This document shows, in pieces, positions 1 to 64,000 of a stretch of DNA of 64,000 bases. Source of the DNA: an uncultured Gammaproteobacteria bacterium (GTDB lineage Bacteria; Pseudomonadota; Gammaproteobacteria; Pseudomonadales; Pseudohongiellaceae); the NCBI GenBank assembly GCA_913060695.1, contig CAJXUA010000011.1:40570-104569 (forward strand), written 5' to 3'. A model generated the notes under the pieces. It was not told where the DNA came from. It saw only the letters and a list, made by a program, of their open reading frames with translations, and did not search any database. Every line of letters starts with the position of its first letter. Positions within the stretch are counted from its first letter, which is position 1. Position numbers and translations under genes: made by a program.

Positions 1-121
1 TACCAAGGGTGATAATCGCCGCAGTGCGCTTATGGCCTTCGACGAGTTGTTCGAGAACTCTTGGGATAATCCTTTGGGAAGCACCCTAGTCGTGAAGCTA
101 CGCTATCGCTTAGGGTCTTAA
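1..121 (+). CDS. C-terminal fragment of an unidentified protein
   Basis: An open frame enters from the left edge and ends at TAA 119-121, giving about 39 residues. The tail ends in RYRLGS and has alternating hydrophobic residues (STLVVKLRYRL), which would suit a final beta strand of an outer-membrane or beta-rich protein, but this is only an impression. Two intrinsic terminators follow on the same strand, which supports a real gene end here. The family cannot be named from so little sequence. Confidence 0.5.
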   Translation, partial: TKGDNRRSALMAFDELFENSWDNPLGSTLVVKLRYRLGS

Positions 122-208
122 GGGCAGGGGTGTTGCCATACTCTGGACAGGATTGATCGGAAGATCGCCAACTTCAGGGAATGGGAATGTTGCTTTCTTG
201 TGATCAAA

Positions 209-247
209 TAAAAACGCTCAATAGAGATTCTATTGAGCGTTTTTTGT
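209..247. terminator. Bidirectional intrinsic terminator
   Basis: Perfect 12-bp arms (214-225 and 229-240) with a 3-nt loop are followed by a T run on the plus strand and preceded by an A run that becomes a T run on the minus strand. It can stop the gene ending at 121 and also prc, which converges on it. Confidence 0.9.
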
Positions 248-270
248 CGGTAACCCATTGTGCCAATTCA

Positions 271-298
271 GGCCCTCTAATTTAGAGGGCCTTTTTTT
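271..298 (+). terminator. Second intrinsic terminator, T tract overlapping the prc stop codon
   Basis: Arms GGCCCTCT (271-278) and AGAGGGCC (284-291) enclose a 5-nt loop and are followed by seven T residues on the plus strand. The prc stop codon (297-299) lies at the end of this T tract, so the two convergent genes are packed directly against the terminator. Confidence 0.8.
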
Positions 299-2516
299 AC
301 AGGGCTGCTGAGTTCAAGGCACCGCTGTTGTTCGCTGTCATCGGATTGCCAAGGGCTTTGGCCATATCGATCAAGATGAAGCTACTCTCGCGCAGTAGTG
401 GATCCTCTTCTTTCTCTTCTTCCTCATCGGCGCTGGCAATCGTTGCGCTTTCGGGGTCGAGGTCTTCTTCTGAAGGCTCTTCCCACACCTCTAAAGGCAT
501 GCCCTTAAGGAATAGACGCATATTATTGGCGTTAAACTCTGCGCGGCGATTCTCTTCGCGTTCCAGCCGTACCTTCTCCTCGTTTAGCGAAAGCGAAGTG
601 CGTTCGCGCAGTTCACGGGAGCGCTCTATCTGTTCCGCTAGGTAAATGAAGTCCGGGTCGCTGGCGACTCTTTCATCATGTTTGGCTTGAAGATCGCCCA
701 ATATGTCTTTGATTGGGAAGTAAGTATTGTACTCGACAGGGCGTACGGTATCCCAAGGGAGAGCGCCATCTAGGTTGCTCTCACCCATCTCTTCAATCGC
801 GCTATAGCGATCGGGGAAGAGGATGTCGGGCATCACGCCACGGTGCTGAGTGCTAGCGCCGGAGATGCGATAGAACTTAGAGCGGGTCAATTTAACCTGG
901 CCGTAGTTCATCGGGATGATTTCCTGCACGGTGCCCTTGCCGAAGGTCTGGCCGCCGATGATGATGCCGCGCTGATAGTCTTGGATTGCGCCGGCGAAGA
1001 TCTCAGAGGCTGAGGCGCTGGCACGGTTAGTGAGTACGCCGAGTGGGCCAGAGTAGGTGACCTCTGGGTTGCCGTCGCCATAGGCGCGAACAAAGCCATT
1101 GCGCAGGCCGGAATAGCGAATCTGCACGGTGTTGCCTGTGTCGATGAATAGGCCTACTAGATCGTTTGCCTCTGTAAGAGAGCCGCCGCCATTGTCCCGA
1201 AGGTCCATGACAACTGCCTCAACACCCTCGGCCTTGAGTTCTTCCAGCAAGACCTTCACGTCACGCGTGGAGCTCTTGAAATCGGGTTGTCCAGCAGAGG
1301 CTGCCTCGAAGTCGAAGTAGAAGGTTGGCAACTTGATGACACCCACCTTGTATTCGCTGCCGTTATAGCTGACCTCGATAACTTCTTTCTTAGCTGACTG
1401 GTCCTCAAGCTTCACCGTGTCGCGGGTAATGGAGACCTCATGAGACTGAGTCTCGCCGGTGGCGTCCGCAGGAATAACGCTCAGGCGTACTACGGTGCCT
1501 TTCTCGCCGCGAATCTGATCGACCACGTCGTCAAGGCGTAGACCGATGACGTCTTTTATTTCGCCATCGACACCTTGTGCGATGCCGATGATGCGATCAC
1601 CCGCCATCAGCTCGTTGCCGCGCTCGGCTGGGCCACCCTTGATTAGCTCGACGATCTTCGTGTACTCGTCTTCGGTGGTGAGTTGTGCGCCGATGCCTTG
1701 CAACGATAGGCGTAGGCTCATGTTGAAGTTTTCAGAGTCTCTTGGAGAGAAGTAGCTAGTATGTGGATCGATCGTGCTTGCTACGGTCGCCAAGTAGGAC
1801 TGAAAGACGTCACGGTTATTCGTCTTCAAGACCTGGGTTAACTGATTGCGATAGCGTTTGCTGAGGCGCTCTTCGATTTTCTCGGGCTCAAGCTTCGCTA
1901 AGCGCAGGCTAAGCGCGCTGTTCTTAACGCGTTGACGCCATAGCTCATCGAGCTCAGCAACGCTTTGTGCGTAGGGAGCGTCCTCGCGGTCGATTTCAAT
2001 AGACTCATCGAGAGTGAAGTCGATCGAGTCGAGATTGTTCTCGACCTCGTTGATTGCGTAAACCATTCGCTCGAGTAGGCGGCGATGGTAGAGATTGTAG
2101 ATCTCGAAGGCTGGGTCGATGCTGCCACTCTTCAGAGTGTCATCTAGCGCATCGCGATAGGCGGATAGGGCGTCTATATCCTCTTGGAGGAAATACAGCT
2201 TAGAGCCGTCTAGTGCGTCGATATAGGCATCGAATACGGTATGAGAGAACTGATCGTCGAACAATATGCGCGAATAATGTTTGTCCTCGAGCTCCTTAAG
2301 TAGCTCGGCCGCAGTTCTGCCATAGACGGGCTCTGAGCTGAGTTCTGTATAAAGCGAATCAACGTCTAAAACTGGGTTCAGAACTTCGACGTCTTGAGCG
2401 AACAGACTGGCGCTGCCCAAGCTGAACATTAAAGCGATGATTGGGGAGAGACTTTTCGCTGCTTTGAAGCCGAGGAGGCTATGCGTTCGCGTTAGCGCAA
2501 TTTCTGCTTTAGTCAT
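297..2516 (-). CDS. prc: Tail-specific periplasmic protease Prc (Tsp)
   Basis: The 739-aa product is a C-terminal processing peptidase of family S41. It would be exported and degrade periplasmic proteins by recognising their C-terminal tails; in the family it also trims cell-wall enzymes and lipoproteins. An N-terminal hydrophobic stretch (about residues 20-40) fits a signal peptide. A PDZ region lies near the middle, followed by the SASASE motif with catalytic Ser502 and the FGKGT motif with Lys527; their 25-residue spacing is that of the Ser-Lys dyad in E. coli Prc. The charged C-terminal part fits the Prc-specific tail domain. It is monocistronic, ending at a terminator pair. No strong Shine-Dalgarno sequence precedes the start. 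Confidence 0.96.
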   Translation of the reverse strand: MTKAEIALTRTHSLLGFKAAKSLSPIIALMFSLGSASLFAQDVEVLNPVLDVDSLYTELSSEPVYGRTAAELLKELEDKHYSRILFDDQFSHTVFDAYIDALDGSKLYFLQEDIDALSAYRDALDDTLKSGSIDPAFEIYNLYHRRLLERMVYAINEVENNLDSIDFTLDESIEIDREDAPYAQSVAELDELWRQRVKNSALSLRLAKLEPEKIEERLSKRYRNQLTQVLKTNNRDVFQSYLATVASTIDPHTSYFSPRDSENFNMSLRLSLQGIGAQLTTEDEYTKIVELIKGGPAERGNELMAGDRIIGIAQGVDGEIKDVIGLRLDDVVDQIRGEKGTVVRLSVIPADATGETQSHEVSITRDTVKLEDQSAKKEVIEVSYNGSEYKVGVIKLPTFYFDFEAASAGQPDFKSSTRDVKVLLEELKAEGVEAVVMDLRDNGGGSLTEANDLVGLFIDTGNTVQIRYSGLRNGFVRAYGDGNPEVTYSGPLGVLTNRASASASEIFAGAIQDYQRGIIIGGQTFGKGTVQEIIPMNYGQVKLTRSKFYRISGASTQHRGVMPDILFPDRYSAIEEMGESNLDGALPWDTVRPVEYNTYFPIKDILGDLQAKHDERVASDPDFIYLAEQIERSRELRERTSLSLNEEKVRLEREENRRAEFNANNMRLFLKGMPLEVWEEPSEEDLDPESATIASADEEEEKEEDPLLRESSFILIDMAKALGNPMTANNSGALNSAAL

Positions 2517-2691
2517 ATTGCTTTACACCGTTATTGTCTGTGTTTCTCGAGGAGTTCTTGCACATTTATAAACCAAGCGTGCATCCAATTACCAGTTCTG
2601 ATTAGCTGTTTTCTATAATGTCTTCAGTCTATCGCGATCATATGCGTGCAGGAAGGCTAAAAAAGTCCAGATTTCCTCCACATGCGCCTAT

Positions 2692-3900
2692 TTAGTCACT
2701 TTTTATGGGCTTTTGACGCGCGCTGGCGTGTCGTTCGGCTCTCTCTACATCGATGTAGCGATCCGTGATCGCGCTAGAGCCGTGTCCGGCATCGTCGCGC
2801 ACATGTTCGCGAGGGCGGAACTTAACGTCCTCTGAGATGCCTGTATGACGCAGCCAATGCACGGTGGCTGCCGCTAAACGCTCAGCCTCTTCTATGAAAC
2901 CCTCACTCTTTAGCCGCTCTTGAGCGTGATCGAAACACTTCTGCACGATGCCGCGAATTTGCCGTGTGCTGGTGATGCCACCCTTGCCGCGGGTCTTGTG
3001 AATAAGGGGACTAGCCTCGCCTGGCATCGGCAGGGCGGTCATGCCTCTAGAGAGGCGATAACGCCGCAGAGCCTCTAGCATCTGATTGCTGACTGATATC
3101 TCGCGTTCTTTGTTGCCTTTGCCTACCGTTAGGAACCACCAGTTGCCCTCTGGGTCGCGCTGGAAGTGTCCCATCTGTGGGCACCAGCGCGGGGTATCGA
3201 CGAGTTCCGATATTCTCAAGTACATGGCAAACAGGGCGTTCATTATGAATAGGGTGCGCTCGTGAGTAGCCGGATCTTCATTAGCCAAATTTTCGGCCGC
3301 CTCGATCACGAAACTCCACTGCAAGGGCGAGAGTCGGCGAATCTGCGTCTTCGACTGTTGTTTGCGCAGAAACTTGCTCTTCTGGCGAATCTGAGAGACA
3401 GGGTTAGCGCTCAAATAATTCTCTTGAATCAAGAAGTTAAAGAAGCTACTTAAGACGCTGAATAAAGATTGTAGGCCCGCTTGAGAGCACACGTATTCGC
3501 CATCGGCACTGACATAGGGGGTCCATTCTGGATTTGGTAGGCGCCCACCGTCACGGTTGAGGAAGCGCGCGACGTTCTTGTTACTTATCCAAGTTAGCGG
3601 CGGGCTCCTCGCGAACTCTACATAGGCCTCGATATCCTCACGCTTTACCTGGGCGAGAGACTTGTCCACGACAAGCCATGACCACTGTAGGAAGTGCTCT
3701 ACTTCGCGTCGATAGGTAGAGAAGGTGTCGGGGCTGCCTCTATAGCTGTAGAGGAACTCACAGGCGAACTGATAGTCCGGCACCGCCTGGTCGGGCGCAT
3801 CTTCGATCAGGTGGCTGAGAGAGCGGGTAGGGTGCTTGAAGGGATTGGGCATCTCCTCAAGAGTATCGAACAGCGCGCTGGGTTGTTTTTGAGTCTTCAT
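2692..3900 (-). CDS. Solitary tyrosine recombinase/integrase
   Basis: The 402-aa protein has an N-terminal SAM-like core-binding region (about 45-165) and a C-terminal catalytic domain. The complete tyrosine recombinase set is visible: Arg229 (YLRISEL), Lys in the VGKGNKER beta-hairpin, His348-x-x-Arg351 (HWLRH), His373 (GHGS) and nucleophile Tyr382 (DRYID). It should cut and rejoin DNA through a 3'-phosphotyrosine bond. It is not XerC or XerD: it is about 100 residues longer and differs in its N-terminus. No excisionase, phage gene, tRNA target or att repeat is visible nearby, so it stands alone between prc and a divergently transcribed gene. Its partner site is unknown. Confidence 0.9.
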   Translation of the reverse strand: MKTQKQPSALFDTLEEMPNPFKHPTRSLSHLIEDAPDQAVPDYQFACEFLYSYRGSPDTFSTYRREVEHFLQWSWLVVDKSLAQVKREDIEAYVEFARSPPLTWISNKNVARFLNRDGGRLPNPEWTPYVSADGEYVCSQAGLQSLFSVLSSFFNFLIQENYLSANPVSQIRQKSKFLRKQQSKTQIRRLSPLQWSFVIEAAENLANEDPATHERTLFIMNALFAMYLRISELVDTPRWCPQMGHFQRDPEGNWWFLTVGKGNKEREISVSNQMLEALRRYRLSRGMTALPMPGEASPLIHKTRGKGGITSTRQIRGIVQKCFDHAQERLKSEGFIEEAERLAAATVHWLRHTGISEDVKFRPREHVRDDAGHGSSAITDRYIDVERAERHASARQKPIKSD

Positions 3901-4080
3901 ACAGGGTTCTTTATGGGGGTTTCTGGCCTCATTGTAAAGAGCTTGTGCACTTTGTGTTAGATACTTGGGCTTTGCGCTTGAGGGGCTCTGGCGTGGCGCT
4001 AGCAGACTGCGCTATTGTTCGCACAGAAGTATTTGAGCACTGTGCCGCCAAAGGGCGCGAGAACCATAAAGGATGTCACC

Positions 4081-4689
4081 ATGAGCAAAACTAAACCCGC
4101 AATTCGTCGTACTTTCGTATCAGGCTTTGGCAAAGGCACCGTGGGCGCTGTATTGCTAACGCTGGCAAGCTTTGCCAGTGCACAGGGCGAGCAGAGTCTG
4201 AGCGAGATTCTAAACTACCGCCAATATACGCCTCTATTCTCCAGCGCCGGCCAGCCTAGTCGCGAGCAATTACCATTGATTAAGGAGGCTGGTTACGATC
4301 GTGTTATCTACATCGCCTTCAATAATGGGCGCACGGCAATTCCCGAAGAGGATCAACTAGTCAAAGACCTCGGGATGGACTACCTGCATATTGCCGTGGA
4401 TTTCAACAAGCCCACGATTCGTGATTTCGATGCCTTCGCCGATGCTATGCAGCGCGAACCAGAAAGTAAGACTTTTCTACATTGCCAGGTAAATGCCCGG
4501 GCCACCGCGTTTAGCTTCCTCTATCGCGTGCTCTATCAAGGGGTTGATATCGCCGAGGCGAAGGCCGACATGAACACTGTCTGGCAGCCCAACGAGGTAT
4601 GGCGAGACTTCATCTTTGCCGTAATGGCAGACCGCGGCATGTCTCACGAGTGTGAAACCTGTGATTGGACGCCGCCAGCCAGCAACTAA
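4081..4689 (+). CDS. Exported tyrosine-phosphatase-like protein with CX4R loop
   Basis: The 202-aa product starts at ATG 4081, chosen because AAAGGAT lies just upstream and because this start gives a clean signal peptide ending near SFASAQG; a start at 4015 would add 22 residues without a good ribosome site. The body resembles the dual-specificity-phosphatase/TIGR01244-like fold. The active loop HCQVNAR has Cys135 and Arg140, a CX4R spacing one residue shorter than the classical CX5R phosphatase signature. It may be a periplasmic phosphatase or sulfurtransferase-like enzyme; the substrate is unknown. It lies 15 bp before the zinc exporter gene, so the two are probably co-transcribed. Confidence 0.75.
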   Translation: MSKTKPAIRRTFVSGFGKGTVGAVLLTLASFASAQGEQSLSEILNYRQYTPLFSSAGQPSREQLPLIKEAGYDRVIYIAFNNGRTAIPEEDQLVKDLGMDYLHIAVDFNKPTIRDFDAFADAMQREPESKTFLHCQVNARATAFSFLYRVLYQGVDIAEAKADMNTVWQPNEVWRDFIFAVMADRGMSHECETCDWTPPASN

Positions 4690-4704
4690 GAGACTAGGGG
4701 AGAC

Positions 4705-5607
4705 ATGCACTCACACTCTCACGGTCATGATAATAGCCACGACGATGACGCCACTAGGCGCATCGGCTGGGCCTTCTTCCTCAATGTAGGCTTCACGCTG
4801 ATTGAGTTCGTAGGCGGCGTTCTTACCAATAGCACCGCGATCATGGCCGACGCGGTGCATGATCTTGGCGACAGCCTATCGATCGGTCTCGCTTGGCTTC
4901 TCGCTCGGCTCAGTCGCAAACCAGTTTCCGATGATTTCAGTTATGGCTATCGCCGCTTCTCCCTGTTGGGCTCTTTGCTCACTGGGATAGTGATGGTCGT
5001 TGGCTCCGTGTGGGTGCTCAATAGTGCCATACCAAGGCTGCAAGACCCGGTTATGCCGGTTACCGAGGGCATGCTCGGTTTAGCGATATTCGGTATCGCG
5101 GTCAATGGCTTCGCTGCCTTCAAGCTTTCCAAGGGCAATACCCTCAATGAGAGGATGCTCAATTGGCATTTATTAGAAGACGTGCTCGGTTGGGTTGCCG
5201 TGCTGATCGTCTCTATAGTGCTGATGTTTAAGGAGTGGCCGATTCTAGATCCAATCTTATCGATCGGATTCACGCTCTTTGTTTTGCTGAACGTGGTGCG
5301 CAATCTTTGGAAGACCTTGCGGCTGTTCTTACAGGGCACGCCAGAGGAACTCAGTTTAGGGCCTATTAGGGAAAAGCTCGGCGCGCTAGTTGGGGTAGCG
5401 GAAATTCATCATTTACATGTGTGGTCGCTCGATGGAGAGCAGCATGTGCTGACCGCTCATCTGGTGCTTGCTCATGATCTCGAGGTGGAGGAGCAATTAG
5501 AATTAAAACAGCGGGTTGCGGAAGGTTTGCGAGAGTTTAGATTTGCGCACTCTACCATAGAGTTAGAGTTCAAGGACGAGCATTGCAGGGATTCCAGCGA
5601 GTCCTAA
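4705..5607 (+). CDS. Cation diffusion facilitator, zinc exporter (ZitB/CzcD type)
   Basis: The 300-aa inner-membrane protein begins with a histidine-rich tail (MHSHSHGHDNSH) and has about six transmembrane helices followed by a cytoplasmic metal-binding domain. The metal-site motifs are both HxxxD: HDLGD in TM2 and HLLED in TM5, the pattern of zinc/cadmium exporters such as ZitB and CzcD. It exchanges cytoplasmic Zn2+ for protons. The C-terminal domain keeps the HHLHVWSLDG segment typical of the family. It sits 15 bp after the phosphatase-like gene and is followed by a strong terminator, so the pair forms a short operon. Confidence 0.94.
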   Translation: MHSHSHGHDNSHDDDATRRIGWAFFLNVGFTLIEFVGGVLTNSTAIMADAVHDLGDSLSIGLAWLLARLSRKPVSDDFSYGYRRFSLLGSLLTGIVMVVGSVWVLNSAIPRLQDPVMPVTEGMLGLAIFGIAVNGFAAFKLSKGNTLNERMLNWHLLEDVLGWVAVLIVSIVLMFKEWPILDPILSIGFTLFVLLNVVRNLWKTLRLFLQGTPEELSLGPIREKLGALVGVAEIHHLHVWSLDGEQHVLTAHLVLAHDLEVEEQLELKQRVAEGLREFRFAHSTIELEFKDEHCRDSSES

Positions 5608-5627
5608 AAGAGCCAGAATTAAGGCAT

Positions 5628-5655
5628 AAAAAAAGGGGCTAAGAGCCCCTTTTTT
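5628..5655. terminator. Bidirectional intrinsic terminator
   Basis: GGGGCT (5635-5640), loop AAG, AGCCCC (5644-5649), flanked by A7 on the left and T6 on the right. It can terminate the CDF gene on the plus strand and the convergent OmpA-family gene on the minus strand. Confidence 0.9.
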
Positions 5656-5715
5656 GTTACTTTTGCCTAAGTCACAAGGCGCATCTCATCGAAGCGCCTA
5701 GTGAGAGCAGAAGGA

Positions 5716-6843
5716 TTAGCGACGTGCAGTCACTTCTACTTCTACGCGACGGTCTGGCTGCAAACAAGCGATCAGTGCAGGAGTTGCCACTGTGCCTGGA
5801 CATGCTGCCATCGTAGTCACTGGGTTAGAGCCATTGATACCGCGAGCAGTAATCTTAGCAGCTTGGATGCCACGAGTGATTAGATATGCTTTCACAGCCT
5901 CTGCACGACGAGTAGACAGGGCCAAGTTGTAAGCCTGACGACCTAGACGGTCGGTATGGCCTGTAACAGTGATCACGTCATACTGAGTGCCACTTAGGCT
6001 AGTAGCCAAAGTGTCGAGCTCGCGCTGACCAGCAGGCAACAATACATCGCTGTCGAACGCGAAGAATGAGTCAGCTGAAAGAGTAGTTACTACAGGTGCT
6101 GGTGCAGGTGCTGGAGTCGGTGCTGGAGTAGGCGCACGAACAGGTGCCGGCGCTGGCGCTGGAGTTGGGGCAACTGCAACAGGCATTGGCTTTGGCTTAG
6201 CGAAGCTGTACACAAGACCAACAGAGTAAAGATTTACATTGCCATCGCGACGGATAACGTCTTCTAGGTTGTAACGCTCTGCTTCAACGCGCACGCTTAC
6301 TGCGTCGTTAATGGCATAAGCCATACCAACGCCGAATTTCTCGTGCGTATCGCGGCGGCTACCAGTTGGGTAGTTAGTGCCGGCTGCATAGCCAGTGCCG
6401 TAGAAGTCACTGTCCAAGTCGATTTTGTTCATACCGGCGCGGCCGAATACGGACATCTTGTCAGTAATAGGTAGGGTAACCACTGCATCGAAGTTAATGC
6501 CGCGGACTGCCATGTCGCTCAACAGTAGACCAGAAGGCAGTACTGCTGTGTCTAGGTTATAGCTGCCTAGGTCAAAGTAACCGGCTTCTAGAGCGAAGTA
6601 AGGAGTAAACTGATAACCACCATAAAGCTTAAAGCCAAAATCTTTAGTGTCAGAGCGACGGCTAGTGTATGTGAAACCTGGCTTGAAGAGCTCGTCTGTG
6701 ATTCGGGTCTTATCGATTTTTGACGATGCGCGGCCTAGATTGATGCCGGCATAAATCCCTGGTTCTGCAGCCAAAGCAACTGGGCTCAAGAGGCAAGCTA
6801 GCAAACAGATGTGTGCTGTACCAATGGATCGTGTAGTTTTCAT
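5716..6843 (-). CDS. ompA: OmpA-family outer membrane protein
   Basis: The 375-aa product starts with a signal peptide (cleavage near ALAAEP), continues with an eight-strand OmpA-like beta barrel (about residues 27-210), then a proline-alanine linker (about 217-250) and a C-terminal OmpA/MotB peptidoglycan-binding domain containing TVTGHTDRLG and the NLALSTRRAEAV helix. It would tether the outer membrane to the cell wall and may act as a small pore. The start is supported by GGAGAA six bases upstream. The C-terminal domain has a CPGTVATPALIAC loop, a possible disulfide of the OprF/OmpA type. The gene is monocistronic. Confidence 0.95.
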   Translation of the reverse strand: MKTTRSIGTAHICLLACLLSPVALAAEPGIYAGINLGRASSKIDKTRITDELFKPGFTYTSRRSDTKDFGFKLYGGYQFTPYFALEAGYFDLGSYNLDTAVLPSGLLLSDMAVRGINFDAVVTLPITDKMSVFGRAGMNKIDLDSDFYGTGYAAGTNYPTGSRRDTHEKFGVGMAYAINDAVSVRVEAERYNLEDVIRRDGNVNLYSVGLVYSFAKPKPMPVAVAPTPAPAPAPVRAPTPAPTPAPAPAPVVTTLSADSFFAFDSDVLLPAGQRELDTLATSLSGTQYDVITVTGHTDRLGRQAYNLALSTRRAEAVKAYLITRGIQAAKITARGINGSNPVTTMAACPGTVATPALIACLQPDRRVEVEVTARR

Positions 6844-7000
6844 TTATTTCTCCGTGAGAACTATGTTCTCGTATTCACTAAATAGCAGGTGGATCGTTGT
6901 GGGCGCGCATCTTCATCTTAAGTAATGTCGTTGTCAATGGATCGGACAACTATATTTTCCCGCTAACGTCCGGGGAATTTAAGCTTTCAACTCGGGCCTT
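6844..7000 (-). promoter_or_regulatory. ompA leader with hairpin next to the ribosome site
   Basis: A perfect hairpin GAGAAC-TAT-GTTCTC (6856-6870) lies directly upstream of the GGAGAA ribosome site and could stabilise the mRNA or modulate ribosome access. Further upstream on the minus strand is a perfect TTGACA (complement of 6931-6936) with only a weak GAAGAT-like -10 after 17 bp, so the promoter assignment is tentative. Confidence 0.4.
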
Positions 7001-7726
7001 CCAGATCAATGTGGTTATGGCAAATTGGATTTGTCCCAAAACAGGGTGATATTATCCAAAGCGCCTATCTCTTTAATACTAGTAATATTTTAAATATCAA
7101 TGTCTTGCATTAATATTCTGGCTATTTTGATTATAGCTCTTAGATCATCAGTTTCTTGTCTGTTGTGCTTACGCTCAAACTAACTAAGTAGACCGGTCTA
7201 ATCTTTGTATCTGTCATTAGACACACTACATGCATATTGTCTCTTAAGAGCAGCGTTGTGATCTGTGCGCCCGCGCACATAGAAATCAAATAGGCGCCCA
7301 TACAAGCACTGAATAGCTAGACAGTCTAAATATCTACTCGTAACGCAGGGCGCGCACGAGCTTTGAGTACTGCTATAGCAATAGCCCAACGATGTGCAGC
7401 CGAGAGCTGCCTAGGACTTTACGAATGCCGAGTTTTTTGTTCTTTGCGGGTGCTGCGCGCAGTGTAGCTAATTTAGCGGGTTTTGGGGTAAAGGGTAGCG
7501 TTCTGCGTAATAGCGTGATTTTGGAAAAGAGCATAACTAAAGCTAATCTATTATTTCCGGTAATTATTATTACCGGAAATAGTGGAATTGCAGGAGTTAG
7601 AAGGAATTTAAGCCCCCTCAATACGTTAAACGCCAAACTTCGAGCCTTTTATAGGTCGTCCATTAAACTGCGCGACTCGATGGCAATAACTTGCCGCAGA
7701 CATTCGGTGCGCTGTCCGCTAAGTTC
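6871..7726. other. Long non-coding stretch between ompA and gor, rich in palindromes
   Basis: No convincing gene is present. The small open frames on both strands have poor codon structure and arise partly from the palindromes. Three perfect inverted repeats stand out: TAGACCGGTCTA (7189-7200), TGTGCGC-cc-GCGCACA (7264-7279) and a 13-bp-arm repeat at 7552-7581. TAGAC-a-GTCTA recurs at 7318-7328. The left part probably carries the ompA promoter and the right part the 3' region of gor; the middle is unexplained. Confidence 0.5.
7552..7581. repeat. Perfect 13-bp inverted repeat with 4-bp spacer
   Basis: TATTTCCGGTAAT and its exact reverse complement are separated by TATT. No T tract follows on either strand, so it is not a standard terminator. 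It lies 146 bp beyond the gor stop codon and could be an operator, a processing hairpin or a small palindromic repeat unit. Confidence 0.6.
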
Positions 7727-9076
7727 CTACGCCGGCGTTCGCATCGTTACGAACTCTTCGGCCACGCTGGGATGAATACCGAGTGTTGCATCGAAGTCCG
7801 CTTTAGTCGCGCCAGCTTTGATTGCAATGGCAACGCCTTGAATGATCTCCGCGGCGTATTCTCCCATCATGTGAGCGCCGAGCACTTTATCGGATTTGGC
7901 ATCCACAAGTAGCTTGATGAAGGTTTTCTCAACGCGACCGCTAAGCGTATGCCGTAAAGGAGTAAATTGACTCTTATAGACGGTTATCTCGTCAAAACGC
8001 TCGCGCGCCTCAGTTTCCGTGAGGCCTACGGTGGCAATCTCTGGCTGACAGAACACCGCCGTTGGAATGTCGTGGTAATTCATCTCTTTATTACCCTTGC
8101 CAAACAAGCGCTGCGAGAGAATCTGACCCTCGGCGAGCGCCACTGGAGTCAAGGCAACACGGTCGATCACGTCACCGACAGCGTGAATATTGGGAATATT
8201 CGAGGTGAAATGTTTGTCTACGATCACAGCGCCGTTCTTGGCGAGTTTGACCCCAAGCTTTTCTAGGCCGAGTTCCTTCGTATTGGGATGGCGGCCGGTG
8301 GCAAAAAGCACTGTATCAACCTCTATGTCGTCGCCACGATCAAAGCGCACGCGTAAGCGCCCGCCTTGTTTTGTAATCTCCTCGACATTGGATTGAAGGT
8401 GTAGTTTCGAGGATTTCTCCAGCTCTATGGTAAAGGCCGCAGCGACATCTAGGTCGAAACCGCGTAATAAGTGTGTGCCACGATAGGAAACGCAGGTTTT
8501 AACGCCGAGCGCGGCGAATATGCCAGCGAACTCGACGGCTATATAACCGCCACCGACGATTAGGATGGATTTTGGGAGCGTTTCGAGTGAGAAGACTTCA
8601 TTCGAGGTGATGGCGTGTTGGCTGCCTGGGAATTGTGGCACGAAGGGCCAGCCGCCGGTGGCGATGAGAATCTCCTTGGCGGTGACTTTGCGGCTTTGCA
8701 GTTGCACTGTATGGGCGTCTAGCAGCGCGGCGCGTTCGTGAAATACCTCGGCCCCAACCCCGTTCATCAAGGACTGATAGATAGTGCTAAGTCGGCTAAT
8801 CTCTTTACTCTGATTGCTTACAAGGGTCGGCCAATCGAATTGAGGCTCCACGGGGAACTGCCAGCCATAGCCACGCGCATCGGCGAAGTCTTTCGCATAG
8901 TGCGCGGCATAGCTGTAGAGTTTCTTGGGAATACAGCCTACGTTGACACATGTGCCCCCCATATAACGCTCTTCGGCCATGCCAACTTTTGCGCCGAGTG
9001 CGGCGGCTATGCGGCCAGCTCTTACACCGCCAGAGCCTCCTCCAATAATGAAGAGATCGTAATCGTAGTTAGTCAA
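7727..9076 (-). CDS. gor: Glutathione reductase
   Basis: The 449-aa flavoprotein reduces glutathione disulfide with NADPH in the cytoplasm. Visible elements are the FAD-binding GGGSGG motif at the N-terminus, the redox pair Cys43-Cys48 in GGTCVNVGC, the second nucleotide motif GGGYIA, and the proton-relay His in GIHPSVAEE near the C-terminus. In the NADPH site, SYRGTHLLR has two arginines six residues apart, as in known NADPH-specific glutathione reductases, which argues against an NADH-linked lipoamide dehydrogenase. It is divergent from the Arc-type gene, with only 65 bp between them. Confidence 0.95.
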   Translation of the reverse strand: MTNYDYDLFIIGGGSGGVRAGRIAAALGAKVGMAEERYMGGTCVNVGCIPKKLYSYAAHYAKDFADARGYGWQFPVEPQFDWPTLVSNQSKEISRLSTIYQSLMNGVGAEVFHERAALLDAHTVQLQSRKVTAKEILIATGGWPFVPQFPGSQHAITSNEVFSLETLPKSILIVGGGYIAVEFAGIFAALGVKTCVSYRGTHLLRGFDLDVAAAFTIELEKSSKLHLQSNVEEITKQGGRLRVRFDRGDDIEVDTVLFATGRHPNTKELGLEKLGVKLAKNGAVIVDKHFTSNIPNIHAVGDVIDRVALTPVALAEGQILSQRLFGKGNKEMNYHDIPTAVFCQPEIATVGLTETEARERFDEITVYKSQFTPLRHTLSGRVEKTFIKLLVDAKSDKVLGAHMMGEYAAEIIQGVAIAIKAGATKADFDATLGIHPSVAEEFVTMRTPA

Positions 9077-9141
9077 TTTCTAGGTCTTCCTTTGTAGGAT
9101 CAATGCGTTATTGAGTGTTGAGTCAGTGAGTTGTTACAGCT

Positions 9142-9570
9142 ATGATCACAAATAAATTTGCTCGAATACAGGCTTTTACTATGTGCTGGGACTCTCCCGA
9201 ATCAGACTCGCAACAAGTTAACACAGATATTCCGCAGCAAGCTCACACTTTGGAGCAGGGTGAATATTCTCAGCAAGGCTCAGGCGAGATCGAGCAAGAC
9301 AATGACGCTGCGCCGGTAAAGCCAGAAATGAGTAAGTTTGTGGTGCGTTTACCAGCTGACTTGCTGGAGAAGCTAAAACATGTCTCCCGGCACCATAAGC
9401 GCAGTATGAATACAGAGATAAACCTACTTCTAGGCCGCTATATTGAACGAGTGAAAGGCGAGTCTCGCCCTGGTGTCGACGAGCACTTGAAGCTAGATTC
9501 ACAGTTGTTGAATAAGCTGAGCGCCCTTCCTGCCCAAAAGATCGAGGCACTGCTCGATCTGCTCGACTGA
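9142..9570 (+). CDS. Arc-family ribbon-helix-helix DNA-binding protein
   Basis: The 142-aa product has an unstructured, acidic, glutamine-rich N-terminus and a ribbon-helix-helix core from about residue 62: KFVVRLPADLLEKLKHVSRHH followed by a helix RSMNTEINLLLGRYIE. The beta strand FVVRLP is the predicted DNA-contacting ribbon. It would bind DNA as a dimer and may regulate itself, gor, or the alkB-like gene 19 bp downstream. The start is uncertain: ATG 9142 and ATG 9181 both lack a strong ribosome site, and the core domain alone could begin at ATG 9328. Confidence 0.75.
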   Translation: MITNKFARIQAFTMCWDSPESDSQQVNTDIPQQAHTLEQGEYSQQGSGEIEQDNDAAPVKPEMSKFVVRLPADLLEKLKHVSRHHKRSMNTEINLLLGRYIERVKGESRPGVDEHLKLDSQLLNKLSALPAQKIEALLDLLD

Positions 9571-9589
9571 CATTTCGAAGAGCCCATTC

Positions 9590-10240
9590 ATGCGCTTTGC
9601 TAAAGACCCTGTTCTCGACTTGTTCGATGATTCTGCAAATGGGGTCGCGCTTCCTATAGTGGATGGGCAGCTACACTATTTCCCGAATGCGTTTACTGAG
9701 GCGGAAGCAGATGCGTTAATGCAACGCTGTCTCACCGAACTCCCTTGGCGCCAAGATCATATCAATATCGCCGCTAAGTCGATTCCTATACCGCGCCTCC
9801 AGTGTTGGTTGGGAGATCCCGATGCACACTATTCCTATTCCAACATTGCGTTGAGCCCGCAGCCTTGGCCAGAGTTTCTGTTGCCGATAAAAGCGCGCAT
9901 CGAAACCCTCTGCGCGCATTCCTTTAACTCTGCCTTAGCCAATTACTATCGCGATGGTACCGACAGCGTAGATTGGCATAGTGATGATGAACAGGAGTTG
10001 GGTGAGAATGCCGTCATTGCGTCCTTGAGTCTTGGCACTAGTCGCGTGTTCGAATTAAAGCATCGTTACAAGAGTTCCCTGCAAACTCTGAAGACCACTT
10101 TAAGTCATGGCAGTGTATTGATTATGAAGGGCAGCACTCAGCAAAACTGGCGGCACCGTATTGCTAAGGTTAAGCACTTGGACGAGGCGCGAATTAATTT
10201 TACGTTCCGCAAGATTTTGCGCAAAAAGGTGGAAGGCTAG
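9590..10240 (+). CDS. AlkB-type 2-oxoglutarate/Fe(II) dioxygenase
   Basis: The 216-aa protein belongs to the AlkB superfamily, which removes alkyl groups from DNA or RNA bases by oxidation. The iron triad is visible: His130-x-Asp132 (WHSDDE) and His189 (NWRHRI). The 2-oxoglutarate arginines appear as Arg201 and Arg207 in RINFTFR, close to the RxNxTFR signature. The NYYRDGTDSVDWHSD stretch resembles ALKBH2/3-type members more than E. coli AlkB. It lies between the Arc-type gene (19 bp) and an FAD oxidase whose ATG directly follows its stop codon. Confidence 0.9.
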   Translation: MRFAKDPVLDLFDDSANGVALPIVDGQLHYFPNAFTEAEADALMQRCLTELPWRQDHINIAAKSIPIPRLQCWLGDPDAHYSYSNIALSPQPWPEFLLPIKARIETLCAHSFNSALANYYRDGTDSVDWHSDDEQELGENAVIASLSLGTSRVFELKHRYKSSLQTLKTTLSHGSVLIMKGSTQQNWRHRIAKVKHLDEARINFTFRKILRKKVEG

Positions 10241-11368
10241 ATGGATCATTTCGATCTTTGTATCGTAGGCGCCGGTGTTATCGGCATCGCCATTGCCGAG
10301 GCGATCGCACGCACTAAGCCCCCCTCCTACTCGATTGTTTTGCTAGAGCAAAATAGTAGCTTCGGGCAGGAAACCAGTAGTCGCAATAGCGAGGTAATTC
10401 ATGCGGGTCTCTATTACCAACAAGGCTCTCTGAAAGCGCGTCTGTGTAGAGAGGGCAGCGCCATGCTCTACGACTATTGTCGGAAGTACGAAATCGCCCA
10501 TCGCCGCGTCGGAAAATTCATTGTGGCGCAAGAGAACGAATTAGAAGCATTGCAAGCCTTGGCAGAGCGAGCGCGCGACAATGACGTACTCGAATTGCAT
10601 TGGCGCGATCGCAAAGCCCTGCAGGATAAGGAACCACTCGTTGAGGCGAGTGCTGCCCTGTTCTCCCCCAATACCGGCATAGTAGATAGCCACGCTCTTA
10701 TGCAATCACTTTTGTCCCAGGCGCAGACGGCTGGAGTGGAGTTTGTCTGTCGTACTCGCGTAGAGCGTGTGTTGTGCGGCGCGAAAAGTTTCGAAGTGCA
10801 TACCGTGAGTGGTGAGCACGGACAGAAAGAAGCGTACCGGTTTCATTGCAGTGCCCTGATCAACGCCGCAGGATTAAATGCACAGTCGTTGGCATCGCGT
10901 ATTGATGGTCTAGACAGTGCGCACATCCCGACTCAGCTGCTCACTAAAGGCAATTATTTCAAACTCAATGGCCGCGCACCGTTTCAACATTTAATCTATC
11001 CGATGCCTGCCGCGCAGACCAGCGGGCTCGGCATACATGCCTGTCTTGATCTTGGCGGTGGGGTGCGTTTTGGGCCAGACATCGAGGCCATCGACGCTGT
11101 GAACTACAAGGTTGATGTGCAAAGGAAAGCGCAATTTGTGGAGGCGATTCGGCGTTACTATCCTAGCCTCAACCCTGCACAATTAGAGCCCGATTATGCA
11201 GGGGTTCGTCCGAAGCTGCACTCCCCAAAGGGGCAGCCAATGGACTTCGTTTTACAGACGGCCGATGTGCACGCAGTGCCGGGTTTAGTGCAGTTGTTTG
11301 GCATTGAGTCGCCCGGGCTTACTGCGAGCCTAGCGATTGGAAAAACCATCGCGCAGCATTTAGCTTAG
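10241..11368 (+). CDS. LhgO-like FAD-dependent oxidoreductase
   Basis: The 375-aa protein belongs to the DAO superfamily and most resembles L-2-hydroxyglutarate dehydrogenase (LhgO). The N-terminal dinucleotide motif is GAGVIGIAIAEA. Further landmarks are SSRNSEVIHAGLYY and the C-terminal YAGVRPKL and GIESPGLTASLAIG segments. The predicted reaction is oxidation of L-2-hydroxyglutarate to 2-oxoglutarate with FAD. Its ATG abuts the stop codon of the AlkB-type gene, so translation is likely coupled. Whether the two share a metabolic link through 2-oxoglutarate is inference. Confidence 0.85.
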   Translation: MDHFDLCIVGAGVIGIAIAEAIARTKPPSYSIVLLEQNSSFGQETSSRNSEVIHAGLYYQQGSLKARLCREGSAMLYDYCRKYEIAHRRVGKFIVAQENELEALQALAERARDNDVLELHWRDRKALQDKEPLVEASAALFSPNTGIVDSHALMQSLLSQAQTAGVEFVCRTRVERVLCGAKSFEVHTVSGEHGQKEAYRFHCSALINAAGLNAQSLASRIDGLDSAHIPTQLLTKGNYFKLNGRAPFQHLIYPMPAAQTSGLGIHACLDLGGGVRFGPDIEAIDAVNYKVDVQRKAQFVEAIRRYYPSLNPAQLEPDYAGVRPKLHSPKGQPMDFVLQTADVHAVPGLVQLFGIESPGLTASLAIGKTIAQHLA

Positions 11369-11369
11369 C

Positions 11370-11903
11370 TTAGTATTGCTCCGCCTTAGTCGCGATATGC
11401 GCATAAACCTGCGAGCTACCGTCGGTCTTCATGACGATCACATCATAGGGATTAAACTGATCACCAATTTCCATGCCTGGGCTACCCAAAGGCATGCCTG
11501 GCACCGCGAGACCGATAGCATCGTCAGGCTTTTCGTCTAGAAAACGCTGCACGATATTGGCAGGTATATGGCCTTCGAAAACATAGCCTTCCGGTGACAC
11601 TGCGGTGTGGCAAGATTGAAACTGCGGCGCAATGCCCAGCTTAAGTTTTTCACCGTTGAGATCTTGTGGGTGGCTGATCTGTGCGAGGAAACCACGCTCA
11701 CTGGCATGTTGCACCCAGCCTTCGCAGCAGCCACAGGAAGGGTCTTTCATTACCTGCAATACGGTTGCCTCGCTAGTGGATTCAGACGCAAGCGCTGTGC
11801 TGTTGCTCTGTTGCTGACAGCCACTTAGTAACAGCGCGCTGAATAGGATTGCGCTAAAAGAGCTCACTGGTTTGCGTAGTAAATTCACGGAAAAATTTAA
11901 CAT
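11370..11903 (-). CDS. DUF411 lipoprotein, possible copper-related
   Basis: The start is set at ATG 11903 because GAGG lies at the right distance; the frame could be extended to a GTG at 11915. The 177-aa product has a lipoprotein signal ending in the lipobox LLLSGC. The DUF411 domain follows, with the DPSCGCCEGW cysteine cluster and the later QSCHTA motif. DUF411 proteins are often found with copper-resistance genes and may bind copper in the periplasm; here there is no other copper gene. It overlaps or abuts pilZ, which precedes it on the same strand, and converges on the FAD oxidase with one base between stop codons. Confidence 0.85.
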   Translation of the reverse strand: MLNFSVNLLRKPVSSFSAILFSALLLSGCQQQSNSTALASESTSEATVLQVMKDPSCGCCEGWVQHASERGFLAQISHPQDLNGEKLKLGIAPQFQSCHTAVSPEGYVFEGHIPANIVQRFLDEKPDDAIGLAVPGMPLGSPGMEIGDQFNPYDVIVMKTDGSSQVYAHIATKAEQY

Positions 11904-11911
11904 GGGTATCC

Positions 11912-12276
11912 TCACATCGTGTTCGTGGGTTTGTCGGAATTAAGGCTGCCGGCGAGTATAGTTTCAATCTTATTCCTAATTGCGCCTTTGCTATCCTTGA
12001 AGTGTATACCTATGCCCGAGGAGCGATTGCCCTGCGCTAGTTCGGGGGTAATCCACACTACTGTGCCGGCAATTGGAATGCGCTCGCCGTCGTCCATTAG
12101 TTTGAGCAGCATGAAAACTTGGTTGCCCATCTCGTAGCTGCGCGTGGTTGGAATGAAGAGGCCGCCATTCTTTAGGAATGGCATATAGGCAGCATAGAGC
12201 ACGGCCTTGTCGTTGATGGTCAATGACAAGATGCCATGTTTGGCTGGCCTATTCTCTGTTTCTGCCACGGGCATAT

Positions 12277-12280
<4 letters not shown>
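11912..12280 (-). CDS. pilZ: PilZ domain protein (type IV pilus/c-di-GMP family)
   Basis: The 122-aa protein matches the short PilZ of the holB-pilZ locus: GILSLTINDKAVLYAAYMPF at the N-terminus, then NGGLFIPT, and GIGIHFKD at the C-terminal half. In Pseudomonas and Xanthomonas this gene is needed for type IV pilus assembly; these members lack the RxxxR c-di-GMP motif, and none is seen here. The start is either TTG 12280, which has AGGA at good spacing, or ATG 12274. The TTG option overlaps the holB stop codon, suggesting coupled translation. Confidence 0.9.
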
Positions 12281-14970
<2,690 letters not shown>

Positions 14971-14974
<4 letters not shown>

Positions 14975-15795
14975 ATTGGTCCATCCTCAGCGATCAGCGC
15001 TTGCAGTCGTTTAGTAATGGGCCCGATCTCATAATTGAGCGCTGCCTGGTTCCACTGAATCTGGGTTATTGGCCAAATGCCCATTACGCTATTACAGACG
15101 AAGACTTCACTCGCCGTCTCGAGCTCTTCTAGGCCGAGTTTGCGCTCAGCGACATTCAAGCTCGCGTGCTCACGGCAGCGCGATATGATGGCCGCACGCA
15201 TTACGCCCGCCACGCCACATTGACTTAACTCGGGTGTGAGCAGCACGCCATCGATGACGATAAAGACATTGGATTTAATACCCTCGATCAAGTCTCCTGC
15301 CGCATTGCACATCAGGCCCTCTTGGAACTGGGTCGGCACCTCGAAGCTCGCCATTACTTGATCAAGACGATTGAGATGCTTAAGGCCTGCTAAGACGGGG
15401 TTGCTAGATAAAGGATGCTTACACTTAAACGCACGAATGCCTTTGCTTGCCGCGTGGAGATAGTCCTGTGGTAGTGGATGTATCTGTAGGATTCGAGTTG
15501 GCTCGGGCGAAGCAGGAGCGCTGTATCCACGACCGCCTGCGCCGCGGCTAATGATAATCTTCAAAACACCCGTAGCCCCGTGGGCGGCGATTAAGGAGTC
15601 GGCTTCGGTGCGAAGCGTCGAGAGGTCGGCTGGGATTTGCAGTGTTTGGCAGGCGGCATAGAGTCGGTCGAGGTGTTGTTGCCAGAACACAGGCTGATGG
15701 TCGCGAACTAAAATAGTCTCGAATGCGCCATCGCCGTATTGCACCGCACGATCGGCGACTGGAAGTAGATTCTGATGCTGCCCGTTTACGAGCAT
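14971..15795 (-). CDS. pabC: 4-amino-4-deoxychorismate lyase
   Basis: The 274-aa PLP enzyme of fold type IV makes p-aminobenzoate for folate. The PLP lysine is in GLKHLNRLDQV; DGAFETILV at the N-terminus and EVFVCNSVMGIWPI at the C-terminus are typical. It sits between fabF (51-bp gap) and mltG, the classical order. A broader D-amino-acid or branched-chain transaminase is less likely because of this context. Confidence 0.94.
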
Positions 15796-15846
15796 GACGC
15801 CTCCCAGCTTGACGCTTTCAACACGAAATCAGCGTCTCTCGCGGAT

Positions 15847-17088
15847 TCACTGCAGACGTTTGAACACCAAACTGCCATTGGTTCCACCAAAGCCGAAGGA
15901 GTTGCTGAGGGCGACATCGATCTTCGCGTCGCGGCTGTGATGAGGAACATAGTCCAAATCGCATTCGGCATCGGGGTTCTCTAAATTGATCGTTGGCGTT
16001 AATACCTGATCACGTATAGAGAGCGCACAGATGATGGCCTCTACAGCACCAGAGGCGCCAAGTAGGTGCCCGATCATGGATTTGGAGGAGCTAACGGCCA
16101 GTTGCTGTGCATAGGGCCCAAACACGCTCTTAATCGCGTGGGTCTCTGCGAGGTCGCCCGCAATCGTCGAGGTGCCGTGTGCGTTAATATAATGCACGGA
16201 CGAGGGGTCAAGCTGGGCGCTGGCCAAGGCGTTGCACATACATAGAGCAGCACCCTTCCCGCCTTCGGATGGCGAGGTCATGTGGTAAGCGTCGCCGCTC
16301 ATCCCGAAACCAGCCAATTCGGCGTAGATTTTGGCACCGCGCTTTCGCGCATGTTCGTATTCTTCTAAGACCATGATGCCGGCACCATCGCTGAGTACAA
16401 AACCGTCGCGGTCTTTGTCCCAGGGGCGGCTGGCACGCTGTGGATCGTCGTTGCGGGTCGATAATGCACGGGCGGCACAGAAACCGCCTAGGCCTACCGG
16501 AGATGTTGCCATTTCGGCGCCGCCAGCAAGCATGACATCGGCCTGACCGTTGCAAATCATATTGGCAGCAATGCCGATATTGTGGGTTCCCGTGGTACAC
16601 GCCGTGGTGATGGCGATATTAGGGCCTTGGAAGTTATAGCGTATCGACAGCGTACCGCCGAGCATATTGATAATAGAGCCGGGTACGAAGAATGGTGAGA
16701 CCTTGCGAGGTCCGGAAGTGCGCACGAGATTAGAGGTGTCTTCGATAGTGTTGATGCCACCGATACCAGAGCCAATCGCTACGCCGACGCGTTCGAAGTT
16801 TACTGGGCTGTCGAGAAGACCCGAATCGGTCACTGCTTGCACGCCTGCCGCGAGTCCATATTGAATGAACACGTCCATTCGTCGCGCTTCTTTCGCGCTG
16901 AGATAGGGGGTGCAATCGAAATCTTTGACAGAGCCGCCAAAGCGGGTTGAAAACTCTGCGGTATCAAATTGCGTAAGCATATTGATACCGCTGCGGCCTT
17001 CTTTAATAGCCTGCCAAGACGAATCAACGCTATTCCCAAGAGGGGTAACAAGACCTAGGCCAGTGATGACAACTCTTCTACCGTTCAC
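15847..17088 (-). CDS. fabF: Beta-ketoacyl-ACP synthase II
   Basis: The 413-aa condensing enzyme elongates fatty acyl chains on ACP. The Cys-His-His triad is visible: TTACTTG, NAHGTST and SMIGHLLGA, with the conserved lysine in SKSMIGH. The start chosen is GTG 17088: GGAGAG lies seven bases before it, the length then equals the family standard of 413, and [11 protein letters not shown] aligns with the usual N-terminus. A start at ATG 17103 would add five residues and has no ribosome site. It follows acpP but is separated from it by an intrinsic terminator. Confidence 0.96.
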
Positions 17089-17145
17089 TGCGTCGCTCTC
17101 CATTACGGATGATTAATTCCGTGTTGCAGACTTATTATTACAGGC

Positions 17146-17183
17146 AAAATAAAAGCTACTCCAGAGCATGCCCGGAGTAGCTT
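17146..17183 (-). terminator. Intrinsic terminator between acpP and fabF
   Basis: On the minus strand AAGCTACTCC and GGAGTAGCTT (arms 17153-17162 and 17174-17183) form a perfect 10-bp stem with an 11-nt loop, followed by TTTTATTTT. It lies 22 bp beyond the acpP stop codon and would reduce transcription into fabF. Confidence 0.85.
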
Positions 17184-17204
17184 AATTTTCGAGCCTAAAA
17201 ATTC

Positions 17205-17438
17205 TTACAAATGCGAATTAATGTAATCACAGGCGAGTTGTACCGTTGTGATTTTCTCAGCTTCTTCATCAGGAATTTCGGTCTCAAACTCTTCTTCCAG
17301 AGCCATAACCAATTCCACAGTATCCAAAGAATCAGCGCCTAAATCTTCTACAAATGAAGAAGACGATTTCACCTCTTCTTCTTTTACGCCAAGCTGTTCG
17401 CAGACAATTTTCTTAACGCGATCTTCAATGCTACTCAT
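17205..17438 (-). CDS. acpP: Acyl carrier protein
   Basis: The 77-aa acidic protein carries growing acyl chains on a phosphopantetheine arm. The attachment serine is Ser37 in the DSL motif (GADSLDTVE). It starts after TAGGAG. It lies after fabG with a 196-bp gap and is followed by a terminator, an arrangement that lets acpP be expressed above its neighbours. Confidence 0.98.
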
Positions 17439-17634
17439 AACTTTTATTAGCTCCTAAATACTAATTTTTTGATACTGCCTTCTGATTATGTGGCCATAAA
17501 TTGAGCGGCCTAGATAATCGAAAACGCAAGTTTACATCTATTTTCAACGGGTTGTAATCTTTAAGTCTAAAATAATTCGGCGCCATGAGGGAAATGTATT
17601 TAAGTACAGTTGCTTACGACGCTTTTCTAAAGCT

Positions 17635-18381
17635 TTACGGCATGTACATTCCGCCATTTATGTGCAGAGTTTCGCCCGTAATATAGGCTCCGGAATCCGA
17701 AGCTAGAAAGCCAACCGCCGCACCGATTTCCTCAACCTGGCCAAAACGCCCCAAAGGAATCTGCGAAAGGAAAGTCTCCATTTGTTTCTCATTCAATGCG
17801 CGGGTCATGTCTGTATCGATAAAGCCGGGTGCCACACAGTTCACAGTAATGCCTCTAGAGCCTATCTCGCGCGCAAGTGAGCGCGAGAACCCTTCGATCG
17901 CAGCCTTAGACGCAGCATAGTTCGTTTGCCCCGCATTGCCACTGGATGCCACCACAGAGCTGACGTTGATGATACGACCCCAGCGTGCCTTGGTCATGCC
18001 TTTTACTACGAGCTTGCAGAGGCGATAGAGAGAGTTGAGGTTGGTGTCGATCACGTCATCCCACTCCTCTTCCTTCATGCGCATCAGTAGGTTGTCTCTT
18101 GTGATACCGGCGTTATTCACTAGAACCAAGGGCACACCATAGTCGCTACCGATGCGGGCGAATACTTCAGCAACAGAGTCCATAGAGGCAACATTCAGGC
18201 ACATGCCCGTTCCTTCTATGCCGGCATCCTGCAAGTAGCTGGCAATGTCTGCGGCGCCTTTCTCAGTTGTCGCAGTGCCGATGACGGTCATGCCTTGCTT
18301 GCCGAGGGTCATCGCGATGGATTTGCCAATGCCACGGCTGGCGCCGGTGACGAGTGCAATCTTCTTAGTGACATCATTCAT
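17635..18381 (-). CDS. fabG: 3-oxoacyl-ACP reductase
   Basis: The 248-aa short-chain dehydrogenase reduces 3-oxoacyl-ACP with NADPH. It has the TGASRGIGKS cofactor motif, the NNAGITRDNL segment and the Ser-Tyr-Lys active site (NVSSVV, then YAASKAA). The start is ATG 18381, preceded by GGAA at seven bases and giving the standard family length; a TTG at 18393 would add four residues. Confidence 0.97.
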   Translation of the reverse strand: MNDVTKKIALVTGASRGIGKSIAMTLGKQGMTVIGTATTEKGAADIASYLQDAGIEGTGMCLNVASMDSVAEVFARIGSDYGVPLVLVNNAGITRDNLLMRMKEEEWDDVIDTNLNSLYRLCKLVVKGMTKARWGRIINVSSVVASSGNAGQTNYAASKAAIEGFSRSLAREIGSRGITVNCVAPGFIDTDMTRALNEKQMETFLSQIPLGRFGQVEEIGAAVGFLASDSGAYITGETLHINGGMYMP

Positions 18382-18408
18382 AATGATTTCCAAATGTAAT
18401 TGTGGAGC

Positions 18409-19347
18409 CTATTGAGAGATAAGTGTGCGTGTTTGCACGAAATTCTCGGGCTCTTCTAATGAAAAAGTTTCCATATTGGGTTCTATGCGCTTAATGAGGC
18501 CGCCAAGAACTTTGCCAGGACCACATTCGACGAGTTGGCTAACGCCAAAGTCCCACATGCAACCAACAGACTCTACCCATTGCACGGGCATATACAACTG
18601 TTTGAGAAGATTGGCTTTGATGTCTTCTGAGTTCTTTGCAACGCGGCCGTTAATGTTTTGTATGACGGGCACTTGCGGGGTTTTGAAGTCCACCGCCTCT
18701 AAATCTTCAGCCAGACGCTGCGCCGCGGGAAGCATTAGCGCGCAATGAGACGGCACGCTGACATTGAGAAGCAGGGCGCGCTTAGCTCCGGCCTCTTTAC
18801 ATGCGGCCATCGCGCGCTCCACTGCAGCAACACTGCCGGCGATTACGGTTTGCCCTGTAGAGTTATAGTTCGCAGGAGCTACGACCTCCCCGTGCGCCTG
18901 CTGCTCGCAGATGGCTTGAATCTTCTCATCGTCGAGTCCGAGGATGGCCGCCATCGCGCCAGTACCTGCGGGTACGGCCTCTTGCATATAGAGTCCACGC
19001 TTGTGCACTAGGCTCACGGCATCGCCAAGAGAGAGGACGTCGGCGCAAACGAGCGCGGAGTATTCCCCTAGGCTATGGCCGGCAAGTAACTCTGGAAGCG
19101 CCCCGCCCTGCTCCAGCCATAAGCGCCATAGGGCGACCGATGCGGTCAGTAGTGCCGGCTGAGTGATATGGGTCTGGTCTAGTAAGCCGTCTGCATCTTC
19201 GCTAACGACCGCCCAGAGGTCGATTCCTAAAGCTGCGCTGGCCTCATCGAAAATGCTCTTGATCACGGGGTGTTGCGCTGCAATAGCGCTTAGCATGCCC
19301 TTTTTCTGTGATCCTTGGCCGGGGAATACAAATCCAAATTTCTTCAT
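18409..19347 (-). CDS. fabD: Malonyl-CoA:ACP transacylase
   Basis: The 312-aa enzyme loads malonyl groups onto ACP. The catalytic serine is in AGHSLGEYSAL, the malonyl-binding arginine region is about 25 residues later, and the catalytic histidine lies in VPSHCALM. FPGQGSQ near the start is diagnostic. It follows plsX directly with 23 bp between them; the fabH gene usually found here is absent. Confidence 0.97.
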   Translation of the reverse strand: MKKFGFVFPGQGSQKKGMLSAIAAQHPVIKSIFDEASAALGIDLWAVVSEDADGLLDQTHITQPALLTASVALWRLWLEQGGALPELLAGHSLGEYSALVCADVLSLGDAVSLVHKRGLYMQEAVPAGTGAMAAILGLDDEKIQAICEQQAHGEVVAPANYNSTGQTVIAGSVAAVERAMAACKEAGAKRALLLNVSVPSHCALMLPAAQRLAEDLEAVDFKTPQVPVIQNINGRVAKNSEDIKANLLKQLYMPVQWVESVGCMWDFGVSQLVECGPGKVLGGLIKRIEPNMETFSLEEPENFVQTRTLISQ

Positions 19348-19370
19348 ATAGCAATTCCTAGATTCAAAAC

Positions 19371-20423
19371 TTAGTCTTGTGTGGCGAGTACTTCACCATG
19401 AGTAAGCTGCAAAGCTTCCATGCGCCGCGTAATAAGGCTCGGCACACAGTCTATAACTTCTTTGAGAGCCTGCTCGATAGCAAAGAAGAATGCCGTGCTA
19501 TGCGCATGACCATGGCTCTTTACAATAATACCCTGTAAGCCTAAAACGCTGGCCCCATTAAACTGTGCTGGATCGATCTGAGCGCGCAGTTGTCGCAACA
19601 AGGGTGAAGCAAGCAGGCCGAGCAGACGAGAGAAAAAGCTGCTGGACACACTCTGCTTTAACATCTGTTCGATTACTTTAACGACTCCAGCGCTAGTCTT
19701 TATTGTGATGTTGCCGGAGAAACCGTCGCAAACCACCACGTCTGCTTTGTCTGTAAATATCTCGTTGCCTTCCACGAAGCCTACATAATTTAGTGACTCG
19801 GTTTGCTGCAAAAGTTGTGCTGCCTCGCGAATGATGGCAGTGCCTTTATGTTCTTCATGGCCTACGTTTAGTAGTGCGACACGAGGCTTGCAAATTCCAC
19901 TGACGACGCTTGCCTGGATCGAGCCCATTATAGCGAACTCTAGAAGCTCTCTTGCGCTACTGCAAAGATTTGCACCTACATCCAGAATATACGTGCTGCG
20001 CCCCATAGCGTGTAGTGGAACGCTTGCAATGATGGCGGGTTTGGATATTCCGGGGAGGGTTTTAAGCAGGTGTCGTCCAGCGAGTAATAATGCTCCGGTG
20101 TTGCCTGCACTGACGCAGGCATCTGCGCGCCCCTCGTGGACGAGGTTCACTGCCAAAAACATGGAGGACTCTTTAGACTTTCGTAATACTGACTCGGGTT
20201 TGCTGTCGTTCTCGACGCAGACGCTGGTATGGATAATTTCCAGTCGCTGCGAAAGACTTGAATCAACACCGGATAACTGGGCGTCAATCTGAGCCTGATC
20301 GCCAAGCAATATCAGAGTAAGGTCGTCGTGGGCCGCCAGAGCGCTAAGTGCAGCAGGCACTGTCACGGAAGGACCAAAATCCCCTCCCATGACATCGATT
20401 GCAATGCGCTTAGGCGTAGACAA
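19371..20423 (-). CDS. plsX: Phosphate acyltransferase PlsX
   Basis: The 350-aa peripheral membrane enzyme converts acyl-ACP to acyl-phosphate for phospholipid synthesis. The N-terminal IAIDVMGGDFGPSV and later VSAGNTGALL and CDGFSGNI segments are diagnostic. The start codon is TTG at 20423, two bases after the rpmF stop codon; no ATG gives a full-length N-terminus, so coupling to rpmF translation is likely. Confidence 0.96.
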   Translation of the reverse strand: MSTPKRIAIDVMGGDFGPSVTVPAALSALAAHDDLTLILLGDQAQIDAQLSGVDSSLSQRLEIIHTSVCVENDSKPESVLRKSKESSMFLAVNLVHEGRADACVSAGNTGALLLAGRHLLKTLPGISKPAIIASVPLHAMGRSTYILDVGANLCSSARELLEFAIMGSIQASVVSGICKPRVALLNVGHEEHKGTAIIREAAQLLQQTESLNYVGFVEGNEIFTDKADVVVCDGFSGNITIKTSAGVVKVIEQMLKQSVSSSFFSRLLGLLASPLLRQLRAQIDPAQFNGASVLGLQGIIVKSHGHAHSTAFFFAIEQALKEVIDCVPSLITRRMEALQLTHGEVLATQD

Positions 20424-20425
20424 AC

Positions 20426-20605
20426 TTACTTGTCGCCAAGATCCAACACTTTCTTGCCTTTGTAGAAACCGTCTGCAGTGACGTGGTGGCGACGATGCAC
20501 TTCACCAGTAGTCTGATCTGTAGACAGTGTTGGGCCTGTTAGGGCGTCATGTGCGCGACGCATATTGCGACGTGAGCGGGAAACTTTTACCTGTTGAACT
20601 GCCAT
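20426..20605 (-). CDS. rpmF: 50S ribosomal protein L32
   Basis: The 59-aa protein begins [20 protein letters not shown] and contains [14 protein letters not shown], typical of L32 without the zinc cysteines. It starts 15 bases after an AGGAGC ribosome site. It sits in the conserved yceD-rpmF-plsX order, linking ribosome and lipid synthesis. Confidence 0.97.
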
Positions 20606-20661
20606 GCTTGTAGCTCCTAGTTTTTAGCTGCGCTGTTACCGGCGCGTTTAAAAGAAATTCA

Positions 20662-21201
20662 TTAATCTTTATCTTTCAGTGTCTTTAGAATGTCGAATGG
20701 ATTGGGTTTGTTCGCTCCGTTCGCAGCTTTCGCTGTGCCATTCTCTTTAGCCTCAGTGGCTTCGAATGACAGCTTCTCAATACAATCGTGGTCGTGGTAG
20801 CTGACGATAGGCATGCAAAGAATTAACTGCTCTTCTATCACTTCGGCTACAACGAGCTTTATATCCTCGCAAATCCAAGGGTCTAGACTCTTCGGTAAGC
20901 CCTCGCTCTTGCTCTCGGAGCTCACCACGGCTAGCCTGAACTCGTCGTGTAATGTAATCTCCATTGGCTCTAGACAACGTTGGCAGAGTACCTGCGCTTG
21001 CGTGTCGAGCTCACCTTCGATGATGCGTCTATTGCTCTCATCCAAGTCGAACTTCATCGTTACCTGTACATCCCCCTGCGTGGCGGCGACAAGCTCACAG
21101 AATCTCGACAAGCGAGACACTGGGATTATTCCCTTTATAAGTGCCTGTTGAGCAAAGATTTTCCGCGCATCAACATAATCTGGTATCAGGGTGTCTTCCA
21201 T
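20662..21201 (-). CDS. yceD: YceD/DUF177, large-subunit rRNA accumulation protein
   Basis: The 179-aa protein belongs to the family needed for normal 23S rRNA levels. It carries the LCQRCLEPM CxxC motif and the C-terminal NKPNPFDIL signature. The N-terminus aligns well with the family from ATG 21201, yet no ribosome site precedes it and a strong promoter ends only about ten bases upstream. It is the first gene of the lipid cluster. Confidence 0.92.
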   Translation of the reverse strand: MEDTLIPDYVDARKIFAQQALIKGIIPVSRLSRFCELVAATQGDVQVTMKFDLDESNRRIIEGELDTQAQVLCQRCLEPMEITLHDEFRLAVVSSESKSEGLPKSLDPWICEDIKLVVAEVIEEQLILCMPIVSYHDHDCIEKLSFEATEAKENGTAKAANGANKPNPFDILKTLKDKD

Positions 21202-21210
21202 AGGCGCGCA

Positions 21211-21239
21211 ATAATAGGCGTCCAGAGGGCTTCTGTCAA
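21211..21239 (-). promoter_or_regulatory. Near-consensus sigma-70 promoter of the yceD-rpmF-plsX cluster
   Basis: On the minus strand TTGACA (21239-21234) and TATTAT (21216-21211) are separated by 17 bp. The expected start site is near 21204, so the yceD message would have only about three untranslated bases. Confidence 0.85.
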
Positions 21240-21299
21240 AAAAATCTACTCACAACGGCATGATATTTCGACATTTTAAGAAATTCTTCTACTTTTGCC

Positions 21300-22265
21300 T
21301 CACAGAGAATCCAGTAGCTGGCGCATGTGCTCAGCCAAGGGCGCCTGAACACTAATTTTACGACCATCCTCTAGTGCGAATTCGATGCTCGCAGCATGCA
21401 GGCAAAGGGTTTTGACGTGGGTTAAGGAGTTAGGCTGTAGAGCCGTGTATTTGCGATCTCCCACGATAGGATGTCCTGCGTACTGGCAATGTACGCGAAT
21501 TTGGTGAGTACGCCCTGTTAGAGGGCTCGCCTCGATGAAGCTAGCGGCCTTGGTCGACTTTATTAGGCTGAAGGCAGTGTTGGATGCCTTGCCGGACTCG
21601 TCCACTGTGACGATCTTCTCACCCTCATGGATATCGCGCTTTAGCAGCGGAGCGTTGACCTCGCGAATATCCTCTGGCCAGGCCCCGTGCACTATCGCGT
21701 GATAGCGCTTATGGACTCTTCTAGCTTTAAATTCCGCCTGTAAGTATTTCAAAAATAAGGGGGTTTTAGCGATCACAAGGCAGCCCGTAGTGTCTTTGTC
21801 TATGCGATGCGCGAGCTCTAGGAAGTCCTCTTCCCTGCCCTGCTCCTTCTTGATCCAGCGCAGTGCCTCGATCAGGCCGGTCTGCAATCCTGAGCCCATA
21901 TGGACAGCCAAGCCTTGGGGCTTGTTGATGACGATCATCTGCTCGTCCTCGAATAGGACTGCATTGGAGAGTAAATCCACTAGGCCTTGGCTAGGCGCTA
22001 CTGCGATACTGGGCTGAGCGACTCGGATAGGTGGTACACGCACCATGTCGCCGGCATGGAGTTTAGTGTCCGGCTTCGCCCTCTTCTTGTTGATGCGGAC
22101 TTCGCCCTTGCGAATAAGGCGATAGATACGCGATTTCGGCACGCCCTTGAGGTGGGACATTAGGAAATTGTCGATTCGTTGCGCCTCGGAGTGCGCCCCG
22201 ACTTCGAGCAGTTGCACACCGCGATTAGGGTCATTCACAGTGGCTGTGTTCTCGTTGCTTGGCAA
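21300..22265 (-). CDS. rluC: 23S rRNA pseudouridine synthase RluC
   Basis: The 321-aa protein has an N-terminal S4 RNA-binding domain (about 28-85, SRIYRLIRKGEVRINKKR) and an RluA-type catalytic domain with the essential aspartate in AHRIDKDTTG. RluC modifies 955, 2504 and 2580 in E. coli 23S rRNA; RluA or RluD relatives share the fold, but the S4 domain and location beside yceD favour RluC. It is divergent from argS. Confidence 0.9.
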   Translation of the reverse strand: MPSNENTATVNDPNRGVQLLEVGAHSEAQRIDNFLMSHLKGVPKSRIYRLIRKGEVRINKKRAKPDTKLHAGDMVRVPPIRVAQPSIAVAPSQGLVDLLSNAVLFEDEQMIVINKPQGLAVHMGSGLQTGLIEALRWIKKEQGREEDFLELAHRIDKDTTGCLVIAKTPLFLKYLQAEFKARRVHKRYHAIVHGAWPEDIREVNAPLLKRDIHEGEKIVTVDESGKASNTAFSLIKSTKAASFIEASPLTGRTHQIRVHCQYAGHPIVGDRKYTALQPNSLTHVKTLCLHAASIEFALEDGRKISVQAPLAEHMRQLLDSL

Positions 22266-22396
22266 TTGGATGCATCTCTGGGAGTTAGGGCTTGGGAAAA
22301 GCTGGCTATTGTAGCAATACCTTGCTGGCTATACCTAAATGCGCGTTTTGAATAGTGTACAATTCAGGGCATTTTTTGGAGTCAAGGCAAAGCAAT

Positions 22397-24130
22397 ATGT
22401 TCAATATCAAACAATCTCTCGAACAGTTGATGAGTAGCGCAATCGATCAGGCCTCTGGCTTGAGTGGCACGAAGGGGCATGTCATCTATGCCACTCGCGC
22501 AGAGTTCGGGGATTATCAAGCGAATGGCGTAATGGCCGTTGCAAAGCAGTTGAAGACCAATCCACGGGAGTTAGCGAGCCGTGTGCTTGAGAATATTCCT
22601 GCCAATGATCTTATCGCACGTGCCGAAGTAGCTGGGCCCGGCTTTATTAATTTGTTTTTGCGCGACGCCTATCTTGCGCAGTGGGGCTCACACTATGCGC
22701 AGCCGCGCTCGCCGCTTATACAGGCAGTGCCCGAGCCACAAACCATTGTCGTGGATTACTCTAGCCCTAATCTGGCTAAAGAGATGCACGTAGGACACTT
22801 GCGCGGCACCATCATCGGCGATTGCCTTGTGCGCGTATTGGAAGCCTGTGGCCATAATGTGGTCCGTCAGAATCATGTTGGGGATTGGGGCACTCAATTC
22901 GGCATGTTGATAGCCCATATGGCGTCACTCGAATCTGCGAACGCACAGGTTTCTACAGAGCTTGCGGATCTAGAGAATTTTTATCGACAGGCCAAACAGC
23001 GCTTCGACGACGAGGAAGGCTTCGCCGAGACAGCGCGCAGCTATGTCGTGAAGCTGCAACAAGGCGACCCTGATTGCTTGAACGCCTGGCAGAGCTTTAT
23101 CGACGAGTCGCTTGGACACTGCGAGAGCGTCTATAAGCTCCTTGGGGTCACTTTGCGACGCGAGGACCTTAAGCCCGAGAGCTTCTATAACCCTGAGCTC
23201 GCCAATATCATTCAGGCACTCGATGATAAAGGTCTCCTGAGCGTCTCCGAGGGGGCGCGCTGTGTGTTCTTGGAGCAATTCAAGGGCAAGGAAGGCGCCC
23301 CGCTGCCAACTATCGTGCAGAAGTCCGACGGCGGCTATCTATATGCCACGACAGATCTTGCTGCAGCGCAGTATCGAGCTAAGACACTACATGCCGACCG
23401 CGTTCTCTATGTAGTCGATGCGCGGCAGAGCCTGCATTTTCAGCAGATCTTCGCAATAGCAAGGATCGCAGGTTTCGCACCTGAGTCCTGCTCGCTCGAG
23501 CACATCGCCTACGGAATGATGATGGGCGAGGATGGCAAACCCTTCAAGACGCGCAGTGGCGATAACGTAAAACTCATCGATCTACTGGACGAGTCGGTGC
23601 GACGCGCTCACGTGATCGTCAGCGAGAAGAATCCAGATCTGGATATCGAGAGTCGCGACGAGATCGCCGCAGTGGTAGGAATTGCAGCGGTGAAATACTC
23701 CGAGTTGTCGAAGAATCGCACTAGCGACTATGTCTTCGACTGGGGCACCATGCTGTCCTTCGAAGGCAATACTGCGCCCTATATGCTTTACGCCTTTGCG
23801 CGCATCAAGAGTATCTTACGTCGCCAGGAAAGCGAGATTAATGTGAATGCTCAGATTCAGCTCGAGGCGAGTGAGGAGCGCAATCTACTCATCAAGATAC
23901 TGCAGTTCCCAGAGGCCGTGCATGTAGTCTCGATCGATGGCTTTCCCAATTATTTGTGTTCTTATCTTTACGATTTGGCCGGCATATTCATGCGTTTTTA
24001 TGAGGCATGTCCGGTATTGAAGGCGGAGCCTGAGATTAGGGACTCACGTTTGAAGCTAGTGGAGTTGACCGCAAAGACACTAGGGCGTGGCTTGGAATTA
24101 TTAGGTCTAGAGACGCTAGAGAAGATGTAG
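22397..24130 (+). CDS. argS: Arginyl-tRNA synthetase
   Basis: The 577-aa class I synthetase charges tRNA-Arg. It has the ArgS N-terminal additional domain, the HIGH-type motif in EMHVGHLRG, the KPFKTRSG loop that replaces KMSKS, and a C-terminal anticodon-binding helical domain. The start ATG 22397 follows AAGG and gives the standard length of 577; a GTG at 22355 would add 14 residues. A TACAAT -10-like element lies at 22358-22363. Confidence 0.97.
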   Translation: MFNIKQSLEQLMSSAIDQASGLSGTKGHVIYATRAEFGDYQANGVMAVAKQLKTNPRELASRVLENIPANDLIARAEVAGPGFINLFLRDAYLAQWGSHYAQPRSPLIQAVPEPQTIVVDYSSPNLAKEMHVGHLRGTIIGDCLVRVLEACGHNVVRQNHVGDWGTQFGMLIAHMASLESANAQVSTELADLENFYRQAKQRFDDEEGFAETARSYVVKLQQGDPDCLNAWQSFIDESLGHCESVYKLLGVTLRREDLKPESFYNPELANIIQALDDKGLLSVSEGARCVFLEQFKGKEGAPLPTIVQKSDGGYLYATTDLAAAQYRAKTLHADRVLYVVDARQSLHFQQIFAIARIAGFAPESCSLEHIAYGMMMGEDGKPFKTRSGDNVKLIDLLDESVRRAHVIVSEKNPDLDIESRDEIAAVVGIAAVKYSELSKNRTSDYVFDWGTMLSFEGNTAPYMLYAFARIKSILRRQESEINVNAQIQLEASEERNLLIKILQFPEAVHVVSIDGFPNYLCSYLYDLAGIFMRFYEACPVLKAEPEIRDSRLKLVELTAKTLGRGLELLGLETLEKM

Positions 24131-24137
24131 CGAAATA

Positions 24138-24165
24138 CCGGCGCAGCCACAACGAGCTGCGCCGG
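24138..24165. other. Strong hairpin between convergent argS and htpG
   Basis: CCGGCGCAG and CTGCGCCGG form a perfect 9-bp GC-rich stem with a 10-nt loop, between the two stop codons. Neither strand has a proper T tract, so it may aid termination or mRNA 3'-end protection rather than be a standard intrinsic terminator. Confidence 0.55.
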
Positions 24166-24174
24166 AGTACTTAC

Positions 24175-26085
24175 TTAGTCGCACATCTCGAGTAGTAGCT
24201 TGTTCAGGCGTCTAGTGAACTGGCCTGGATCTTCTAGTTGACGCCCTTCCGCAAGGCTTGCCTGATCGAACAGGATAGAGACTAGATCGCCAAAGCGCTC
24301 CTCGTCTTGCTCCTGGTCTAACTTTACGATGAGAGGATGGTCGGGATTTAGCTCGAAGATGGGCTTAGTCTCTGGCATTGCCTGCCCTGCCGCTTCCATA
24401 ATACGTCGCATCTGCTCACCCATGTCTTCGTCGTCGACAACTAAACACGCTGGTGAATCGGTCAAGCGATGGGTTATCCGCACTTCCTTAACGTCGCTCT
24501 CAAGCTGCGTCTTGATACGAGTGGTTAAGGCCTCGAACTTCTTCTCGGTCTTCTCCTGCTCTTCTTTCTCCGCAGTGTCTTCCATCTTGCCTAGGTCTAA
24601 TGAGCCACGAGCAATGTCTTGGAATTTCTTACCGTCGAATTCCTGTAAGTGGCTCATGAGCCATTCGTCGATGCGATCGGAGAGTAGAAGTACCTCGATG
24701 CCTTTCTTCTTGAAGATCTCCAAGTGTGGGCTGTTGCGAGCCGTATTGACCGTTTCAGCCACCACGTAGTAGATCTTATCCTGCTCAGGCTTCATGCGAG
24801 CAACATAGTCTGTCAGGCCCTGGTCTTGATTCGGCGTCGAATTGTGAGTCGATGCGAATAACATCAGGCCCGCAATCTTCTCTTTATTGCCCTGATCTTC
24901 ACCCGGACCTTCCTTAAGCACTTGGCCAAACTCTTTCCAGAATTTCGCATACTTCTCGGGCTCGTCCTTCTTAAGCTTCGCCAACATATCCAGAGCTTTC
25001 TTAGTCAAAGCGCTGCGCATCGAGTTGACGACGGGATCCTTCTGAAGAATCTCGCGAGAGACATTCAAGGAGATGTCGTTAGAGTCCACGACCCCTTTAA
25101 TAAAGCGCAAATACAGGGGTAAGAACTGCTCGGCCTCATCCATAATGAATACGCGCTGCACATAGAGTTTCAAACCTCGTGCGCCATCGCGGTTCCACAA
25201 GTCGAAAGGCGCACGGCTAGGCACGTATAGCAAGCCTGTGTATTCCAGTTTGCCCTCAACCTTGTTATGGCTCCAGCTCAATGGCTCTTCGAAGTCATGG
25301 GAAACATGTTTGTAGAACTCGACATATTCCTCGTCTTTCAATTCATTGCGAGGGCGTGTCCATAGCGCTTTCGCCGCGTTAACAGCCTCGAATTCGGGGG
25401 CTTTTTTCTCCTCTTTGCTCTCGTCTTGATCGAAGGACTGCTTGAGCATCATCACTGGTATCGAAATATGGTCGGCATATTTCTTCACGATATTGGAGAG
25501 TCGATAGTACTGTGCGAACTCCTTCTCCTCTGGACGCAGAGTCAAGATGATCGAGGTTCCGCGATCTTCCTTCTCAACCTGTTCGATCGAGTAGTCTGCT
25601 TCTCCAGAGGACACCCAACGCACGCCCTCGCTTGAGGGCGAACCCGCACGGCGTGTGACCACTTCTACTGTAGAGGCTACGATAAATGCGGAGTAGAAAC
25701 CTACGCCAAATTGGCCGATCAGCTGAGAATCTTTTTTCTGGTCGCCGGACAAATTGGAGAGGAACTGGGCAGTGCCAGACTTGGCGATAGTGCCCAAGTT
25801 GCTTATCACTTCCTCGCGGCTCATGCCGATGCCGTTATCGCTTATGGTGATTGTGCCCGCATCAGAGTCAAACTCGATCTGCACTTTCACTTCAGAGTCC
25901 GACTCGAATAGCTCTGGCTTCGAAAGTGCTTCAAAACGAAGCTTGTCTGCAGCGTCTGAGGCGTTGGAGATGAGTTCTCTGAGAAACACTTCTTTGTTGC
26001 TATACAGCGAGTGAATCATCAGATGAAGAAGTTGTTTGGCTTCGGTCTCGAAGCCACGAGTCTCTTTTTTTGTTTCAGTTGTCAT
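24175..26085 (-). CDS. htpG: Heat-shock chaperone HtpG (Hsp90)
   Basis: The 636-aa ATP-dependent chaperone has the GHKL ATPase motifs [20 protein letters not shown] and [11 protein letters not shown] in the N-terminal domain, then middle and C-terminal dimerisation domains. The start is ATG 26085, nine bases after AGGG; a TTG two codons earlier is less likely. It is monocistronic and preceded by a consensus heat-shock promoter. Confidence 0.97.
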
Positions 26086-26110
26086 CAGCAAGGTCCCTAG
26101 AATTCTTGGT

Positions 26111-26147
26111 AATAAAAAAGCCCGGATACTTATTCAGTATCCGGGCT
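26111..26147 (-). terminator. Intrinsic terminator of the TonB2-type operon
   Basis: AGCCCGGATACT and AGTATCCGGGCT (26119-26130, 26136-26147) form a perfect 12-bp stem with a 5-nt loop, followed on the minus strand by TTTTTTATT. It closes the TPR-ending operon but lies downstream of the htpG promoter. Confidence 0.93.
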
Positions 26148-26150
26148 CTT

Positions 26151-26178
26151 AGATGGGGCCTAAACCCCAAATTTCAAG
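26151..26178 (-). promoter_or_regulatory. Sigma-32 heat-shock promoter of htpG
   Basis: On the minus strand CTTGAAA (26178-26172) and CCCCATCT (26158-26151) are separated by 13 bp, matching the E. coli sigma-32 consensus at every defined position. The start site would be near 26145, at the foot of the upstream operon's terminator hairpin. Confidence 0.92.
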
Positions 26179-26187
26179 CGTATATCA

Positions 26188-27543
26188 TTAAGAGCGATAG
26201 AATTCGATCGCGTCTTCTTTACGCTGCTTGAGAACATCGAAGCGTTGCTTGCTGCGTTCGATATAGGTCAAGAACGAACGTGCAGAGTTCTCACCTAGGT
26301 CTTGCGCTTTACGAGCTGCTGCTTCTGCTGCATCGAAATCATCGAGTTCTACCAATGCGCGAGCAAGGAAGAGTTGCGTGTCACCTGGATTATCCAAGCC
26401 ACCACGTTCGAGTGCCTTGATAGCGGCATCAGCAGAGGCGCGATAGTCGTGTAGCATATAGTAGACGTAGCCTAATTGGTCATACGCCTCACCAGTCTCG
26501 GCCATTTCTGCGGCTTTGATAGCAGGTTCTACGGCTTTCTCATACTCGGCAGCAAGCATGTACATCTGTACTAAACGCGCAAGATTATCCTCGTTCTCTT
26601 CAACTGCACCTTTCTGAAATCCAGCTTCCAGCACTTTGGCACCTTGATAAGGGGCGTCGGCACCAGCGAGGGACTGAGCAAGGTTTAAGAACTCTGATTC
26701 ATTCTCCATATAGCCTTTCGCAAAGCTGATAGACAATGTCTCAATACGTTTCTTGTCGTTGTCCAAATAACCGTAAATTGCTGACAAATTACGCCAATCG
26801 CTTGGCTCGTCGAACAATGTAACCATCTGCTTAGTGACGCGTTCTGCGTTGACGTAATCCTCTAGCTCGATGTACATCAGGTTCAAAAGACCATAGATGT
26901 TCTTCGCCAAGGTTTTGCTAGGGTCGGCCTGTACCATATCCATGTGACTGATCAGATAGGGTATCGCTTCATTATACTGAGCAAGGTTATAGTGTGAGTT
27001 TGCGAGACCCAGATACACGTTCTCGTTCTCTTCGATAGAGAGTTCTCTCCAGCGGTTGAACGCGTCGATTGCATCTGTGAATCGATCTTCACCCATATAC
27101 AGCTGACCCAGTGCCATCAAGGCGCGCAGTCTTGATTCTTCGCGCAGTTCTTCGATCGTAAGAATCCGCTCGAAGGTCTGCAGCGCTAAATCAATCTGGT
27201 CAGTGCTCAGATAATAGTTTGTGTAGAAGTTCAGCAGTGTCGACTTCTCGAAATCGTTTAGTCGATCATAGCGTTCATTCAACTCGTCCAACTGCACTTT
27301 GGCGCGCGCGTAATCAGGCTGGTCATTCTCGTCTTCAGGGCTCATGAGCTCCTGAATCTCGGAAATCTGCTTGAATACTCGCTCTGTCAAAACGTCAGAG
27401 GAACGTGTGGGAGGCGGCGCGCGTGGCTCGTCGGCTGCAAACGAGTCGACTGAGTATGCTGCACCAGCGACAAGAACGCCTGCCATGGTGAGAACTGACA
27501 CGATTTCTCGTGTCAGCTTTTTAGTTTTGAATAGGCTAAGCAT
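26188..27543 (-). CDS. Exported TPR-repeat protein of the TonB2 operon
   Basis: The 451-aa product has a signal peptide (cleavage near DSFAAD) and is otherwise almost entirely tetratricopeptide-like helical repeats, from about residue 60 to 430. Proteins of this kind end the TtpC-ExbB-ExbD-TonB operons of marine gammaproteobacteria, where a TPR partner is thought to act in the periplasm in TonB-dependent uptake; the role here is inferred from that. Its ATG overlaps the tonB stop codon by one base (TAATG). A terminator follows. Confidence 0.85.
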   Translation of the reverse strand: MLSLFKTKKLTREIVSVLTMAGVLVAGAAYSVDSFAADEPRAPPPTRSSDVLTERVFKQISEIQELMSPEDENDQPDYARAKVQLDELNERYDRLNDFEKSTLLNFYTNYYLSTDQIDLALQTFERILTIEELREESRLRALMALGQLYMGEDRFTDAIDAFNRWRELSIEENENVYLGLANSHYNLAQYNEAIPYLISHMDMVQADPSKTLAKNIYGLLNLMYIELEDYVNAERVTKQMVTLFDEPSDWRNLSAIYGYLDNDKKRIETLSISFAKGYMENESEFLNLAQSLAGADAPYQGAKVLEAGFQKGAVEENEDNLARLVQMYMLAAEYEKAVEPAIKAAEMAETGEAYDQLGYVYYMLHDYRASADAAIKALERGGLDNPGDTQLFLARALVELDDFDAAEAAARKAQDLGENSARSFLTYIERSKQRFDVLKQRKEDAIEFYRS

Positions 27544-28157
27544 TAGCGTTCACCTTCAAGTTGATAGCGGAATACGTACTGGACGTTAGGCACTGGAACA
27601 CCCTGTCCGTCTACTACCTTAGGCTGGAACTTAAACTTCTCAGCAGCACGAATAGAGGAAGAGTCGAAGATGCCTTTAGGCTCTGCGTCTACCACTATTA
27701 CATCTCTTACTCCGCCAGTTTCAGTTACCGTAAATGAAACCTGACACCACCCTTCTATACCGCGTGAAGCGGCGCGAGTTGGGTATTGTGGGGTTACGTT
27801 TACCAGAGGAAGCATTTCACCATCAGTGATCGAAATGCCCGCTGCACCAATATCGAGACCCGCATCGAGGTTAATCGAAGCGCGCTCAAAGTTAAGACCT
27901 GGAGCATTGTCGAGGTTGTTCGAACGCTCTGGTACTTCTGGTGGTGGATTGTCGACTTGCTCGATTGGCTCTGGTCTTTCGACCTCACGAACCACTTCCA
28001 TTTCGATCTCGGGCATTGTGGCATCGACAATTTTCACTACATTCACACGTTGCTCAAGTGCAGTGCCTGTCGCGATCAAGGCTTGCATCATATAGAACAA
28101 CAGAAGAGTGATAAGTAAGGCAAGTGCCATTGAGACTAACCATCTTACAGCGATCAT
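27543..28157 (-). CDS. tonB: TonB-family energy transducer
   Basis: The 204-aa protein has an N-terminal transmembrane helix (about residues 8-28), a proline/glutamate segment (PEPIEQVDNPPPEVPE) and a C-terminal TonB domain with YPTRAASRGIEGWCQVSFTV and the FKFQPK motif. It transmits proton-motive force from ExbB/ExbD to outer-membrane receptors. The short periplasmic linker is typical of TonB2-type proteins. It follows exbD by two bases. Confidence 0.93.
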   Translation of the reverse strand: MIAVRWLVSMALALLITLLLFYMMQALIATGTALEQRVNVVKIVDATMPEIEMEVVREVERPEPIEQVDNPPPEVPERSNNLDNAPGLNFERASINLDAGLDIGAAGISITDGEMLPLVNVTPQYPTRAASRGIEGWCQVSFTVTETGGVRDVIVVDAEPKGIFDSSSIRAAEKFKFQPKVVDGQGVPVPNVQYVFRYQLEGER

Positions 28158-28159
28158 AA

Positions 28160-28567
28160 TTACGCCTCCGTAGATATCGAAACACTAGCAATTTCTGCAT
28201 CGCGAGCGGCGCGCAAGATGTCCATCACGCGCTCGTTCTGTGCATCCCGGTCGCCTTGTATTACTACAGACGAGTTTGGTGATTCGGCGAGGCGCAATTC
28301 GAACCTCGCACGAATGAACCTTGGGTCAACAGCTTCGCCATCAATCCAGACTTCTCCATCTGCACTTACTGCAATCAAGATTAGGTCTTTTGACTTAGGC
28401 TCTGCTGTAGACGCTTCAGGCTTATTGACCTCAATACCGGCCTCTGTGACAAACACGGAGGTCACGATGAAGAAGATCAGCAGGATAAAAACCACGTCCA
28501 GCATCGGGGTGAGGTCAATCTCCCCTGGGCCGTCGTCGTTTCTTTTCTTCATTAATCCGCTTTTCAT
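28160..28567 (-). CDS. exbD: ExbD-type biopolymer transport protein
   Basis: The 135-aa protein has one N-terminal transmembrane helix containing the essential aspartate in LTPMLDVVFILLIFF, and a periplasmic domain. With ExbB it forms a proton-driven motor for TonB. AAGG lies seven bases before the start ATG 28567. Confidence 0.94.
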   Translation of the reverse strand: MKSGLMKKRNDDGPGEIDLTPMLDVVFILLIFFIVTSVFVTEAGIEVNKPEASTAEPKSKDLILIAVSADGEVWIDGEAVDPRFIRARFELRLAESPNSSVVIQGDRDAQNERVMDILRAARDAEIASVSISTEA

Positions 28568-28587
28568 TATTATGCCTTTTTCAGTGT

Positions 28588-29118
28588 CTAGTTATTGAGA
28601 GCCAAATGGTCTTCTAAAAGTTCCAATTCGCGATCCATCTTATGCTTGAGCCAGTTAGTCGCGAAAATACCTGATAACGCGCCTACCATGCCCGCAAGGG
28701 TCGGGATTGTTGCTTTAGATACGCCGCCAGCCATGGATTTTGCATCGCCACCGCCGGTGAGTGCCATAACAAAGAAGACCTCGATCATGCCTGTTACCGT
28801 TCCAAGAAGGCCCAATAACGGACAAATAACTACGAGAGACTCGATGAGAGGCATTGATCCGCGTAGATCCAGAGAAATCTCAGAGATCATCGCCATACGA
28901 ATCTGGCGTGCTCTCCAAGAGTTTCTGTCTTTTCGTCCATTCCACGCAGCGAGAGTCTGTTTAACTCTCTTTGCGTGGGTGGAGTTGAGATACCAGACCC
29001 GCTCAAACACCATAGAAAACTTAACGAGCAAGAGAGTGGCGATGACCCAGAGGACACCACCTCCCTTGTCCATAAACGCTGTAATAGCGTCGTTAGCATC
29101 CATCAGAGCGAAATACAT
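28588..29118 (-). CDS. exbB: ExbB/TolQ/MotA-type proton channel protein
   Basis: The 176-aa protein has three predicted transmembrane segments and the family signature PLLGLLGTVTGMIEVF with GVSKATIPTLAG. It is the second TolQ-like protein of the operon and is the standard ExbB partner of ExbD. The start is ATG 29118, preceded by AGGGA; a longer frame to 29178 overlaps nothing useful and adds 20 residues without homology. Confidence 0.9.
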   Translation of the reverse strand: MYFALMDANDAITAFMDKGGGVLWVIATLLLVKFSMVFERVWYLNSTHAKRVKQTLAAWNGRKDRNSWRARQIRMAMISEISLDLRGSMPLIESLVVICPLLGLLGTVTGMIEVFFVMALTGGGDAKSMAGGVSKATIPTLAGMVGALSGIFATNWLKHKMDRELELLEDHLALNN

Positions 29119-29137
29119 AATGTTTTTCCCTATCTGC

Positions 29138-30532
29138 TTATGCTTTAGTTGTAGAAGACGCTTCGGCTTTTCTTGCAATAATACCGGTCGCTTGTTCTTC
29201 CATAATATGGATGATGCGATCCGACTTACTCTTAACCCAGCTGTGCATCAGGATTGCAGGAATTGCCGCAACGATACCTAGTACTGTAGTCATAAGAGCC
29301 ATCGAGATACCGCCAGCCATGATCGTCGGGTCACCAGCACCGTAAACGGTAATCTGCTGGAACACGTTGATCATACCAGTCACCGTACCCAACAGACCCA
29401 TTAGAGGGGCGATTGTTGAGATGATCTTGATGAGAGTCAGGAAGCGCTCTAGCGCTGGTGTCTCTTGCAGAATAGCCTCGCCAAGTTTCAGCTCTAGCGT
29501 TTCTGTGTCGACGTTTGGATTTGCCTCTGCCACCAACAGGACTCGGCCCAGAGGGTTGTTCTTGTTCGCTTTGTCAGATTTAACCTGCGCATTCACTTTG
29601 GCTGCAACAATAGTCAGAATGAAAGTTCTGATCAAGCCAATAAGAATGGCGATAAGGCCAATGCCGATAATCATGAAACCAATTTCACCAGAGTTGTCGC
29701 GAACCTGCTCAGCTGCTGTAGGGAAGTTGATGAGGTTAGCCATCATGCTGCCACCTAGTGCACCAGTTGGGTCGATACCGACTTTATGCATGCCACTAGT
29801 TGCGTTCTCGAGAGCCATTGCACGGTTTACTACGTCACCAGCTGGCTGACGTGGTAGAACTTGCAAATGACCGATTGCGCCTGTGTAGCTTAGGTAGTCG
29901 CCTTCAGAAATTGAGTTGAAGGTACCGATACGAGTAACTCGACGCTCAGTAGACTCGCCAGAAGGCAGGCTTACTTGGTCTGTGTACTGCACAACTTTGC
30001 CTGACTCAATCAGCTCTTGCTGCATGAAGAACCAGAAACGCTCGATCTCATCGATACGAACCTGTTCCGTGTCACTCGCAACACGCTCAATGAAGTCGTC
30101 CATGAATTCTTCACGGCCGTCGTACTGGGCGCTGATTAGGGAGTTTTCGAAGATGCTGCGGAAGTCACCGGCAACGCCTTGAATAGTACCTAGTAGCTCG
30201 TTCAAGTCAGCACGTGCTGTACGCAATGCTTCACGACGCTCGGCAATAGTGAGTTGGTTCGCATCAAAGGTCTGCGTCAACTGAGTATTAAGAGTCTCTT
30301 CGGCAACGATGCGCGCCTTAGTGTCGTCTAGGATCTGCTGCTGCTGATTAGCTTGCTGCTGGAAACGCTGCTCACGATCGCGGTGTTCTGCAGATTGTGC
30401 AACACGGTCCTGCTCAACATTGTTCAGAAGCTCAGATAGTGAAGTCGCTGGTGCCTGGGCAAAAGCCTGCGAAGAAATAGCCAGAAACAGGCCAGTTACG
30501 GAAATTCCTGCAAATTGAATTATTTTTTTCAC
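29138..30532 (-). CDS. TtpC-like MotA/TolQ/ExbB protein with periplasmic extension
   Basis: The 464-aa protein has a signal peptide (MKKIIQF to QAFAQ), a glutamine-rich coiled-coil periplasmic region (about 30-250), and a C-terminal TolQ/ExbB channel domain with PLMGLLGTVTGMINVFQQ. This architecture is that of TtpC, an extra component required for TonB2 function in Vibrio. It overlaps the DUF3450 gene by four bases and is followed by exbB, exbD and tonB, so its identification rests on both structure and order. Confidence 0.9.
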   Translation of the reverse strand: MKKIIQFAGISVTGLFLAISSQAFAQAPATSLSELLNNVEQDRVAQSAEHRDREQRFQQQANQQQQILDDTKARIVAEETLNTQLTQTFDANQLTIAERREALRTARADLNELLGTIQGVAGDFRSIFENSLISAQYDGREEFMDDFIERVASDTEQVRIDEIERFWFFMQQELIESGKVVQYTDQVSLPSGESTERRVTRIGTFNSISEGDYLSYTGAIGHLQVLPRQPAGDVVNRAMALENATSGMHKVGIDPTGALGGSMMANLINFPTAAEQVRDNSGEIGFMIIGIGLIAILIGLIRTFILTIVAAKVNAQVKSDKANKNNPLGRVLLVAEANPNVDTETLELKLGEAILQETPALERFLTLIKIISTIAPLMGLLGTVTGMINVFQQITVYGAGDPTIMAGGISMALMTTVLGIVAAIPAILMHSWVKSKSDRIIHIMEEQATGIIARKAEASSTTKA

Positions 30533-31320
30533 TGTGCTGACTCCGGTGCAACGATTGGAAGGTCCATGATGGAGAGTGAAGTTAGACCACTTGAAACGGC
30601 AATAGCGCGCTGAACTTCAGTGCGGTAAGCACCTGGGTCAAGTTCTACCCAACTGCGCGATGCGTTATCCCAAGCACCAGTCATAGTGCGGTCTTTAGTC
30701 TGATACACAAGTGCGATACGGCCAACACGCAGAATATCCACATCACGCTCAACACCGTCGAGTGTCAGAGTGGTTGGGTAAGTCTGGTGAGTACGTCCGT
30801 AGTTATTCTCGTTCTGATAAATCACTAGGATTTGACGGAACTTCTCAGCGATCGATACATCTGGGCTATCGATTGCGTCGCGAGCGAATTGCAGACGCTG
30901 ACGGCGAAGGTCCATTTGGAAAGGTAGGTCTAATTCAATGAACTGCTCAACACTGGTGAGCATCTTGTTCATCAGGAAAGGCATTTCCTGAGTCACGATC
31001 GCCACATCAGTGATGGATTGCTGAATAGTGGCAATTTGCTGTTCTTGAATCGAAATCTGTTTGCGCAAACCGGCGTTCAGCACCAGCATTGATTCTAGGT
31101 TATCGTTTTCTACTTTGAATTCTTCGAAAAGAGTCGAAGTTGAGTTAGATAATCTGGTAATCGTTTCTTGCGATCTAACAGCGGCTTGGTTTTGCTGATC
31201 TATGATATTCAAGGCTTGATCTATGATGCTTGTATCAACCTCAGCTGCTTGTGTCGCACCAGCTACTATCAACGAAGCGAAAGGAGCTAGAACCTTGTAA
31301 TATAATCGACGGTTATTCAT
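30529..31320 (-). CDS. DUF3450 coiled-coil exported protein
   Basis: The 263-aa product has a signal peptide (cleavage near ATQAAE), a long coiled-coil region (about 45-110, rich in Gln, Glu and Ile heptads) and a C-terminal globular part. It matches DUF3450, a family almost always encoded directly before TtpC-type genes. It probably partners the TtpC periplasmic extension. AGGA precedes the start by seven bases, and it is the first gene of the operon. Confidence 0.85.
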   Translation of the reverse strand: MNNRRLYYKVLAPFASLIVAGATQAAEVDTSIIDQALNIIDQQNQAAVRSQETITRLSNSTSTLFEEFKVENDNLESMLVLNAGLRKQISIQEQQIATIQQSITDVAIVTQEMPFLMNKMLTSVEQFIELDLPFQMDLRRQRLQFARDAIDSPDVSIAEKFRQILVIYQNENNYGRTHQTYPTTLTLDGVERDVDILRVGRIALVYQTKDRTMTGAWDNASRSWVELDPGAYRTEVQRAIAVSSGLTSLSIMDLPIVAPESAQ

Positions 31321-31711
31321 GTGCCATCCTATTATTTTATTGAACTATCAAAGTGTGCAGACAAGCCGATTTTCTTTAACTGCTGCAAACCTGACAACTT
31401 GTGTTTAAGTGAAACAAATCCTGTTTTTTCTGCCTAAGCTCCCCAGATGCTTTTCCTTAAGCTGAATCGGCAGATTCTCCATCTTTCCAATTTCACTAGC
31501 CAAAAGTTACCTTTCTACTCAAATAATAGAGATTTGAGTTTTTTGGTAACTGCCGCTCATAAAATTGTTATTTATAAAGCGAAATCTGGCTTTCCCTGCC
31601 AAATTTGACGTTAAGCCTATCACAACCCATCCGATTTTTAGAACCACTTGGCGCACAAATTTTCCTACATTTGGCTCTAAATCTCGGAGTGGGAATTCTG
31701 ACGTTAGTTCC
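31321..31711. other. 391-bp intergenic region between sucD and the TonB2-type operon
   Basis: No gene is seen. It must hold the operon promoter and the sucCD 3' end. An inverted repeat ACTCAAAT-AATAGAG-ATTTGAGT lies at 31517-31539, with T residues after it on the plus strand, where no gene ends. A TTGTCT/AATAAA pair lies closer to the operon start. No Fur-box-like sequence could be recognised. Confidence 0.45.
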
Positions 31712-32584
31712 TTACCAGCCAGTTATTTCTTTAATACCGTTGCCAATGTCGGCAAGGCTCTTAACGGTTTTTACGCCAGCGTCCTCAAGAGCCGCAAATT
31801 TCTCTGCTGCTGTACCCTTGCCGCCGGAGATAATTGCACCGGCATGGCCCATGCGCTTCCCTGCTGGTGCAGTAACACCCGCTATATAGGAAACTACAGG
31901 CTTAGTCACGTGTGCCTTTATATAGGCCGCTGCTTCTTCCTCTGCTGTGCCGCCGATTTCACCGATCATCACGATCGCTTCGGTCTGAGGGTCTTGCTCA
32001 AACAAAGCCAAAATATCGATGAAGTTAGAGCCTGGAATAGGGTCGCCACCAATACCTACGCACGAGGACTGCCCAAAACCGAAATCGGTAGTCTGCTTTA
32101 CCGCTTCGTAGGTCAAGGTGCCCGAGCGCGAGACGATACCTACGCGGCCTGGCATGTGGATGTTGCCAGGCATAATGCCGATCTTAGACTCACCCGGTGT
32201 AATCACACCTGGGCAGTTTGGTCCAATCAGGCGTGCGCCGAGTTCGTCGCATTTCACTTTTACTTCGAGCATGTCCAGCGTAGGAATGCCCTCTGTGATA
32301 CAGACGATCAACTTGATACCGGCAAATGCCGCTTCCAAGATTGAGTCTTTACAGAATGCGGCAGGTACATAGATGACGGAGGCTTCTGCCCCAGTCTGTG
32401 CCACTGCATCTGCAACTGTATTGAACACTGGCAAGCCAAGATGGGTCTGCCCGCCTTTGCCCGGCGTTACGCCGCCAACCATGTTAGTACCGTATGCAAT
32501 TGCTTGCTCGGAGTGGAAAGTTCCCTGTGAGCCTGTAAAGCCTTGGCAAATTACGCGGGTTTCCTTCGTTAACAAAATACTCAC
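31712..32584 (-). CDS. sucD: Succinyl-CoA synthetase alpha subunit
   Basis: The 290-aa subunit binds CoA and carries the phosphohistidine in [11 protein letters not shown]. With SucC it converts succinyl-CoA to succinate with substrate-level phosphorylation. [13 protein letters not shown] at the N-terminus is the CoA-binding loop. Its start overlaps the sucC stop by four bases. Confidence 0.98.
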
Positions 32585-33750
32585 TTAACACCTCCAGCTG
32601 CCGCTACGACTTTCTCTGCAGCATCAGTCAAACTGCTAGCCGCGATAATATTCAATCCACTGTCTCCCAAAACCTTACGACCGAGCTCGGCGTTGTTCCC
32701 TTCGAGCCTTACGACTACAGGAACCGTTACGCCAACTTCTGATACGGCGCCGATGATGCCCTCTGCGATCATGTCGCAACGCACGATGCCGCCGAAAATA
32801 TTGATAAGAACGGCTTTCACGTTAGTATCAGAAAGAATGATTTTAAAAGCCTCTGTTACGCGCTCTTTAGTAGCACCACCGCCTACGTCGAGGAAGTTAG
32901 CGGGAGAGCCGCCGTGAAGCTGGACGATGTCCATTGTGCCCATCGCTAGGCCAGCACCATTGACCATGCAGCCGATGTTGCCATCGAGAGCGACATAGTT
33001 AAGTTCCCATTTCGCTGCAAGCGCTTCGCGCGCGTCGTCCTGGCTTGGGTCGTGCATTTCGCGCAGCTTAGGCTGGCGATACATCGCGTTGCTATCGATA
33101 TTGATCTTGCCGTCCAAGCAATGCAGGTTGCCTTGCTCAGTTATCACGAGTGGGTTGATCTCGAGGAGCGCCAAGTCGAAGTCTGAGAACAATTTTGCTA
33201 GGCCAAGGAACAGTTTAGTAAATTGCTTCACCTGTAGATCATTCAAGCCGAGCTTATAGGCTAGCTCACGAGCCTGGAATGGCTGTGCGCCTACTAGCGG
33301 GTCGATGATTGCGCGAAGAATTTTATCGGGCGTCTCTTCTGCTACTTTCTCGATCTCAACACCGCCCTCTGTAGAGGCCATGAAGACGATGCGACGTGAA
33401 GAGCGATCGACAACTGCGCCTAGGTAGAGCTCTTGGGCGATGTCGGTGCAAGTTTCGACGAGAATCTTGCTAACGGGTTGGCCGTTCGCGTCAGTCTGAT
33501 ATGTGACAAGATTCTTGCCTAACCATTTCTCCGCGAAGGCTTTGATTTCTTCCTTGCTAGTGACTAGCTTTACACCACCGGCCTTACCGCGACCACCAGC
33601 GTGAACTTGTGCCTTAACTACCCACTTGTCGCCACCAATTTTATCGGCGGCAGCAGCGGCCTCTTCTGGGGTATCGACTGCGAAACCTGTCGACACGGGG
33701 AGACCATATTCGGCAAAAAGTTGCTTGGCCTGATATTCGTGTAAATTCAT
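32581..33750 (-). CDS. sucC: Succinyl-CoA synthetase beta subunit
   Basis: The 389-aa ATP-grasp subunit binds nucleotide and succinate; [16 protein letters not shown] and the C-terminal [15 protein letters not shown] segment (here [11 protein letters not shown]) are characteristic. It follows lpd after a 54-bp gap that carries a terminator, and overlaps sucD. Confidence 0.98.
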
Positions 33751-33780
33751 ACTGCATCCTCGAGCATTTTATTAATTACG

Positions 33781-35268
<1,488 letters not shown>

Positions 35269-35280
35269 TCAGCGTTTGAA

Positions 35281-36522
35281 TTAGATTTCCAGAAGGATTC
35301 GCGCAGGATCTTCCAATAGTTCCTTGATGGTCACTAGGAACTGCACGGCTTCTTTTCCGTCGATCATGCGGTGGTCATAAGATAATGCCAGGTACATCAT
35401 TGGGCATATCTTCACTTCACCATTAATCGCCATCGGGCGCTCTTGTATCTTGTGCATTCCCAAGATCGCAGTCTGTGGCGGATTGAGGATCGGCGTAGAT
35501 AGCAATGAGCCGAAAACGCCTCCATTAGAGATGGTGAAGGTGCCACCTGTCATTTCATCGATCGACAGCTTGCCGTCTTTCGCCTTCATGCCATACTCGC
35601 GTATCTGGTTCTCAATTTGTGCAAGGCCCATGTGATCGGCATTGCGCAGAACAGGCACGACCAAGCCGCGTGGCGAGGAAACCGCAACGCCGATATCTTG
35701 ATAACCATGGTATACGATATCGTTGCCATCTATTGAAGCGTTAACCGCAGGGTAACGCTTCAGAGCCTCGATGCTCGCGCGCACGAAGAAGGACATAAAG
35801 CCGAGACGAATGCCGTCGTGACTCTTTTCGAACAAGTCTTTGTACTTGTTACGCAGTTCCATGATGGGCGCCATGTCGACTTCGTTAAAAGTGGTCAGCA
35901 TGGCAGTAGTCTGGCTAGCTTGTAGCAAGCGCTCTGCTACCTTCGCGCGTAGGCGACTCATAGGCACGCGCTCTTCAACACGACCTGAAGAGGTGTCTAT
36001 GTTCGCAGTAGGGTCACTCTTGGCCTGCGCTGCTGGCGCAGACTTCTTCGCAACTGCATCCATAACATCTTCTTTAGTGACACGGCCATTCTTGCCAGTG
36101 CCCTTGATGCTATCGATATCGAGCGAGTTCTCTTGTGCGATTTTCTTTGCAGCCGGGCTTAGCAATGGCTCGTCGGAAGAGTCTGACTTTGAGTCTGATT
36201 TGGACTCTGATTTCGACTCGGGCTCCGGTGCTGCTGCGGGCTCGCTCTTGCTTGAAGATTCGGCTTTAGCGGCGGACTTAGACGCGCCTTCGGCTACGAT
36301 TGCAATGAGCTCATTACTGACGATAGTGTCGCCAGTACCCTTTACGATCTTCTCGAGCACGCCGTCCGCGGGTGATACTACTTCGATCACAACCTTGTCG
36401 GTCTCGATGTCGACGAGTAATTCGTCGCGCTTTACAGCCTCGCCTGCCTTCTTGTGCCAAGTTGCAATCGTGCCGTCCGGTACTGATTCGGGTAAGGTCG
36501 GTGCTTTTATTTCGATTGTCAT
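35281..36522 (-). CDS. sucB: Dihydrolipoyl succinyltransferase (E2 of 2-oxoglutarate dehydrogenase)
   Basis: The 413-aa protein has one lipoyl domain (about 2-76, lysine in [11 protein letters not shown]), an unusually Ser/Lys/Asp-rich linker ([12 protein letters not shown]), a peripheral subunit-binding domain ([12 protein letters not shown]) and a catalytic domain ending in [13 protein letters not shown]. The C-terminus [11 protein letters not shown] is typical of SucB. It follows sucA by 30 bp. Confidence 0.97.
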
Positions 36523-36552
36523 TTTTATTTCCTTCGCTACGTTGTATTGCGT

Positions 36553-39393
36553 CTATTTAGTGAGAGTCAAAGCCTGATCGAGGAACGATTTTAACTGTTC
36601 CAAATGCAATGCCGGATAACCTGCTGCTGGAGATGCAGAGGCTTCACGCCCCGCATAGCTCAGGGTGACACCTGGCTTAAGATCCTCGGCAACTCTGCGC
36701 ATATGGTGCTGGCTTGAATACCATGCGCCTTGATTCATAGGCTCTTCCTGACACCACACCACTTCTTTGAAATTTTCGAAACCTTTCATCGCTTCGCGCA
36801 GATCATCAGAAGGGAACGGATAGAGCTGTTCCAAGCGAATGATCGCGATATTGTCGATACCACGAGCACGGCGTTCCTGACGAAGGTCGTAGTAGACCTT
36901 GCCGCTACAAAGGATTACGCGCTCTACCGCCTCGTTGTTGAGTTCATCGGTTTCGCTAATGACTACTTGGAATGTGCCCTCTGCTAGCTCTTCTAGTGTG
37001 GAAGTGCTCTCTTTATGACGAAGCAAACTCTTCGGAGACATAACCACCAGTGGCTTACGCAATGGGCATAGCACCTGACGGCGTAACATGTGAAACACCT
37101 GTGCAGAGGTGGTCGGCAAACAGACTTGTATATTGTGTTCAGCACACATCTGCAGGAAACGCTCAAGTCGTGCTGAGGAATGCTCTGGCCCCTGCCCTTC
37201 ATAACCGTGGGGCAACAGCATGGTCAGGCCACATAGGCGCTGCCACTTGTTCTCGCCGCTGGTTATAAACTGATCGATCACTACCTGCGCCGAGTTCGCA
37301 AAGTCACCGAACTGAGCCTCCCAAATAATCAACGCGTTTGGGGTGGTCGTGGCATAACCATACTCGAAAGCCAGTACTGCCGCCTCGGACAATAATGAGT
37401 CGTATATTGAGAAGCTGCGCTGATCCGGCGCTAAGGACTGCAGCGGGATAAACTCTTTCCCATCTTCCTGGTCATGTAATACCGCATGACGGTGCGAGAA
37501 TGTACCGCGGCCGACATCTTGGCCGGTAATTCGTACTTTATTGCCACTAGTTAGGATGCTCGCATAGGCCAGAGTTTCTGCAAAACCCCAATCTACTGGC
37601 TTCTCGCCGCTGACCATGGCGGTACGGTCATCGATAATTTTCTGTACCTGACGGTGCAAGTTCATGCTAGATGGTATCGTCACTAGCTTGCGCGCAAGCG
37701 CCTGCAAGGTATTCATCTTGATAGTGGTGTTGTAATGCGGCGTCCATTCGTGACCGAGGTAAGGACTCCAGTCGACGAACAATTCGACAGATGGCTCCTT
37801 AACCAAAGACTTCACGACGTGCGCACCGGTATCCAGCGCCTTACGATAGGAAGAATTCAAGTAATCGACTTCTTCTTCAGTGACTAAGCCGTCTGCAATC
37901 AAGCGTTCTGCATACAAAGTACGGGTCGTCTTCTGCTGGCGAATCTGGTTATACATCAGCGGCTGAGTGCTAGAGGGTTCATCGGTTTCGTTGTGACCAC
38001 GACGACGGTAGCAGATCAGGTCGATGACGACGTCTTTCTTGAACTCATAGCGGAAATCCAGAGCTAGCTGAGTGACAAATAACACAGCCTCTGGGTCATC
38101 GCCATTAACGTGGAAAATCGGCGCCTGCACCATTCTTGCCACATCGGTACAGTATTCAGAGGAACGTGCATCTTCCTGTCGGCTCGTAGTGAAGCCTACC
38201 TGGTTGTTAATGATGATATGTACGGTGCCACCGGTAGCGTAAGCGCGGGTCTGCGACATTTGGAATGTCTCCATTACCACGCCCTGCCCTGCAAAAGCTG
38301 CATCGCCGTGAATAATGATGGGAACCACTTTATTTCCAAGCTTATCGAGGCGACGGTCTTGGCGGGCACGCACGGAGCCTTCGACAACTGGCGATACAAT
38401 CTCAAGATGCGAGGGGTTGAACGCCATCGCCAAATGCACTTCGCCGCCAGGAGTCATGATGTTCGACGAGAAGCCTTGGTGGTATTTCACGTCACCGGAG
38501 CTCTTGTAGGTTGCGCGACCTTCGAATTCGCTGAACAGGTCCGCTGGGTTCTTGCCTAATGTATTCACTAGCAAGTTTAGGCGGCCACGGTGGGCCATGC
38601 CAATAACGATCTCTTTAGCGCCGTAACTACCGCAACGCTGAATAAGTTCGTCGACCAAGGGCACGAGACTCTCGCCGCCCTCAAGGCCGAAGCGCTTAGT
38701 GCCTGGGTATTTAGAGTCGAGATGCTTCTCTAGACCTTCCGCCGCGCTTAGGCGCTCTAGAAGATGTCGCTTTACTTCGACAGGAAAATCCGGATTGCCG
38801 TGATTACTTTCGATGCGTTTCTCTATCCATTGCTTCTCTGCCAAATCCACGATGTGCATGAATTCGTAACCGATAGATCCACAATAAATAGTCTCAAGAA
38901 TATCCACTATCTCGCGAAGCGTGGTTTTATCTTTCTTGATAAACAAAGAGCCAGTTTGGAACACGGTGGAATGGTCCACTGGCGAGAGTCCATGGAAATC
39001 CAGTTGCAGGTCGGGCACTTGTGCGCGACGCATAAGGTTCAAAGGATCTAGCAAGGCTTTTTGGTGACCGCGTACGCGATAGGAGCTAATCAAGTGCAAC
39101 ACTTGCACTTGCTTGTTGGAGTGCTCGGAGTTGACAACGGCATCGCTGGTTAGGAGGGGTTTGAAGCGGCTAGTTTTGCCGAGTTTCTTGAAATATTGCT
39201 GAACCTCTAAATGCGAAATATCCGATTGCGGAGAATCGGATATCTGAGGGAGATTCTGAAAATAGGTGCGCCACTCTTGCGGGACCGCTTCCGGGTCCTG
39301 CAGGAATTGATCGTAAAGCTGTTCGACATACGAGGCGTTCCCACCAGAGAGATGCCCCGATTTCCACATTAATTCCATAATGCTGTCTTGCAT
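36553..39393 (-). CDS. sucA: 2-oxoglutarate dehydrogenase E1
   Basis: The 946-aa thiamine-diphosphate enzyme decarboxylates 2-oxoglutarate. GMAHRGRLNLLVNTLGK and the GDAAFAGQGVV...YATGGTVHIIINNQVGFTT region carry the cofactor motif, and VGRGTFSHRHAVLHDQ lies in the second half. The N-terminus MQDSIMELMWKSGHLSGGNA suits the start at ATG 39393, preceded by GGGA. Confidence 0.98.
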   Translation of the reverse strand: MQDSIMELMWKSGHLSGGNASYVEQLYDQFLQDPEAVPQEWRTYFQNLPQISDSPQSDISHLEVQQYFKKLGKTSRFKPLLTSDAVVNSEHSNKQVQVLHLISSYRVRGHQKALLDPLNLMRRAQVPDLQLDFHGLSPVDHSTVFQTGSLFIKKDKTTLREIVDILETIYCGSIGYEFMHIVDLAEKQWIEKRIESNHGNPDFPVEVKRHLLERLSAAEGLEKHLDSKYPGTKRFGLEGGESLVPLVDELIQRCGSYGAKEIVIGMAHRGRLNLLVNTLGKNPADLFSEFEGRATYKSSGDVKYHQGFSSNIMTPGGEVHLAMAFNPSHLEIVSPVVEGSVRARQDRRLDKLGNKVVPIIIHGDAAFAGQGVVMETFQMSQTRAYATGGTVHIIINNQVGFTTSRQEDARSSEYCTDVARMVQAPIFHVNGDDPEAVLFVTQLALDFRYEFKKDVVIDLICYRRRGHNETDEPSSTQPLMYNQIRQQKTTRTLYAERLIADGLVTEEEVDYLNSSYRKALDTGAHVVKSLVKEPSVELFVDWSPYLGHEWTPHYNTTIKMNTLQALARKLVTIPSSMNLHRQVQKIIDDRTAMVSGEKPVDWGFAETLAYASILTSGNKVRITGQDVGRGTFSHRHAVLHDQEDGKEFIPLQSLAPDQRSFSIYDSLLSEAAVLAFEYGYATTTPNALIIWEAQFGDFANSAQVVIDQFITSGENKWQRLCGLTMLLPHGYEGQGPEHSSARLERFLQMCAEHNIQVCLPTTSAQVFHMLRRQVLCPLRKPLVVMSPKSLLRHKESTSTLEELAEGTFQVVISETDELNNEAVERVILCSGKVYYDLRQERRARGIDNIAIIRLEQLYPFPSDDLREAMKGFENFKEVVWCQEEPMNQGAWYSSQHHMRRVAEDLKPGVTLSYAGREASASPAAGYPALHLEQLKSFLDQALTLTK

Positions 39394-39420
39394 TTTTTTA
39401 TTCCCGGATTATTGAGAATC

Positions 39421-39457
39421 GCGCCATGCTCGCGTGGCGCGTGAGTCCATCGGACTC
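39421..39457 (-). other. Two tandem hairpins between sdhB and sucA
   Basis: GCGCCA-n8-TGGCGC (39421-39440) and GAGTCC-ATC-GGACTC (39443-39457) lie in the 86-bp gap. Neither is followed by T residues on the minus strand. They could be RNA processing or stability elements between the sdh and suc parts of the operon. Confidence 0.5.
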
Positions 39458-39479
39458 GATCCTCGTTTACGTTTTAGTC

Positions 39480-40184
39480 TCAGCTAGCGCGTTGCAGCAA
39501 CATCGATCGGATGTGTCCAATCGCTCGTGTGGGATTAAGACCTTTAGGGCAAACCGCTACGCAGTTCATGATTCCTCTGCAACGGAATACGGAGAAAGGA
39601 TCCTCGAGATCGGCGAGTCGCGCATCAGTCGCGGTATCGCGACTATCTGCCAAGAAGCGATAGGCTTGCAATAGGCCGGCAGGACCGACGAACTTGTCGG
39701 GGTTCCACCAGAATGAAGGACAGTTCGTGCTGCAACATGCGCACAAGATGCACTCATAGAGACCGTCTAGCTTTTCTCTTTCTTCGGGCGATTGCAAACG
39801 CTCGATCGCAGGGACGGGCTTATCATTAATCAGGTACGGTTCGATCTTCTCGAATTGCGTATAGAACACGGTCATGTCGACCACGAGGTCGCGCACTACA
39901 GGTAAACCAGGCAATGGTCGTAGAATGAGTTTGCCATTCTTCACAACAGTGGAGACGGGAGTGATACACGCCAGTCCATTAGTGCCATTGATGTTCATGC
40001 CATCGGAACCGCACACCCCTTCTCGACATGAGCGACGATAGGAGATGCTTGGGTCTTTGCGTTTAAGCAATTCCAAGACGTCCAACACCATTAGGTCCTT
40101 ACCAGCGGGGAGTTCCAGCTCGTAATCCTGCATGCTTGGTTTTGCATCTACTTCTGGGTTATAGCGATATAAGCTCACTAACAC
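39480..40184 (-). CDS. sdhB: Succinate dehydrogenase iron-sulfur subunit
   Basis: The 234-aa subunit carries three iron-sulfur clusters: a 2Fe-2S site (SCREGVCGSDGMN, with Asp as a ligand, then NGLACI), a 4Fe-4S site (CILCACCSTNCPS) and a 3Fe-4S site (CRGIMNCVAVCPKGL). It transfers electrons from SdhA to quinone. It follows sdhA by 52 bp. Confidence 0.98.
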   Translation of the reverse strand: MLVSLYRYNPEVDAKPSMQDYELELPAGKDLMVLDVLELLKRKDPSISYRRSCREGVCGSDGMNINGTNGLACITPVSTVVKNGKLILRPLPGLPVVRDLVVDMTVFYTQFEKIEPYLINDKPVPAIERLQSPEEREKLDGLYECILCACCSTNCPSFWWNPDKFVGPAGLLQAYRFLADSRDTATDARLADLEDPFSVFRCRGIMNCVAVCPKGLNPTRAIGHIRSMLLQRAS

Positions 40185-40236
40185 GTTAATTTACCTTTCC
40201 CGAACTGATCAGGTCGTTTAGACGTTTGAAAATGAA

Positions 40237-42009
40237 TTAATAAGTACGTATTTTCGGTTCGAAAGTCGGAACAGTTTTCGGCGTGAAGTTGACGGCACGC
40301 TTAGTAACGCTCTTGCTCTCAGGGTGATACAGAGAGTGGCATAGCCAGTTCTCGTCGTCGCGTTCCTGATAGTCGTCGCGTGCGTGTGCACCGCGGCTTT
40401 CTGTACGAGTCTCCGCCGCAATTGCCGTTGCTTCTGCGACCTCAAATAGATTCTCCAGCTCCAGCGCTTCTATGCGCGCAGTGTTGAAGGCATTGCTCTT
40501 ATCTTCGAGATTAACATTCGCAATGCGACCACGTAGGTCCTTGAGTTTCGCGATACCGTCGCGCATAAACTCGCCCGTGCGGAACACGCCGAAGTAGTTC
40601 TGCATGATGGTTTGTAGTTCGGTGCGCAAAACCGCAACACTCTCGCCAGAGGTCGTTGCATTTAGACGATTCAAACGCGTAAGAGCCTGGTCGATGTCCG
40701 AGCTTGATGCGGCACGTTGATCCACGCCTTGGTGCAGCATGCTTTGTATGTGCTTGCCAGCGGCGCGGCCGAATACGACGAGGTCAAGAAGCGAGTTGCC
40801 ACCCAAGCGGTTGGCACCATGTACCGATACGCTAGCGCACTCACCGACTGCGAACAGCCCTTCAATAATCTTGTCTTTGCCATTGCCGTCTTGTGTGATC
40901 GCCTGGCCATGGATATTGGTAGGAATGCCGCCCATCATATAGTGGCAAGTAGGCACAACTGGAATAGGTTCTTTCACAGGATCTACGTGCGCGAAAGTGC
41001 GTGACAACTCTAGAATGCCAGGCAGTTTTGCGTTCAAGACTTTCTCACCTAGGTGATCGAGTTTGAGCATTACGTGATCGCCATCAGGGCCACAGCCGCG
41101 GCCTGCTAGAATCTCAAGCACCATAGAGCGTGCCACAACGTCGCGACCGGCAAGGTCTTTCGCATTCGGCGCATAGCGCTCCATGAAACGCTCGCCATCT
41201 TTATTGATTAGGTAGCCGCCTTCACCGCGGCAGCCTTCGGTCACTAGAGTGCCTGCCCCGTAAATGCCTGTAGGGTGGAACTGCCACATCTCGATATCTT
41301 GTACTGGATAGCCCGCACGCAATGCCATACCGACGCCATCGCCAGTACAAATCATCGCATTGGTAGTCGAGGCGTAGATGCGCCCTGCACCGCCAGTGGC
41401 GAAAACTGTTGCCTTCGACTGGATGTAGACTGTTTCGCCGGTTTCTATACAGATCGCGATAACGCCAACTACGACGCCATCTTGATTGCGCACGATGTCG
41501 GTGGCGTACCACTCATTAAAGAACACCGTCTTGTTCTTGACGTTGCCCTGATAGAGCGTGTGGAGCAGCGCATGGCCAGTTCGGTCTGCTGCGGCGCAGG
41601 TACGGGCTGCTTGCCCACCTTTACCGAAGTCTTTGGATTGTCCGCCGAAGGGGCGCTGATAGATACGACCAGACTCGGTGCGCGAGAATGGCAGGCCCAT
41701 ATGCTCGAGCTCGAATACGGATTGAGGCCCTTCACTGCACATATATTCAATAGCGTCTTGGTCACCGATGTAGTCACTGCCTTTAACAGTGTCGTACATG
41801 TGCCAGCGCCAATCGTCGTTTGGGTCGTCGCTAGCGATCGCGCAGGTGATACCACCCTGAGCGGATACGGTGTGCGATCGAGTCGGAAACACCTTACTGA
41901 TAACGGCTGTTTTGTAGCCAGATTGGGAAAGTTCTAAAGCTGCGCGTAAGCCCGCACCACCACCACCAACGATCACTGCATCAAACGAAAGAGTCCGAAT
42001 ACCAGACAT
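40237..42009 (-). CDS. sdhA: Succinate dehydrogenase flavoprotein subunit
   Basis: The 590-aa subunit oxidises succinate with covalent [14 protein letters not shown] binds FAD, the flavinylation histidine is in [11 protein letters not shown], and the active site includes the HPTGIYGAG and GGIPTNIHG segments. Its ATG directly follows the sdhD stop codon. Confidence 0.98.
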
Positions 42010-42384
42010 TTACATACCCCATAGAATCTGAATACCCCAAACGAGGTATATGAACATCAGCGCAACGCTTCCGGCTTGAAAAAGCAGTCTCAGCACAGTG
42101 GCTTTAGGACCGATCAAGTAGGTGGTTAAGTAATCTGTGGAAATTGTCCACAGGCCAACCCACGCATGAGCGCAGATCGACAGTAGCGCCATTAGGCTTG
42201 CGATTCGCACCCATGTCGTTGAGAACAAGGCATGCCATTGCTGGTAGTCTAAATCTGGATTAAGAAGTAAGTAGGCGAACAGCGCGATGAAATACACACC
42301 TAACACTACTGCACTGATGCGCTGCACGACCCAATCATAGAGTCCACTGCGTCCAAAACTAGTTACATTCGTTACCACAGCCAT
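42010..42384 (-). CDS. sdhD: Succinate dehydrogenase membrane anchor SdhD
   Basis: The 124-aa protein has three transmembrane helices. The heme-binding histidine lies in SICAHAWVGLWTISTDYL, and YDWVVQRISAVVLG is the quinone-site region. It overlaps sdhC by 13 bp. Confidence 0.95.
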   Translation of the reverse strand: MAVVTNVTSFGRSGLYDWVVQRISAVVLGVYFIALFAYLLLNPDLDYQQWHALFSTTWVRIASLMALLSICAHAWVGLWTISTDYLTTYLIGPKATVLRLLFQAGSVALMFIYLVWGIQILWGM

Positions 42385-42746
42385 ACTCCCGTCAATATAA
42401 TAGAGATTGCCGACAAGGCTACGACGAGCTTAGCTCCCGTCTGGGCGCCCTCTAAAGTCTCGCCAATACCTAGATCCATGATCAGGTGCTTGATGCCCGC
42501 TATTAGGTGGTAGAGAAGCCCCGAAATAACAGCCCATAGCACGAGCTTTACAATCAGGTTATCCATCCACATAGCGACATTATTGAAGCCCTGCTCGGAG
42601 GAGAGCGATTCACCAAAGAGCCACAGGAGTAGCGCTAGCCCAGCAAAGATGAAAACACCGGATATGCGGTGCAATATCGAAGTAATCGCTGGCAGCGGTA
42701 AGCTAAAGGTCGAGAAATCAAGATTCTTAGGTCTAGTATCTTTCAC
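42372..42746 (-). CDS. sdhC: Succinate dehydrogenase cytochrome b556 subunit SdhC
   Basis: The 124-aa anchor has three transmembrane helices; SILHRISGVFIFAG is the quinone-site signature and LLYHLIAGIKHLIMDLG carries the axial heme histidine. It is the first gene of the sdhCDAB-sucAB-lpd-sucCD block. Confidence 0.96.
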   Translation of the reverse strand: MKDTRPKNLDFSTFSLPLPAITSILHRISGVFIFAGLALLLWLFGESLSSEQGFNNVAMWMDNLIVKLVLWAVISGLLYHLIAGIKHLIMDLGIGETLEGAQTGAKLVVALSAISIILTGVWLW

Positions 42747-42862
42747 AGAGTTATCGTTTCTTGAGGCCCGAAAAGGGCGCTGTTAATGAAAGTGATCACC
42801 TTGCAAACAGGCCGATCTGTTTGATTATGCGCACATTAAACGCACACGTAACTTGGGCGAAG

Positions 42863-42891
42863 AGTATAGTCTTACGACCTTAGGAATACAA
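42863..42891 (-). promoter_or_regulatory. Predicted sigma-70 promoter of sdhC
   Basis: Minus strand TTGTAT (42891-42886), 17 bp, TATACT (42868-42863). The start site would be near 42856, giving a leader of about 110 nt. A 7-bp-arm palindrome ATGACAA-TGGT-TTGTCAT (42918-42935) lies 26 bp upstream of the -35 box and could be an operator. Confidence 0.65.
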
Positions 42892-43075
42892 TAAAATGGC
42901 CCTTAAAAAAGCGAACTATGACAATGGTTTGTCATCTTTGGGCTGGGCAGCTCCACTAGGGCTTTGCAAAGACCCATTTAGGTGCAAAAAGAATAGGATT
43001 TGCGCCGTAACAAGGCGAAGGGTCATTAAGCCGTGACTATCGCGGCGCTAAGCGGCAATATTGCAGGTTAACCGC

Positions 43076-43104
43076 TTGTAGTGCAGATAATTTAATCTTA
43101 TCTT
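43076..43104 (+). promoter_or_regulatory. Predicted sigma-70 promoter of gltA
   Basis: TTGTAG (43076-43081), 17 bp, TATCTT (43099-43104); start site near 43111. AGGAG at 43140-43143 region precedes the ATG at normal spacing. The 403-bp region between sdhC and gltA holds both divergent promoters and no gene. Confidence 0.5.
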
Positions 43105-43149
43105 AGCACCCAGAAATATTACGAGCTTAGATTTTCACAGGAGTTTTGC

Positions 43150-44430
43150 ATGAGTAATAAAGTAGCCAAGCTGACCCTTGAGGGCAGCACCGAATCAATC
43201 GATTTACCGGTATTTAGCGGTACTTTAGGACCGGATGTCGTTGATGTTGGGGGGCTTACCGCGAAGGGATTGTTTACCTATGACCCCGGTTTTATGTCCA
43301 CGGCGTCGTGTAAATCGGCGATTACCTATATCGACGGAGACAAGGGGGTACTGCTACACCGCGGCTATCCTATCGAACAACTCGCCGAAGGCTCCAACTT
43401 TCTGGAGACTTGTTTCCTCCTACTCAATGGCGAGTTGCCTGATGCCGAAGAAAATCTAGAATTTGCGAAGAGTATTCGCTACCACACCATGGTGCACGAG
43501 CAACTTTATGAGTTCTTCAAGGGTTTCCCACGAGATGCGCACCCGATGGCTATCATGGTCGGTGTCGTTGGCGCCCTCTCCGCTTTTTACCATGATTCGC
43601 TGGATATTAACGATGAGAAGCATCGCGAATTGGCCGCACTGCGCTTGATCGCCAAGATGCCGACCATTGCCGCGATGGTTTATAAACACTCCATCGGCCA
43701 GCCCTTCCTCTACCCCCGCAACGATTTCAGCTACGCAGAAAACTTCCTCCACATGATGTTCAACACGCCCTGCGATGAGGCCAAAGTAAGCCCTATTCTC
43801 GCCAAGGCGATGGACACGATTTTCTTGCTTCATGCCGATCACGAACAGAATGCCTCAACGTCGACTGTTCGACTCGCGGGCTCTACTGGCGCTAACCCAT
43901 TCGCGTGCATCTCCTCTGGCATCGCAGCGCTCTGGGGCCCAGCACACGGCGGCGCTAACGAAGCTGTATTGAACATGTTGTATGAGATCGAAGATGAGTC
44001 CCGTATCGAGGAGTTCATCAATCGCGCGAAAGACAAGAACGACCCCTTCCGTCTCATGGGCTTCGGTCATCGCGTCTATAAGAATTTCGATCCGCGCGCG
44101 AAAGTGATGCGTGAGATTTGCGATGAGGTATTGCAAGACCTGGGTGTTGAGAACGATCCGCTATTCCGCATCGCCCGTCGCCTAGAGAAGATTGCGCTGG
44201 AAGATGAGTACTTCATTGAGCGTAAGCTGTATCCCAATGTGGATTTCTACTCTGGCATCATTCTGCAGGCAATCGGTATCCCCGCCTCGATGTTTACCGT
44301 GATATTTGCAATCGGCAGAACGCCGGGCTGGATCTCCCACTGGAACGAGATGATCAGCAATCCGTACAAGATCGGTCGCCCACGTCAGTTGTACACTGGC
44401 CATGTAAAGCGCGATTACCCTAAAAAATAA
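43150..44430 (+). CDS. gltA: Citrate synthase
   Basis: The 426-aa type II enzyme condenses oxaloacetate and acetyl-CoA. Catalytic elements are [26 protein letters not shown] and [15 protein letters not shown], with the catalytic Asp later. The length and N-terminal beta domain match the NADH-sensitive gammaproteobacterial enzyme. It is divergent from sdhC, an arrangement shared with Pseudomonas. Confidence 0.98.
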
Positions 44431-44441
44431 CCATCAATATC

Positions 44442-44515
44442 CTGTAGGAGCGGGCTTGCCCGCGAAGAGTCCGCAGCGGCACTAACCTCTTTCGCGGGCA
44501 AGCCCGCTCCTACAG
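44442..44515. repeat. Inverted REP pair, Pseudomonas style
   Basis: Two 25-bp arms (44442-44466 and 44491-44515) are perfect reverse complements separated by 24 bp. Each arm is itself imperfectly palindromic, with core GCGGGC-tt-GCCCGC and the outer end TGTAGGAGC. This core and end match the REP elements abundant in Pseudomonas. The pair lies 11 bp after gltA and could fold into a stable hairpin at its mRNA end. Confidence 0.85.
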
Positions 44516-44603
44516 TCAGTGGATTCTCTTCAGAAATAGAATGGCTCTCTGGCCCTGCAGACGACCACAAAGCCAAATAAGGCAAACGAGGATGAAGATA
44601 AAA

Positions 44604-44679
44604 TGGTGGAGCCTAGCGGGATCGAACCGCTGACCTGTTCGCTGCCAGCGAACCGCTCTCCCAGCTGAGCTAAGGCCCC
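44604..44679 (-). tRNA. tRNA-Ala (GGC)
   Basis: The 76-nt minus-strand gene starts GGGGCCTTAGCTCAGCTGGG and ends GGTTCGATCCCGCT...CCA with CCA encoded. The anticodon stem GTTCG/CGAAC encloses the loop CTGGCAG, giving anticodon GGC for alanine. The acceptor stem and T arm pair fully. Confidence 0.97.
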
Positions 44680-44760
44680 ATAAAGACTTACAATTCCCGC
44701 CTGAGATGCGAAGAACTGTTTTGCTACCAGCAAATGTCCGTGGCAGCAAAAAGTTCGCGC

Positions 44761-44789
44761 ATTCTAAGCACCGATCCTTAAGCTGTCAA
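44761..44789 (-). promoter_or_regulatory. Strong stable-RNA promoter of tRNA-Ala
   Basis: Minus strand TTGACA (44789-44784), 17 bp, TAGAAT (44766-44761), followed by the GC-rich discriminator GCGCG that marks stringently controlled promoters. The -35 box begins four bases after the gltX stop codon. The leader of about 75 nt contains a long hairpin (TTTTGCTGCCA with TGGTAGCAAAA). Confidence 0.85.
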
Positions 44790-44792
44790 TCA

Positions 44793-46289
44793 TTACTCCG
44801 CCGATTGCGCGAAGTCCCTGAAATCCTTCTCTAGCGTCTTGGTTTCCTTTTTAGAGATACCCCCTAATATTCCAATCGCGGCACGAATGCGCGCTCGTGA
44901 AACGTCGATGCCAATAATGCTAATGGCGTCTATCACAGAGGTGGAGACGGCCTTTCCAGTAATCGCGACAAACAGTGGGAACAGGAAGTCGCGAATCTTA
45001 AAGCCACAATACGCTGCCAGCCTCACACATTCTTGCTCAACCGCATCGCGGCTAAGGTCTGTACCGTTCTCCAATTGCCATAGAGTAAATTGAAGGATTT
45101 TACGCATTTGCTCTTCGTTCAATTGCTTATGTACGAAGCTTTCGGCACTGATCTCCGGCAAGCCTGATAGGAAGAAACCTGCCAGTGGCACTACGTCGCT
45201 AAAGCGCTCTACACGATCTTTGAGCAAGGGGATAATCTGCGCCATCTTCTGTTCGTCGAAGGCCCATTGCGCGAATAACTGCATAAATTGCGTGTCGCTC
45301 AAGCGTTCGCGAATATATTTGCCGTTCAGCCAATCGAGTTTCTCAACATCGAAGACCGGGCCTCCAAGGGAGACGCGCATGAGGTCGAAATTATCCGTCA
45401 TCTCATCGATAGTGAACAACTCGCGTCCATCTGGCATGGTCCAACCCATCATGCCGAGATAGTTAACGACAGCCTCTGGTAGGTAGCCCATATCGCGATA
45501 ATAATTAATGCTGGTAGGGTTCTTGCGTTTGCTCAGCTTGCTTTTATCGGGATTGCGCAGCAGTGGCATGTGGCAGAAAACGGGAGCCTGCCAGCCAAAG
45601 TATTGATAGAGCAAGAGGTGCTTGGGGGTTGAGTTGATCCACTCCTCCCCACGAATAACATGGCTAATCTCCATGAAGTGATCGTCGACCACATTCGCGA
45701 AATGGTAGGTGGGCAGGCCGTCGGACTTCATTAGTACTTGCATGTCGATTTGCTGCCAATTGATCGCGATCTCGCCGCGCAGCATATCTTCGAAGCGACA
45801 CTCCCCTTCTGCAGGCACTTGCATGCGAATCACATACTCTTGCTCATCGGCAAGTTTCTGCGCGATCTCCTCTTTGCTCAAGTGTAGGCAGTGACCATCA
45901 TAGCCAGGAGTAGTTTTGTCGGCCATTTGCTGGTTGCGTAGATCCGTAAGACGCTGCGCTGTGCAAAAACAGTGAAATGCGTGTCCGCTATCGAGCAGCA
46001 CTTCGATTTGTTCTTGGTAGAGGCTGCTGCGCTGGCTCTGTCTATAGGGGCCAAATGGCCCACCGACATCCGGGCCCTCACTCCAATCTACGCCTAACCA
46101 ACGTAGGGCTGCGAAAATATCCTGCTCGGATTTCGCTGTGCTACGTGCCTGGTCGGTATCCTCTATGCGCAGAATGAACTCGCCCTCATTTTGCTTAGCG
46201 AAGCAGCGATTGAACAATGCGATATAGGCGGTGCCGACATGGGGGTCTCCAGTTGGAGATGGCGCGATACGGGTGCGAACTTTCTGCAT
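44793..46289 (-). CDS. gltX: Glutamyl-tRNA synthetase
   Basis: The 498-aa class I synthetase charges tRNA-Glu. It has the HIGH-type motif in APSPTGDPHVGTAY, the KLSKRK loop, and a C-terminal anticodon-binding domain. A cysteine pair in HCFCTAQR marks the region where many GluRS bind zinc. AGGA precedes the start; a TATAAT -10 (complement of 46329-46334) lies upstream with a weak -35. Confidence 0.97.
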   Translation of the reverse strand: MQKVRTRIAPSPTGDPHVGTAYIALFNRCFAKQNEGEFILRIEDTDQARSTAKSEQDIFAALRWLGVDWSEGPDVGGPFGPYRQSQRSSLYQEQIEVLLDSGHAFHCFCTAQRLTDLRNQQMADKTTPGYDGHCLHLSKEEIAQKLADEQEYVIRMQVPAEGECRFEDMLRGEIAINWQQIDMQVLMKSDGLPTYHFANVVDDHFMEISHVIRGEEWINSTPKHLLLYQYFGWQAPVFCHMPLLRNPDKSKLSKRKNPTSINYYRDMGYLPEAVVNYLGMMGWTMPDGRELFTIDEMTDNFDLMRVSLGGPVFDVEKLDWLNGKYIRERLSDTQFMQLFAQWAFDEQKMAQIIPLLKDRVERFSDVVPLAGFFLSGLPEISAESFVHKQLNEEQMRKILQFTLWQLENGTDLSRDAVEQECVRLAAYCGFKIRDFLFPLFVAITGKAVSTSVIDAISIIGIDVSRARIRAAIGILGGISKKETKTLEKDFRDFAQSAE

Positions 46290-46477
46290 AACATTCCTGT
46301 GTACGTGGAAAACGATAATAGGGCTGAGATTATACGCTATGCAGGCCGGGTCCCGAAATACGCCAATTCGTGTTTGTCCCCTCTTCTCCGGTATACTGCG
46401 GCCTTGTGATGCTTAGCCTTTATGGGGTCAGCGCACTGAACTGCCATCCACACTCTGCAAATAAATACGACTAAGAC
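46290..46477. promoter_or_regulatory. Divergent promoter region between gltX and dusA
   Basis: Minus strand TATAAT (46334-46329) for gltX and plus strand TATACT (46392-46397) followed by GCGGCC for dusA. Both -35 boxes are poor, so start sites are tentative. No gene is seen. Confidence 0.45.
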
Positions 46478-47497
46478 ATGACCGCGACATCTTCACATCG
46501 TTTCTGCGTTGCCCCTATGCTCGACTGGACCGATAGGCACGAGCGTTATTTTCTGCGCATATTGAGCCGGAACGCGCTGCTGTACACAGAGATGGTTACC
46601 ACTGGCGCCTTGCTCCACGGCGATGTGCCACGCCACTTGGACTATCATCAGTCTGAACACCCGCTAGCACTGCAATTAGGCGGGAGTGACCCTGCGGACT
46701 TGGCGCGCTGCGCAGTGATGGCCGAGGACTATGGCTACGACGAGGTAAATCTCAATATAGGCTGCCCAAGCGATCGCGTGCAGTCGGGGCGCTTCGGCGC
46801 ATGCCTGATGGCGGATCCAGCATTGGTTGCACAAGGTCTGGCTGCGATAAAAGAGCGGGTGAATATTCCGGCGACTATAAAGTGCCGCATCGGGATCGAT
46901 GAGCACGATTCAGACGAATTCCTATTCAATTTCGTCGAGACCATCGCGCAGGCAGGCTGTGAGACCTTCATCATTCATGCGCGCATTGCGCGTCTACAGG
47001 GTCTTAGCCCTAAGCAAAATCGCGATGTGCCGCCGCTGAACTATCCGCGGGTAATGCGTTTGAAAGAGCGTTTCCCGCATTTGCAAATCATAATCAATGG
47101 CGGCATTAAGACACTACAGGACGCGAAGGATTTATTGGATAGCCTCGACGGCGTAATGATCGGTCGCGAGGTGTATCAAAATCCATGGATACTCAATAGC
47201 GTGGATGAAGAATTTTTCGGAGAAAGTGCAAATGACCGAACCCGCTTCGATGTGATGCAGTCCTATATTCCCTATGTGGAGGAGCAGCGCCGTGCAGGGG
47301 TGCCCCTACAGCATATGACTCGGCATATTCTTGGCCTGTTTCATGGTGTGCCGGGCGGCAAGGCGTTTCGTCGCCACCTAAGCGAAAACGCATTCAAAAA
47401 AGATGCGGGTGTGGCGGTTCTTGAAGATGCGCTCGCATTGGTCGCAGGACACAATATGCAAGCCGAAGCAGATGCCCTTGCAGTGAATTTTGAATAA
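46478..47497 (+). CDS. dusA: tRNA-dihydrouridine(20/20a) synthase DusA
   Basis: The 339-aa flavoenzyme reduces uridines 20 and 20a of tRNA with NADPH and FMN. It has the FMN-barrel start VAPMLDWTDRHERYFLR, the catalytic Cys in NIGCPSDRVQSGRFGACLM, and the IHARIARLQGLSPKQNR loop characteristic of DusA rather than DusB or DusC. It is followed 17 bp later by the TerB-like gene. Confidence 0.96.
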   Translation: MTATSSHRFCVAPMLDWTDRHERYFLRILSRNALLYTEMVTTGALLHGDVPRHLDYHQSEHPLALQLGGSDPADLARCAVMAEDYGYDEVNLNIGCPSDRVQSGRFGACLMADPALVAQGLAAIKERVNIPATIKCRIGIDEHDSDEFLFNFVETIAQAGCETFIIHARIARLQGLSPKQNRDVPPLNYPRVMRLKERFPHLQIIINGGIKTLQDAKDLLDSLDGVMIGREVYQNPWILNSVDEEFFGESANDRTRFDVMQSYIPYVEEQRRAGVPLQHMTRHILGLFHGVPGGKAFRRHLSENAFKKDAGVAVLEDALALVAGHNMQAEADALAVNFE

Positions 47498-47514
47498 TCA
47501 TTCGGTAGAGAACT

Positions 47515-47991
47515 ATGCTTTTAGCTATAAAACAATTTTTCGAAGACAAACTTTCCGTTAACGCAGAACAAGCTGCGCAGCAGAACGACAAGAAAATTGA
47601 GCTGGCCTCGGCCGCGCTAATGTTTGAGTTAATGCGAACGGATGCCCGCATAGATGAGCGCGAGAAACAGGCGCTGACTTTAGTGTTAAGCGAGACTTTT
47701 AAGCTCGGCAAAGACAGCCTGGAAGAGTTGCTCCGCATGGCAGAAACCGCCGCTACCGAGGCGACTTCCCTGTTTGAGTTTACGAGCCTGATTAACGAGA
47801 GCTATAGCTACGATCAACGTGTGCAGTTAGTTGAGAATTTGTGGAAAGTAGCCTTCGCGGATCTAAAGTTGGACCGTTATGAAGAGCATATGATTCGCAA
47901 TGTAAGCGACTTGATTTATGTGCGGCACAGCGATTTCATTCGCACGAAATTAAAGGTCAAAGAGGCTTTGTCTGGTTCGAGCGAGGAGTAA
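47515..47991 (+). CDS. TerB-like protein
   Basis: The 158-aa all-helical protein matches the TerB/DjlA family: ALMFELMRTDARIDEREKQ and a second acidic motif FADLKLDRYEEHMI about 75 residues later. Acidic residues in these motifs bind metal in tellurite-resistance TerB. There is no ter operon here, so a tellurite role is not implied; it may be a membrane-surface housekeeping protein co-transcribed with dusA. It converges on the MlaA-like gene with three bases between stop codons. Confidence 0.8.
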   Translation: MLLAIKQFFEDKLSVNAEQAAQQNDKKIELASAALMFELMRTDARIDEREKQALTLVLSETFKLGKDSLEELLRMAETAATEATSLFEFTSLINESYSYDQRVQLVENLWKVAFADLKLDRYEEHMIRNVSDLIYVRHSDFIRTKLKVKEALSGSSEE

Positions 47992-47994
47992 GGC

Positions 47995-48672
47995 TTAGAA
48001 GTCGTCGAAATCGTCGTTGTAGGCGCCATCGTTCACTAAGTATTCGCGCTGCTGCAGATAGGCTTCGCGCACGAATAGGTACTCGTCACCGGAGATCAGG
48101 CCTTCCATCGATAGTACGGAGGCGCGATCGTCAATGAAGCTGAGTATGGTGAGTGTGCTACGAGCCTCGTCTTGCTGATAGTACTGAATAGGGTTAAAGA
48201 GTGTGTCGAGCACTAATCCTACCGAGTCGCGGGCCGAGCTAGGCCCAAAGAATGGCAATACCACATAGGGGCCAGCCCCCACTCCCCAACGGCCAAAGGT
48301 CTGCCCGAAGTCCTCCTCATTTTTGGTCAAGCCAACCGAGGATGCCACATCGATAACGCCGCCTATGCCGACTGTCGTGTTGATTAGCAGCCGCCCGGAA
48401 TCCGAGGCAGCGTCGCGCAGCTTCAACTGCAACAGGTCGTTTGCCAGCACATTGACATCGTCGATATTGCTAAAGAAATTGCCAATGCCCTGCCTTACGA
48501 TATTGGGCACTACAGTGGTATAGGTCACGGCGACAGGTCGCAAAACCCAGCCATCCAAGAATTTATTGAAGGCGTAGATGCGTAGGTTGGTTTTTTCCCA
48601 CGGATCAGCGGCGAGTGCGCTCGGGCTACTCGTGAGCAGCACTATTAGCACGCTCCATGCCGCCGTTCTCAT
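47995..48672 (-). CDS. mlaA: MlaA/VacJ-family protein without lipobox
   Basis: The 225-aa product (start ATG 48672, after AAGGTGA; ATG 48711 is an alternative with 13 more residues) belongs to the MlaA family, which removes misplaced phospholipids from the outer leaflet. DPWEKTNLRIYAFNKFLD and the YVVLPFFGPSSARD segment are diagnostic. The signal region VLIVLLTSSPSALAAD has no cysteine, so it should be cleaved by signal peptidase I rather than become a lipoprotein. The other mla genes are not in this window. Confidence 0.88.
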   Translation of the reverse strand: MRTAAWSVLIVLLTSSPSALAADPWEKTNLRIYAFNKFLDGWVLRPVAVTYTTVVPNIVRQGIGNFFSNIDDVNVLANDLLQLKLRDAASDSGRLLINTTVGIGGVIDVASSVGLTKNEEDFGQTFGRWGVGAGPYVVLPFFGPSSARDSVGLVLDTLFNPIQYYQQDEARSTLTILSFIDDRASVLSMEGLISGDEYLFVREAYLQQREYLVNDGAYNDDFDDF

Positions 48673-49025
48673 TCGCAAACTCACCTTATGGAAACCTCTA
48701 GAAACGATCATTGCTAGCCTGAAAGCGCATGCAATAGGGATCGAGTTATTTTGACAATGCCAAACCCACTAAACTTGGGGATGGTGTTTTACGCCGCGCA
48801 TTATGCGCGAATGACTAGCGAGTTCCTAGCATCACAGCTAGTTTATTACGTCAGCTGAGCTTGTTTGTATCATATGTAAAATAGGTAAAAGCGCTCTATA
48901 CGCTAAAAGAATAGGTCCCATTATCCCAAACACACTATTTAGAAGACATCCCCCTATATGGGGATTCTCTGGAAATTCACAATGTATCTGCCACAGTACA
49001 TCTTTAAGCCCTTTTTTAGACAGCA
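48673..49025. other. Region between mlaA and hrpA
   Basis: It holds the mlaA upstream region, with a CGCGCA-TTA-TGCGCG hairpin near 48794-48808. A small frame (48838-49026) fills the right part. No clear promoter or terminator can be assigned. Confidence 0.4.
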
Positions 49026-49026
49026 T
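48838..49026 (-). CDS. Possible small membrane protein coupled to hrpA
   Basis: A 62-residue frame begins with an ATG overlapping the hrpA stop codon by one base (TAATG). It has a polar N-terminus, three cysteines/histidine-containing middle (IHCEFPEN, GGCLLN) and a hydrophobic stretch of about 20 residues. The position suggests translational coupling, but no family is recognised and it may be chance. Confidence 0.25.
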   Translation of the reverse strand: MLSKKGLKDVLWQIHCEFPENPHIGGCLLNSVFGIMGPILLAYRALLPILHMIQTSSADVIN

Positions 49027-52000
49027 TAACGAGCGAGTAGACCTAAACGGCGCAGTTCTTCTAAGCGTTTTGTGATTCTCTTCTCTGAGATTGGGGCTTT
49101 AGTGCCTAGGGTCTGCGCAAATAGGGACACACGCAACTCTTCAATTGACCAGCGCAGCTCCTCCAAGGCTTCGTTGGGCACTCTCGAAGCCTCTATTTCC
49201 TTTTGAACTATAGCGTGTAAATTGTTGATACTATTAGAGTAATCTATGTCTTTTTGAATTTGCCCTGGGAGTTTTTCAAGGCGCATATTGATGGCCTTTA
49301 AGTAACGTGGGTATTCGATCAAGTAATTCGCTGGGGTGCTCGACAGGTAGGAAGGCATAAACAATCGCTCCAACTGCTGTTCGATGTCGCGTTTGCTTTG
49401 GCGTAGTTCAGGCGCCTGCAAGCCTGTCAGTTGCCGACGCAAGGCAAAGGCTTCGTCCACAATATTGCGCAGTAATCGCGTAAAGCGCTCAGCGGTAGGG
49501 ATTAACTCCGATTTGCCCGAATTGAGCAGAGCCTCGAAAGCATTGCGGTCGCGGGGGATTTTGGCCTCTGCAATCTCGAACGCTAATTGATAGATGGCCC
49601 GCATGCCCTCGTTCTCGAAGTCACTAGGTACCGATGTAATCTTTAAGCTTAAAGCCTTGTGGAGCTTCTTGAGCATGTCCAAGATCGTGCGTTTTTGCTG
49701 GGCTGAGCGCGCGATCAACAAGGGGATTAAACCCTTGCGGGTTAATTTGTCGGCCAGTTGCGGCGTCTCTTGCAGCACGATTGCGACACTGTCGCCATGA
49801 TCGACAAGGGCTGGGTAGCGAGTGACGCTGATCTTGGAGTCGATCAGCAACTCTTTCGGTAAATCGCCAAAGTCCCATTCGCGTATCTCTGTGCGCTCAA
49901 TTGGGTGATTAGCGCCTTGTGCAAGTGCCGTTATTGCCCCCTTACAGTGCTTGTCCTGCAAGGCTTGCAGTGACTGACCTCTGTCGAGTGTCTTGCCATC
50001 ATCGTCTAAGACCCTAATCCAAGGCCGCAGATGGGCGGGCAATTCGATAGACTCGAGTTCATCTAAGTCGAGCTGGATGTTCTTTTTGCGCCTAGCGAAG
50101 TCTTTGAGGAGTGTTAACAAGGACTCTTTGGGAGGCGGTGAGTTCGGCGAAAGTGCCAGCAAAGTCACAAACTCATCGACAAAATCCGGTACGGGAATGA
50201 ATTGTTTGCGCAGCAGCTTAGGTAAGCCTTTGAGCGTGAGGACGCAGCGCTCCTTGATCGTACCCGGAATCATCCAGTCTAAGTCCTGCAGACGCATCTG
50301 GGCGAGAATGCCTACGGGCACGTCTACAAAAGTACCGTCGTCACTCGACCCGGGTTTGAACGCATAGGCAATAGCTACCGGATTATTCTGAATAATGCTG
50401 CTGTCAGGGAAGTAATGCGCAAGATCGACGTCCACATCGCGATGTAGTAGGTCTTCCTTGCTCATATGCAGGACGTGCTTACGCTCCTGCTGCGCTTCTT
50501 TCTTCAACCAGTGTTCGAGTGAGCGACTGTCGCAGATCCCTACTGGTATCTTGCTGTTATAGAAATCGAATAGCTGGTCTTCCCCAACGATAATATCGGG
50601 TCTGCGCAGTTTTTCTTCCTCTTTGCGCAAGGCTTCCAACATCCGCAGATTATGGTTGTAGAAGTCTGCTCGGGTTTTGAGGCTGAGCCCCACTAGGGCT
50701 TCGCGGATAAATATTTCCCGAGATAGCTTGGGATCGATACGAGAGAAATCGACGCGTTGTTTCTCGATCAGGACCAGGCCGAAGAGCGATATCTTCTCAA
50801 AAGCGACTACCTGCCCCCTACTCTTCTCCCAATGCGCCTCGGCATAGTCGCGTTTTACGAGTTCGCCCGCCGCCTCGACTGCCCATTTCGGGTCTATTCG
50901 GCCTAGCATGGTCGCGAACAGGCGTGACGTCTCGATCAACTCTCCAGTAACAACCCATTTAGGCCCCTTGCGGGCGAGTACGGAGCTTGGAAAGATAGAG
51001 AACTTACGACCGCGGCTACCGTTGTACTGTCCATCATCGCCCTTCATGCCCAATTGATTGAGTGAGCCACTAAGAATGGCTCGATGAACGGCCTCGTAGT
51101 TGATCTCGTCTATGGCTGCGCGGGCATCGCCGCGCCGGTTCTCCTTAAAACCCAATTGCTGGCAGGTCAGGTGTAATTGCCTATGGGTCTCGCGCCATTC
51201 ACGCATGCGCATGAACGAGAGGAAGTGCTTCTTGCAGTATTGGCGTAGGCCATTCTGTTTGAGCGCCTGGCGCTGCTCTTCATACTCATCCCACAACACT
51301 ACCCAAGTGAGAAAGTCCGACTCTGGGTGAGCAAATTGCTGATGCTGTTCGCGCGCGGCTTGGCGTTTATCTGGAGGGCTCTCTTTAGGGTCTTGTACGC
51401 TTAACGCGCTGACGATGATCAATAACTCTTGCAGACACCCACGCGAGGCGGCCTCGATAAGCATACGGCCTAAGCGGGGGTCCGCGGGGATTGCGGCCAT
51501 CTTGCGGCCGACTGCGCTGATCTGTCGTGCTTTATCGATAGCCCCGAGTTCCAGCAATAATTTATAGCCATCGTTGATCGCTTTCTGTTCGGGTTTGTCG
51601 AGAAAGGGAAAGTTCTCGATCTCGCCAAGTCGCAGCATTAACATCTGCAATATGACTGCACTGAGGTTCGTTCTTTGTATCTCGGGATCTGTAAACTCTG
51701 TACGACTTACGAAATCCTCTTCGCTATAGAGACGGATACAGGTGCCATGACTCACGCGGCCACAGCGCCCCGAACGTTGATTCGCGCTGGCCTGAGATAT
51801 ACGCTCGATCGGGAGGCGTTGAACCTTACTTGCGACACTGTAGCGAGATATGCGCGCATAGCCTGTGTCGATGACATAGACGATGCCAGGCACGGTCAAC
51901 GAGGTCTCTGCGACATTCGTAGAGAGCACTATGCGACGCCCTGTGTGTTTGGCGAAAATTCTATTCTGTTCGGCAGGCGTAAGGCGGGCGTAAAGTGGAA

Positions 52001-52982
52001 GAATCTCGGTATTACGCATCGGCTGTTTACGTAATTCACCCGCGAGATCGCGAATGTCGCGCTCACCACTCAAGAATATCAACACGTCACCGGGGGCTTG
52101 TTTCTGCTTACGCTCTAGAGATTCTATCTCATGAAGCGCGGAGAAGATTCCCGTGCTTAGTGGATCTGATTGCGCCTTGCTAGACTCGCCATTCTCATCG
52201 TCTTCGCTCTCCAATGGTCTATAGAGGATATCTACTGGGAAGGTACGACCAGAAACCGAAACGATTGGAGCACCATCGAAATATTGCGAGAATTTTTCGA
52301 CATCGATGGTGGCCGAAGTGATGATGATTTTGAGGTCTTTGCGTTTGTGTATGAGCTGTTTCAGATAGCCTAGAAGGAAATCGATATTGAGGCTGCGCTC
52401 ATGGGCCTCATCGATAATGAGTACTTCGTACTTATTAAGAAAACGGTCCTGTTGTATCTCCGCAAGCAGGATGCCATCGGTCATCAATTTTACGAGCGTG
52501 TTAGGCTCGGTGTTATCTGTGAAACGCACCTGATAGCCGATAGCCTGCCCTAGAGCTGTATTAGTCTCCTCGGCTATGCGTGCTGCAACCGCTCGCGCAG
52601 CAATGCGTCGCGGTTGCGTGTGCCCGATTAAGCCGCGTGCACCGAACCCTAAGTCTAAACACATCTTGGGAAGTTGAGTGGTCTTGCCAGAGCCAGTATC
52701 ACCGGCAAGTACTAACACCTGAGATTTGAGTAGTGCTGCTTTGATTTCATCGCGCTTAGCACTTACTGGGAGCTCTTCAGGGTATTCGATTCGCGGAATC
52801 GTCGCGCGCCGCGCAGCTACCGCGTCGATAGAGGCAGTAATCTTCTTCTCTAAATTAGCAAAAGCTTGGGTTTTTTGTTCGGCACTAAGGCGCTGTTTTC
52901 CAAGGCGCGCCAACTCGGTGCGTAAGCCGTGTTGTTGCGCCATGAGGCAGTCTGGAATTAGAGCTTGAAGAGAGTCCTGCAC
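49026..52982 (-). CDS. hrpA: ATP-dependent RNA helicase HrpA
   Basis: The 1318-aa DEAH-box helicase has Walker A GDTGSGKTTQ, the DEAH box in IIDEAHERSLN, SAT motif (ITSATID), motif VI QRSGRCGRV, then the HA2, OB and long DUF3418 C-terminal regions. The length is typical of HrpA. HrpA resolves stalled ribosomes and acts on mRNA. The start is GTG 52982 with AGGA upstream; an ATG at 52943 is the alternative. It follows fadD by 39 bp. Confidence 0.95.
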   Translation of the reverse strand: MQDSLQALIPDCLMAQQHGLRTELARLGKQRLSAEQKTQAFANLEKKITASIDAVAARRATIPRIEYPEELPVSAKRDEIKAALLKSQVLVLAGDTGSGKTTQLPKMCLDLGFGARGLIGHTQPRRIAARAVAARIAEETNTALGQAIGYQVRFTDNTEPNTLVKLMTDGILLAEIQQDRFLNKYEVLIIDEAHERSLNIDFLLGYLKQLIHKRKDLKIIITSATIDVEKFSQYFDGAPIVSVSGRTFPVDILYRPLESEDDENGESSKAQSDPLSTGIFSALHEIESLERKQKQAPGDVLIFLSGERDIRDLAGELRKQPMRNTEILPLYARLTPAEQNRIFAKHTGRRIVLSTNVAETSLTVPGIVYVIDTGYARISRYSVASKVQRLPIERISQASANQRSGRCGRVSHGTCIRLYSEEDFVSRTEFTDPEIQRTNLSAVILQMLMLRLGEIENFPFLDKPEQKAINDGYKLLLELGAIDKARQISAVGRKMAAIPADPRLGRMLIEAASRGCLQELLIIVSALSVQDPKESPPDKRQAAREQHQQFAHPESDFLTWVVLWDEYEEQRQALKQNGLRQYCKKHFLSFMRMREWRETHRQLHLTCQQLGFKENRRGDARAAIDEINYEAVHRAILSGSLNQLGMKGDDGQYNGSRGRKFSIFPSSVLARKGPKWVVTGELIETSRLFATMLGRIDPKWAVEAAGELVKRDYAEAHWEKSRGQVVAFEKISLFGLVLIEKQRVDFSRIDPKLSREIFIREALVGLSLKTRADFYNHNLRMLEALRKEEEKLRRPDIIVGEDQLFDFYNSKIPVGICDSRSLEHWLKKEAQQERKHVLHMSKEDLLHRDVDVDLAHYFPDSSIIQNNPVAIAYAFKPGSSDDGTFVDVPVGILAQMRLQDLDWMIPGTIKERCVLTLKGLPKLLRKQFIPVPDFVDEFVTLLALSPNSPPPKESLLTLLKDFARRKKNIQLDLDELESIELPAHLRPWIRVLDDDGKTLDRGQSLQALQDKHCKGAITALAQGANHPIERTEIREWDFGDLPKELLIDSKISVTRYPALVDHGDSVAIVLQETPQLADKLTRKGLIPLLIARSAQQKRTILDMLKKLHKALSLKITSVPSDFENEGMRAIYQLAFEIAEAKIPRDRNAFEALLNSGKSELIPTAERFTRLLRNIVDEAFALRRQLTGLQAPELRQSKRDIEQQLERLFMPSYLSSTPANYLIEYPRYLKAINMRLEKLPGQIQKDIDYSNSINNLHAIVQKEIEASRVPNEALEELRWSIEELRVSLFAQTLGTKAPISEKRITKRLEELRRLGLLAR

Positions 52983-53021
52983 GAAATTCGATCCTTCCGG
53001 GTATAGCGAGAGCGTTTTTGC

Positions 53022-54695
53022 TTAGCTTGATTTTTCGAGCTTCGCCAATTCTTGTTCACGCAATTCACGCCTTAGAATCTTGCCGATGTTCGATTTAGGC
53101 AGGTCCTTCACGAAAACTATATCCTTTGGGACTTTATAGGCTGTGAGACTTTTTCTGCAGTATTCCTTTAAGGCTTTCTCTGTAATAGAAGTATCCCTTG
53201 CTACGGCGAAAAGTCGTATCTTCTCCCCAGTACTTTCGTTAGGTAAACCTATCGCAGCGCTTTCGAAGATATCGGGGTGAGAGTTTGCTACTTCTTCAAT
53301 CTCACTTGGGAAGACATTAAAGCCAGACACGATAATCATCTCTTTCTTGCGATCGACAATGCGGATATAGCCTTCATCGTCGATCTGCACATAATCGCCT
53401 GTCTTGAACCAACCGTCTTCTGTTAGAGACTCGGCGGTGGCCTCTTCGTTGCGCCAGTACCCCTTCATTACTTGCGGACCTCGCACCCACAATTCGCCCT
53501 TCTCTCCGCTAGCGACTAACTTGCCTTCTTCGTCGACAACCTGCGTCTGTGTTTCAGGAACAGCGAAGCCCACAGTCCCTAGCTTGACATGACCTGGAAG
53601 ATTGAGGGAGACCACCGGTGAACATTCGGTCAAACCGTAGCCTTCGTAAATTTCACATTTGCTTATGCGAGTCCAATCCTCTGCTACCTTTGGCGTAAGT
53701 GCCATGCCACCGGCCCCACAAAATCGCAAATTGCTGAAATCGACCTCTGTGATTTTCGGGTGCCGACACAGGGCTAAATAGAGCGTGTTAATACCCAACA
53801 CCCCGTTTGGCTTAGTCTGCGCAAGCACTTTTACGAAGCCATCTATGTCTCTTGGGTTAGGTATAAGAATGCTGTGATTGCCGGCATAGATCATGGTCAA
53901 GCAGTGCATCATAAACGCATAGGTATGATACAGAGGCAATGGACCAACGATGCTATCCTGCCCGTCTTTTATCACTGACTTACTCACCGCTCGCAATTGC
54001 ATCATATTCGCGAGTAAGTTTTTATGAGTTAACATGACCCCTTTAGAGACGCCAGTGGTACCGCCGGTGTACAGAATTATTGCTACATCGGTACCTGAAT
54101 CCACAGTTTCTTGTTTGGCTATGTTCTGTGTGCCACTCACAATGGAGCGCCATTTTATGGCCGTAGGCAAGTTATAAGAAGGCACCATTCTCTTTAAATA
54201 GCGCGCACCCAAATTCAAGACAGTACGCTTCAAACCTGGTAGTGCATCTCCAATCTCAGTAGTAATTATTGTCTCTATGCTTGTTTCAGGCAGAATACTC
54301 TCGAGCTTATTGGCGAAATTCACAAGAATCACGATCGCCTTTGCACCGCTGTCTATAAACTGGTGCTTCATCTCTGGTTCAGTATAAAGAGGATTGGTGT
54401 TCACCAAGACTAAACCGGCTTTAGTTGCCCCGATCGCGACAATGGGAAATTGCAGCACATTGGGTAGTTGAATTGCAATGCGGTCACCGGGTTTGAGGTT
54501 CTTCTGTGTGCGAAGAAACGCGCAGAACTCGTCACTAAGGCGCTCAAGTTCTTGATAACTAATGGTGTGTCCCAGCGCTGTGAATGCTGGCAAAGTTGGA
54601 TACTGCTCAAAGACATATTCATACATCTGAACCAATCGGGAGAAGCGATCGGGGTCTAGATCATCTTTCAGTTCGATATCTGTTCTTGCAGCCAT
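53022..54695 (-). CDS. fadD: Long-chain acyl-CoA synthetase
   Basis: The 557-aa AMP-forming ligase activates fatty acids to acyl-CoA. It has the P-loop ILYTGGTTGVSKGVMLTH, the YGLTECSPV motif and the C-terminal WFKTGDY...DRKKEMIIVSGFNVFPSEIE region with the catalytic lysine near SNIGKILRREL. The length and motifs match FadD. It follows the VWA gene by 39 bp. Confidence 0.93.
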   Translation of the reverse strand: MAARTDIELKDDLDPDRFSRLVQMYEYVFEQYPTLPAFTALGHTISYQELERLSDEFCAFLRTQKNLKPGDRIAIQLPNVLQFPIVAIGATKAGLVLVNTNPLYTEPEMKHQFIDSGAKAIVILVNFANKLESILPETSIETIITTEIGDALPGLKRTVLNLGARYLKRMVPSYNLPTAIKWRSIVSGTQNIAKQETVDSGTDVAIILYTGGTTGVSKGVMLTHKNLLANMMQLRAVSKSVIKDGQDSIVGPLPLYHTYAFMMHCLTMIYAGNHSILIPNPRDIDGFVKVLAQTKPNGVLGINTLYLALCRHPKITEVDFSNLRFCGAGGMALTPKVAEDWTRISKCEIYEGYGLTECSPVVSLNLPGHVKLGTVGFAVPETQTQVVDEEGKLVASGEKGELWVRGPQVMKGYWRNEEATAESLTEDGWFKTGDYVQIDDEGYIRIVDRKKEMIIVSGFNVFPSEIEEVANSHPDIFESAAIGLPNESTGEKIRLFAVARDTSITEKALKEYCRKSLTAYKVPKDIVFVKDLPKSNIGKILRRELREQELAKLEKSS

Positions 54696-54734
54696 AGTTA
54701 TTCTCTTTGGTAAAGGTTGGGCATTGTGCCCCGA

Positions 54735-55946
54735 CTAGTGGGCAGGCATGTGTGGGGTCTTCTTTGTCTTCCCACTTAACATGGCCATCGCCTCTTCTAA
54801 TCCTTTAAAACTCAGTGGAAACATACGCTCCTCCACTATCTCTCGTATCAATTCGATCGAGTAATTGTGTTCCCAGTATTGCTTACTTACTGGATTGAGC
54901 CAGACAAGCCGCTCGAAGGCCTCTGTCATACGGGACATCCACACGGCGCCGGGTTCCTCATTGTAGTGCTCGATACTGCCACCTACATGAGTGATCTCAT
55001 AGGGAGCCATCGTAGCATCGCCAACGAAGATAACCTTATAATCCTTGCCGTAGCGGTGCAAAATATCATAAATAGAGGTCGTTTCGGCCGCGCGTCGATG
55101 ACTTTTTTTCCACACCGACTCGTAGAGACAATTGTGGAAATAGAAGTATTCGAGATGCTTAAACTCCGAGCGAGCCGCTGAAAACAACTCCTCACAAAGG
55201 CGTACATAAGGGTCCATAGAGCCCCCTATATCAAAGAATATAAGCACCTTTACTGAATTGTGTCGCTCCGGGACCATTTTAATATCGAGCAGGCCTGCGT
55301 TACGCGCTGTGCAGGAGATGGTGTCGCTGATATCGAGTTCTTGCTCGGCACCTGTGCGAGCAAACTTACGTAGGCGTCGCAATGCCATCTTGAGATTGCG
55401 CGTGCCTATCTCGACATCGTCGTCTAGGTCTCGAAAAATCCTCTTATCCCACACTTTTACGGCTTTGTGTGAGCGCGACTCGTTCTGTCCTAGGCGAATG
55501 CCTTCTGGGTTATATCCAAACGCTCCATAGGGCGAAGTGCCGCCCGTGCCTATCCACTTGTTGCCGCCCTGATGTCGCTCTTTCTGCTCTTCTAGGCGCT
55601 TGCGAAACTCCTCGAATAGTTTCTCGAGACCGCCCAAGGCTTCGATCTGCGCCTTCTCCTCTTCGCTAAGACTCGACTCGAACTCTTTACGCAACCACTG
55701 CTCGGGTATTAGGGAATTGAGTACATCGTCGAGTTTAGCGAGGGTATCGAAGTAGTTTGCAAAGGCGCGGTCGAAGCGGTCGAAATGCTTCTCGTCCTTG
55801 ACCATGCACAGGCGAGCCAAATAATAGAAATCGTCGATACTAGCGAAGACGAGTCCTTTCTCTAGGCAGTCGAGCAGTGCGAAGAGTTCCGAAAGTGTTA
55901 CTGGAATCTTCTCGGCCCGTAGTGCCTGAAAGAATTGAATCAACAT
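54735..55946 (-). CDS. VWA-domain CoxE-like protein paired with MoxR
   Basis: The 403-aa cytoplasmic protein has a helical N-terminal part and a C-terminal von Willebrand A domain with a MIDAS-type motif DIGGSMDPY (DxGxS). A charged linker (EEFRKRLEEQKERHQGG) separates the two. Such proteins act with a MoxR AAA+ ATPase as a chaperone or metal-insertion pair. It lies four bases after the MoxR gene. The client protein is unknown; no dehydrogenase of the CoxL type is present. Confidence 0.85.
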   Translation of the reverse strand: MLIQFFQALRAEKIPVTLSELFALLDCLEKGLVFASIDDFYYLARLCMVKDEKHFDRFDRAFANYFDTLAKLDDVLNSLIPEQWLRKEFESSLSEEEKAQIEALGGLEKLFEEFRKRLEEQKERHQGGNKWIGTGGTSPYGAFGYNPEGIRLGQNESRSHKAVKVWDKRIFRDLDDDVEIGTRNLKMALRRLRKFARTGAEQELDISDTISCTARNAGLLDIKMVPERHNSVKVLIFFDIGGSMDPYVRLCEELFSAARSEFKHLEYFYFHNCLYESVWKKSHRRAAETTSIYDILHRYGKDYKVIFVGDATMAPYEITHVGGSIEHYNEEPGAVWMSRMTEAFERLVWLNPVSKQYWEHNYSIELIREIVEERMFPLSFKGLEEAMAMLSGKTKKTPHMPAH

Positions 55947-55950
55947 GCCC

Positions 55951-56796
55951 TTACCTTTTAGCCCTGTGCATAAAGGCCAAGCGCTCTAACAAATGAACGT
56001 CTTGTTCGTTCTTTAGCAATGCGCCGTACAGAGGAGGAATGGCGTTCTTGTTTTCGTGGTCTTTGAGCACGTCCTCGGGTATGTCGTCAGCCAGGATTAA
56101 TTTTAGCCAATCGATCAACTCAGAGGTTGAGGGTTTCTTTTTCAGCCCAGGTATCTTGCGGATGTCGAAGAATACCTCCATTGCTTGCTGAAGGAGGGTT
56201 TGCTTAATCTTGGGGTAGTGCACATGGACGATTTTCTCCATGGTCACTGCATCGGGGAAGTTAATATAGTGGAAGAAACAGCGGCGCAGAAACGCATCTG
56301 GCAATTCCTTCTCATTATTACTGGTAATGATAATTAGCGGACGATGCTTGGCTTTGATGACTTGTTGGGTCTCGTAGACATAGAACTCCATCTTGTCCAA
56401 TTCCAACAATAAATCATTCGGAAACTCGATATCGGCCTTATCGATCTCATCGATCAGGAGAACTGTTTGTTGATCGCGATCGAACGCTTCCCAGACCTTG
56501 CCCTTCACTATGTAGTTGGCAATATTATGCACTTTCTCATCGCCAAGCTGAGAGTCGCGCAGGCGTGACACTGCATCGTACTCATACAAGCCTTGCTGTG
56601 CCTTGGTAGTTGACTTGATGTGCCATTGAATCAGGGGGAAGCCCAAGGCTTGAGCGACTTGTTCGGCCAGCATAGTCTTGCCGGTACCGGGCTCGCCCTT
56701 GATGAGTAATGGTCGCTGTAGGTTAATCGCCGCGTTAACGGCCATCTGCAATTCTGAGGTGGCAACATATTGATCTGTGCCTTCGAATCTAATCAT
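55951..56796 (-). CDS. MoxR-family AAA+ ATPase
   Basis: The 281-aa protein has Walker A GEPGTGKTMLAEQ, Walker B VLLIDEIDKAD, sensor 1 IITSNNEKELPDAFLRRC with the arginine finger, and a lid domain. It forms the motor of the MoxR-VWA pair with the next gene. It may remodel a protein complex or insert a cofactor; the target is unknown. Confidence 0.9.
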   Translation of the reverse strand: MIRFEGTDQYVATSELQMAVNAAINLQRPLLIKGEPGTGKTMLAEQVAQALGFPLIQWHIKSTTKAQQGLYEYDAVSRLRDSQLGDEKVHNIANYIVKGKVWEAFDRDQQTVLLIDEIDKADIEFPNDLLLELDKMEFYVYETQQVIKAKHRPLIIITSNNEKELPDAFLRRCFFHYINFPDAVTMEKIVHVHYPKIKQTLLQQAMEVFFDIRKIPGLKKKPSTSELIDWLKLILADDIPEDVLKDHENKNAIPPLYGALLKNEQDVHLLERLAFMHRAKR

Positions 56797-56838
56797 TTTC
56801 TACTGGGCCTTTTCGAATGGAAAGGAGCGCTCGAACGC

Positions 56839-57195
56839 CTAAGACGCAGAACTTTTCTCTGATCGCTTGAGCAAGCGCTTAATTAGAGCGCCAGAAAGTG
56901 TCACCAGAACGCCAAACATAATCGCTATGGACAGTGGCACCAAGGCGCGCACAAAGGCGTTGCCACCGACCGTAACCATATCGAGCATCATCACCATAAG
57001 TGCGGGTGCTAATAGGTCTGCTTCAGGGCTGACGTACCAAGGGGTAAACATTAGGGCGAGAAGGATCGCGCGCAGGGAATTAGCGAGGGGTTTGAACTTA
57101 ATTCCGCCAGTGAAACGGTAGAAAATCATATAGCACACGGCGCCCGCGGCTATATAGACAGCCCATCCGAAAATATAGTCATAGATATCTAACAT
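56839..57195 (-). CDS. Small conserved membrane protein, function unknown
   Basis: The 118-aa protein has three or four predicted transmembrane helices (about 8-26, 41-53, 58-75, 85-107) and a basic C-terminus (KRLLKRSEKSS). It starts inside ycgN, overlapping its end by seven bases. No enzymatic motif is visible. The context suggests membership of the same transcription unit as rnd and ycgN. Confidence 0.8.
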   Translation of the reverse strand: MLDIYDYIFGWAVYIAAGAVCYMIFYRFTGGIKFKPLANSLRAILLALMFTPWYVSPEADLLAPALMVMMLDMVTVGGNAFVRALVPLSIAIMFGVLVTLSGALIKRLLKRSEKSSAS

Positions 57196-57662
57196 GCTGC
57201 ACTTACCCAGCGAATGATGTGCTCTTCGAGACCCTTTTCATGCACGAACTCCTCCGATATCACTTTCCCTGTTACCGAGATCTGTTGTGCGTTGATGGCC
57301 GCTCGGCTGCCCTGTAAAAGCGGGTGCCACTGCGGCAAGGGTTTCCCCTCATAGCGCAGTCTATAGGCACACGTATCTGGAATCCAGTGCAGTTGTTCGA
57401 GCATCTCCATATCTAGCACTAGGCAGTCGGGGACGAGTTTCTGCCTGTTGGAGTAAGCCGTGCAAGCACAGCGCTCAGTATCTAAATAACGGCAAACCAC
57501 GCGGGTGTAATGCACGCTTTCGTCTTTACTATTGATGAGCTTCTTCAGACAGCAACGCCCACAACCGTCGCAAAGGGCTTCCCATTCAGCGCGGTTGAGC
57601 TGTTCTAGTGGTCGCTCCCAGAACCTTTCGCCCAAACTGCTTTGATTGAGATCCTGAGTCAC
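57189..57662 (-). CDS. ycgN: YcgN family cysteine-cluster protein (UPF0260)
   Basis: The 157-aa protein has the conserved CDGCGRCCLKK cluster, then CRYLDTERCACTAY and DCLVLD, totalling eight or more cysteines that likely bind an iron-sulfur cluster or zinc. The function of the family is unknown. It overlaps rnd by four bases. Confidence 0.92.
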   Translation of the reverse strand: MTQDLNQSSLGERFWERPLEQLNRAEWEALCDGCGRCCLKKLINSKDESVHYTRVVCRYLDTERCACTAYSNRQKLVPDCLVLDMEMLEQLHWIPDTCAYRLRYEGKPLPQWHPLLQGSRAAINAQQISVTGKVISEEFVHEKGLEEHIIRWVSAAC

Positions 57663-58816
57663 TTGTTTGAACCTGTCTTGAGTGCCTTGCGCATGGGCTC
57701 CTCGAGTAATGTTTGACGCCAGCCGGACAGTCCTTCTGGCCAGCTAAACTCCGTCGAGGCATGGGCGGCAGTGATTAAGGGCAGCAGTTGTTTCTTACGC
57801 GCCAATAGCTCTGGCGCCATCCCAAGCTGTTCTGCGAGTTGCCTTACGATGCCTTGGCAGAGCTTGAGGGTCTTGCGCATCTCGCTATTGAGAGGCTGCT
57901 CTGTGAGCTCGGGTCGTGGCGCAGGGCCCCTCTGAGGTGCCTTTATAAGCGCTAGGATTTCGGCACCATCACGGTTCACTAAGGGCCGTGGGAGGTCCGC
58001 TACGGCGGCGAGTTCGCTAGGCTCTAATGGCATCGCTGCGGCGATAGCGAGTAATTCGGCATCTTTCGCTATCCAACTGCGGGGCTTATTACGCCCCCGC
58101 GCCTGCTCTTCACGCCACTCACACAGTCTCTGCAAAGCCGCCAATTGCGGAGCGTCGAGGCGCCATGCGCCGCCTAGGCTCAGATAGTAGTCTTTCCAAG
58201 AGGCCGCATCGGACTCTGGTGTGGCAGCTGCCAACATCTGGGCAAACTCATCTTCGGCCCAAGCACTGCGTTTAGTTGTAACGAGCTTGTCTTTGAGGAA
58301 CTGGGTGATAGCAGGTAAGTAGGCGACATCCAAAGCCGCATAATTACACTGATCCTCTGTGAGAGGGCGTCGCGTCCAGTCTGAGCGAGTCTGATCCTTA
58401 CTCACCTCTATCTCGAGAATTTCCTTCACTAGGTTCTGGTAGCTAATGCTGTAACCGAAGCCAAGGAATGCGGCAGCGCGCTGGGAATCGAATAAGGGAG
58501 TCGGTAACTGCTTGAAGAAGTCTTTGAATACCACGAGGTCTTCTGAGCAAGAGTGTAGAACTTTCGTTATTGCCGGATTGTTTAAAAGGGCAATAAAGCC
58601 ACTCCAATCGCTCAGGACAAGTGGGTCGAGTAGATAATTCTTTAAGCCATCACCTACCTGAATTAGCCCAATGCGGGGATAGAAGGTGTCGACACGCACG
58701 AACTCCGTGTCAAGCGCTATCAGTGGCAACTGCTGCCATTGCTCGCACAGAGTCGCAAGTACTGCGTTGTCTGTGACATAGACGGGTGCTTCGATTGTAA
58801 TTGTTGTTGCGCTCAT
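57659..58816 (-). CDS. rnd: Ribonuclease D
   Basis: The 385-aa 3'-5' exoribonuclease trims tRNA precursors. The DEDD motifs are ALDTEFVR, then a second Asp in the HSCSEDL region, and ALDVAYL with the upstream tyrosine. Two HRDC-type helical domains follow. It overlaps recR and ycgN by four bases each. Confidence 0.93.
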
Positions 58817-59418
58817 AATTGTCTTACAACGAGTCTGCCATTAAACGCATGGCTCAGCGTGCCGCCATCGACAAACTCGAGCTCTCCTCCCACAGGTACT
58901 CCATGGGCAATGCGTGAAATGACGATATCGAATCCTTTGAGTTGTTCGGCGATGTAATAGGCTGTTGCCTCACCTTCCACTGTTGGGTTGCTAGCGAGGA
59001 TCACTTCCTCCACTGCTTGTTTGCGCAAGGTTGCCACAAGCTCGGGTATGCCGATCTCATCGGGGCCAATGCCATCTATAGGGGACAGATGCCCCATAAG
59101 CACAAAATACAGGCCTTTATAGCTACCGGTCTGTTCTATCGCATGCACATCTGCAGGAGAGCCCACAACACAGAGCAGGTTTCTATTGCGTGCTGGATTG
59201 GTGCAAATACGGCAAAATTCATCTTCTGTGAGCGTCCTGCATTGTTTGCAATGACCAACGTTTTCTAAGGCCTCTTCGAGCACAGCGGCAAGGTGCTTGC
59301 CCCCTTCCCTATTGCGCTCCAATAAATACAGCGCCATACGCTGTGCTGACTTCGGCCCAACGCCAGGCAGACAGCGCAGTGATTCCACTAATTTCTCGAT
59401 TAAGGGGCTTGCAAACAT
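58813..59418 (-). CDS. recR: Recombination mediator RecR
   Basis: The 201-aa protein loads RecA with RecO at gaps. It has a helix-hairpin-helix ([11 protein letters not shown]), a C4 zinc site ([16 protein letters not shown]) and a TOPRIM domain ([10 protein letters not shown]...[10 protein letters not shown]). It follows ybaB by 23 bp, in the standard dnaX-ybaB-recR order. Confidence 0.97.
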
Positions 59419-59441
59419 TTCATTGCTCTCTTGCGAAATTC

Positions 59442-59762
59442 TTAGAACGGCAGCTTGAAGCCCTCTGGCAATTTAAGCCCAGCCGCCATGCCCGACATAT
59501 TGTCGCGGTTCTTCTCTTCGATCTTCTTAACGACATCATTGATTGCGGCGGCTATGAGGTCTTCTATTACGTCTTTGTCCTCGCCCATAAGGCCGGCATC
59601 CAATTCCACCTTCTGTACGTCGTGACGACCATTCATGTGGACTTTGACCAGGCCTGCGCCCGATTCTCCAACCAACACAATCTTGGCGGACTCTTGCTGG
59701 GCACGCTGCATCTGCTCTTGCATTTGCTTCGCTTGTTTCATTAGTTCATTGATATCGGTCAT
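59442..59762 (-). CDS. ybaB: YbaB/EbfC nucleoid-associated protein
   Basis: The 106-aa DNA-binding protein has a long N-terminal helix ([17 protein letters not shown]), the short beta core [20 protein letters not shown] and a C-terminal helix. It binds DNA as a tweezer-like dimer. Its start overlaps the dnaX stop by four bases. Confidence 0.96.
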
Positions 59763-61564
59763 GGCTTTTCCTCGCTCAAAATGCTGACACTATCTGGCAC
59801 GATATACGCCGAGAAAGTGTTAATAATTGCTTGAATATGTTCATCCTCTTCAAACTCAGTGCGCGCCTGCTGTAGCGCTTCTTCGCGCATACGTTGTCGG
59901 AATTGCGCGGGGGACTCAGCGTCGATGGCGCTAATCAGCAAGGTAAGTTTAAGAGCTTTCTTAAAGTGTTCGCTTAGCAACTGCTCTATTCTGCGCCCAT
60001 GCTCTTCGTTGTAAAGCGCGCTTTGTGTCTCGTCTAGTGTGAGTGTCACGCTGTTATCGCTCATGTCCACTAATACGCAGTTGGCCAGAAGATTGCCAGT
60101 AATACCGGTGACGCCAAGATCACGCACAATCTGAATCCAGCGCTCTGTCTGATTACGTGGTGCAGGATCAGCCTCGGCAACTGCGGGAGCTGCATCGCTA
60201 GCAACCGCAACTTCGGCAACCGCTATCGGATCGGGCTCAGGGGGCTGTTCTAGTGTGGCACTTGCGTCTTGCGCTGCGCTCAGCGCTGGCGCATCAGTTT
60301 GACGCTGCGGCTCTACGAGGGGTTCTGGGCTAGGAGCTTGCGTCTGCGTATTGGCATTATCCGGCTCGAGGCGGATTTCCGGCTCTGGCTCGGAGATTAG
60401 TTCAGGCTTTTTTTTTTGCGTATCCGTGCTGTCGTCGGGCGTAGCCGATTCTGCTGTCTCGATAGCGCTCGACGCAGGTGCCTGAGGAGAGAAGACCAGC
60501 ATACGCAGCAGAAGCATCTCGAATGCCATACGCGCATCGAACGCTACGTTCATATCGGCGCGACCATTCAGCGCGATCTGGTAATACAGCTGTACTTGTT
60601 CGGCAGTGAGTTGCTTGGCTATGCCGAGTATCTGTTCGCGATCACCCTGGCTATTGTCGACGCCGCCGGGCACCAGTTGTGCGATCGCGATGCGATGCAG
60701 TAGCGACAGCAAATTATCGAGCAGAAGGAAATAGTCGAATGAACGCGACGCTATCACGCTGACTGTCTCGAGAAGATCGTTGGCGTCCTCGGCATTCAAT
60801 GCCGCTACGATGCGCAGTATTAGTGCCTGATCAGGGGTGCCCAATAAGGTGCTAACCTCTGCTTCAGTAACATTGCCTGCACAGAAGGAAATGCTCTGGT
60901 CTAGCAAAGTCAGTGCGTCACGCATGCTGCCCTGTGCACTCTTGGCGATGCTCCAAAGAGCGCCCTCTTCACAGGGAACCTGTTCTGCAATCAAGACCGA
61001 GCTTAGGTATTCGACGATTTTCTGTGGACTCAGATTCTTCAGGCTAAATTGCAGGCAGCGCGAAAGAATCGTAATCGGTAGCTTATGAGGATCTGTAGTG
61101 GCCAGCAGAAACACGACATGGGGTGGTGGCTCTTCCAGCGTTTTCAACAGAGCGTTGAAACTGTGATTGGAGAGCATGTGGACTTCGTCTATGAGATAGA
61201 CTTTATAACGCCCAACCGATGGTGCGTATTGCACGTTCTCTAATAATTCGCGGGTATCTTCAACCTTAGTCTTGGAGGCCGCATCGACTTCGATTAGGTC
61301 GATAAAACGCCCTTCGCCGATCTCTAAACAAGCGCTACATTTGCCGCAAGGAGTAGAGCTGATGCCCTCTTCGCAGTTTAGGCACTTCGCGAAAATGCGC
61401 GCGATAGTCGTTTTGCCAACGCCGCGGGTGCCTGTAAACAAGTAGGCATGATGTAGGCGTTGATTGTCTAAGGCGTGGACGAGGGTCTGCAGGACATGTT
61501 CTTGACCAGCCATGTCGCTGAATGATTTAGGTCGCCATTTTCTCGCCAATACCTGGTAAGTCAT
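59759..61564 (-). CDS. dnaX: DNA polymerase III tau (and likely gamma) subunit
   Basis: The 601-aa clamp-loader ATPase has Walker A GTRGVGKTT, zinc-site CLNCEEGISSTPCGKCSAC, Walker B LIDEVHMLS and SRC motif (LSRCLQF) in domains I-III (to about 370). A Pro/Glu/Ala-rich linker (about 370-470) leads to the tau-specific C-terminal domain. In the linker a run of ten A residues (minus strand, complement of 60408-60417, codons 383-386) precedes stop codons in both other frames, so a shorter gamma of 387 or 388 residues is probable. Confidence 0.97.
   Translation of the reverse strand: MTYQVLARKWRPKSFSDMAGQEHVLQTLVHALDNQRLHHAYLFTGTRGVGKTTIARIFAKCLNCEEGISSTPCGKCSACLEIGEGRFIDLIEVDAASKTKVEDTRELLENVQYAPSVGRYKVYLIDEVHMLSNHSFNALLKTLEEPPPHVVFLLATTDPHKLPITILSRCLQFSLKNLSPQKIVEYLSSVLIAEQVPCEEGALWSIAKSAQGSMRDALTLLDQSISFCAGNVTEAEVSTLLGTPDQALILRIVAALNAEDANDLLETVSVIASRSFDYFLLLDNLLSLLHRIAIAQLVPGGVDNSQGDREQILGIAKQLTAEQVQLYYQIALNGRADMNVAFDARMAFEMLLLRMLVFSPQAPASSAIETAESATPDDSTDTQKKKPELISEPEPEIRLEPDNANTQTQAPSPEPLVEPQRQTDAPALSAAQDASATLEQPPEPDPIAVAEVAVASDAAPAVAEADPAPRNQTERWIQIVRDLGVTGITGNLLANCVLVDMSDNSVTLTLDETQSALYNEEHGRRIEQLLSEHFKKALKLTLLISAIDAESPAQFRQRMREEALQQARTEFEEDEHIQAIINTFSAYIVPDSVSILSEEKP
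60408..60417 (-). promoter_or_regulatory. A10 slippage/frameshift site in dnaX
   Basis: Ten consecutive A residues on the coding strand cover Q383-K386. After one extra A (or a -1 ribosomal shift) the frame reads Lys-Ala then TGA; after loss of one A it reads Ser-Leu-Asn then TAA. E. coli dnaX makes gamma by -1 frameshifting on an A-rich slippery site, and Thermus dnaX uses transcriptional slippage on an A9 run. Confidence 0.75.
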
Positions 61565-61665
61565 CTGATTCCGGTCACTATCAAGGGCGTTCTAATTGGT
61601 TTCTGGGCGTTTTTGAGCGCCGAGATAAACGCAGGGGTGCTGGCGAGGTCGTATCTAGAGTTGGA

Positions 61666-61777
61666 GGTACCTCCTGCCAGCCACACCACGGCACATGAGT
61701 CAGCTATTACCGTTGCTCCCTTCCGGGCCTGGCGGGGTTCACAGCTTATCATTGCGAGGGGACCAGCAAGAGATACC
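61666..61777 (-). ncRNA. ffs: 4.5S RNA of the signal recognition particle
   Basis: The minus strand contains the SRP core GCCAGGCCCGGAAGGGAGCA with the GGAA tetraloop, the asymmetric loop, and the pairing second strand CAACGG...TGTGCCG. The ends GGTATCTC and GGAGGTACC pair to close the hairpin, giving about 112 nt. It lies directly upstream of dnaX. Ends are approximate by a few bases. Confidence 0.95.
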
Positions 61778-61818
61778 ATCAAGCGTGAATACACCTATCA
61801 GTGCCATCACAGCGGCGC

Positions 61819-61847
61819 ATTATGGGTAAATTCTCCCGCTTAATCAA
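61819..61847 (-). promoter_or_regulatory. Predicted promoter of 4.5S RNA
   Basis: Minus strand TTGATT (61847-61842), 17 bp, CATAAT (61824-61819), then a GC-rich discriminator GCGCC. The start would be about 35 nt upstream of the mature RNA, requiring 5' processing. Confidence 0.65.
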
Positions 61848-61882
61848 GCGCAATACCCCGTTGGTCTTTATTGCGAGCTCGC

Positions 61883-63790
61883 TTAAGGTAATGCAAAACT
61901 GAGGATTCGAGAATCCGCCCCCGCCCCCACCGCAATCGCAATATATTGAGTCCCCTGAGCACTATAGGACATAGGGGTTCCGCTAGGTGGCAGCGGCATC
62001 TCGATCTCATGCAAAACAGCGCCATTTGTCTTATCGAAAGCCCGCAATAGGTAGCGACCACCATCTTCCTGTGCCACAAACAACAGAGTTTTAGTCAGAA
62101 GTGGCCCCGTTCGCGAAGGCGAGCCAACCGGCCCGGGGTCTAAGGCCCCTTCGGCAATAATGCGTGCTCGTACCCCTTCCCCATGAGGGACCATCCACTC
62201 GTGTTCCCCGGTATTGAGGTTGATCGCGGTGATGCGTCCATAGGGTGGCTTGGTTAAGGGCAGGCCACGAGGACTTGGCGCGGCACCATTGCCACCGCGC
62301 ATATAGGCGAAATTGGATTTCTCGGGGTCGGGCCCTAGAAGGGTTACTACCATCGGAGCGCTGCCCGAAGGGATATAGAGAATACCTGTGTCTGGGTCTG
62401 CCGCAGCGCCTTGCCAGCCTCCCCCACCAAACCAACCGGGGAAGTTAATGGTGCCCCGCAGCGAGGGCGGCGTGTACAGGGGGCCGTAATCGAACTTCTC
62501 GATAGCCTGCAATGCTTCGTTACGCAGCTCCGGCGTGAAGTCGATGAGTGTTTCTTCAGAGATTCCCTGAGGCTCGAAAGGCGCTGGCTTACTGGGGAAA
62601 GGTTGAGTTGGAGAGAGTGCCTCGCCCGGAATGCTGCTGCGAGGGACAACGCGCTCCTCGATAGGCCAAACCGGCTCGCCAGTCACGCGGTCGAAGACAA
62701 AGACGAATCCTTGTTTTGTGACTTGCGCCACGGCCTTAATGGGCTTGCCTGCAACGTTGATGTCGATCAGATTGGGCGCCGCAGGCAAGTCATAGTCCCA
62801 AACGCCATGATGAACAAATTGGAAATGCCACACCCGCTTACCAGTGGCGGCTTCTATACAGACTAGACTCTCCGCGAATAGATTATCGCCCTTGCGATGA
62901 CCGCCAAACCAGTCGTTCGTTGGCGTGCCGATGGGAAGATATACATAACCGAGCTCTTCATCGGCACTCATCAGCGTCCAGACATTGGTATTCCCAGTGT
63001 ACTCCCACGCCCCCTCCTCCCAGGTCTCGTTGCCATATTCGCCCGCCTGCGGGATGGTATTGAATATCCACACTCGCTCGCCGCTGCGCACGTCAAAACC
63101 ACGCACATGGCCGGGCGGGGCTTCCTTGTAATTGGGGATATCGCTTATGGACGAGCCCACGACCACGATATCGCCCACAACCAGAGGCGCAGAGATTTGA
63201 GTGTAGGCGGCACGGTCAACCTCACGACCAAGGCCGAGAGTCAGGTCTATACGCCCCTGGTCACCGAACTGCGGATCAACAAGCCCTGTGCTGGCGTCAA
63301 TCGAATACAGATAGGCGTCGTTCGTGGGCATGAGGATGCGACTACTCTGGCCATCGCTCCAGTAAGACACGCCGCGGTGGTTGTAGCCTAGGTTAGTTGG
63401 CCGACCAGTCTCCCAGGCCTTGCTGTCGTAGACCCACAGGGACTCTCCGCTCACCCCATCGATCGCCGCTACACGCCCGTAGGAGGTGCTGACATAGAGC
63501 ACGCCGTCTATCGCGATTGGCGTCACTTTATAGGCGCCTGGGGTCGCGATGAAGTTCTGTTGCGCCTGATTCTCTAGGACCGTTGGGTTATCGGGAGAGT
63601 CCCAAGACCAGCGGGTTTGGAGAGAGGTGACGTTAGCGGCGCTGATTTGTTCAAGCGCGGTGTATTTACTGGAAGAGGAGTCTGATCCATAGGAGGGCCA
63701 GTCTGCGGCGTGGAGCGTTGGGGATAAGTCAATGCTTATGAGTAAGTAAGCGATCGAACCTAGTCTGTACGCCTGACGATAAATTCTCAT
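61883..63790 (-). CDS. PQQ-dependent dehydrogenase, periplasmic
   Basis: The start ATG 63790 gives 635 residues with a signal peptide (MRIYRQAYRL to SPTLHAAD); a longer frame to 63958 lacks support. The mature protein is an eight-bladed beta-propeller quinoprotein: DWPSYGSDSSSSKYTALEQI at the N-terminus, several W-repeat motifs (GERVWIFNTIP, GKRVWHFQFVHH, TGEHEWMVPHG) and a PQQ-site region around HHGVWDYDLPAAPNL. It resembles glucose/alcohol quinoprotein dehydrogenases without the cytochrome domain. The substrate cannot be deduced, and no PQQ synthesis gene is in the window. Confidence 0.9.
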   Translation of the reverse strand: MRIYRQAYRLGSIAYLLISIDLSPTLHAADWPSYGSDSSSSKYTALEQISAANVTSLQTRWSWDSPDNPTVLENQAQQNFIATPGAYKVTPIAIDGVLYVSTSYGRVAAIDGVSGESLWVYDSKAWETGRPTNLGYNHRGVSYWSDGQSSRILMPTNDAYLYSIDASTGLVDPQFGDQGRIDLTLGLGREVDRAAYTQISAPLVVGDIVVVGSSISDIPNYKEAPPGHVRGFDVRSGERVWIFNTIPQAGEYGNETWEEGAWEYTGNTNVWTLMSADEELGYVYLPIGTPTNDWFGGHRKGDNLFAESLVCIEAATGKRVWHFQFVHHGVWDYDLPAAPNLIDINVAGKPIKAVAQVTKQGFVFVFDRVTGEPVWPIEERVVPRSSIPGEALSPTQPFPSKPAPFEPQGISEETLIDFTPELRNEALQAIEKFDYGPLYTPPSLRGTINFPGWFGGGGWQGAAADPDTGILYIPSGSAPMVVTLLGPDPEKSNFAYMRGGNGAAPSPRGLPLTKPPYGRITAINLNTGEHEWMVPHGEGVRARIIAEGALDPGPVGSPSRTGPLLTKTLLFVAQEDGGRYLLRAFDKTNGAVLHEIEMPLPPSGTPMSYSAQGTQYIAIAVGAGADSRILSFALP

Positions 63791-64000
63791 GCGAAGAGCC
63801 CCCACCCTTATTTTTGTTTGGATTGATGGTACAGGATGGTGACTTCTACGGGAAAGCTGTTTAGGGGGGAGATTAGATCCGTGTCTGAGACAACTGGTTG
63901 TAGGGGCCCATGCCCTCGTAAGGGGGTGCCCTGCAGGCGATTGGCCTAAATCTTCCACAGATCCTCATCAATCGCACCATTCGCTTGCAAGGCAAGCTCC
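63791..64000. other. Non-coding end region with REP-like remnants
   Basis: No gene is visible. TGTAGGGGC-ccat-GCCCTCG near 63899-63918 and a later CGCTTGCAAGGCAAGCTCC at the window edge (about 63982-64000) share the outline of the REP arm seen at 44442-44515. The second is cut by the window end. Confidence 0.45.

What the first reader, a model, noticed from the sequence alone, without database searches (positions are those of the whole stretch)
60408..60417. A10 run in dnaX with immediate stop codons in both shifted frames: likely tau/gamma switch
The coding strand of dnaX carries ten A residues at codons 383-386, just after the clamp-loader core and at the start of the flexible linker. Reading with one extra A gives Lys-Ala-stop, and with one fewer gives Ser-Leu-Asn-stop. 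Either event yields a protein of about 387-388 residues with complete domains I-III and no tau tail, as E. coli gamma does. Such a long homopolymer favours transcriptional slippage as in Thermus, not the E. coli ribosomal signal, since I see no clear upstream SD-like or strong downstream stem. A gammaproteobacterium using slippage would be unusual.
Basis: partly seen in the sequence, partly recalled or inferred. Interest (0 to 1): 0.72.

Follow-up and report, generated by a model that had tools for sequence, protein, structure and literature searches.

The report
Poly-A stutter switch in dnaX
The replication gene dnaX of this bacterium carries a run of ten A's, kept in nearly all readable genomes of its family with stop codons waiting in both other reading frames, and this run likely makes RNA polymerase stutter so that the one gene is predicted to give both a long and a short clamp-loader protein.

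Summary
An A10 run lies in dnaX codons 383-386. One extra A gives a 387-aa product and one fewer a 388-aa product, both ending just after domains I-III. It is the only A/T run of ten or more in the 3.73-Mb assembly.

In the window's family (code f1, which holds Pseudohongiella records) 89 of 101 readable dnaX genes keep a run of 9-12 A. Three tests separate these sites from the E. coli-type sites of related families. (1) Stops close both shifted frames within 10 codons at 81 of 84 family sites; at E. coli-type sites only the -1 frame is closed beyond expectation. (2) The Shine-Dalgarno-like element and stem of E. coli-type sites are absent as a group. (3) Outside the family, run phase against the codons is free. 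Transcriptional slippage, as in Thermus dnaX, predicts this. No RNA or protein data were available.

On the tree the family sits beside an E. coli-type clade, so the switch device appears to have been replaced. Long runs also occur in 18 of 120 other gammaproteobacterial families whose stretch covers the site, so slippage-type dnaX may not be unusual there. Known kind of mechanism, large new lineage.

The parts
59759..61564 (-). dnaX, 601-aa full-length (tau) reading frame, stop included
   Evidence: (NF005942 763 bits, cut-off 613)
60408..60417 (-). A10 run, codons CAA AAA AAA AAG (383-386); proposed RNA-polymerase slippage site
   Evidence: run of 9-12 A in 89 of 101 readable family genes
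60402..60404 (-). TGA stop met after one extra A (-1 frame): Lys-Ala-stop, 387 aa
60397..60399 (-). TAA stop met after one lost A (+1 frame): Ser-Leu-Asn-stop, 388 aa
60473..61564 (-). clamp-loader core, domains I-III (residues 1-364), kept in short and long products
   Evidence: PF13177, PF22608, PF12169
59786..60154 (-). tau domain V (residues 471-593), lost in the short product
   Evidence: PF12170
60360..60394 (-). predicted hairpin -16.7 kcal/mol (z -2.4) starting at the 14th base past the run; not kept in the nearest relative

Best explanation
The A10 run in dnaX is likely a transcriptional slippage switch: RNA polymerase is predicted to add or skip an A, so part of the mRNAs would run into a stop codon just after the run and give a gamma-like protein of about 387-388 residues, while mRNAs with 10 or 13 A would give the full tau protein. 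Shown: the run, the stops in both shifted frames, their conservation through the family, the lack (as a group) of the ribosomal stimulators found at E. coli-type sites, and an E. coli-type sister clade. Inferred: that the polymerase slips here, how often, that the short protein is made and used, and that the device replaced a ribosomal frameshift on the branch leading to the family.
For: Run kept in 89 of 101 readable family genes: 87 by script (67 exactly A10, 14 A9, 5 A11, 1 A12), plus L076 (A9) and L340 (A10). Both shifted frames closed within 10 codons at 81 of 84 sites against 21% under codon-order shuffles and 43% under synonymous shuffles; at 46 E. coli-type sites the -1 frame is closed in 98% but the +1 frame in only 41% (expected 29% and 38%, p 0.28). 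The same in a separate set of 13 sites from different gammaproteobacterial families: 11 of 13 closed on both sides, expected 17%, p 0.003 per frame. SD-like pairing -3.0 against -3.1 expected and stem -8.3 against -8.7 at 86 family sites, but -7.8 against -3.6 and -18.0 against -11.4 at 47 E. coli-type sites; the E. coli K-12 control gives -7.4, -19.1, -1 stop at codon 1, +1 stop at codon 12. Outside the family the run's phase is free and only 8 of 23 sites end in AAG. Lys codons elsewhere in these genes are AAA in only 58%. In a purified E. coli system ribosomes slide robustly on A11 but little on A9 or A10 (PMC4363877 passages), and 83 of the 89 family runs are A9 or A10.
Against: No cDNA, peptide or reporter data. 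81 of 87 family sites end in AAA AAG, the E. coli shift heptamer in the right frame, and the -1 stop is the strictest feature (median 1 codon), so ribosomes may contribute. The own genome shows one tRNA-Lys (UUU) and no CUU among 31 of 32 tRNA hits typed, so the two-tRNA-Lys reason proposed for Thermus (PMC5009743 section 21) finds no support. The window's own hairpin (5 of 200 shuffles fold as well). A tree-corrected test of slippage-type against E. coli-type contrasts had 6 supported independent pairs and reached no significance for any of four traits. Three family members have an E. coli-type site and nine have no long run and a short DnaX.
Confidence: 0.78

Rival explanations
1. The short form is made by -1 ribosomal frameshifting at A_AAA_AAG, as in E. 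coli, alone or together with polymerase slippage.
For: 81 of 87 family sites end in AAA AAG in the right frame; the -1 stop follows at once in all 12 readable same-genus sites; only tRNA-Lys UUU was found in the own genome; a hairpin follows in the window.
Against: No SD-like element or stem as a group; the +1 frame is closed too, which a -1 shift does not need; six of 87 family sites lack the AAG ending yet keep a run of 9 or more A; at E. coli-type sites the run is 6-8 A, so a longer run is not needed.
Confidence: 0.12
2. Ribosomes slide on the A run in either direction without special stimulators.
For: Sliding on iterated AAA is shown in E. coli components and ends on out-of-frame stops (PMC4363877 passages); it could use stops in both frames.
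Against: The same passages report robust truncation with A11 and little with A9 or A10; 83 of the 89 family runs are A9 or A10.
Confidence: 0.05
3. The run only encodes a lysine-rich stretch of the linker, kept for the protein, and nothing slips.
For: The run encodes Lys-Lys-Lys and lies in a charged linker.
Against: Lys codons outside the run are AAG in 42%, yet no readable family gene was seen with AAG inside the stretch: the 12 genes without a long run are 3 E. coli-type sites and 9 genes with no lysine pair in the linker at all. Stops in both shifted frames are strongly enriched. Outside the family the last codon of the run is ACA in 4 of 23 sites and AAT, ATT, ACT or AGC in 7 more.
Confidence: 0.04
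4. The run is a DNA-level phase-variation tract that switches dnaX by replication slippage.
For: Homopolymers are prone to replication slippage (PMC1088944 passages); L060 and L340 have a zero-frame stop after the run.
Against: Those two apart, and L082 whose frame stops about 50 codons further on, the family runs of 9-12 A keep the long frame open as far as their contigs reach; tau is generally essential (recalled).
Confidence: 0.01

Closest known systems
Thermus thermophilus dnaX transcriptional slippage
   Same: A-run in dnaX, tau in the zero frame, stops near in both other frames, gamma from slipped mRNAs (PMC1088944 passages; PMC5009743 section 21)
   Different: Thermus has nine A seven-eighths along the gene and two tRNA-Lys; here ten A about 64% along, one tRNA-Lys found, slippage not measured, and relatives with the ribosomal device
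Escherichia coli dnaX -1 ribosomal frameshift
   Same: Heptamer A_AAA_AAG in frame, stop one codon on in the -1 frame, product with domains I-III (control)
   Different: Run of 10 instead of 6, +1 frame closed too, no SD-like element, no conserved stem
Two-ORF dnaX genes with about 10 A (Antonov et al. 2013, PMC3711429, passages)
   Same: A10 tract in dnaX read as slippage; our L060, L340, L284 and L333 have this reversed layout
   Different: There tau needs the shift; here tau is the zero-frame product
Citrobacter rodentium tssM1 and Yersinia pseudotuberculosis tssM3
   Same: Gammaproteobacterial A-runs with measured slippage of about 15-25%; tssM3 gives the shorter product (PMC4256274 passages)
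   Different: Other gene and other function

Membership tests
Thermus-type dnaX slippage switch | A-run of at least nine in the dnaX coding strand after the clamp-loader core | tested here: met
Thermus-type dnaX slippage switch | stop codons close by in both shifted frames | tested here: met
Thermus-type dnaX slippage switch | mRNA population with variable A number | not testable with these tools
   needs cDNA or direct RNA reads
Thermus-type dnaX slippage switch | short (gamma) and long (tau) proteins both made | not testable with these tools
   needs protein data
E. coli-type dnaX ribosomal frameshift | A_AAA_AAG in frame with a stop close by in the -1 frame | tested here: met
E. coli-type dnaX ribosomal frameshift | SD-like element upstream of the heptamer | tested here: not met
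   window -3.3 kcal/mol; family median -3.0, expected -3.1; E. coli -7.4
E. coli-type dnaX ribosomal frameshift | stable stem-loop shortly after the heptamer | tested here: inconclusive
   window has -16.7 starting at the 14th base past the run; nearest relative -5.2; family as a group none
Two-ORF dnaX (tau by frameshift) | zero frame stops just after the run | tested here: not met
   zero frame is open for 601 aa

The most novel reading that the evidence does not exclude
Gammaproteobacteria have repeatedly exchanged the device that makes the short clamp-loader subunit: the ribosomal frameshift was replaced by polymerase slippage at the base of a whole family (Pseudohongiellaceae), turned back within it, and arose many further times, so the short subunit is what selection keeps while the decoding level is free. 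Slippage-type dnaX would then be the commoner type among gammaproteobacterial families.
Probability: 0.55. Interest if true: 0.68.

Novelty: new member of a known kind. Interest (0 to 1): 0.57.

Why it matters
Reviews seen here in passages say that a gamma subunit made by frameshift appears limited to enterobacteria (PMC4456610) or that most other bacteria keep no frameshift signature in dnaX (PMC3290774), and the need for gamma has been disputed. A family-wide slippage-type site beside families with the ribosomal type, with stops in place for whichever frames the device would produce, indicates selection for the short form and gives natural pairs in which the two devices can be compared. It also turns the choice between slippage and frameshifting into a question of lineage that can be tested with ordinary RNA-seq.

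Tried and rejected
Two tRNA-Lys as the reason for slippage (the Thermus hypothesis in PMC5009743): a tRNA-Lys CUU pattern had 0 of 194 hits, but its UUU control found only 3 of 194, so that pair was uninformative; a looser pair gave CUU 0 of 37 and UUU 24 of 37, the UUU control missing all 7 same-genus genomes tried. Rfam tRNA on the own genome gave 32 hits: ARAGORN typed 30 of them and I read one more by eye as tRNA-Asp; the last is a partial at a contig end. One tRNA-Lys UUU, no CUU. The draft may lack some tRNAs.

Tree-corrected independent-pairs test of slippage-type against E. coli-type: 6 pairs on supported branches, no significance for +1 stop, -1 stop, SD or stem. The group contrasts are therefore partly clade contrasts; the one-per-genus set (8 of 8 closed on both sides) and the 13 class-level sites are my answer to this.

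Chance in AT-rich genomes: some class-level runs lie in AT-rich genomes and may be chance, but L231 and L317 have dnaX cores of 67-68% GC.

Paper searches: 'Pseudohongiella' with 'dnaX' found no paper; the other dnaX searches were made, of which I opened only the papers named in this report, in passages or one section. The library misses most subscription papers, and Larsen et al. 2000 is not held, so it is known here only through other papers. Supplementary files of Antonov 2013 were not open to me, so I do not know which species its nine 10-A genes come from.

Full report
Observation. The + strand has ten T at 60408-60417, so the dnaX coding strand has ten A. dnaX runs from 61564 down to 59759, 601 residues, and is assigned to DNA polymerase III subunit gamma/tau by NCBIfam NF005942 (763 bits, cut-off 613). 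Pfam finds the delta'-like AAA+ core, lid, domain III (to residue 364) and tau domain V (residues 471-593). The run covers codons 383-386 (CAA AAA AAA AAG). With 11 A the product is 387 aa ending KKKA, with 9 A 388 aa ending KKSLN, with 12 A 389, with 8 A 386, and with 13 A 602 with the normal end. ybaB and recR follow and an SRP RNA lies upstream.

Rarity. In 64 kb an A10 turns up in 16 of 100 shuffles, so by itself it is not striking; the next longest run in the window is 7. In the whole 3.73-Mb assembly there are 12 runs of nine or more A or T, and only this one reaches ten. The other 11 were fetched; none sits, as I judge it, inside a real coding sequence. Two fall in long open frames but before the likely start, and two in open frames of 103 codons of no known identity.

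The family. A search of 194 relatives found matches in 192. The window's family (code f1) has 119 genomes there. Five named loci match f1 contigs by length and sequence: two are titled Pseudohongiella, three only gammaproteobacterium; one of the three (ErkenSummer_bin-3118) is in the window's genus. Pseudohongiella belongs to Pseudohongiellaceae, Pseudomonadales; that f1 equals this family is my inference. I fetched 101 f1 dnaX stretches and gained one more readable site, L340. One of the 102 (L083) ends at a contig end inside the run, which leaves 101 readable; the other 17 genomes gave no readable site. Of 101, 89 have a run of nine or more A in the linker: 87 by script, of which 67 are exactly A10, 14 A9, 5 A11 and 1 A12, plus L076 (A9) and L340 (A10) (recount). 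Three have an E. coli-type site (L033, L063, L064), and nine, forming one subclade, have a short DnaX of 463-499 aa without a long run. All 12 readable same-genus genes have A10 with an immediate -1 stop.

Two kinds of site. Sites were typed S (run of nine or more A between about codons 334 and 494), R (NNA AAA AAG in frame with 6-8 A), O (other short run) or N (none). After removing six duplicate loci, other families of the order gave 24 R, 16 N, 4 S and 3 O of 47, and the named loci 20 R, 46 N, 3 S, 4 O and one unread of 74 (the unread one is N with a looser parser). E. coli K-12 dnaX, as control, types as R with SD-like pairing -7.4, stem -19.1, -1 stop after one codon and +1 stop after 12; RefSeq annotates its gamma product as joined from two pieces.

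Test 1, stops. For each site the codons after the run were shuffled in order, or only among synonyms. At 84 f1 S sites both shifted frames close within 10 codons in 81, against 21% and 43% expected. Each frame alone is earlier than in all 300 shuffles (z -12.2 and -13.1 by order, -9.1 and -7.7 by synonyms). At 46 R sites the -1 frame is closed early (98%), but the +1 frame is as expected (41% against 29% and 38%, p 0.28). Sites with fewer than 40 codons after the run before the zero-frame stop or the end of the stretch, and so the reversed ones, were left out (three of 87 S, one of 47 R). One random site per f1 genus gives 8 of 8 closed on both sides. A ribosomal -1 shift needs only the -1 stop; polymerase slippage makes both frames.

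Test 2, stimulators. At 47 R sites SD-like pairing is -7.8 kcal/mol against -3.6 expected (p 1e-10) and the downstream stem -18.0 against -11.4 (p 8e-9). At 86 f1 S sites the values are -3.0 against -3.1 (p 0.84) and -8.3 against -8.7 (p 0.82). In f1 the two R sites with six A, L033 and L064, have SD-like pairing of -8.1 and -6.3, while L063 with eight A has -3.5; four same-genus S sites (L008, L010, L014, L015) also reach -5.6 to -5.9, through GAGG directly before the run. The window's own site has -3.3 and a hairpin of -16.7 (z -2.4) that starts at the 14th base past the run; the nearest relative (87% protein identity) folds to -5.2 in the same stretch. So a ribosomal share in this very genome is not excluded.

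Test 3, phase. A ribosomal heptamer must sit in one phase. In f1, 83 of 87 runs end in the same phase and 81 end in AAG, which fits descent from an R-type site as well as a kept ribosomal function. Outside f1, 23 S sites read by the stricter parser (of 25) end in all three phases, 11, 8 and 4, and only 8 end in AAG. Lysine codons elsewhere in the f1 genes are AAA in 58%.

Tree. A FastTree tree of the first 360 residues (313 rows) joins all 100 f1 rows (SH 98). Their sister is a clade of three R-type rows, two of them titled Porticoccus or Porticoccaceae (SH 92 for the joint node); the next group has 58 N, 37 R, 5 S and 4 O. The simplest reading is a change from R to S on the stem of f1, two or three changes back, and one loss. 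S against the rest needs 24 changes. An independent-pairs test had only 6 supported pairs and decided nothing.

Wider class. A draw of 140 gammaproteobacterial genomes, one per family, gave 138 others with a match, some of them weak. I fetched 128 and typed 124: 79 N, 24 O, 18 S and 3 R, with 4 unread (L076, printed with the class, belongs to f1). Four of the N are cut off before or near the site, so the share is 18 of 120. The first 98 were chosen along the E-value ranking, so the most divergent genes are under-sampled. Of 13 class S sites with enough sequence, 11 are closed on both sides (17% expected), and over 15 such sites stimulators are absent (SD p 0.52, stem p 0.56). Some of the runs in AT-rich genomes may be chance. 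L284 and L333 have the reversed layout, in which the zero frame stops and another frame is open, as Antonov et al. described (PMC3711429 passages).

Mechanism. Polymerase slippage on A9 or longer runs is documented in bacteria (PMC1088944 passages), gives gamma in Thermus (same paper; PMC5009743 section 21), and runs at about 15-25% in Citrobacter and Yersinia tssM (PMC4256274 passages). In a purified E. coli system ribosomes slide robustly on A11 but little on A9 or A10 (PMC4363877 passages). The f1 lengths (83 of 89 are A9 or A10) lie in the first range and mostly below the second. The own genome has one tRNA-Lys (UUU) among the tRNAs typed, so the proposal that two tRNA-Lys push Thermus to slippage does not carry over, and A_AAA_AAG should stay somewhat shift-prone. 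I therefore hold slippage as the main device (0.78) and ribosomal shifting, alone or as a share, as the chief rival (0.12).

Novelty. The mechanism is known. New, as far as the searches show, are the family-wide conservation in a gammaproteobacterial lineage, the both-frames stop signature set against an E. coli-type sister clade, and its recurrence across the class. Nothing here shows slipped RNA or a short protein.

Noticed in passing
L060 (G036), L340 (G060), L284, L333: dnaX with run A9-A11 and a zero-frame stop just after it, another frame being open: full tau would need a slipped mRNA, or these are assembly errors in the run.
   Followed up: partly
L064 (G029): Six-A E. coli-type heptamer with a zero-frame stop right after it and a long open -1 frame: tau would need a ribosomal -1 shift.
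   Followed up: partly
L088, L090, L131-L135, L138, L140: A subclade of one genus in the family has a short DnaX (463-499 aa) with no long A run and no lysine pair in the linker, so it seems to have lost the switch.
   Followed up: partly
L191, L192, L096, L157, L160 and other named loci: E. coli-type dnaX sites (A6-A7, SD-like element, -1 stop) are common in Pseudomonadales families such as Porticoccaceae and in Microbulbifer, beyond the enterobacteria, while the Pseudomonas and Marinobacter loci listed, and most Halomonas-group ones, lack a site.
   Followed up: partly
window 61672-61768: Small bacterial SRP RNA gene on the minus strand, just upstream of dnaX.
   Followed up: no
G072, G085, G088, G092 and other family genomes: Several fairly complete family genomes gave no dnaX match in two searches, only weak matches of the kind expected for other AAA+ clamp-loader proteins; probably assembly gaps.
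   Followed up: partly
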